This document shows positions 1-34,599 of a DNA stretch of 34,599 bases, in pieces. The stretch covers positions 1 to 34,599 of the forward strand of contig JAWXBP010000488.1 in assembly GCA_034440135.1 (NCBI GenBank). Reading direction: 5' to 3'. The translations under genes and the position numbers were made by a program. How positions within the stretch are numbered: the stretch's first letter is position 1; every line of letters starts with the position of its first letter. Origin of the DNA: Planctomycetia bacterium. Its GTDB lineage: Bacteria > Planctomycetota > Planctomycetia > Pirellulales > JALHLM01. Below the pieces are notes generated by a model. The model was given only the letters and a program-made list of their open reading frames with translations, was not told the DNA's origin and made no database searches.

Positions 1-1400
1 TAACGTTCCCGCTATTGCCGGAAATATGCGCGTCGACCGTGTTGTGAATGTCGTTGAAGGAAACGGAACCGCCGGCCGCGAACCCGCCCGCGCCGGCGCC
101 GCCGACGGTCAGTACGAAGAGATTGGCGTTCTCCGTGGCGGTGACCGACACGCCCGCGTTCGCCGATTCGACCGTCGCGTTTTCAATGTACGCCGTCAGC
201 GTGCCGCCGATGTCGTTGGTGCCGACCGCCGCACCAAACGCCGCCCCGCCCGCCCCGGCCACTCCGCCGCCGATCGCATCGATGTTGCTGTTGTCCACCG
301 CGGAGACGGTAATCGCGCCCGGCGCGGTGACGTTCGCGCTGCCGCCCGAGATATGCGCGTCGATGGTGTTATGCAAGTCATTCAGTGAAACGGAACCGCC
401 CGCCGCGAAGGCGCCGGCCCCCGCGCCGCCGATCGTCAACACGGTGACATCCGCGTTCGCCGTCGCCGTGACCGAAACGGTGGCGGCGCTCGAATCGACT
501 GTCGCGCCGGTGATGAACGCTGTGAGCGTGCTGCCGATGTCGTTCGTGGCCAACGCCGCGCCGATCGCTGCGGTTCCCGCGCCGGCCAACCCGCCGCCGA
601 ACGCTTCGATCGTGGCGTTATCGGTCGCGCTCACGGTAATCGCGCCCGGTGCGCTGACGTTCGCGGTGTTCCCGGAGATATGAGCGTCAAGCGTATTGCT
701 GATATCGTTCAGCGCGACGGAGCCGCCCGCGGCAAATGTGCCCGCGCCTGCGCCGCCGATCGCGATGGCCAGAATCGGCGTGTCAGTCGTCGCGGTCACA
801 GTTACGGTGCTTGCTTCCGACGTGACGGTGGAGCTTTCGATCCTCGCCGTGACGGAGCTATTGATATCGTTCGTGGTCACGGCCGCGCCGATGCCGGCGT
901 TTGGCGAGACCGACAGGCCGCCAGCCAGCGCCGTGATTGAGCCATTTTCGTCCGCCGTAACGGTAATCGTGCCCGGCGCGGTCACGTTCGCGCCTGCGCC
1001 GATGCGGGCGTCAATCACGTTGGCGACTTCATTAATTGACACCGAACCGCCCAGCCCGAAGGTCTGCGCGAACAAGCCGCCGGCGGTGATGACGGTCAGT
1101 TCGTCGTTCGAGGTGGCGTCGACGTCGACGGTTGTATTCACCGACGACACGGTCGCGGCGTCGATGAAAGCCGTGATGTCGTTCTCGACCTTGTTCGTGG
1201 CGACCGAAGCCGCGATGCCCAGATCGGAGCCGATCGAGACCGCGATCGCCGTCGTCTCGATCACGGCGTTATCGACCGCATGGACGTCGACTTCGTTCGT
1301 GGCGGTGACGACCGTGCCTGCACCGCTGATGTGGGCGTCGATCGTATTATCGATATTGTTAAGCGCCACACGCGCTTGGAGGCCGGAGAAGCCGAGACCG
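1..1400 (-). repeat. tandem repeats of about 327 bp (109 codons) inside the giant surface-protein gene
   Basis: The segment encoding 'DAHISG' recurs with its GCGTC block at 357, 684, 1008 and 1335, and an earlier copy lies near 30. The spacings are 327, 324 and 327 bp, all multiples of three, so the repeat keeps the reading frame. Each unit holds two related halves of about 54 residues. Units upstream in the protein (higher coordinates) are more diverged, which suggests that copies near the window edge were amplified or homogenised more recently. Confidence 0.75.
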
Positions 1401-4400
1401 AGTGCCGTGTAGGTTACCGTGGCGTTGTCCGTCGCAGTCACACTGACATCCTTCGTGGCCGTGATCGTACCGCCTTCGATGGCCGCGCGAGTTGTGTTGT
1501 CAGCGTTGTTGATCGCGATCGTGGCGGCGACCTCGGGCGAAGAATCGCTCGTGCCGCGGACGTTCACGTCTTCCGCCAAAATGTTTGCGTTGCCGCGAAT
1601 CATCGCCTCGGCGTTGTCGTGCGTGTTGAGAATGCCCGCGTCGATCGCCAGGCTCAACGGGCTGCCGAAGGAAAACGTAAACGACGTATCGGTCACGGCG
1701 TCGGTGCGTTCCTGCGCGAGTACATTGACGTCGTTGCCGGCGTCGAGCGTCGCGCCGTCGACAATCGCGCGCGTGCCCAAGCTTGGGGCCGCGACATTGA
1801 TGGCATTGCTGACAGCACTCGTCGGCGCGGCGTTCTGAATCGCCGTGGCGGCGGCCTGGTTGCCGCCGACCGTCTGTGCGTAGCGATTCAGCACATTCAC
1901 CAGACCGTTGCCGGCTTGGTTGGCGACGTTGAAAATCTGCCCGTCGATGTAGCCCTGCACATCGCCGACGCCGTTGATGGAATCGAGATAGTCCTTGGTA
2001 GCGGGATCGAGCACCGCGCCGATGGAATAGAGCGACACGCTGCCGGTGATGCCGATCAGCGCCACGCCGACGCCGCCGACGAGGCTGTCCGTATCGCGGC
2101 GCGAGAGGCCATGCACGTCGATATCGAGGCTGGCATGCACGTCCGCGCCAGGATTGATCGACGCGGTCGTGTCGTTGCGAATTACGCCGACGTCGATGCC
2201 GCCGGCCAGCGCCACGAGTGCTCCACTGACGTTGATCGCCACGCCGAAGGCTTTCGCGTCGTTCACGGCGGAGACATTCACCGTTTGCGCAATGCCGACG
2301 TCGGTACGATCGGTGTTCACGTTGGCATTTTGATCGATGAATGCCGAGGTTTGCGATTCGATGATCTGCGCGTTGAGCGAACCCGCGATGCCCACGCCGA
2401 AGCCCGCGCCGCCAGCCGCGGCGACCGATTGCGTGCTTTCCGTGGCGATTGCCTGCACAGCCAGCCCACGGATGACCTCGGTCGGAAAACCGCCGGCGTT
2501 CACGCTGCCGGAAAAGACCGTCAAGTCGACGGACGCATTGGCTTTGGCATCGACGGTCGCGCCGTTGCCGATCCAGGCGCGCGTGTCCTTGTCGATCAAA
2601 TGCCCGCCGACGGAAGTACCGACGCCGCCGATCAAACTCACCGACGCCGCGCCGGCTACAGTATCCGTATCGGTGTCGTCGCGCGCGAGGACGAGCACGT
2701 TGCCTTCGCTATACACGGTGGCGCCGGAATCGATGAACGCAAACGTCCGCATGTTGAGCGACACGACCGGTACCGAGGCAGCGACGCTGAACACCAACGT
2801 CGCCGCGAAGCCAGCCGCGACTTGCAGCACGTCCTCCCGGGCCCGGGACAGCACTTGCACGTCGCGTTCGGCGTGAACGGCGGCGTTGGCGCCAACGTAC
2901 GCCTCGGTGAGAATATCCGTCAACGCGATCCCGCCCGACGCGCCCACGGCCACGCCCAAAGCCACCGCGCCGACGCCGGTAATGCCCATGCTGTAGTAGT
3001 CGGTGCCGGCGGTGACGAGAACTTGTTGCAGGACCGCGGCATTCGTCTGATCCTGATTGATCTGCGCGTTCGCGCCGATATAGGCCGACGTCCGCACCGT
3101 GGCTACGTTGCCGGCGGCGGAGATTTCCGGCGTGACGCCGAAGGCCGCGCCGAAGCCGACGGCGATGGTTTCGATGTCGTCGCGCGCGACCGCGCTCACC
3201 GCCAGACCGCGTACGGTCACGGTAACCGGCGTGGCCACGCGTTGCTGCGACAGCGAGGAGTCGTCGCTCGGCGCGCTGACGGCGATCGGGTCGAGCACGT
3301 CGCGGATCGGATTGTCGAACACGAACGACATGGCATCGGCAATCACGCCGATCGCGTCCGGCACTTCCACTTCGCCGGCGCTACCGATGTCGGCGGCGAA
3401 ACTGATCGCGAAATCGCCATTGAAGGCCAGCACGCCACCGCCTTGGCCGTCGGCGATGACGGTCGCGCCCGGCGCGACGAACGCTTCGGTGACCTTGTTG
3501 ACGATCGGCGCGGCCAGCGACGCGCCGATACTGGCGATGTCGGCCGAGTTGTTCGTCCCGGCGGAGACGTCGATCTCTTCTCGCTGGTTGGCACTGACCT
3601 GCACGCTCCCTTCGGCATGCACGTTCGCCCCGCCAGCGATATTGGCCCGCGTGGTGACATTCAGCAGATAGATGCCGCCCGCCCCGGCGATGGTCACCGC
3701 GTCGCCGATGGCCTTCGCGCCGACGAGCGACGTAATATCTTCATTCGACGTGGCGGTGACAAAGATGTTGCTGATCGCGTCGACCGTGCCGTCGAGCGTG
3801 GCAATGGTTTCTTTCACGAGGCCGCCAGCGTCGATCCCCGCGCCGATGCCGGCGATGTCGGAATCGGCCGCGACGCCCGAGCCGCTCACCACGGTCGTCG
3901 AGCTAGTCGCCAGCACCGCGACGGTTTGCCCCGTCTCGCCCGGCACAGACTGATTGAGCTGCGCCCCTGCGTCGACATGAGCGCGCGTGGCGCCAACTAG
4001 CGTATTCAGCACGATCGAACCCGCCAAAGCCACGGTGCCGGCATCGACGCCGCCTGACGCGCGCGTGGCGAACACCTCGTTCGACGCGGCCTTCACTTCC
4101 ATGTGCTCCGGCGCGTCGGCCTGGGCATTCGCGCCGAGGAAGGCTTCGGTCTGATTCTGCAATGCCGCTAGTGCGATCGAGATGCCGACGCCGGCCGTGT
4201 CGCCGACCGCCGCGCCACCGGCGACGGTGTTCATCGCGACAATCGTGTCGACGGCGTTGACGACGATGTCTTCCTGCGCCGTCACCGTGGCGTTCGCGCC
4301 CACCGAGGCGATCTCGCTGTGCGACGCCGCGTTCAAGGCAATCGCCCCGGCGACGCCGACGGTGTCCGCGCCGGCGCCGGCTGAGGCCCGCGCGTCAAAT

Positions 4401-7400
4401 TGCAACGGCGTCGGGGAAGTTGTAACAACTTCAATTGCGTGCCCGGCTACATTCGCACCCGCGCCGATCGTCGCCAGGTTGTCGATGTTCGGCGCATTGA
4501 CGGCGATCGCCGCGCCGACGGCCGTTGCGCTCAACACTGCCGTAGCGTCGGCTTCCGCGCCGATGTCGGCCTCGACGTTGCCGCGCACGGAGACTTGCAG
4601 CGTCGTGGCTGTGACGTTCCGATTGGCCGCAATGCTGGCGTCAGCTGTGGAGGTGATCGCATTCACGCTGATCGCCGCCGCCACGCCAACTTGCCCCATG
4701 CCGATGCCGTTCGAAGTCGCGCTATCGCTCACTGTGTCGGCCACGTTCGGCACAACAACGGCGTCCGGCGTCCCCGAGTTGGGATCAGCCGCTTGGAGTT
4801 GGCGGACGATCTCTTGATCGGCCGGATTGCCCGCACCGGGCGCACCGTTCGCGCCGGCGACGCTCGTGCTGTCGCTCGTAATGTCGGATTGCGCGAAGAC
4901 GGTAATCGTACCAGCGGCATTGACGTCGCGATCGATTCCCGCCGTGGCGTCTTCATCGCCGGCGACTACGGCCACGCTTGCGCCGACTGCCACGCCATTC
5001 CCCGCGGCGTCGCCGCTAGCGGTGGCGTTGGACGTTGCGACGTGTCCGGCGAGCACTTGCAGCCCGCCGGTGAGCGAGAGCAATGCTCCCGAACCGAGGC
5101 GCGCGACCGTCTCGTTGCTGGAGATTCCCACAGCCACTGCGGGCGCGACCGCCGTGCCCCCCGCGGCGCCGGCTTCACCTTCTGTGGCGGTGGTGTGTTG
5201 AGCACTTGCATTAATTGTCACATCCAGCGCGCCGGTAAGCTGCGCGCCATTCTGCATTTCCGCGCGGGTCGCATGATTTAAGTAGGCCACAGCGACGGAA
5301 GCGCCGACACCGATGGCAGGATCCGCGACGACCTTCGACGTGGCGATCGTCGTGTTCGTCGTATCGCCTCCCGCGGTGAGCGTCGCATTGCCAGCGCCGG
5401 TAATCGTTACGTTCGCATTCGGCCCCATGAGCGCCTCGCTCGTCGCACTTGGGAAGTGCAACGCCAGCGCGCCCGCCACGCCGACATTCGTCGAGCCCGC
5501 CCCACTGACGGCCAGCACGTCAAACCGCTGTGTTCCGCCGCCGGTCCCGGAACGTACCAATAACTCGCCGGCGTTGACCGTTCCATCGACCAATGCCCGA
5601 GCCGTCGAGCTTGGCGCGCTGATCGCCACCGCGGCCGCCACGCCACTCGTCAGATCGACCGTCGCGCCGGTCGCTTCGGCCTCGGCATCGGTGCTGTTGT
5701 CCGCCGCGACTTGCACGAGAGCCGCATTCAATGTCGCGCCGTTGCCGATCGTCGCCAACGATTCCGTCGTCGTCACGTCGACAGCGATGGCGGCCGCCAC
5801 GCCGAAGGAACCATCGGCGGTCGCCGCGGCCGGGACATTCACGGCGCTGGGCGTGCCGAAATTCGGATCGGCGAAGGCGAGAATTTGATTGATCAACGTG
5901 TTCGCGTCCTGTCCGGACGGATCAGCACCCTTCGCTGTCGCCAGCGCCTGCGTCGGGCTATCGACGTTTGCCGTCGAGAGGATCGTCGCTTCGCCGACTG
6001 CGGTCACACTGCGTGAAACGGTTGCCAACGCCGACTCATTGCCGATCGTCAGCGCCACGGCAGGTCCAACGCCCACGCCCGCGCCGGCCGCGTCGCCGCG
6101 CGAGGTGGTGTTGAGCGCCGCGGTATGTGTCGCCTGTACGGTTACGTCGCCGGTCAGCGAAATCGCCGCACCGGAGCCGATTTCCGCGACGGTTTGGTTG
6201 TCCGTAAACGCCATGGCGACGGCCGGCGCGACGGCGGTGTCGCCGGAAGCGCCGGCGACTGCGTTGGTATTCGTGGTGAAATCGCCGGCTGCGTCCAGCA
6301 CAAGACCGCCGCCGCCGGTAATTTGTGCGCCGTTTTCCACTTGGGCTCGGCTGCTGCTGGTCACGTTGTTGAAGGCGACGGAGGCGCCGATGCCGATGTC
6401 CTGGCTCGCTACGCCCGTGAGATCGGGAGTTGCCTGCGCCGTGGCGGCAGTGCCTGCGTTGGTTGTGAGCGAAAGGTCCGCACCGCCCAACGCGACGTTC
6501 GCGCCGCTTCGCACGAGTGCAGCGTGCGTCGAGTTCGCGTTGTTAATTGCGACCGAGCCCGCCACGCCGACGTCGAGCGCGCCCACGCCCGACGTGGCGA
6601 AGGAAGCAAATGTGTCATCCAGCACGCCATTTTGCGCGGAGACGTTCACCGCATCAGCCGTGATCGTGGAACTGCCGTCGAGAAATGCTTCGTTCGTCGT
6701 ATCCGCAATGTTGATCGCCAGGCCGACGCCTACGCCGGTTGGATTCTGCGTCGCTGTGCCGTCGGCAGTCGCGGCGGATACGGTCGACGATGTCGACGTG
6801 ACATTGACGTTGCCCGCCGAGGCGATCGCGCCTCCCGTAGCGATATACGCCCGAGTCACCGCGGTCGTCGTCGTGAGCGCCATGGCCGCCGCGACGGAAA
6901 CATTGCCGGCGGGCGTTGCCGCGCCAGGCGGAATCGGCGTGACGGTGTTGGTCGTGCCTTGGGCCGTTGAAGTGACCGTGGTCGTCGAAGCGGTGGACGA
7001 ATTGGCCGCGATATTCACCGTCGCGGCGTTGAGCGATGCGCTCCCCTCGACGGACGCCTCGGTCGTGGTATCGACGACGGCAATGCCCACCACTGCGCCA
7101 ATGGCGGTATTGCCCCCGCCCGCGCCGTTGCCGGTCGTCACCACGTTGGCCGTATTGTTTGCCGTAATCGACAACGTCCCGACGGCGGTCACGTTGCTGG
7201 CGCCGGCCACTCGAGTGCGAGCGGTGCTCCCCACGCCGGATTCCGCCACCGCGGCATCTGCGCCGACGACCGGCAAGGGAATGGAATTGGCCTGTGCGGT
7301 CGTCTGAGTATTGGTGAGCGCACTTAGCGTCACATTGCCTGTGCCGGCAATTTGCGAGGCGCCGTCAATCAACACTTGTGCCGAGGCGTCGACGTTCACC

Positions 7401-8734
7401 AGCGCCGCGAGATTGGCGGTGTTCGTGGCCGTGAGTGCGCTCGACGCCGCCAGCGTGATGTTGCGTCCGCGGATTGTGCCGCCCGTGACAGTGATTTGCG
7501 CATTGGCGTCCGCGACCGCATTGACCGCCGCCGCGGCGTTGATCGTGACGTCGCCAGCCGTGAAGCCGCCGTCGGCGTCGGCCAAGAGTGCCGCGCCATT
7601 GGCGAGCGCGACATTGTTGCTCGTGAAGAGTATATCGCCCGAATTCGCGCCGGCCGGGCGCGTTGAAACACTCACGCCCGCACTGACCGTGATCGACTCG
7701 GCGCTCACCGTCAAATCGCCACCGGGCAGCGCCAAGTCGCCGGCGAACATGACCGAGTCCGCGCCGCCGTCGCCGTTAATCGAGAGCGATGCGCCAACCG
7801 CCAGCGTGAATGAGGTGAGCGTCAACGTATCCGCGCCGCCGGCCATGTTCACGACGAGCGACGTCGTCGGTACGTTGAACGACACGCTCTCCAACGTGCC
7901 GTTCAGAGCCCGCACGCGCAGCATGCCGGGGTTGCCGGGGTCTTGTTCCAGCACAAGTTGATCGTCGCCAGCCGTGGCGTCGATGACGACGTTGGCCGGA
8001 TCGGAGTTATCGACGATCGGTTCCAGCCCGGCGTAAGTGATCAGATTGCCGTCGAGCCGCACGGTGCCGGAATCCGGACCGTAGGCGCTGTAAACCACGG
8101 ACTCATACCGTCCGCCTTGCAGCACCAGCGTGTCGAAGCCGCGGTCGCCGCCGTGCAGCAAGCCGTCCAGCCGGCCGCCCGGTTCAAATACGAACTCGTC
8201 CTGGTTGTCGTCTCCGCCCCGCAAGTTTTCGACGCCGGTGAAACGCACCGCGTCCGACCGGAACACATATCCCGCGTTGGCGGCATTGACCGTCCACGTG
8301 TTGTCGTGATTCGGGCCGCTCAGAACGTCGCTGCCCAGGCCGCCGTCGAATTCGATCGCGTCCGCGAGCAGACGTTCTGCCACCAGCGTGTTGAATTCCA
8401 GCTTGAAGGAGTCATCAAAGCGGGAACCGACGATGCGAATCGGTCCGCGCAGGTCGTCGATGCGCTGGCGAGCGAGGGTTTCGCCCGTGGCGCTCAACAA
8501 TTTCAGATGTTCGACGCCGTCTTGGACGTCGAGCTGCAAGCGCAGATCGACGCCCTGTTCGGCGTCTTGGGCCGTATAGAACGGGTCGCCGTCCAGGAAC
8601 CAGCGCGGATTGAGCACCTCGAAGACGGCGTTGCGCCACCGCTTCAAGGTCGTCATGCGCCGCTGGCCGAAGGTGCGTGGCGGCGATTTTTGCTTCCGCA
8701 CGGTCGCCAAGGGTTGATGCGACTCGTCTCTCAT
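1..8734 (-). CDS. giant beta-repeat surface protein, 5' part, LEPR-XLL-like N-terminus (partial)
   Basis: The minus frame starting at the ATG at 8734-8732 stays open to the window edge, giving at least 2,911 codons without a stop. A ribosome site GGAGG (8742-8746) lies 7 nt before the ATG and fixes the start. Residues 1-50 are basic and contain LNPRWFL (41-47), a variant of the LEPR-XLL motif found near the N-terminus of very large repetitive proteins. Residues about 128-205 are Gly/Asp-rich and RTX-like (FDGGLGSDVLSG, GVENLRGGDD). From about residue 290 the protein is a series of Ala/Gly/Thr/Val/Asn-rich beta-strand repeats of the form 'VGVAGSVAxN...A.I..GA.V.A...V.V.A'. Towards the window edge they become a regular 109-residue tandem unit. 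The composition suggests a surface adhesin or matrix protein with a beta-solenoid-like fold. No Sec signal peptide is obvious and the C-terminus is not visible, so the export route is unknown. The function is inferred only from repeat architecture. Confidence 0.85.
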   Translation of the reverse strand, partial: MRDESHQPLATVRKQKSPPRTFGQRRMTTLKRWRNAVFEVLNPRWFLDGDPFYTAQDAEQGVDLRLQLDVQDGVEHLKLLSATGETLARQRIDDLRGPIRIVGSRFDDSFKLEFNTLVAERLLADAIEFDGGLGSDVLSGPNHDNTWTVNAANAGYVFRSDAVRFTGVENLRGGDDNQDEFVFEPGGRLDGLLHGGDRGFDTLVLQGGRYESVVYSAYGPDSGTVRLDGNLITYAGLEPIVDNSDPANVVIDATAGDDQLVLEQDPGNPGMLRVRALNGTLESVSFNVPTTSLVVNMAGGADTLTLTSFTLAVGASLSINGDGGADSVMFAGDLALPGGDLTVSAESITVSAGVSVSTRPAGANSGDILFTSNNVALANGAALLADADGGFTAGDVTINAAAAVNAVADANAQITVTGGTIRGRNITLAASSALTATNTANLAALVNVDASAQVLIDGASQIAGTGNVTLSALTNTQTTAQANSIPLPVVGADAAVAESGVGSTARTRVAGASNVTAVGTLSITANNTANVVTTGNGAGGGNTAIGAVVGIAVVDTTTEASVEGSASLNAATVNIAANSSTASTTTVTSTAQGTTNTVTPIPPGAATPAGNVSVAAAMALTTTTAVTRAYIATGGAIASAGNVNVTSTSSTVSAATADGTATQNPTGVGVGLAINIADTTNEAFLDGSSTITADAVNVSAQNGVLDDTFASFATSGVGALDVGVAGSVAINNANSTHAALVRSGANVALGGADLSLTTNAGTAATAQATPDLTGVASQDIGIGASVAFNNVTSSSRAQVENGAQITGGGGLVLDAAGDFTTNTNAVAGASGDTAVAPAVAMAFTDNQTVAEIGSGAAISLTGDVTVQATHTAALNTTSRGDAAGAGVGVGPAVALTIGNESALATVSRSVTAVGEATILSTANVDSPTQALATAKGADPSGQDANTLINQILAFADPNFGTPSAVNVPAAATADGSFGVAAAIAVDVTTTESLATIGNGATLNAALVQVAADNSTDAEAEATGATVDLTSGVAAAVAISAPSSTARALVDGTVNAGELLVRSGTGGGTQRFDVLAVSGAGSTNVGVAGALALHFPSATSEALMGPNANVTITGAGNATLTAGGDTTNTTIATSKVVADPAIGVGASVAVAYLNHATRAEMQNGAQLTGALDVTINASAQHTTATEGEAGAAGGTAVAPAVAVGISSNETVARLGSGALLSLTGGLQVLAGHVATSNATASGDAAGNGVAVGASVAVVAGDEDATAGIDRDVNAAGTITVFAQSDITSDSTSVAGANGAPGAGNPADQEIVRQLQAADPNSGTPDAVVVPNVADTVSDSATSNGIGMGQVGVAAAISVNAITSTADASIAANRNVTATTLQVSVRGNVEADIGAEADATAVLSATAVGAAIAVNAPNIDNLATIGAGANVAGHAIEVVTTSPTPLQFDARASAGAGADTVGVAGAIALNAASHSEIASVGANATVTAQEDIVVNAVDTIVAMNTVAGGAAVGDTAGVGISIALAALQNQTEAFLGANAQADAPEHMEVKAASNEVFATRASGGVDAGTVALAGSIVLNTLVGATRAHVDAGAQLNQSVPGETGQTVAVLATSSTTVVSGSGVAADSDIAGIGAGIDAGGLVKETIATLDGTVDAISNIFVTATSNEDITSLVGAKAIGDAVTIAGAGGIYLLNVTTRANIAGGANVHAEGSVQVSANQREEIDVSAGTNNSADIASIGASLAAPIVNKVTEAFVAPGATVIADGQGGGVLAFNGDFAISFAADIGSAGEVEVPDAIGVIADAMSFVFDNPIRDVLDPIAVSAPSDDSSLSQQRVATPVTVTVRGLAVSAVARDDIETIAVGFGAAFGVTPEISAAGNVATVRTSAYIGANAQINQDQTNAAVLQQVLVTAGTDYYSMGITGVGAVALGVAVGASGGIALTDILTEAYVGANAAVHAERDVQVLSRAREDVLQVAAGFAATLVFSVAASVPVVSLNMRTFAFIDSGATVYSEGNVLVLARDDTDTDTVAGAASVSLIGGVGTSVGGHLIDKDTRAWIGNGATVDAKANASVDLTVFSGSVNAGGFPTEVIRGLAVQAIATESTQSVAAAGGAGFGVGIAGSLNAQIIESQTSAFIDQNANVNTDRTDVGIAQTVNVSAVNDAKAFGVAINVSGALVALAGGIDVGVIRNDTTASINPGADVHASLDIDVHGLSRRDTDSLVGGVGVALIGITGSVSLYSIGAVLDPATKDYLDSINGVGDVQGYIDGQIFNVANQAGNGLVNVLNRYAQTVGGNQAAATAIQNAAPTSAVSNAINVAAPSLGTRAIVDGATLDAGNDVNVLAQERTDAVTDTSFTFSFGSPLSLAIDAGILNTHDNAEAMIRGNANILAEDVNVRGTSDSSPEVAATIAINNADNTTRAAIEGGTITATKDVSVTATDNATVTYTALGLGFSGLQARVALNNIDNTIDAHISGAGTVVTATNEVDVHAVDNAVIETTAIAVSIGSDLGIAASVATNKVENDITAFIDAATVSSVNTTVDVDATSNDELTVITAGGLFAQTFGLGGSVSINEVANVIDARIGAGANVTAPGTITVTADENGSITALAGGLSVSPNAGIGAAVTTNDINSSVTARIESSTVTSEASTVTVTATTDTPILAIAIGGAGAGTFAAGGSVALNDISNTLDAHISGNTANVSAPGAITVSATDNATIEAFGGGLAGAGTAAIGAALATNDIGSTLTAFITGATVDSSAATVSVTATANADVTVLTIGGAGAGAFAAGGSVSLNDLHNTIDAHISGGSANVTAPGAITVSAVDNSNIDAIGGGVAGAGGAAFGAAVGTNDIGGTLTAYIENATVESANAGVSVTATENANLFVLTVGGAGAGGFAAGGSVSFNDIHNTVDAHISGNSGNV

Positions 8735-8741
8735 GGCAGTT

Positions 8742-8746
8742 CCTCC
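8742..8746 (-). promoter_or_regulatory. ribosome binding site of the giant surface-protein gene
   Basis: GGAGG on the minus strand is placed 7 nt before the ATG at 8734. It is the clearest Shine-Dalgarno sequence near this gene and supports the chosen start. Confidence 0.7.
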
Positions 8747-9105
8747 GGAACTTTCCGAGACTTGCGGGCATCGAAAACACGTCGACGCGAAGGCGCGTCA
8801 ACGGGATTCGGTGCGTGCGCAAGCCATTGCTAGTTGCGAGCGGCGAGAAGTCGCCCAAAGCAGGCGGAGAGGATGCGACGCGGCAATGCGAACTCGCGCG
8901 GCGGCATAGGCCATCCGTGGCGGCGAAGGAAACGCAGTACCGACGAAAGACGATGCCAACTGCCCCCGCACAGCAAGGTGTCTTTCAGCGAAGCTAATTC
9001 CGGCTCTCTAGGTGCGACTAACGGCGCCTCGATTTGCGGTTCATGGGTGTGGAATCGTTTACCTGCGCGCAAAACTCAGCCCAACACGCGCGGAGGTCGC
9101 CGGAA

Positions 9106-9135
9106 GTTCTACCCCCCCTGAGACCGGATCGTCAA
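9106..9135 (-). promoter_or_regulatory. candidate sigma70-type promoter for the giant surface-protein gene
   Basis: On the minus strand TTGACG (9130-9135) is followed after 18 nt by TAGAAC (9106-9111). The -35 box is near consensus, the -10 box matches at four of six positions, and the spacing is slightly long. It is the best box pair seen in the spacer. It implies a long 5' leader, which is uncommon but possible for a very long structural gene. No other evidence supports it. Confidence 0.3.
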
Positions 9136-9193
9136 GCATCTTTCGTGGGGAATTCAGAGTTTCTTGCTGCGCGTTGAATGACCAGTCACGCGA

Positions 9194-10303
9194 CTAGGAT
9201 ATGGAGACGTGCGATTCGATCAGCGCCACCGCCCTGCCTAGCGAGTCCTCGCCCCCGAGCCGCTGCGACCAACGCTGCGCCTTACGTGTAAGTGCAACAT
9301 CTTCCCTGGCGTGGCGCAACGTGTGGGCCAATTCTTCCGGGCGCCACGTCATGACGTTCATTCTCCCAGCCAGAAGTCCTTGCCGTGCCAGCAGCTGCGC
9401 GAAGTACTCCTGTGAGGCAATCTGCGGGAGCAAAATCGACGGACGCCCGGCCCGAAGCGCCGCCGCAACCGTACCCGCGCCCCCGTGATGGATCACCAAG
9501 GAGCATCGCGGAAACAGCCAGTCGTACGGGATCGCGTGCGCGAACATCAATTCGTTTTCTGGCAGTTCGGCGGTTGCCTTGCTCCAGCCTCCGATCAAAA
9601 TCCCGCGCTGACCGGTGGCATTCAACCCGTCTCGTAACGTGGCGACGAACGCGGCAGGATCGAACGACAGCATCGAGCCCATCGTGATCGCGACTGGTGG
9701 CGGACCGCTGGCGATGAAATCGATCAACGCTTGCGGCGGTTGCCAGGCTGGTGGCTCGTCGTCGCGCCAAAAGCCGGTGAAGTGAAATCGGTCTCCCCAG
9801 GCGTCATCGGGATCGACAAGCTCCTTCGGCAGCGCGACGAGTTCCAAAATCGCCGATTCATATCCAGCCAGTTGCGCCGCGTACTTGCGAATCGCCGCGA
9901 TGTCGCCCACGGGGTCGTAGGTTACTGATGCGCCGGGAATGATTCGTCCTTCGCTGCGCCAGACGCTGCGAAGGTTGTTGATGAAATAGTCGGTCCGCGC
10001 GAGTTGCGCCTTCAGCGCGTCAAGTGAGTGCGCCAGTTGCGGGCGCACCCAACGCTCGGCATAGGCGCGCACGCGGACGCGAAAATCAGGTTCACTGGCG
10101 AGCGATCGGAAAAGCATGCCCAGCTCATATTGCGTGCCATTGCCGATTGGCAAGAAGTCGAGCCCGGTCGCTTCCATGCGGTCGCGATAAAACGGCGAGG
10201 CCGCCAAGGTCACGCGATGTCCGCTCCGTGACAGCGCGCGGCCCAGCAGCCGGAACAGTTCCCCGTCGCCATGCGTACCCAGCGTGAGCAACAGGCAGTT
10301 CAT
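9194..10303 (-). CDS. GT1-type glycosyltransferase (UGT/EryCIII-like)
   Basis: This 369-residue protein has the two-domain GT-B layout of family 1 glycosyltransferases. The N-terminus MNCLLLTLGTHGDGELFRLL is the first Rossmann strand with its Gly-rich acceptor-side loop. The C-terminal half carries HHGGAGT (272-278), the nucleotide-sugar binding signature of the UGT/MGT/RhlB/EryCIII group, followed by 'RAGRPSILLPQIASQEYFAQ'. Members move a sugar from an NDP or UDP donor to a lipid, polyketide or other small hydrophobic acceptor in the cytoplasm. The real acceptor cannot be read from sequence. Its ATG lies 3 nt after the stop of the upstream phosphotransferase, so the two are almost certainly co-transcribed. 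The length is typical or slightly short for the family, and the protein looks intact. Confidence 0.85.
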   Translation of the reverse strand: MNCLLLTLGTHGDGELFRLLGRALSRSGHRVTLAASPFYRDRMEATGLDFLPIGNGTQYELGMLFRSLASEPDFRVRVRAYAERWVRPQLAHSLDALKAQLARTDYFINNLRSVWRSEGRIIPGASVTYDPVGDIAAIRKYAAQLAGYESAILELVALPKELVDPDDAWGDRFHFTGFWRDDEPPAWQPPQALIDFIASGPPPVAITMGSMLSFDPAAFVATLRDGLNATGQRGILIGGWSKATAELPENELMFAHAIPYDWLFPRCSLVIHHGGAGTVAAALRAGRPSILLPQIASQEYFAQLLARQGLLAGRMNVMTWRPEELAHTLRHAREDVALTRKAQRWSQRLGGEDSLGRAVALIESHVSIS

Positions 10304-10306
10304 GGC

Positions 10307-11278
10307 CTAGCTCGCCAACCGCTGAGCATAAAGTCGAAACAACCGCACGGCACGGGCGACTTTCTGCTGGACGATCGCCGCGTGCCAGATCTCGGGCCCG
10401 CGCGTGTACCACGCCCTCAACATGCCAAGCACCTGCGCCATGCGGACCGGCAGATAGCCGAGGCCGTACTCCGACGGGATCTCGCGCAAGGAGAGATAGC
10501 CGGACAAAAACGAACGCGTCAGTGCGAGCGGGCAGTAGTAGTCGAGATACGCGTGACTGATCGCCAGATCGATCAACGGGTTGCCGATCCAGGCGGACTC
10601 CCAATCCACCACAGCGGCGACGCGCCCTTCATGGACGACGCACTGCACTACGTGAAAGTCACTGTGACAAAGCGATTCGCCGACGGCCGACGGCATTTCC
10701 AAGGCACGGAATCGAGCCACTTCCTCAACGGTCAACAGGCTTTGCTCAGCGAGCGCCGCGGCTGTCGCGCCCAGCGTTTCCAAGTAGTTGGCGACTCCTT
10801 GCGGAGAAACGCGATCGGTCGCCGAGAGCGGCAACCCGTCCGTCGGCGCTTGATGAATACGCGCCAGCGTGCTGCCCATTTCCGTCAGCAGTTGATGCGC
10901 GACATCGCCGTGACCAAGCAGATCGGCGACGGTTTGTTCGCCGGAGCTGCGCATCAGTATGAAGGGACGCCCGGCAAGTGCGCCGTCCGCATCGGCCCGC
11001 TCCACATCCGGCGTCGGCACGCCGTGGCGCGCCAGATGCTCGATGAGCAGCAGTTCCTTGCGCGTCGCGGCGCCGTCGGGCGACTTTGAGATTTTCAGAA
11101 TCCGCGAGCCATCCGGCAGCGCGCAGCGAAACACTGGGTTATTGAACCGCGCCAATGGCTCGATCGCGGATGGCTCGGCGCCGCACGCAGCGAGAATTCG
11201 CCGAGCGAGATCCCGTTCCGCTGATTGTTGCATTGCCGCTGTCGCCATGGCGGCATTGTAATCCGCGGCGCGCGTCAC
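10307..11278 (-). CDS. APH-like phosphotransferase family protein
   Basis: The 323-residue product has the aminoglycoside phosphotransferase/choline kinase-like fold (PF01636). Visible parts are an N-lobe strand with a candidate ATP-binding Lys (ILKISKS, K62), the hinge segment GRPFILMRSSGEQTV, the Brenner-type catalytic loop HSDFHVVQ (205-212) and the metal-binding VVDWESAWIGNPLIDLA (223-239). The catalytic Asp is present, but the loop position usually held by Asn is Gln212. Such enzymes phosphorylate hydroxyls of small molecules; resistance is only one role and nothing here identifies the substrate. The start is uncertain. The GTG at 11278 lies 6 nt after the upstream stop, with GAGG just before it; an ATG at 11248 would shorten the protein by 10 residues. 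The gene is sandwiched between the metallohydrolase and the glycosyltransferase genes. Confidence 0.8.
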   Translation of the reverse strand: MTRAADYNAAMATAAMQQSAERDLARRILAACGAEPSAIEPLARFNNPVFRCALPDGSRILKISKSPDGAATRKELLLIEHLARHGVPTPDVERADADGALAGRPFILMRSSGEQTVADLLGHGDVAHQLLTEMGSTLARIHQAPTDGLPLSATDRVSPQGVANYLETLGATAAALAEQSLLTVEEVARFRALEMPSAVGESLCHSDFHVVQCVVHEGRVAAVVDWESAWIGNPLIDLAISHAYLDYYCPLALTRSFLSGYLSLREIPSEYGLGYLPVRMAQVLGMLRAWYTRGPEIWHAAIVQQKVARAVRLFRLYAQRLAS

Positions 11279-11284
11279 CGCACC

Positions 11285-12820
11285 TCACGGTGCATTAGCG
11301 TCGGCGATCTTTTGTTCCCAAAACCTTAGCGCGTCCTCGTGATAATGCAACACTTCGGCGCGTTGCGCCGGGTCATCAAGTTTTACGCGTTCCTTGCGTT
11401 CTTTGACCCAGTCGCGAAAATACTCGGCAGACGTCTTGCTGATGCGCGATTTTTGTTTGCCGATTTCCACGTACCACGGGCCGGTCGAGGCGAAGCGGAA
11501 GGTCTTCGGGTGTTCGCAGATCGCGCGGACCAGGAACCAGCCCGAGGCGTCGAACGTCACCGGCGGCAATCGTCCCGTCTTGGCGTAGTCTTCCAGGCGA
11601 ATGCTCTGAAACACCTGGCCGTCCTTGATGATTTCCAGGTATTCGATTTTGTCGCGCGTCGACATGCTGAGGTCGATATTCAGGCTCAACTTCTCGCCCG
11701 CTTCCGCTTGAAAGACATGCCCTGGGAAGCGGCCGTCGGCTTGTGGGCGAAGAATCGGCCCGTTGGTGACGACGACACGGCCACGCCGGAGATTCTCCCA
11801 CCAACTCTCGTAGGTCAGCTCCTCGCCGCACCAAACATACATGCGGTTGTAGCCAATGGGGTTTTCCATCACGCCCGAGGCGCTGCCGGCCGACGGCGGA
11901 ATTCGCAGCCCCGAGTTCAACACGTGGTAGTAAATCTCCTGCGTGTATTGCCCGTTGCCACGCGGCATGCGGAAGAGTTTTTTATCGCGCGGGCGTCCCC
12001 AGGCCTCGTCGGGATAAACTCCTTCGCGCCACATGTGGTTGTGGCAAATGCCGATGGAATCGACCAACCCGCTCGCCAACCAGACCGGCGTGTCGTACCA
12101 GAAGTCTTTTTCGATATCGATCCACGCGTTGGGATCGAGCTTCGCGGCCTCGGCGAACTTGAGCGGCGAGGGATACTCGCGCTGCGCGCCCAGGATCGGC
12201 AACGGCTTCGCCAGATTGAAATACAACAGCGCACCCCCTTCGCGCTCGTCTTCACCGGCCAGTAAATGATAAAATCGATTCTTGTCGAACTGCACGAGCG
12301 GATTTGCCGGCGCGGACTTCGCAGCCCATTCGTTTTGGTCATTCCACCACGTGATCACGGGGCAGACATATAAGTCCTCGGCCCGCATCAAAAGTTCGAT
12401 CTGCTCTTTCGGCCGGTGAACGTGCGTCTCGCCCGCCCACCAACCTTCCTTGGCCATGTTGACGAATCGCTGCAACGTGACGGTCTTCGTGTCCTCCGAG
12501 GCGCGCTCCATCTCGAAATGGCCGCTCATCACCGGATATTCGGGACCGCGCTCGATCTCGAACACATACTGCCCGGGCGGCAATGCGAGTTTCGCCTTGC
12601 CCGAAAACACCGCGTGGTCTTTGTAGAAAATCGATTCCCCGCCCAGTTTCACCGGCCGCTTTTTGGCGTTCCTCAAGTGAATGCGGCAAGGAATAACTTC
12701 CTTGGTGTCGCCGTCGACGACGGTGAGCTCCAACTCGCCCCGCGCTGGGGCGGCCTTACAAGGCGCAGTGCAAGTACCAGCAAAGCAAACGAGCACGGTA
12801 AGTGCAGCGAGGCGTCGCAT
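11285..12820 (-). CDS. secreted CehA/McbA-family metallohydrolase-like protein
   Basis: The product has 511 residues. Residues 1-24 form a signal peptide (MRRLAALTVLVCFAGTCTA, then a small-residue cleavage region), so it is exported. A beta-rich domain follows (about 28-118, with 'LPPGQYVFEIERGPEYP', resembling carboxypeptidase-regulatory or Ig-like folds). Then comes a PHP-type metallohydrolase region with GETHVHR (130-136, metal-ligand type H133 and H135), an acidic AGEDE motif (188-192) and CHNH (259-262). The block 'WWENLRRGRVVVTNGPILRP' is the typical CehA/McbA signature for planctomycete members. The family includes carbaryl hydrolases, but most members have no known substrate, and an ester, amide or phosphoester substrate is a guess. 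It is the first gene of the minus-strand set, with 6 nt to the phosphotransferase. No strong Shine-Dalgarno precedes the ATG. Confidence 0.8.
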   Translation of the reverse strand: MRRLAALTVLVCFAGTCTAPCKAAPARGELELTVVDGDTKEVIPCRIHLRNAKKRPVKLGGESIFYKDHAVFSGKAKLALPPGQYVFEIERGPEYPVMSGHFEMERASEDTKTVTLQRFVNMAKEGWWAGETHVHRPKEQIELLMRAEDLYVCPVITWWNDQNEWAAKSAPANPLVQFDKNRFYHLLAGEDEREGGALLYFNLAKPLPILGAQREYPSPLKFAEAAKLDPNAWIDIEKDFWYDTPVWLASGLVDSIGICHNHMWREGVYPDEAWGRPRDKKLFRMPRGNGQYTQEIYYHVLNSGLRIPPSAGSASGVMENPIGYNRMYVWCGEELTYESWWENLRRGRVVVTNGPILRPQADGRFPGHVFQAEAGEKLSLNIDLSMSTRDKIEYLEIIKDGQVFQSIRLEDYAKTGRLPPVTFDASGWFLVRAICEHPKTFRFASTGPWYVEIGKQKSRISKTSAEYFRDWVKERKERVKLDDPAQRAEVLHYHEDALRFWEQKIADANAP

Positions 12821-13188
12821 GTCGATTCTGCTCGGGGGGCTTATTAGGGGATTGTCTCCGTCACAAGTTTAGCACGCGCCCGCAGTGACTTAGCCATCGC
12901 CCTCGACTGTGGGAGGCGTCTCCGACGCCGATGGGAACGACGCGAGCATTCTGGTTCCGTCATTTCTCGCTAAAATCGCCAAATCGATCGGCGTCGGAGA
13001 CGCCTCCCACAGTCGTTCCGCTCGCCAATGCAGATTATTGGGTCACACTTCACATCGACGGCAGCCATTAGCAATCCAGACGAGTTGCGTGTATCCTGGG
13101 GTACGGCCCGTGGCGGAGCATGAGGCCAGAGTGCGGGCTTTTTGCGCGCATTCCGGTGTTTCGAAATTCCGCCGTGGAGTTGGTTCGC
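12821..13188. other. divergent intergenic region between the metallohydrolase and amidoligase operons
   Basis: This 368-bp region lies between divergently transcribed operons and must hold promoters for both. I found no convincing -35/-10 pair for either. Its main feature is a large inverted repeat at 12904-13015. The plus-strand gene has GGAG at 13176-13179, 9 nt before its ATG. Confidence 0.5.
12904..13015. repeat. perfect 29-bp inverted repeat with 54-bp spacer
   Basis: The arms 12904-12932 and 12987-13015 are exact reverse complements and are separated by 54 bp. The arm contains GGGAGGCGTCTCCGACGCC, which is itself partly palindromic (GGCGTCTCCGACGCC). There is no coding frame in the spacer. 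The layout suits a REP/BIME-type dispersed repeat or a small non-autonomous element. It lies between divergent genes, so it is not a simple terminator. Confidence 0.8.
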
Positions 13189-16100
13189 ATGTCGATTCGG
13201 GTTGCGCTGTATCACGAGACCTCGTACCTTTACGACCGCTTCATCACGCTGGGTCCTCAAACGGTCCGGCTGAGGCCGGCGCCCCACTCTCGGACGCCCA
13301 TTCACGCCTACTCGCTGACGATCGAGCCGGCGGGGCACTTCCTGAATTGGCAGCAGGATCCGCAGTCGAACTACCAGGCGCGGATCGTTTTCCCCGAGAA
13401 GGTCGACCGGTTTCGCATCATTGTCGACCTGGTGGCCGAGATGACGGTCATCAACCCGTTCGATTTCTTTCTGGAGCCGGAGGCCGAGCGCTATCCATTC
13501 GAGTACGCCTCGTGGCTGTCGCGGGAGATCGCCCCTTTCCTGATCAAGCTGGAAGGCGGTCCCGCGTTCGCGAAGTGCTTGAAAGAGGTCAACACCAAGG
13601 AGCAGCGGACGATCGATTTTCTTGTCGGCGTGAACTCCCTGCTTAACCAGCGGATCAAGTATTTGATTCGCATGGAGCCCGGCGTGCAAACGCCGGAGGA
13701 GACGCTGGCGAAGAACTCGGGGTCCTGTAGGGATTCCGCTTGGGTGCTGGTGCAGTTGTTGCGCCACCTGGGCATCGCGGCGCGATTCGTTTCCGGCTAC
13801 CTGATTCAGTTGAAGCCGGATCAGAAATCACTGGACGGCCCTTCGGGCGCGGAGCAGGACTTCACCGATCTCCACGCCTGGTGCGAAGCGTACTTGCCCG
13901 GCGCAGGCTGGGTGGGACTTGACCCGACCAGCGGACTGTTCGCCGGCGAAGGGCATATTCCGCTCGCGGCCACGCCGGATCCCCAATCCGCAGCGCCAAT
14001 TTCCGGCGCGCTCGATGAATGCGAGGCCGAGTTCGAGCACGTGATGCGGATCACGCGCGTGCATGAGGACCCGCGCGTCACGAAGCCGTACACCGAGGAG
14101 CAGTGGTCGCGGATCGAGTCGGTCGGCCGCGCCGTCGACGTGCACCTCAAGAGCGACGACGTGCGCTTGACGATGGGGGGCGAGCCGACGTTCGTCTCCA
14201 TCGACGACATGGACGGCGCGGAGTGGAACGTCGCCGCCGTGGGGCCGAATAAGCGGCGGTTGTCCGAAGTGTTGTTGCGGCGCTTGCAAAAACGCTTCAC
14301 CAAGGGCGCGCTGCTGCATTTCGGTCAGGGCAAATGGTATCCCGGCGAGCAACTGCCGCGCTGGGCGCTGGCCTGCTACTGGCGCAAAGACGGACATCCG
14401 ATCTGGAACAATCCGGCGCTGATCGCAGACATCGAAGACGTGCAACATCGCACGTTTGCGGACGCAGAGCGATTTGTGGAGTTGTTGGCTGAGCGCCTCG
14501 ACGTCGACGCCGGGTATGCCGTGCCGGCGTTCGAGGATCCGGTGCATTTCCTTCGCCGGGAAGGCCAACTGCCACTCAACATCGACCCAGCCGATAGCCG
14601 CCTCAAGGACGCGGAAGAGCGCACGCGGTTGCGGCGCGTGTTCGAGCGCGGCTTGAACGAACCGGTCGGCTATGTCCTGCCGTTGCAACCCGGTACGCGT
14701 GACGGCGGCATGGCCTGGGAAAGCGGCTTGTGGATGCTTCGCGGCAAACACCTGGTGCTGATCCCAGGCGATTCGCCGATCGGCCTGCGCTTGCCCGTCG
14801 CGAGCTTGCCGTGGGTCGCCGTAGCGGAGTATCCCTACCTCCGACCGCGCGATCCGGTCGCGCCGCCGCCGCCGCTGACCGTGCCGCGGCGCATGCAATC
14901 GCAATTGAGCGAGACCTTAAAACGCGAGATCGCAGAAGCGGAACGCGAACCGCTGCGCGATCGCGCGCCGCAATTGGGCGAATCGGCGCCTTGGGTTGTG
15001 CGCACGGCGCTGTGCGTCGAGCCGCGCGACGGCCGATTGCACATCTTCATGCCGCCGTTGATGACTATCGAGGCGTATCTGGAATTGATCGCTGCGATCG
15101 AAGATACGGCCGAAGCGCTCGACATGCCCGTCATCGTCGAAGGGGAACCGCCCCCGTGGGACAGCCGCCTCAATTACTTCAAGGTGACGCCGGACCCCGG
15201 CGTGATCGAAGTGAACGTGCCGCCGGCGGGAGACTGGGACGAACTGCAAGAGATCGTCCACGGCGTGTATGAAGAAGCGCGGCTGAGCCGATTGGGCACG
15301 GAGAAATTCATGCTCGACGGTCGCCACACCGGCACCGGCGGCGGCAACCACGTCGTGCTCGGCGGACCGACGCCGGCGGATAGTCCATTCCTGCGGCGGC
15401 CGGACTTATTGCGTTCGATGGTCGTCTATTGGCTCAATCATCCCTCGCTGAGCTATTTGTTCAGCGGTTCGTTCGTCGGGCCGACGAGCCAGGCGCCGCG
15501 GATCGACGAGGCGCGGCATGATAGTGTGTATGAACTGGAAATTGCTTGCGAGGAAGTCGAACGCCAGCAGCGCCTGTTCGGCCAAGTTCCGCCCTGGAAG
15601 GTCGACCGCATCTTCCGCAATATCCTCGTCGACATGACGGGCAATACGCACCGCGCAGAGTTCTGCATCGACAAGCTGTATTCGCCGGACACCGCGACGG
15701 GTCGTCTCGGCCTGGTCGAATTCCGCGCCTTCGAAATGCCGCCGCATGCGCGGATGAGTCTGGCGCAACAACTTCTGTTGCGGGCCCTCGTTGCCTGGTT
15801 CTGGCGCACTCCCTATCGCGCGCAGCCCGTGCGCTGGGGCACACGGCTCCAGGACGAATTCCTGCTGCCGCACTTCGCGCAACAGGATTTCCGCGACGTG
15901 ATTCGCGACCTCAACGCGGCCGGGTTTCCTCTGGAGGAGGCGTGGTTCGCCCCGCATTTCGAGTTCCGGTATCCCGTCCACGGCCGCGTGCGGCATGCGG
16001 GAATAGAAATCGAACTGCGCGAGGCGATCGAGCCTTGGCACGTCCTGGGCGAAGAGCCGGGGCCCGGCGGGGCGGTGCGCTACGTTGATTCCTCGCTGGA

Positions 16101-16515
16101 ACGCCTCCAGGTGAAGGTTTCCGGATTGGTTGATTCGCGCCACCTGATCCTTTGCAATCGCCGCCGGCTGCCGCTGCGCTCTACCGAAGTTTTGGGCGAG
16201 GCCGTGGCGGGTGTCCGCTATCGGGCTTGGCAGCCGCCGAACTGTTTGCATCCCACCATTCCGGTCGATACTCCCTTGGTGTTCGAGGTGTACGACACGT
16301 GGAGCGGCCGCTCGCTGGGAGGCTGCTCGTACTATGTCTCTCACCCCGGCGGCCTGAGCCACGAGTCGTTCCCGGTCAACGCCTTTGAAGCGGAATCGCG
16401 CCGCGTCGCCAGATTCCTCGCCCAGGGACACACGGCCGGACCGATGCCAACGCCCCGCGCCGAACTGAATCCGGAATTCCCGCTAACGCTGGATTTGCGC
16501 CGTGGGAAACAGTGA
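13189..16515 (+). CDS. transglutaminase-DUF2126 fusion (predicted COOH-NH2 amidoligase)
   Basis: The 1,108-residue product starts with the family-typical MSIRVALYHETSYLYDR. GGAG lies 9 nt upstream of this ATG; an earlier in-frame start at 13120 adds 23 residues with no family resemblance. Residues 1-150 match the bacterial transglutaminase N-terminal domain (PF08379). The papain-like transglutaminase core (PF01841) has its triad visible: C180 (NSGSCRDSAW), H229 (DLHAWCE) and D245 (GLDPTSG). From about 300 to the end is DUF2126 (PF09899), with MGGEPTFVS (329-337) and GTGGGNHVVLGGP. DUF2126 has been assigned by comparative genomics to the glutamine-synthetase-like carboxylate-amine ligase superfamily, so the fusion may both ligate and cleave or transfer amide bonds on a peptide substrate. 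The length is normal for this fusion and it looks intact. It is the first gene of the amidoligase operon, and the substrate is unknown. Confidence 0.88.
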   Translation: MSIRVALYHETSYLYDRFITLGPQTVRLRPAPHSRTPIHAYSLTIEPAGHFLNWQQDPQSNYQARIVFPEKVDRFRIIVDLVAEMTVINPFDFFLEPEAERYPFEYASWLSREIAPFLIKLEGGPAFAKCLKEVNTKEQRTIDFLVGVNSLLNQRIKYLIRMEPGVQTPEETLAKNSGSCRDSAWVLVQLLRHLGIAARFVSGYLIQLKPDQKSLDGPSGAEQDFTDLHAWCEAYLPGAGWVGLDPTSGLFAGEGHIPLAATPDPQSAAPISGALDECEAEFEHVMRITRVHEDPRVTKPYTEEQWSRIESVGRAVDVHLKSDDVRLTMGGEPTFVSIDDMDGAEWNVAAVGPNKRRLSEVLLRRLQKRFTKGALLHFGQGKWYPGEQLPRWALACYWRKDGHPIWNNPALIADIEDVQHRTFADAERFVELLAERLDVDAGYAVPAFEDPVHFLRREGQLPLNIDPADSRLKDAEERTRLRRVFERGLNEPVGYVLPLQPGTRDGGMAWESGLWMLRGKHLVLIPGDSPIGLRLPVASLPWVAVAEYPYLRPRDPVAPPPPLTVPRRMQSQLSETLKREIAEAEREPLRDRAPQLGESAPWVVRTALCVEPRDGRLHIFMPPLMTIEAYLELIAAIEDTAEALDMPVIVEGEPPPWDSRLNYFKVTPDPGVIEVNVPPAGDWDELQEIVHGVYEEARLSRLGTEKFMLDGRHTGTGGGNHVVLGGPTPADSPFLRRPDLLRSMVVYWLNHPSLSYLFSGSFVGPTSQAPRIDEARHDSVYELEIACEEVERQQRLFGQVPPWKVDRIFRNILVDMTGNTHRAEFCIDKLYSPDTATGRLGLVEFRAFEMPPHARMSLAQQLLLRALVAWFWRTPYRAQPVRWGTRLQDEFLLPHFAQQDFRDVIRDLNAAGFPLEEAWFAPHFEFRYPVHGRVRHAGIEIELREAIEPWHVLGEEPGPGGAVRYVDSSLERLQVKVSGLVDSRHLILCNRRRLPLRSTEVLGEAVAGVRYRAWQPPNCLHPTIPVDTPLVFEVYDTWSGRSLGGCSYYVSHPGGLSHESFPVNAFEAESRRVARFLAQGHTAGPMPTPRAELNPEFPLTLDLRRGKQ

Positions 16516-16574
16516 AGGGAATGACGAAATCCGAATGACGAATCTCGTTGTGGCATGGTCTCCCACAGTTGTGG

Positions 16575-16592
16575 CATGGTCTTCCGACCATG
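16575..16592. repeat. hairpin, 7-bp perfect stem, 4-nt loop
   Basis: CATGGTC, loop TTCC, GACCATG. It is part of the palindrome cluster between the first two amidoligase-operon genes. No U-run follows, so it is not a classic intrinsic terminator. Confidence 0.65.
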
Positions 16593-16631
16593 TCACCGAC
16601 TTGACCGAAGGTCTCCCATGCTTCTCGCAAA

Positions 16632-16657
16632 GTGGCACGGTCAGGAGACCGTGCCAC
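16632..16657. repeat. hairpin, 11-bp perfect stem, 4-nt loop
   Basis: The arms GTGGCACGGTC (16632-16642) and GACCGTGCCAC (16647-16657) pair perfectly around AGGA. It is a strong RNA hairpin about 85 nt before the ATP-grasp gene. It lacks a T-run, so partial termination or transcript-end protection is more likely than full termination. Confidence 0.7.
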
Positions 16658-16742
16658 AACTAGAATCAGGCCATTCGACATTTAAGCATTCGACCTTCAT
16701 TCGTCGTTCGGATTTCGAAATTCGTCATTCGCCCCGCTTCCC

Positions 16743-19286
16743 ATGAAACAATCCCAGTCCGCCGGCGCCGCGTCTGACGTGGTGCGATTGCCCGACGGAT
16801 ACTGCGGGCTGTCCGGGCATTTCGATGAAGCCGTCGACGCCAAAGGGGAAGTGCGCGCGGCCTGGCGTGGGTGGGCTTCTGCGTTGGCCGGAGCTCGCCT
16901 CGACGACTTGCAGGCGCGGGACGACATGTGCCGGCGTTTGTTGCGCGAATACGGCGTGACGTACAATCCGCCTGGCACCGACATGGAACTGGAGCGCCCC
17001 TGGCTGCTCGATTCCTGGCCCGTGGTGATCGACGCGCGGGAATGGACCGAACTCAGCCGCGCGGTCAGTCAGCGCGCGCGGTTGCTGAACCATGTGCTGG
17101 CCGATATCTACGGCCCGCGCGAATTGTTCTTGTCCGGCGATTTGCCGCCGGAAATCGTGTTCGCCAATCCGGCCTTCTTGCGCGCCGCGGCCGGCATTCA
17201 ACCCGCCGATGGCGTGCACCTGGCGACGTATGCGGTCGACGTCGCGCGCTCGCCCGACGGGCACTGGTGGGTCGTCTCCGACCGCACCGACACGCCCGCA
17301 GGCGCCGGCTACGCGTTGGAAAATCGTATCGTGCTCAGTCGCGTCTATCCCGATTTAGTACGCGACCTGCGCGTGAAGCGACTCGCGAAGTTCTTCGGAC
17401 AAATGCGCGATACGCTGTTGGCGATGGCGCCAGCCGGCACGGAAGAACCTCGCGTGGTGATTCTGACGCCCGGACCGTACAGTTCCACGTACTTCGAGCA
17501 AGCGTATCTCGCGCGCTACCTGGGATTCACGCTGGTCGAAGGGAGCGATCTCACCGTTCGCGATCAGGGCGTGTTTCTCAAGACATTGAGCGGTCTTCTG
17601 CCGGTGCATGTGATTCTGCGGCGCGTGGAAAGCAATTTTTGCGATCCGCTGGAGCTGCGGGAAGACTCGCTGCTCGGCGTCCCGGGGTTGTTGCAGGCAG
17701 TGCGCGCAGGCAAAGTGACGATCGCCAATCCGCTGGGGGCCGGCGTAGTGGAATCGCCGGCTCTGTTGCCGTTTTTGCCGAGCTTGTGCGAACGCCTACT
17801 TGGAGAACCACTACTGATGCCACCGGTGGCCACCTGGTGGTGCGGACAGGAGGCGGCGCTCGATGAAGTCATTCAAAACCTCGATCAGGTGGTGATCAAA
17901 AAGGCCTATCCACGGCGCGACGCGCCGTCCGTGCGGGCCACGAAGGAAACCAAGGACGCGTTGATCGCCGAGTTGCGCGCGCGGCCGCAGTTGTACGTTG
18001 GGCAGGAATTCGTCGAACTCTCCACCGCGCCGGCCTGGCAGGAAGGGCGGTTGCAGCCGCGGCATCTGATGTTGCGGCTGTATGCGATTTCGACCGGCGA
18101 CGGCGGATACCGCGTGATGCCCGGCGCGTTGGCGCGCGTGGCGGAGACCGCGGAATCGGTCATCATGACCGAACAGACCGGCGGCGGCACCAAGGACGTT
18201 TGGGTGCTTGGCGCGGCGGAGGATCATGCCACGTTGTTGCCGACGGGAAATCGCGTCGCGGCCCTCAGCCGCGCCGGCTTCGCGCTCCCTTCGCGATTGG
18301 CCGATGATTTGTTTTGGCTGGGGCGCTACCTGGAGCGGATCGAATTCGGCGCGCGCATGACGCGTTGCTTGTTGCATCGCCTGACCGATCAGACCGAGCA
18401 CGGGCAATTGGACGAGTTGGGTTGCTTTGCCGAATTGCTGGTCGCGCACGGTCGGCTCGAGCCGGCCGATCTGGCGACGACCGCGTGGACGCCGGAGCAG
18501 ATTTCCCGATTGATTCATCGCGCCGCGTTCGACGAATCGAACTCCGGCGCGGTCACGGCAGACGTCGGCCGCGTACACAGAATCGGCATGTCGGTGCGCG
18601 ATCGCCTCGCGGTCGACGCTTGGCGCACGCTCTGCACGATGCGGGACGATCTGCGTCCCTTGGCGCGGCGCAAAGCGAACTCCTCCGACGCGCAACTCGC
18701 GGCGCTGGATCAACTACTGGCGCGCCTTTCGATGCTTAGCGGCCACTCGATGGACGGGATGACCCGTGACAAAGGCTGGCAATTCCTGGAGATTGGCCGC
18801 CGCCTGGAGCGGGCCGCCGACCTTTGCGATCTCTTGCGTTTCGGCATGGCGATGGCGAGCGAGGATGAAAGCCCGCGGCTGCTGGCGATGTTGGAAATCG
18901 CCAATAGCGCCATGACCTATCGTTCGCGCTACGTCTTCGGGCCCGATCCCGCGCCAGTGCTGGACTTGCTGCTGGCGGACGAAGGCAATCCGCGCTCGGC
19001 GGTGTTTCAGTTGGCCGCGCTGTATCAACACTTGAAGGCCATTCAGCCGACCAGGAAGGGCGAGCCGCGCTCCTCGGAGCTGCGAATGGTGACGTCGATC
19101 TTCTCCGAAGTGCGGCTGGTGGACGTCGATTCGCTCGTGCTCGTGGTCCGCAACGGGCGACGCTTGCGATTGATGACGCTGCTGCGGCGCATGACGCGCA
19201 CGATGGAGGCATTATCGCAAACCTTGACGCGCACCTACCTCACGCACGTACAACCGACGCGGCCGATGGCGGGGGGCGGACCATGA
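16743..19286 (+). CDS. circularly permuted ATP-grasp and alpha-E domain fusion protein
   Basis: The 847-residue product joins two modules often encoded separately. Residues about 85-490 are a circularly permuted ATP-grasp type 2 ligase (PF14403, formerly DUF404/DUF407). Recognisable blocks are YNPPGTDMELERPWLLD (74-90), GYALENRIVLSRVYPDL, LTPGPYSSTYFEQAYLARYLG, ANPLGAGVVESPALLPFLP and QVVIKKAYPRRDAP. Residues about 515-835 form the alpha-helical alpha-E domain (PF04168, DUF403), beginning LPSRLADDLFWLGRYLERIE. The family is predicted to make amide or peptide-like bonds using ATP, and the alpha-E domain is a near-obligate partner. The gene lies 227 bp downstream of the transglutaminase-DUF2126 gene, and its stop overlaps the next start by 4 bp (ATGA), which indicates translational coupling. 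No clear Shine-Dalgarno is seen before the ATG. It appears full length. Confidence 0.87.
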   Translation: MKQSQSAGAASDVVRLPDGYCGLSGHFDEAVDAKGEVRAAWRGWASALAGARLDDLQARDDMCRRLLREYGVTYNPPGTDMELERPWLLDSWPVVIDAREWTELSRAVSQRARLLNHVLADIYGPRELFLSGDLPPEIVFANPAFLRAAAGIQPADGVHLATYAVDVARSPDGHWWVVSDRTDTPAGAGYALENRIVLSRVYPDLVRDLRVKRLAKFFGQMRDTLLAMAPAGTEEPRVVILTPGPYSSTYFEQAYLARYLGFTLVEGSDLTVRDQGVFLKTLSGLLPVHVILRRVESNFCDPLELREDSLLGVPGLLQAVRAGKVTIANPLGAGVVESPALLPFLPSLCERLLGEPLLMPPVATWWCGQEAALDEVIQNLDQVVIKKAYPRRDAPSVRATKETKDALIAELRARPQLYVGQEFVELSTAPAWQEGRLQPRHLMLRLYAISTGDGGYRVMPGALARVAETAESVIMTEQTGGGTKDVWVLGAAEDHATLLPTGNRVAALSRAGFALPSRLADDLFWLGRYLERIEFGARMTRCLLHRLTDQTEHGQLDELGCFAELLVAHGRLEPADLATTAWTPEQISRLIHRAAFDESNSGAVTADVGRVHRIGMSVRDRLAVDAWRTLCTMRDDLRPLARRKANSSDAQLAALDQLLARLSMLSGHSMDGMTRDKGWQFLEIGRRLERAADLCDLLRFGMAMASEDESPRLLAMLEIANSAMTYRSRYVFGPDPAPVLDLLLADEGNPRSAVFQLAALYQHLKAIQPTRKGEPRSSELRMVTSIFSEVRLVDVDSLVLVVRNGRRLRLMTLLRRMTRTMEALSQTLTRTYLTHVQPTRPMAGGGP

Positions 19287-20155
19287 AATACCGCGTGCGC
19301 CACCGCACCGAGTATCTTTACGCTACGCCGGCCGACGCCTGCCACAACGTCCTGCGCCTGACGCCGCGCACGTTTGACGGCCAGACTTGCCTGGAGCATC
19401 GGCTGGAGGTGGATCCGGCGCCGACGACGCTGCACGACTACCCTGACTATTTTGGAAACCAGGTTCGCAGCTTCGCAATCTACGCGCCGCATGCGCAACT
19501 GACGATCGCGAGCGAGAGCCTGGTGGAAGTTGAGCGAGCAGACGTGTCGGCGCTCGACGATTCGGAGCCTTGGGAAGTGACGGCGCGGCTGTTGCGCACG
19601 ACGAACGATGCGGCGACCGTCGATGCGCTGGAGTACATTTTCGATTCGCCCTACATCCGCGTGAGCGAACGGCTGCGCGAGCTGGCCGAAGCGCATTTCG
19701 AGGCGAATGCGCCGATCCTATCGGCGGCGTTTGCACTGACGCGGATGATTTTCGAAGAGTTTCAGTTCGATTCCACGGCAACGACGATTGATACCTCGAC
19801 CGAAGACGTGCTCGATAAACGGCGCGGCGTTTGCCAGGACTTTGCCCATCTGCAAATCGGCTGCCTCCGCTCGCTCGGTCTGGCCTGCCGCTACGTCAGC
19901 GGTTATCTGCGCACCGATCCCGCCCCCGGTCATGCGCGGCTGGAAGGCGCCGACGCCTCGCACGCCTGGGTCAGCGTCTATTCACCGCGGCAAGGCTGGG
20001 TCGACTTCGATCCCACGAACGGCTGCCTGGCCGACGAACGCCATATCACGATCGGCTGGGGCCGAGACTTCCACGACATCAGCCCTGTGAAAGGCGTCGT
20101 CCTCGGCGGCGGGAAATCGCAACTGCAAGTCGCGGTCGATGTCTTGCCGATTTGA
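19283..20155 (+). CDS. transglutaminase family protein (stand-alone)
   Basis: The 290-residue protein begins MKYRVRHRTEYLY, the usual opening of the bacterial transglutaminase N-terminal domain (PF08379, about 1-80). A papain-like core (PF01841, about 150-250) follows with a complete triad: C184 (RRGVCQDFAHL), H227 (ASHAWVSV) and D243 (DFDPTNG). In these operons such enzymes are predicted proteases or peptidases, or amide-transfer enzymes, acting on the amidoligase product. It is cytosolic, since there is no signal peptide. Its ATG lies within the last codons of the ATP-grasp gene (4-bp overlap), so the two are made together. It is the second papain-like transglutaminase of the operon, the first being fused to DUF2126. 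Confidence 0.88.
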   Translation: MKYRVRHRTEYLYATPADACHNVLRLTPRTFDGQTCLEHRLEVDPAPTTLHDYPDYFGNQVRSFAIYAPHAQLTIASESLVEVERADVSALDDSEPWEVTARLLRTTNDAATVDALEYIFDSPYIRVSERLRELAEAHFEANAPILSAAFALTRMIFEEFQFDSTATTIDTSTEDVLDKRRGVCQDFAHLQIGCLRSLGLACRYVSGYLRTDPAPGHARLEGADASHAWVSVYSPRQGWVDFDPTNGCLADERHITIGWGRDFHDISPVKGVVLGGGKSQLQVAVDVLPI

Positions 20156-20517
20156 CGGCGAGCATCGCGCACACTTAGCCGTTAGCGCCAGCGAGGCGGA
20201 GTGGACGTTGTGTACGGCGAAGGTTCGAGCCCTCAGTTGCTTGATTGCGGAGCAACCGAGAGTTTCATCTCAGGTCTGCATGCGACGTCAGCTCTCTCTC
20301 GCTGGCGCTGCGGGCTGCTGTTGGACCATCCTACCAGTCGACGGAGGTTTAGGTAAACGGCGACGATTGGGACGATCCGTCGCCGGTCGCTGCCCCATGA
20401 TCTCTCACGTTGCCGAGACTCTCGGGACGATGACGTTTATATCGGATTGCGCGCCTGCGGAAGTGTTGCCGGAAAGGGCGCGTACGACAGCCATTGAGAC
20501 TGCCAGAAGGGCTTTTG
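20156..20517. other. noncoding spacer downstream of the amidoligase operon
   Basis: This 362-bp region has no convincing gene. It contains an inverted pair of 12-bp arms (20184-20195 and 20298-20309, AGCGCCAGCGAG) separated by 102 bp, which may be another dispersed repeat. Plus-strand frames crossing the region are not family-like and run into the next gene out of frame. No clear promoter for the downstream gene was found. Confidence 0.5.
20184..20309. repeat. 12-bp inverted repeat with 102-bp spacer
   Basis: The arms 20184-20195 and 20298-20309 are exact reverse complements (AGCGCCAGCGAG / CTCGCTGGCGCT). The spacing is too wide for a terminator. It is probably a dispersed intergenic repeat. 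Confidence 0.5.
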
Positions 20518-21678
20518 ATGACCGCCAGGATCGGACCATGGATCGCCGCCGCGGTGATGGGCGCCGTTGCGCTCCTGGTCTGTCTGTGCCTAGCCGAATT
20601 CGTTCCCGTCGCATATAGCGCCTCGGGCCGAGTCCGGGTTCCGCGAGCCGCGCTACGGTCCTTGGACGAATTCTGGCCCGACGCTTCGCGCGTGAATCGC
20701 TGGCTCGCTCAGCCACTGCCGGTACGGCCGATCGTCGAAGCCAAACTGACCGGCGACGAAGAACATCCGCCGCAAATCGTCGTCGCGGCGCGCGGACCCG
20801 ACGCGGAAGCGGTGACTATCTCCGTGAACGAAGTGCTCGACGCCGCCCATTTCGAGCTGCGCGGCGAAGGCCTGCGGTTTACGGACGAGCGTCATCGCGC
20901 GCTGTTGACGTTGCTACATCACGCCCGCGCCGAGCGCGCCCGGGCGCAACGACAACTCGATGAACACGTCGCCCAGCGATTGAAGGCGTCGCCGGAAACG
21001 CCGCCCGCGACGCCGGTAGTGATGCCGCCGCAACCGGTTGTCGCGCCTCCGGTTCAAGCTCCGATCGTAGAGCGGCGCAATCCCCTGTGGGACGACCTCG
21101 CCCGGCACGTCGGCGAGTTGGAAGGACGGCGCGCTGGCTTGCTGCTGACAATGACTCCGGCGCATCCGGTCATCCGTGACTTGGACTGGCGATTGGCACA
21201 GTTGCGCGATCAGTTGCATTCCAGCCCGGAATTCACAGGGGGCGCGAATCAGCAGATCGTCAACCAGCTACCTCCGGTCATCGCGGACACGCAGCCAGCC
21301 CTGCCGCGAGTTGCTCCACCAGTCCCTGCACCTGCACCATCCGACGGCGAAGCGCTGCGGGAGTTGCGCAAACGCGTCGCGGCGGCGGATCGGCAACTTG
21401 GGATCGCGGTGCAACAAGAACGCGACGCCTGGCAAGAGCTTTCCGCCTTACGCACCGAGCTGCAAACCTGCGTCACGAGCGCCGTCATTCCGACGCAACC
21501 GGATGAATCAATGGGTCGCGAGCAAATCCGTTGGGGCGGGGCCCTCTTGGCCCTGTCACTGGCAGGCGCGACCTTCTGGCGCAAGCAACCGCGCCGCAAA
21601 GTGCTCCGCAGCACGGAAGAAGTCCGCCGCACTCTCGGCGTGCCCGTCCTCGGCAAGTTTTCGACGCTCGGCCGGTAA
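20518..21678 (+). CDS. Wzz/GumC-like polysaccharide chain-length determinant protein without kinase domain
   Basis: The 386-residue product starts at the ATG at 20518, preceded by AGAAGGG (20505-20511); an in-frame start 24 bp upstream is less likely. It has the layout of polysaccharide co-polymerases: a transmembrane helix near the N-terminus (about 8-27), a long periplasmic region with coiled-coil stretches (about 115-150 and 275-320) and a Pro-rich break (about 155-185), and a second transmembrane helix (about 338-354). The segment MTPAHPVIRDLDWRLAQLRDQL-like at about 215 matches the conserved 'T..HP.i..l...i..L' of this class. The tail RRTLGVPVLGKF resembles the linker before BY-kinase domains, but the protein ends there without Walker motifs. 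It probably helps set the chain length of an exported polysaccharide. No other polysaccharide-assembly genes are next to it. Confidence 0.7.
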   Translation: MTARIGPWIAAAVMGAVALLVCLCLAEFVPVAYSASGRVRVPRAALRSLDEFWPDASRVNRWLAQPLPVRPIVEAKLTGDEEHPPQIVVAARGPDAEAVTISVNEVLDAAHFELRGEGLRFTDERHRALLTLLHHARAERARAQRQLDEHVAQRLKASPETPPATPVVMPPQPVVAPPVQAPIVERRNPLWDDLARHVGELEGRRAGLLLTMTPAHPVIRDLDWRLAQLRDQLHSSPEFTGGANQQIVNQLPPVIADTQPALPRVAPPVPAPAPSDGEALRELRKRVAAADRQLGIAVQQERDAWQELSALRTELQTCVTSAVIPTQPDESMGREQIRWGGALLALSLAGATFWRKQPRRKVLRSTEEVRRTLGVPVLGKFSTLGR

Positions 21679-22045
21679 ACGGCGGCTAGTGCGATTGAAC
21701 CTTGGAGGCGCCGAGGGACGGCGCATTTAACCGCAAAAAACGCGAACAACACGAATGGGATCAGCGGCAGAGTGGAGAATTTGAAAGCTCGAAGGGCGGG
21801 CCGCGCCTATGAGCGGCGTCTGTTGTTCGAACGCCTCGATTAACGCGAGATTCGCTTTACCTGTGAAACGTAAGGCCCGCCGGATCAAGAAGCGGCGGGC
21901 CTTCGCTGGCACATTTACGGTTGATCCAAATTCGGAACGCGGTTGACGCGTCACTAGATCTATTTCGCGCGCGGCCCGCCCTACGCTTTCTCCTCGCCCG
22001 AGCCGCCTTCCCTCCGCGCTTCCGCGGTTCCACTTGCAAAGTCGT
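21679..22045. other. convergent intergenic region with nested inverted repeats
   Basis: These 367 bp separate two convergent genes and hold no gene that I can support. They contain an outer 14-bp inverted pair (21793-21806 and 21969-21982, AGGGCGGGCCGCGC) and an inner hairpin at 21872-21903 that is probably a shared terminator. Confidence 0.6.
21872..21903. terminator. bidirectional hairpin terminator between convergent genes
   Basis: A perfect 11-bp stem AAGGCCCGCCG / CGGCGGGCCTT (21872-21882 and 21893-21903) surrounds a 10-nt loop. The A/T ends of the stem and its place between two convergent genes suit a terminator working in both directions, although the U-tract is short. Confidence 0.65.
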
Positions 22046-22714
22046 CTACGGGATCAGGAAGATCAGGCCGGTCACCGCGGCGCCTTCCACCAGAGCCGCG
22101 TCCCAGCGGAGGGGCGGGCGGTGGATTTGGAACGGCGTGTAGCTGCCGGGGCGTGCTTGGCCGAGCGTATAGATGCAGGTGCCGGGGCGATCGACCGCCA
22201 TCTTGTACGGCAGCAGCGGCAGCGTGCTGAAAAAGTGCGCCCCGGAGACTGCCGGTTGCAGGACGCCCAGCGAATAGCCGTAGCGTTCCAGATTCACTTC
22301 TTCGAAGTACAACGGGCCGTGGCAGAACGCCGAGGCTTGCCAGTAGTAGCCGTAGCTCCAACCCATGGCTTCGAGATTTGGCTGATCCGTATACTCGCCC
22401 GCCGCTTCCATGTAAGGGGCGGCGACGTTCTCGGGAAAATCTCCCGCCGGCGCGGCGGTGTCGAGCGTCACGGCGCCGATGGGTTTCAGATCCCAAGCCT
22501 CGGCCGAGGGCAGCGGGCGCGGCTCTGAGCCGGCCGGCAATTCTTCCAGCGCGGTGTCGTCAGCTTGCGCGGCCGATTGCACGGGAGACGCGGCCGTCCC
22601 GGGACCGAGGATGCGCAGCCGGTTGGGCTCGCCCGCGGCGGCCATTCCCGACCAGGCGATGGCCAGCAACATCATCTCCAACCGCAGCGACATCCAGCGC
22701 CGACCCGTTGCCAT
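22046..22714 (-). CDS. planctomycete-type secreted protein of unknown function
   Basis: The 222-residue product starts at the ATG at 22714, preceded by GGAGG (22724-22728) at 9-nt spacing; an upstream in-frame start at 22744 would add 10 residues and is less well placed. Residues 1-27 are a signal peptide (MATGRRWMSLRLEMMLLAIA, then AAA). A low-complexity acidic/Pro linker follows, then a compact Trp/Tyr-rich domain with AFCHGPLYFEEVNLERYG, SGAHFFSTLPLLPYKM and ARPGSYTPFQ. I recognise this pattern from planctomycete proteins annotated as hypothetical, but I know of no function. A final hydrophobic stretch (ALVEGAAVTGLIFLIP) ends the protein and could be a membrane anchor. It is transcribed away from the PKD operon. 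Confidence 0.75.
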   Translation of the reverse strand: MATGRRWMSLRLEMMLLAIAWSGMAAAGEPNRLRILGPGTAASPVQSAAQADDTALEELPAGSEPRPLPSAEAWDLKPIGAVTLDTAAPAGDFPENVAAPYMEAAGEYTDQPNLEAMGWSYGYYWQASAFCHGPLYFEEVNLERYGYSLGVLQPAVSGAHFFSTLPLLPYKMAVDRPGTCIYTLGQARPGSYTPFQIHRPPLRWDAALVEGAAVTGLIFLIP

Positions 22715-23210
22715 GCGAACCATCCTCCCTGACAACCAGCGCACCGTGGTACAGGCGGCGCGTCGCGATCCATCGCTAGCGGAGGTACAAACGCTCCGCT
22801 TGGCATACGTGTTTTCGTCGCCCCACGTCGCAACGCATTGACGGACGGCGTCGCGGCCGTTCGACCGTTGTCAGGCGTTCGCACGGAATTGCAGGCTCAG
22901 GCGTTGCCACGCGCGCTGCCGGAATGACCGGACAACCGGGTCTTGCGGGCTATACCGGCCGCACCGCGTGCGAGCGCAGGATTATGCCGCGTGGCGAAAC
23001 CGGAGGATCGAGCGCAGTGAGCGGAAGCCGTGCTCTCTGCGGTGAATCCTCTGCCACAGCGCCGATGGCGCAAAGACGGCCGGGCGTAGCGAATATTTGA
23101 CACTTTCCGCAAATCTTCGTGATAATGAATCTTCCGGGGCGCGACGGACGAAGCTTTCTGTTACGGGCTGCCGCGCAACGCTCACGCTGCGCCCGCTCCG
23201 GCAAACCTTG
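22715..23210. other. divergent promoter region between the secreted protein and the PKD operon
   Basis: This roughly 500-bp region separates divergent genes. It holds a good plus-strand promoter at 23097-23126 and the ribosome site of the minus-strand gene at 22724-22728. No minus-strand promoter was clear, and no small gene could be supported. Confidence 0.55.
23097..23126 (+). promoter_or_regulatory. near-consensus sigma70-type promoter of the PKD/kinase operon
   Basis: TTGACA (23097-23102, exact consensus) is followed after 18 nt by GATAAT (23121-23126; TGATAA one base earlier gives 17-nt spacing). Transcription would start near 23133, about 80-100 nt before the candidate start codons. 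This also rules out the in-frame TTG at 23097 as a start, because it is the -35 box. Confidence 0.65.
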
Positions 23211-26200
23211 ATGATTCTCCGGGAGATAGTGCCCGTGCATTGGCGCTCTTGGGTTCGCGACGGCTGGCTCGGCACGCAACTGGGCCTCCGGAAGCGTCGC
23301 CCCGTGCGGGACGACGGCCGAGTTCGCGGCTGGCGCGTGCGCCGGCTGGAGGAGCGCCGCGTCCTGTCGGTCACGTCCGTCGAAGCCGGTCCGAATCAGG
23401 CCGGCGTCAACGAGGGGTCGGAGGTCGACGTCAATGCGACGTTCGAAGACGACGACGTCCCGGGCAACAATCCGCACACGGCGACGATCGACTGGGGCGA
23501 CGGCAGCACCGCAACGGCAGGCGTCATCGACGAGCCGAACGGCGGCAATGACGGCGAGGTGACTGGTTCGCACTTCTATGCCGACGATGGCATTTATACC
23601 GTGACGGTGACCGTCACGGGCGACGACGGCACTTTCCAGAGCGATACCTTTACGGTCACGGTCGTGAATGTGAACCCGACTGTTACCGCGACGACCAATC
23701 GCACGGTCGACGAAGGGACGCCGATCTCGATCACCAATATCGGCACGATTACCGATCCCGGCTACGACACGCCTCCGGCTGGTGGCGGAGTGGACGAGAC
23801 GTTTACGTTCACGATCGATTGGGGCGACGGTTCCACGGATAGCGCCGGCACGGCGGACATCGACGACGTTGGCGGCCCCGGCGATTTGACGAACGGCTCC
23901 TTTGACGGCAGTCACGAGTACGCCGACGACGGCGTCTATACCGTCACGATCACCGTCACGGACGACAACGGCGGGACCGACACGGATACCTTCACGATCA
24001 CCGTAAACAACGTCGCGCCCACGCTGACGGCCACGACGGATCGCACCACCGACGAAGGAACGCCGATTTCGATCACCAATATCGGCACCTTCACCGATCC
24101 CGGCTACGACACGCCCCCGGCCGGCGGCGTGGTGGATGAGACATTCACGTTCACGATTGACTGGGGCGACGGCTCGACCGACAGTGCCGGCACGGCGACG
24201 GTCGACGACATCGGCGGCGTCGGTGATTTGACGGACGGTTCGTTCGACGGCAGCCACGAATACGCCGACGACGGCATTTACACCGTGACCTTGACGATCA
24301 CGGACGATGACGGCGATTCCGATACGGCGACGTTCACGATCACCGTCAGCAACATCGCTCCCACGCTGACCGTCGCGACCGATCGCAGCACCGACGAAGG
24401 GACGCCGGTATCGATCCAGGATATCGGCACGTTCACCGATCCTGGCTACGACACGCCCCCGGCCGGCGGCGCGGTGAATGAAACCTTCACCTTCACGATC
24501 GACTGGGGCGATGGCTCGACCGACAGCGCGGGCACGGCGACGATCGACACGGCCGGCGGCGTCGGCGTGCTGACGCAAGGCTCGTTCGACGGCAGCCACG
24601 AGTATGCCGACGACGGCATTTACACGGTCACGGTCACGATCACCGACGACGACGGCGGGACTGACACGGAGACGTTCACGATCACCGTGAACAACGTCGC
24701 GCCGACGTTGACGGTCGTCACCGACCGCACGACCGATGAAGGCACGCAGGTCTCGATCACCAATATCGGCGCGTTCACCGACCCCGGTTATGACACGCCT
24801 CCGGCCGGCGGCGCGGTCAACGAGACGTTCACGTTCACCATCGATTGGGGCGACGGCACGACCGACAGCGCCGGCACGGCGACTATTGACGACGTCGGCG
24901 GCGTCGGCGATTTGACCGACGGTTCCTTCGAAGGCAGCCACACCTATGCTGACGACGGCACCTACACGGTCACCGTCACGATCACGGATGACGACGGCGG
25001 GACCGACACGGAAACATTCACGATCACCGTGAACAATGTGGCGCCGACGTTAACGGTGAGCAACCGCACGACCGACGAAGGTACGCAGGCGACGTTCACG
25101 AACATCGGGTCGTTCACGGATCCAGGCTTCAACAATCCATCGAACCCGATTCCCGGCGGCGAAACGAGCGAGACGTTCACTTACACGATCGATTGGGGCG
25201 ACGGCACGGCGGGAAGCGCCGGTTCCGCGACGATCGATGATGTCGGCGGCGCGGGCGATACGACGGACGGGTCGTTCGATGGCAGCCACACCTATGCCGA
25301 CAACGGCATGTATACCGTCACCGTTACCGTCTTCGACGACGACGGCGGCCAGCACCAGCGCACGTTTACGATCACCGTCGCCAACGTCGATCCGACGCTG
25401 ACCGTGGTTGGCAACCAGGTCGGCACCGAAGACACGCCGATTTCGATCACCAACATCGGTACGTTCACCGACCCCGGTTTCGACAATCCGTCGAACCCAT
25501 TGCCCGGTGAGCAAACCGAGACCTTCACCTTCGAGATCGATTGGGGCGACGGTTCGATGGACAGCGCGGGCTCGGCCACGATCGACACGCCGGGCGGAAT
25601 TGGCGTGTTGACCGCCGGCTCGTTTGACGGCAGCCACACCTACACGACGGGCGGCAATTTCACCGTCACCGTGACGGTCTTCGACGACGACGGCGGATTC
25701 CATACGCAGACGTTCGAGATCAACGTCGCAGGCATCCCGCCGGTGTTGAACGTGATTGGCAATCAGAGCACCAACGAAGGGACGCAAATTGCGCTGAATC
25801 CCGTCGGTAACTACACCAACGTCGATCCGAACGCCACGCACACGGCCACGATCGACTGGGGGGACGGCACTACGACGCCAGGTACGATCGCGGAAGGAGG
25901 CGGCGCGGGCACGATTTCCGGCAGCCACACTTACGCCGACAACGGCATCTATACCGTCACCGTCACGGTCTTCGACGACGACAACGATTCCGATTCCGGG
26001 CAGTTCACGATCACCGTCGCCAACGTCGCGCCCACGCTGGCCGTAGTCGTCAATCAGGCGTCAAACGAAGGCGCTCAGGTGTTGCTCATCGACATCGGCA
26101 CATTCACCGATCCTGGCTTCGATACGCCGCCCGCCGGCGGCGCTGTGAATGAGACGTTCACGTTCTCGATCGACTGGGGCGACGGCACGACCAGCAGTAA

Positions 26201-28418
26201 CGGCGCGGGCACGATCGATACGCCGGGCGCCGCGGGCACGCCGACGGCCGGGTCGTTCAATGGCACGCACACCTACGCCGACGACGGCATTTACACCGTC
26301 ACCGTTACGGTCGCCGACGACGACGGCGGCTCGCATCAACTCACCTTTACGATCACGGTCGCCAACGTCGCGCCGACGTTGGTGGTGAGCGGCAATCAAG
26401 CAGCCAACGAAGGAGCAACGGTCAACCTGACGAACATCGGGTCGTTCACCGACCCTGGTTTCGATAACCCGTTGAATCCGTTGCCCGGCGAGCAAACCGA
26501 GACGTTTACGTTTACCGTCGATTGGGGCGATGGCACCGCGGGCTTCGGCGGCACGCCGACGATCGACACCACTGGCTCCGCGGGGACGCCAACGGCGGGC
26601 TCGTTCGACGGCAGCCACGCGTACGCCGACGACGGCGTTTACACCGTCACGGTCACTGTCTTCGACGACGACGGCGGCTTCCACCAGCAGACGTTCTCGA
26701 TTACGGTCAACAACGTCGCGCCGACGATCAATACTGCGCCCGGCGCGGGCAACGAAGGCGACGTGGTGACCGTGACGTTCACCGATCCTGGCTTCAACAA
26801 CTTCGCGAACCCGATTCCGAACGGCGAGATTGCGGAGACCTTCAGTTACTCCATCGATTGGGGCGACGGGATTGCCGAAGCCGGAATCGTGTTCTCCGGA
26901 GTGCCGGGCGGACCGGGCGTGCTGACGAGCGGCCTGGTCGGTCACGTCTTCGCGGACAATGGCATTTATCTCGTCACCGTGCAGTTCTTCGACGACGACG
27001 GCGGCGTCGACACCGAAGTCGTGCAGGTCACCGTGACGAACGTGGCGCCGACGTTGACCGTGGTCGGAGACCGAGTCACCGATGAAGGAACGCCCATCAT
27101 CATCAATGATATCGGTTCCTTCACCGATCCCGGATTCGACAACGCCTCGAATCCGCTTCCGGGCGAGCAGGCCGAGTCGTTCACTTACTCGATCGATTGG
27201 GGCGACGGGTCGATCGACAGCGCCGGCGCCGCACCGGACGCGAACGGTTCGCCCGGCGTCTCCAGCAGCGGCTTCTTCGGCGGCGGCCACGTTTACGCCG
27301 ACAACGGCAATTACACCGTGACCGTCACGATCAACGACGACGACGGCGGCATGCAACAGCGCACCTTCAACATCGTGGTCAACAACGTCGCGCCGGTCGT
27401 GACGAATCTGTTCTTGCAGGATATTGGCTCCGACGCCACGGGCAACTTGAACGGCGAATTCGCCGATCCCGGCGCGGACAGTTGGACCATCACGATCGAA
27501 TGGAGCGACGGGCAGCCCAACGACGTCTACCAGGTCCTGCCCGGTGCGCCCACGGTGTTTGCAGCCAGTCACCTGTTCGACTCGTCGGGCCTGGTGGATC
27601 CTTCGGCGCCGATTCCGATTCGCATCACGATCATGGACGACGACGGCGGCGTGGTCGTACAGTTGGCGGAGTTTCAAGTGCCCGGCACCGGCCTGGTGAG
27701 CTCGCTCGGCATTGCGCCGCCCGCCGCGCCCTCACTGGCGCCGTTGACCCAGGCAAATCGCACCGACAGTGCGCCGCAGTCCAACACAGCCGCTTCGGCA
27801 ACCGTGCAAGCGACTGGCGACAACGCAGCGGGCGGTGACACGGCGGGCGAAGAAGACGTGCGCGAAATCGTATTGCGGATTATTCGCCCCGACGGCGACC
27901 TGGTCCGCGACGCGGTCACCGGACGCGTGAAGGAATTGCTGCTCACGGAAGCACAATTGAAGGACCTTCGCGATTTCTTCCGCATCTGGCCCGACGGCCA
28001 CTATCGCATTGACCTCCGCGAAGGCAAAGCGGAGCGCCTGATCATCGAGGTCTACGTCCGCGAAGGAGAAATGGTCGACCCGGCGGACCTTGAGGATTTG
28101 GACCAGCCGTCGGACGACGTGCAACAAGCGCCTCCCGAAGCCGCCGCGCCGGAGCAACCCGTTAACGACGCCAGCCTGGACCGCGCTTGGGAAACCTGGC
28201 AACCGCGCGGACGCCGCGCGGCGACGCCCCCCGTCGAGACAGATGTTGAATTGAAGCAGAACTACGCCGATCAGACGACGTCGCTCGACCTGGCCGCCGC
28301 CGGTCTAGTCGGCATGGCAAGTCGCATCGACGCGGTGCCGGCCGCAAAGCGATTTTGGCATCGCCGCAGCATCCGCTCGTCGCGCCCCACAACGACGCCA
28401 CATAATTCCCGCCCGTAA
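23211..28418 (+). CDS. PKD-repeat surface protein with planctomycete N-terminal LEERRVLS motif
   Basis: The product has about 1,735 residues. Counting from the ATG at 23211, residues 1-45 are basic and lead into RRLEERRVLSV (44-54), a motif common at the N-terminus of large planctomycete exported proteins. About 13 PKD-like beta-sandwich repeats follow to about residue 1,480. Twelve carry [DE]WGDG, 'YADDG.YTVTVT' and 'DDDGG', with spacer 'TITVNNVAPTL', and the last is degenerate (IEWSDG). The repeats are Ca-site and Asp-rich, as in adhesion scaffolds. The C-terminal region has a low-complexity linker and a conserved-looking block (REIVLRIIRPDGDL, IWPDGHYRIDLREG) that probably has its own fold. 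The start is uncertain: GTG codons at 23229 and 23235 follow GGGAG (23221-23225) at better spacing. There is no classical signal peptide. The kinase gene begins 45 bp downstream, so the two form an operon. Confidence 0.85.
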   Translation: MILREIVPVHWRSWVRDGWLGTQLGLRKRRPVRDDGRVRGWRVRRLEERRVLSVTSVEAGPNQAGVNEGSEVDVNATFEDDDVPGNNPHTATIDWGDGSTATAGVIDEPNGGNDGEVTGSHFYADDGIYTVTVTVTGDDGTFQSDTFTVTVVNVNPTVTATTNRTVDEGTPISITNIGTITDPGYDTPPAGGGVDETFTFTIDWGDGSTDSAGTADIDDVGGPGDLTNGSFDGSHEYADDGVYTVTITVTDDNGGTDTDTFTITVNNVAPTLTATTDRTTDEGTPISITNIGTFTDPGYDTPPAGGVVDETFTFTIDWGDGSTDSAGTATVDDIGGVGDLTDGSFDGSHEYADDGIYTVTLTITDDDGDSDTATFTITVSNIAPTLTVATDRSTDEGTPVSIQDIGTFTDPGYDTPPAGGAVNETFTFTIDWGDGSTDSAGTATIDTAGGVGVLTQGSFDGSHEYADDGIYTVTVTITDDDGGTDTETFTITVNNVAPTLTVVTDRTTDEGTQVSITNIGAFTDPGYDTPPAGGAVNETFTFTIDWGDGTTDSAGTATIDDVGGVGDLTDGSFEGSHTYADDGTYTVTVTITDDDGGTDTETFTITVNNVAPTLTVSNRTTDEGTQATFTNIGSFTDPGFNNPSNPIPGGETSETFTYTIDWGDGTAGSAGSATIDDVGGAGDTTDGSFDGSHTYADNGMYTVTVTVFDDDGGQHQRTFTITVANVDPTLTVVGNQVGTEDTPISITNIGTFTDPGFDNPSNPLPGEQTETFTFEIDWGDGSMDSAGSATIDTPGGIGVLTAGSFDGSHTYTTGGNFTVTVTVFDDDGGFHTQTFEINVAGIPPVLNVIGNQSTNEGTQIALNPVGNYTNVDPNATHTATIDWGDGTTTPGTIAEGGGAGTISGSHTYADNGIYTVTVTVFDDDNDSDSGQFTITVANVAPTLAVVVNQASNEGAQVLLIDIGTFTDPGFDTPPAGGAVNETFTFSIDWGDGTTSSNGAGTIDTPGAAGTPTAGSFNGTHTYADDGIYTVTVTVADDDGGSHQLTFTITVANVAPTLVVSGNQAANEGATVNLTNIGSFTDPGFDNPLNPLPGEQTETFTFTVDWGDGTAGFGGTPTIDTTGSAGTPTAGSFDGSHAYADDGVYTVTVTVFDDDGGFHQQTFSITVNNVAPTINTAPGAGNEGDVVTVTFTDPGFNNFANPIPNGEIAETFSYSIDWGDGIAEAGIVFSGVPGGPGVLTSGLVGHVFADNGIYLVTVQFFDDDGGVDTEVVQVTVTNVAPTLTVVGDRVTDEGTPIIINDIGSFTDPGFDNASNPLPGEQAESFTYSIDWGDGSIDSAGAAPDANGSPGVSSSGFFGGGHVYADNGNYTVTVTINDDDGGMQQRTFNIVVNNVAPVVTNLFLQDIGSDATGNLNGEFADPGADSWTITIEWSDGQPNDVYQVLPGAPTVFAASHLFDSSGLVDPSAPIPIRITIMDDDGGVVVQLAEFQVPGTGLVSSLGIAPPAAPSLAPLTQANRTDSAPQSNTAASATVQATGDNAAGGDTAGEEDVREIVLRIIRPDGDLVRDAVTGRVKELLLTEAQLKDLRDFFRIWPDGHYRIDLREGKAERLIIEVYVREGEMVDPADLEDLDQPSDDVQQAPPEAAAPEQPVNDASLDRAWETWQPRGRRAATPPVETDVELKQNYADQTTSLDLAAAGLVGMASRIDAVPAAKRFWHRRSIRSSRPTTTPHNSRP
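23700..25200 (+). repeat. in-frame tandem repeats of 342 bp in the PKD gene
   Basis: The codons for the DWGDG motif occur at 23817, 24159, 24501, 24843 and 25191, with spacings of 342, 342, 342 and 348 bp. Adjacent units are very similar at DNA level, pointing to recent duplication or gene conversion. Later repeats in the gene vary more in length and sequence. Confidence 0.8.
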
Positions 28419-28463
28419 GCATCCCGTTCAACGATTGAGCCGGCGCACGACCGGCGAGGCCCT

Positions 28464-31400
28464 ATGCTGTCCTGTCCACTCTGTTCCTCGACGCTAAGCG
28501 AAACGGTCTTTAACACCGGCATCTGTCCGGTGTGCGGCGGCGCTTTGCACCTGGATGATCAGCAGCGCGCCGCCGCGGCGGATCAATGGGAAAACCGTCC
28601 GGTCAAGCTGGAGTACGTCGAAGACGCGTCGATCACCGATTCCGTGGCGCTGGTGCGCGCCACATTGTCCGCAATTGTCCGCCAGTCGCAGAAGTCGCCG
28701 GTGAGCGAACGGTCCGCGCCCCAAGTGGACTTTTCCGCGCATGTGATGGGCGGTGATCCGTCACTCGCGCGGACTTCGAACTTCGGCCTGCCTCCTGGCG
28801 AGGGCGAAGACGACGTCCGCGACACGCTGCGCACCGGACTCTTCGAGGAGCCGTACGACCAATCGAAGGACGCTTCGCGCATCACTTCCATTGGGCAGAC
28901 GATCGACGTCCGCAATCTTTCGCCAGAAGAGAAGGCCCGCGTCACGGCGATGTGGAAGGGGATGGCCACGCCGCCAGCGGTGACGCCGCGGATGACCGTG
29001 CGGACCGGCGACGCGGCGGCGAAGGATTTACGCCGCACCACGCTGGTCGTGAAACCGCGCGACGTCCGCAAGTCGGAAGAGCCGGATAGCATCTCGGCCG
29101 ACTACGAGCTGTTGAACCTGATCGGCGAAGGCGGGATGGGCGTGGTCTATGCGGCCCGCCAGGCGTCCATCGATCGCGTCGTCGCGGTCAAGATGCTCAA
29201 CGCCGAGATCGCCGGCGACGCGGAACAGCGCCATAAGTTCCTTTCCGAGGCGGTCGTCACGGGCGAGTTGGACCACCCTAACATCGTCCCGATTTACGAT
29301 CTTGGCTCGAACGAATCGGGCGCGCTGTTCTACTCGATGAAGCGCGTGGTCGGCACGCCTTGGCTGGAAGTGCTGACGACATATGCGCTGCCGCAGAATC
29401 TGGAAGTGCTGATGAAGGTGGCCGACGCGGTCGCCTTCGCGCATTCCCGCGGCGTGATTCACCGCGACTTGAAGCCCGAGAACGTGATGCTCGGCGGCTT
29501 CGGCGAAGTGCTGGTGATGGACTGGGGCCTGGCGCTCTCGACCGGCACGTTCCGGAAGTCGGGCAGTATCACGCAATCGAGCAGCATGGGAGGCACGCCG
29601 GCCTACATGGCGCCGGAAATGGCCACCGGCCCGGTCGATCGCGTCACCACGGCGAGTGATATCTATTTGCTCGGCGGCATGCTGTACGAGGTCATCACCG
29701 GGCAGCCGCCGCACACCGGCAAGAACATCATGAACTGCCTGTACGCGGCGGCGCGGAATGAAATCCAGCCGACCAAACACAGCGGCGAATTGGTGGATAT
29801 CGCTAAGCGCGCTATGTCGACCGACCAGTCGCGCCGCTACGGGTCGGTCCAAGAATTTCAGGCCGCGGTCCGCGCGTATCAATCGCATTCGGAGAGCATC
29901 GTCCTCTCGACGCGGGCGGAAGACGACCTGACCGAGGCGCAGCGCACTAACAATTACCAAACGTACGCCCGCGCGCTATTCGGCTTTCAAGAGGCGGTCG
30001 CGCTGTGGAGCGGCAACGTCAAGGCTTCGCAGCGACTGATCGAAGCCAAACTCGCTTACGCCAAGGCCGCGACGGCGAAAGAAGATTACGACCTGGCGGC
30101 CTCGCTGTTGGACGCGCAGGAACCTCGCCATGCGGATCTGCGGAAGAAAATCATCGCGGCGCAAAAGGAACGCCAGGCCCGCCAGAATCGATTGCGCATG
30201 CTGCGCAATGTCGCCGCGGCGCTCATCTTCACGGTACTGACCGTCGTGAGCGTGGCGTTTGTCGTCGTTTATCGTTACTGGAACGAGGCCAACGTCGCGC
30301 GCAACAAGGCCCTCGACGCTCAAGCAAGCCTGGTCAACGCGAATAAGGACCTGGACCTAAAGCGGGCGGAAGCGGAGACGAATGCGCGGATTGCGAGCGA
30401 CAATGAGAAAATTGCCAACACCAACAGACTCGCGGCCGAGACCAACTTCGAAAAGGCTCAGCTAGCCACCGCGGCCGAAGCCAAGCAGCGTTCGCAGCGG
30501 GAATACGAGGCGTACGTCGCCCAAATCGGTTTAGCTTCGGCCAAGATCGAGGAAAACGCCGCCGGTCAGGCGCTCGAGCTATTGCAACTCTGCATTCCGC
30601 AGCGCGCGGAGAGCCAGGATTACCGCAATTGGGAATGGCGGCGACTGCTGCATTTGACCAGCCAACCTCATTTGAGCGTGCCCGTCGGTGATCGCGTGAA
30701 ATCGATCGCCGTGGCGCCCAACGGCGAAGAAATTCTCGTCGGCGCTACTTCTGGCAGCGTTCGGCGGATCACCGCGACGGGCGAATCGCTCCAAGCGTTC
30801 GAGCACGGCGGTCCGTTGAACGTCGTATTGTTTGTCGGCGCAGAGCGCGCCCTCACGGCGGGCGGCGCCGCGAAACAAGGCGTCGTTAAGCTGTGGGACT
30901 TGTCCGCCGAAGCGCCGCGCGAAATGCTCAAGTTCACGGCGCACGAAACACCGGTGCTCGCGGCCGCGATCTCGAACGACGGTTCGCGGCTGGTTACGGC
31001 CGGCGCGGATGGCGCCGTGCAACTGTGGAGCCTCGCGCTCGATTCCGCGCAACCGACCGCCGAACCTCTGCGTCGCCCCATGATCGGGCATTCCGGCGCG
31101 GTGTGGGATATCGATTTCTCGCCGGATCAAACGCACATCGTCACCGCGGGGCAAGATCGCACGGCGATCATCTGGTCGCTCGACGAAACCAAGAACGATT
31201 GGCCCTTGCCGGCGTTTCGCGGGCATACCGGCGCGGTGTACGCCTGCGCCTTCTCGCCCGACGGCCGCCGCGTGGTTTCCGCAGGCGCTGATCGCCGCGT
31301 GCTGATCTGGGACATCGATCAGATCGAATCGATCGACCTCGATCAACTGGCGCGCGAACAAGCGCCGGCTGCCGCGCCGCGTTACTTGGAACTTCGCGGC

Positions 31401-33596
31401 CACACGGCGGAAGTACGCTCCGTCGATTTCGCCCCCGACGGCAACCAGGTGCTGAGCGCCAGCAACGATCACACGGTCAAGGTCTGGGATGCGGCGAAGG
31501 GCACGCTCGTGAAAACGCTTCGCGGCCACGACGGCTGGGTCCGCAGTTGCCGCTTCGCCGACAACGGGCGGCAGGCCGTGACAGGCAGCTTCGATAACAC
31601 GGTCGCCGTCTGGCCCGTGGCCGAATACCGTGAACAGATTGTGTACTCCGAGGATAGCGCCGCCGCGGTCCTCTCCAGCGCCGCATCGCCGCACGGCAAG
31701 TGGATCGCCACCGCGCATCAAGACGGCGCGGTACGTCTCTGGGACCGCGCGACCGGCAAGCTGGAAGCCACGCTGGAGGAAGGTCACGATTTCCTTGGCG
31801 AAACGGCCGCGTACTTCCCGGATCGTCAACGCATTCTGACCGGCGCGCGCGACAGCACCGTGCGGATCTGGAACATTGCCAGCGGCGCGGAACAATCGCG
31901 ACTCACTGGCACGGGCAGCGCCGCACAAGATGTCGTCACCGCGCTCGCGCCGAGCGGGCAATGGCTCTGCACCGGCGTCTCGCCCGCCGCTGAGAAGGGC
32001 AATCAGCAGCAAGCCGCGCGTCCTTTCGCGCAATTGTGGAAGCTTAGCGAAACCACGCCGGCCGCGCAGGTGCTGTCGCTCGAGGCCCGCGCCGATGTCT
32101 CGTTGTCGGCGGCCGCATTTGCGCCGCAAGGGGCGCTGCTCTTCACCGGCCGTGACGACGGACCAGGGCAACTATGGGACTTAGATCAAAACCAACCTTT
32201 GCACGAATTGCATGGACACGTGCGACGGATCAACGCCGCGCATTTCACCTCCGATGGCGCGAGTCTGATCACGGCCAGCGACGATCACACCGTGCTGGAA
32301 TGGGATCCTGTCACCGGCGAAAAGCGCTCCGGCCGCGAGCTCTTCCACCCGCGCCCCGTCCGGGCAATGACGATCACTCCGAATGATCGGTTAGCGATCA
32401 CCGCTTGCGCCGACAACAAGGTCCGCGTTTGGGACCGAGCAACTTCCCAGGTGGTGGCCGAATTGCCGCATGGCGCGCAATCGGTTTCCAGCGTCGCGAT
32501 CTCGCCCGATGGCGCTCGTGCCGCGACAGTCAGCCACCGCGAAGTATCCGGATTGGAAGCGGAGTATCAGATTCACCTGTGGGATCTGCATACGTTCGAG
32601 GAACTCGGCAAGTCCGATGCGGCGCATGGCTGGCTCGATCACGCGCCGCGGCGCAGTTCGGTCTGGCAGGCCAATTTCTCGCCAGATGGAGATAGCTTGC
32701 TGGCCGTCGGCGGACGCCATGCGCGGTTGTTCAATCTGGCCACGCGCCAACAGGAGCGGAGCTTTGGCCCACAGGGCGCGATTACACATCTCGCCTTTGC
32801 TCATGATTCGGACGACCGCCTCGTCACGGCCGGCGCCGATGGCACGGCCAAAATCTGGAGCGTGAGCGAGCAGCGCGTGGTCGCCAAGCTCGAAGGAGTT
32901 CACACCGGCAGACTCGCGTCGGCGGCCTTCGCGCCGAACGATTCACAGATTCTCACCGCGGGCGAAGATGGCAAATTGGTGCTGTGGGACATCGCCACCG
33001 CGCAGCCGAGCACGCGGATTGACGCGCGGAGACGTGTGCGGTCGGCGGAAATGTCCGCGGATGGCGCGCGGATCATCACGGCGTCGAACGACGGCGCGGC
33101 GACGATCTGGAACGCTTCTACGGGCGCGGCGGAACGTGAATTCCGCGATGGCAACGCGCCGCTCAACACGGCGTCGCTCTCGCCGGACGGGGCGCTGCTG
33201 ATTGCCGGCGACGCCAACAATATCGCGCACGTCTGGAATGCCCAAACCGGCGAGCTATTGCAGGCGCTCTCCGGCCACACGGCGGAAATCACCGTCGTCG
33301 GCTTTTCGCCGGACAGCTCCCGCATTCTCACTGCCGCCAGTGACAACCTGGTGAAGATCTGGGACTTGACCGGCAAGGAACTGCTGACGCTCCGCGGCCA
33401 CGCCATGGAGGTCACGAGCGCCGCCTTCACCGCCGAAGGCGATCGCCTCGACGTATTGACCGCCAGCCGCGACGGCACCGCGATCCTCTGGCCCGCCGCG
33501 GATGCGGAGACCGCGACCGGGACGACGGGCGCCGGAAGCGTCGGCATCCGGAACGAATTGGCCGCGACGCCGTCCGCGGATCACGCTGAGCGCTAA
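28464..33596 (+). CDS. membrane Ser/Thr protein kinase with zinc ribbon and about 20 WD40 repeats
   Basis: The 1,710-residue protein begins with a zinc ribbon (C4, C7, C21, C24). An unstructured region to about 210 follows, then a Hanks-type kinase domain (about 214-470): Gly loop GEGGMGVVYA (221-230), AVK with K243, HRDLKPEN (D335), DWG in place of DFG (353-355) and APE (383-385). All key catalytic residues are present, so it should be active. A transmembrane helix at about 583-603 is followed by an Asn/Ala/Glu-rich coiled coil (about 605-690). A WD40 region fills the remainder, about 730-1,690, with roughly 20 blade ends such as VKLWDLS, VKVWDAA and VRIWNIA. The kinase is predicted to be cytoplasmic and the propellers to lie across the membrane, where they may sense a ligand or scaffold partners. 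It is co-transcribed with the PKD protein. GAGG at 28456-28459 precedes the ATG. Confidence 0.9.
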   Translation: MLSCPLCSSTLSETVFNTGICPVCGGALHLDDQQRAAAADQWENRPVKLEYVEDASITDSVALVRATLSAIVRQSQKSPVSERSAPQVDFSAHVMGGDPSLARTSNFGLPPGEGEDDVRDTLRTGLFEEPYDQSKDASRITSIGQTIDVRNLSPEEKARVTAMWKGMATPPAVTPRMTVRTGDAAAKDLRRTTLVVKPRDVRKSEEPDSISADYELLNLIGEGGMGVVYAARQASIDRVVAVKMLNAEIAGDAEQRHKFLSEAVVTGELDHPNIVPIYDLGSNESGALFYSMKRVVGTPWLEVLTTYALPQNLEVLMKVADAVAFAHSRGVIHRDLKPENVMLGGFGEVLVMDWGLALSTGTFRKSGSITQSSSMGGTPAYMAPEMATGPVDRVTTASDIYLLGGMLYEVITGQPPHTGKNIMNCLYAAARNEIQPTKHSGELVDIAKRAMSTDQSRRYGSVQEFQAAVRAYQSHSESIVLSTRAEDDLTEAQRTNNYQTYARALFGFQEAVALWSGNVKASQRLIEAKLAYAKAATAKEDYDLAASLLDAQEPRHADLRKKIIAAQKERQARQNRLRMLRNVAAALIFTVLTVVSVAFVVVYRYWNEANVARNKALDAQASLVNANKDLDLKRAEAETNARIASDNEKIANTNRLAAETNFEKAQLATAAEAKQRSQREYEAYVAQIGLASAKIEENAAGQALELLQLCIPQRAESQDYRNWEWRRLLHLTSQPHLSVPVGDRVKSIAVAPNGEEILVGATSGSVRRITATGESLQAFEHGGPLNVVLFVGAERALTAGGAAKQGVVKLWDLSAEAPREMLKFTAHETPVLAAAISNDGSRLVTAGADGAVQLWSLALDSAQPTAEPLRRPMIGHSGAVWDIDFSPDQTHIVTAGQDRTAIIWSLDETKNDWPLPAFRGHTGAVYACAFSPDGRRVVSAGADRRVLIWDIDQIESIDLDQLAREQAPAAAPRYLELRGHTAEVRSVDFAPDGNQVLSASNDHTVKVWDAAKGTLVKTLRGHDGWVRSCRFADNGRQAVTGSFDNTVAVWPVAEYREQIVYSEDSAAAVLSSAASPHGKWIATAHQDGAVRLWDRATGKLEATLEEGHDFLGETAAYFPDRQRILTGARDSTVRIWNIASGAEQSRLTGTGSAAQDVVTALAPSGQWLCTGVSPAAEKGNQQQAARPFAQLWKLSETTPAAQVLSLEARADVSLSAAAFAPQGALLFTGRDDGPGQLWDLDQNQPLHELHGHVRRINAAHFTSDGASLITASDDHTVLEWDPVTGEKRSGRELFHPRPVRAMTITPNDRLAITACADNKVRVWDRATSQVVAELPHGAQSVSSVAISPDGARAATVSHREVSGLEAEYQIHLWDLHTFEELGKSDAAHGWLDHAPRRSSVWQANFSPDGDSLLAVGGRHARLFNLATRQQERSFGPQGAITHLAFAHDSDDRLVTAGADGTAKIWSVSEQRVVAKLEGVHTGRLASAAFAPNDSQILTAGEDGKLVLWDIATAQPSTRIDARRRVRSAEMSADGARIITASNDGAATIWNASTGAAEREFRDGNAPLNTASLSPDGALLIAGDANNIAHVWNAQTGELLQALSGHTAEITVVGFSPDSSRILTAASDNLVKIWDLTGKELLTLRGHAMEVTSAAFTAEGDRLDVLTASRDGTAILWPAADAETATGTTGAGSVGIRNELAATPSADHAER

Positions 33597-33617
33597 CAAC
33601 TTCGGCGCAAGCTGGAA

Positions 33618-33649
33618 GCAATTCGCCGGTTTTCGAGGATGCGAATTGC
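33618..33649 (+). terminator. weak candidate terminator after the kinase gene
   Basis: GCAATTCG (33618-33625) and CGAATTGC (33642-33649) form an 8-bp stem with a 16-nt loop that includes GGTTTTCG. It sits just after the kinase stop and before the next promoter, as expected for a terminator, but the loop is long and there is no clear U-tract. Confidence 0.3.
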
Positions 33650-33651
33650 TC

Positions 33652-33680
33652 TTGCACCGTTTGCTGCGCTTTACTATAAG
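33652..33680 (+). promoter_or_regulatory. sigma70-type promoter placed for leaderless transcription
   Basis: TTGCAC (33652-33657), a 17-nt spacer, then TATAAG (33675-33680). Initiation about 7 nt after the -10 box would be at the A of the ATG at 33687, giving an mRNA with no 5' leader. Consistent with this, no Shine-Dalgarno precedes that ATG. Confidence 0.5.
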
Positions 33681-33686
33681 CCGCGC

Positions 33687-34025
33687 ATGAACACTCGCAT
33701 CTTTACGCGCCGGCAGTTTGTGCGCTTTCTCGGATTGACCGGCATGATGTCTGTCGCCGGTCGGCTGTTCGCGCAAGGGAGCAAGCCGCTGTCCCCGGGG
33801 CGCACGATTACGCTACGCGACATGCTCACTACCGGACTCAAGTGCCGGCGGCCCGAGGAGTTTGCGTATATCGACGGCATCGTCGCGCTGGTCGACGCTG
33901 GCGTGCTATCGGAAAGCCTGGTGCGTTCCACGTTCGCCTACGCCCGCAAGCGGCGGCCGTATCCGCTGGTCTATTTCCAGCAGGCGCTCCGCCGTCGCGC
34001 GAAAAAGCTGGGCGTCGCCGTTTAG
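33687..34025 (+). CDS. small secreted protein with Tat-like signal, function unknown
   Basis: The 112-residue product starts MNTRIFTRRQFVRFLG. The twin-Arg followed by Q-F and a hydrophobic stretch (GLTGMMSVAGRLFA) looks like a Tat signal peptide, with cleavage near the FAQG segment. The mature part of about 80 residues is basic, with 'TLRDMLTTGLKCRRPEEFAYIDGIVALVDAGVLSESLVRSTFAYARKRR', seen here only in outline (residues about 37-86). I do not recognise a functional family, though small proteins of this type occur in planctomycetes. An in-frame ATG at 33639 would add 16 residues but overlaps the promoter and destroys the signal-peptide position. The gene is convergent with the dockerin tail. 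Confidence 0.65.
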   Translation: MNTRIFTRRQFVRFLGLTGMMSVAGRLFAQGSKPLSPGRTITLRDMLTTGLKCRRPEEFAYIDGIVALVDAGVLSESLVRSTFAYARKRRPYPLVYFQQALRRRAKKLGVAV

Positions 34026-34101
34026 AGCGACATTCGCGTCATTCGTCGTGCCAGCCATCCGCGCGGCCGGCATGGCGGGGGAAAGAAATCCGCTGACGCA
34101 T

Positions 34102-34599
34102 TCAGCGTTCGATAACAGCGAGGGCAGCATTTCCGTTCCATGCGCCAATTCTATGCGGCCTCGCGCATAGGCGGCGGAACAGTACAAGCCCAATCGCCGC
34201 AGGGGCCAGTAGCGCCAGTGATGGCGGCCTCGGGACCGCAGTCGCGCCGACAGCGCCGAAATTGTTGCGCACCGCGTTCAAGCCGCGGAAATCGATATCG
34301 TTATCGCCCCCGGTATCACCGAGACCGTCCCCGCCGAAATTATTGCGGACGTTATTGAGGTCCTCGATGTCGACTTGGTCGTCGGCGTTCGTGTCGCCCA
34401 AGTGTCCCAAGACCGGAGAGAACTTCATCACTAACCCGTTTGCCCACCAAGTGTCGGTGCGAACAAGGAGCCGTAGTGACCAGCCACGAATTCCTGTACC
34501 CAACCGTTTCCTTCATAACGGGTGGTACAGGAATTCGTGGCTGGTCAGCAGCTTGACTGTCGGCGCTTCGAGTGTGGCGATGACGTCCGACAACTTCGA
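34102..34599 (-). pseudogene. interrupted gene end: dockerin-like repeats and PEP-CTERM-like tail behind an in-frame TGA
   Basis: The minus frame entering at 34599 is open for 28 codons with good coding bias, ends at TGA (34513-34515), and the same frame then stays open to TGA at 34102-34104. The downstream part has two dockerin type I-like EF-hand repeats (DTNADDQVDIEDLNNVRNNFG and DTGGDNDIDFRGLNAVRNNFG, each about 21 residues, shown only as their cores GDTNADDQVDIEDLNN and DTGGDNDIDFRGLN), then a PEP-CTERM-like signal: VPRPP, a hydrophobic helix, FRR. VPRPP departs from the usual VPEP and about 20 extra residues follow the Arg cluster, both signs of decay. The TGA lies in the loop of an inverted repeat. 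Either a palindromic element broke a single PEP-CTERM gene, or a separate gene ends there and the tail is a remnant. The catalytic part of the gene lies outside the window. Confidence 0.6.
34477..34547. repeat. perfect 24-bp inverted repeat with 23-nt loop
   Basis: The arms 34477-34500 and 34524-34547 are exact reverse complements and contain an EcoRI-type GAATTC core. The 71-bp palindrome sits inside an otherwise open minus-strand frame, and its loop contains the in-frame TGA. It could be an inserted palindromic element or a strong terminator hairpin. Confidence 0.85.

Follow-up and report, generated by a model that had tools for sequence, protein, structure and literature searches.

A 71-bp palindrome with an in-frame TGA near a planctomycete contig end is very probably IS3-family right-end sequence

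MITEs are recognised by their occurrence in multiple copies and by their target duplications. Palindromic elements of the Rickettsia type (RPEs) form families of about 150 bp with many insertions in unrelated genes, where they encode an in-frame conserved peptide (PMC10969869, citing Ogata et al. 2000). Insertion sequences (IS) of the IS407 group are about 1.2 kb long and mostly produce 4-bp duplications, and one insertion of this group was described with a deletion at the 3′ end and without a duplication (PMC3281130).

Here we analysed a stretch of 34,599 nucleotides from a Planctomycetia bacterium (the window), which is the entire contig G000:C488 of a 7.29-Mb assembly in 534 contigs. A 71-bp palindrome with a TGA codon in its loop is located near the end of the window. 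Based on the comparison of sequences, we suggest that the palindrome is very probably IS3-family right-end sequence, placed between fragments of unrelated genes. The features of the region are as follows.

34102-34476, minus strand: C-terminal tail, in decay, of a protein of the dockerin-repeat/PEP-CTERM type (GDTNADDQVDIEDLNNVRNNFG ... VPRPPSLALLAPAAIGLVLFRRL), identified by comparison with paralogues.
34473-34476, plus strand: left flank GTAG, a possible eroded 4-bp target duplication.
34477-34547, no strand: the 71-bp palindrome, two putative IS3-family right tips facing outward, with perfect 24-bp arms and a 23-nt loop.
34477-34500, minus strand: second, inverted occurrence of the right end (its outer 24 bp), with its outer end at 34477, identical to the first tip at 24 of 24 positions.
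34497-34500, no strand: GGTA (as read on the minus strand), the point at which the inverted tip takes over from the IS sequence; common to both tips and a candidate deletion microhomology.
34497-34547, plus strand: 51-bp IS right end (IRR with inner hairpin), with its outer end at 34547, 92% identical to the IS on contig C331.
34513-34515, minus strand: the in-frame TGA, inside the loop and belonging to TTATGAAGG, a conserved terminal sequence of the IS.
34548-34551, plus strand: right flank GCAG.
34549-34599, minus strand: first codons (SKLSDVIATLEAPTVKL) of a gene resembling tyrosine recombinases, truncated by the palindrome as well as by the contig end.

The arms found by the repeat search, 34477-34500 and 34524-34547, are identical over 24 of 24 bp and are separated by 23 nt. 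The RNA of the minus strand at 34470-34555 folds with -57.6 kcal/mol (z = -11.2), and none of 200 shuffles was equally stable. The TGA, located at 34515-34513 of the minus strand, shares the frame in which the stretch from 34599 is read, and one frame runs on either side of it. Upstream of the palindrome the codon score in this frame is 0.60 bits per codon versus -0.89 and -0.28 in the remaining frames, and the stretch is thus coding-like. The palindrome itself is not coding-like, the codon use of the segment 34476-34402 is poor (-0.27), and the dockerin part is moderately coding-like (0.29). Hence, the repeat search and the frame and codon analysis bear out three claims of the original prediction, namely the 24-bp palindrome with the TGA in its loop, the same frame before and after the TGA, and codon use that is good before the palindrome and poor just after it.

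The source of the palindrome is found in the same genome. Contig C331 holds a complete 1314-bp IS with orfA and orfB, with the left end (IRL) TGGCCTGCTAC... and the right end (IRR) TGACCAGCCAC.... The orfA product contains the HTH_Tnp_1 domain and the orfB product the rve integrase core together with HTH_21; orfB also matches the IS3-family transposase model NF033516 at 1.9e-74, far above the cut-off. In further genomes of the order, complete relatives define the ends as IRL TGGCCTGCTA... and IRR ...GCTGGTCA, and IRL differs from IRR. Exact 4-bp target duplications, counted from the flanking bases, are present in 8 of the 11 complete IS copies. The element resembles the IS407 group in its HTH_Tnp_1 orfA, its rve/HTH_21 orfB, its TG...CA ends and the 4-bp duplications of its relatives. 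We therefore suggest that it belongs to this group, an assignment drawn from the duplication length and from our reading of orfA. The 4-bp duplication characteristic of the group is seen at complete copies, and the window scar itself shows 3 of 4 bases; unlike IS407-group elements, the window keeps merely 51 + 20 bp from two right ends.

Window positions 34497-34547 align with positions 1305-1355 of the C331 IS query at 92% identity and reach the exact IS terminus. These 51 bp, the exact terminus and the IS3-family transposase of the complete element together identify the sequence as an IS3-family end remnant. The second arm corresponds to the outer 20-24 bp of the right end. It is IRR rather than IRL, for the complete IS has TGGCCTGCTACTGAATTCCTGGTCC at its left, and an IRL origin was rejected on comparison of the complete copies. 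Both arms end exactly at the IS terminus (TGA...TCA). The GGTA overlap of the two tips was read from direct comparison of the window with IS right ends, and it may have served as the site of a deletion. The sequence TTATGAAGG, which includes the in-frame TGA, occurs in both right ends and left ends of the IS copies; thus the TGA is IS sequence and not a decoding signal.

The 51 bp that close the palindrome were found, whole or in part, in the own genome on contigs C228, C20, C153, C231, C331 and C339. On the first five of these the tip TGACCAGCCACGAATTCCTGTACCACCCGTTATGAAGG, which differs at 0-2 of its first 24 bases, runs on into IS sequence near AACGGTGGGGTAAGACYGCTGTGCTGCTGG, and there is no inverted copy of the tip behind it, unlike in the window; on C339 the match is limited to about 37 bp of the tip. 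Matches to the tip, mostly to the 51 bp, are present in 20 of the 396 genomes of the order. A scan of genome contigs with a degenerate pattern of the tip gave four matches, all in unrelated bacteria; none of them extends into an IS end, and we therefore take them as chance.

Exact right ends of 50 to 260 bp without the remaining IS are located on C228, C20, C153, C231 and C339 (L009-L012, L015) and on C9 of the same-genus genome G001 (L065). Truncated right ends are thus common in the own genome, which indicates that IS bodies are often lost. No left ends of such remnants occurred in the stretches fetched, and the surplus of right over left ends may in part be due to how the searches were done. 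One right-end remnant (L010 1472-1558) contains the perfect palindrome GGGATGGGCCTCGGCGACGGC-GCA-GCCGTCGCCGAGGCCCATCCC at the place where the complete C331 IS has an imperfect one, possibly as a result of quasi-palindrome correction.

The two flanks of the palindrome come from different genes. The upstream 51 bp, 34549-34599, are 90% identical in DNA to C89:200-250 (E = 7.6e-13), where they open a long ORF of 590 aa from the first TTG, or of 561 aa from the MSKLSDV... start at base 197, that carries the PF00589 phage-integrase domain. The reading frame is identical in both copies, with SKLSDVIATLEAPTVKL in the window and MSKLSDVIAALEAQALKL on C89. Position 34599 is the contig end, so the upstream gene cannot be read any further. 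On C89 (L014 8-1882) the tyrosine-recombinase ORF, which has a long N-terminal extension, directly follows a tRNA-Val gene, and the arrangement resembles the border of an integrated element.

Downstream of the palindrome, the tail is of a type that matches 127 places in the own genome. It is degenerate with respect to its paralogues: VPEP is changed to VPRP, acidic residues have been lost from the second calcium loop and, unlike in the paralogues, no stop follows the basic cluster. NCBIfam PEP-CTERM models match it weakly, all below the cut-off, and no paper on planctomycete PEP-CTERM dockerin proteins was found in the collection of papers searched. The dockerin and PEP-CTERM motifs predicted after the TGA are thus present as a dockerin-type tail, with the PEP motif itself degenerate.

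With a recombinase start upstream and a dockerin tail downstream, it is implausible from the sequence that one gene should code for a tyrosine recombinase at its start and for a PEP-CTERM protein at its end. The original prediction had placed the palindrome inside one PEP-CTERM gene and had proposed to see what the upstream part encodes; the recombinase N-terminus in the upstream 51 bp speaks against one gene. We suggest that the ORF apparently crossing the TGA is a chance fusion, the same frame being expected one time in three. The caveat that decay or chance agreement of the frame could be involved therefore holds, the flanks being unrelated and the tail degenerate. It had also been claimed that an inserted palindrome brings the stop. 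Foreign, transposon-derived DNA with a TGA is indeed present, and the part of the claim that falls is its insertion into one gene. Recoding or readthrough of the TGA is without support, the two sides being different genes, and was rejected. The recombinase start and the PEP-CTERM tail could have been joined already before any insertion.

We suggest that the 71-bp scar was, on balance, probably left by a deletion between two IS copies. These copies would formerly have stood with their right ends facing outward, one of them in or next to the tyrosine-recombinase gene and the other in a PEP-CTERM-type gene. A deletion at the 4-bp GGTA microhomology would then have removed all that lay between them, leaving 51 bp of one right end and 20 bp of the other. 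The identity of the arms, the IS termini and the identity of the flanks are established directly, and from them we infer the precursor and the deletion. We prefer this deletion since it explains the exact termini on both sides, the right-end origin of both arms, the unrelated flanks, the switch at GGTA and the lack of an exact duplication. At G015:C2:250606-255210 a complete and a truncated IS copy have their right ends facing outward at a distance of 4.6 kb. We considered this pair as a picture of the precursor; it is a possible one, without the exact duplication pattern that would prove its origin, and was set aside.

Insertion of the palindrome as a unit, a 71-bp miniature IRR/IRR element moved by an IS3-family transposase with one base of its duplication changed since (CTGC/CTAC), is the alternative that we take most seriously, though we regard it as unlikely. 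Both ends of the palindrome coincide exactly with IS termini, and the flanks, CTGC and CTAC on the minus strand, match at three of four bases over the duplication length of the IS itself, which is expected in about 5% of cases by chance and falls short of an exact target duplication such as 8 of the 11 complete copies have. In addition, 71 + 4 = 75 bp, or 25 codons, so that insertion of the unit would keep an existing frame. However, no further full-length copy was found in the own genome or across 396 genomes of the order, the internal deletion of a single IS would yield IRL...IRR instead, and the flanks are unrelated, so that the unit would have had to enter a relic that was fused beforehand. 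The more general notion of a minimal 71-bp IRR/IRR unit, mobilisable by IS3-family transposase and giving 75-bp frame-preserving insertions with a stop, seems to us highly improbable. If true, such a mobile unit would relax the rule of one left plus one right end in IS3-family transposition; nothing here requires mobility. Quite unlikely, too, is a template switch, in which a single right end folded back at GGTA and copied its own tip. The right end is a quasi-palindrome (TACCACCCGTTA ... TAACGGTGGGGTA), this inner quasi-palindrome is seen in IS right ends, and the C20 remnant has a perfect palindrome with 21-bp arms versus the imperfect one of the C331 IS. There is nevertheless no reason for such copying to halt exactly at the IS terminus, as is observed here, and it leaves unexplained the loss of the IS body and the different adjoining gene.

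The contig stops 52 bp past the palindrome, and the junction is thus without independent support. In an assembly of 534 contigs, repeated IS tips near a contig end might have made the assembler join unrelated sequences, and a palindrome that looks like k-mer joining occurs in another genome. At G346:C2:811232-811484 (L119 1495-1747) two IS right ends form a perfect 253-bp palindrome. Since 253 = 2 x 127 - 1, and since contigs C12 and C19 of G346 begin with the same 127 bp, we consider that it probably arose during assembly at k = 127 and do not use it as a precedent. The window palindrome does not carry this signature, being 71 bp long with an imperfect centre; moreover, its 51-bp tip has private base differences absent from the remaining copies of the genome, and the final 51 bp of the contig are not copied from another contig end. 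We thus hold an assembly artefact to be very unlikely in the window. Least probable of all, to the point of being nearly negligible, is a Rickettsia-type palindromic element that entered one PEP-CTERM gene without breaking its frame. The two sides do share a frame and a PEP-CTERM-like tail lies downstream, but upstream lies the beginning of a recombinase gene, and the unit is an IS end that belongs to no multi-copy family and carries a stop.

The full-length 71-bp unit has a single match in the own genome, the one in the window, and none in the 395 other genomes of the order. The scan of the 396 genomes scored the best 2 candidates per genome, and when all candidates were scored in the 20 genomes having the tip there was still no second full-length copy. 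The search for other copies inside genes, proposed with the original prediction, thus gave none in the own genome or in the 396 genomes. The likeness to RPEs consists in a palindrome within an apparent open reading frame. It fails on size, copy number and open frame: RPEs, as characterised in PMC10969869, are about 150 bp long, dispersed, and extend the host protein by an in-frame ORF, whereas the window unit is 71 bp long, present once, derived from IS ends and puts a TGA in the frame of its flanks. Like MITEs, it is short and non-coding, and its terminal inverted repeats can be traced to the ends of an autonomous IS. Unlike MITEs, it is found in a single copy, combines two right ends where MITEs have one end of each kind, and has flanks that agree at three of four bases (CTGC/CTAC), with no exact target duplication.

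We conclude that the feature in the window is IS debris of an ordinary sort, in which the frame agrees by chance; it represents no new kind of element, and the finding is largely ordinary. The case illustrates how the scar of an IS next to a contig end may look like a palindrome that was inserted in frame into a gene and brought a stop codon, and it cautions against taking such a scar for recoding or for an RPE-like element.

The neighbourhood of the scar differs from that in the same genus. In G001 the orthologue of the gene at 33639-34025 is 91% identical, and ORFs interpreted by us as plsC and cmk follow it within a few bases. The plsC gene of the own genome is located on the separate contig C317 with other ORFs after it, so that synteny is broken there (also L055, L077). 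The PEP-CTERM tail is absent from G001, where synteny ends before the tail. An empty site is thus not displayed, and G001 was set aside as an orthologue without the palindrome. Since G001 lacks the tail and has plsC as the direct neighbour, the region has been rearranged, which is in line with an IS scar. Further along the window, positions 28464-33596 hold an ORF of 1710 aa, which, as we read it, is apparently a protein kinase joined to many WD40-type repeats.
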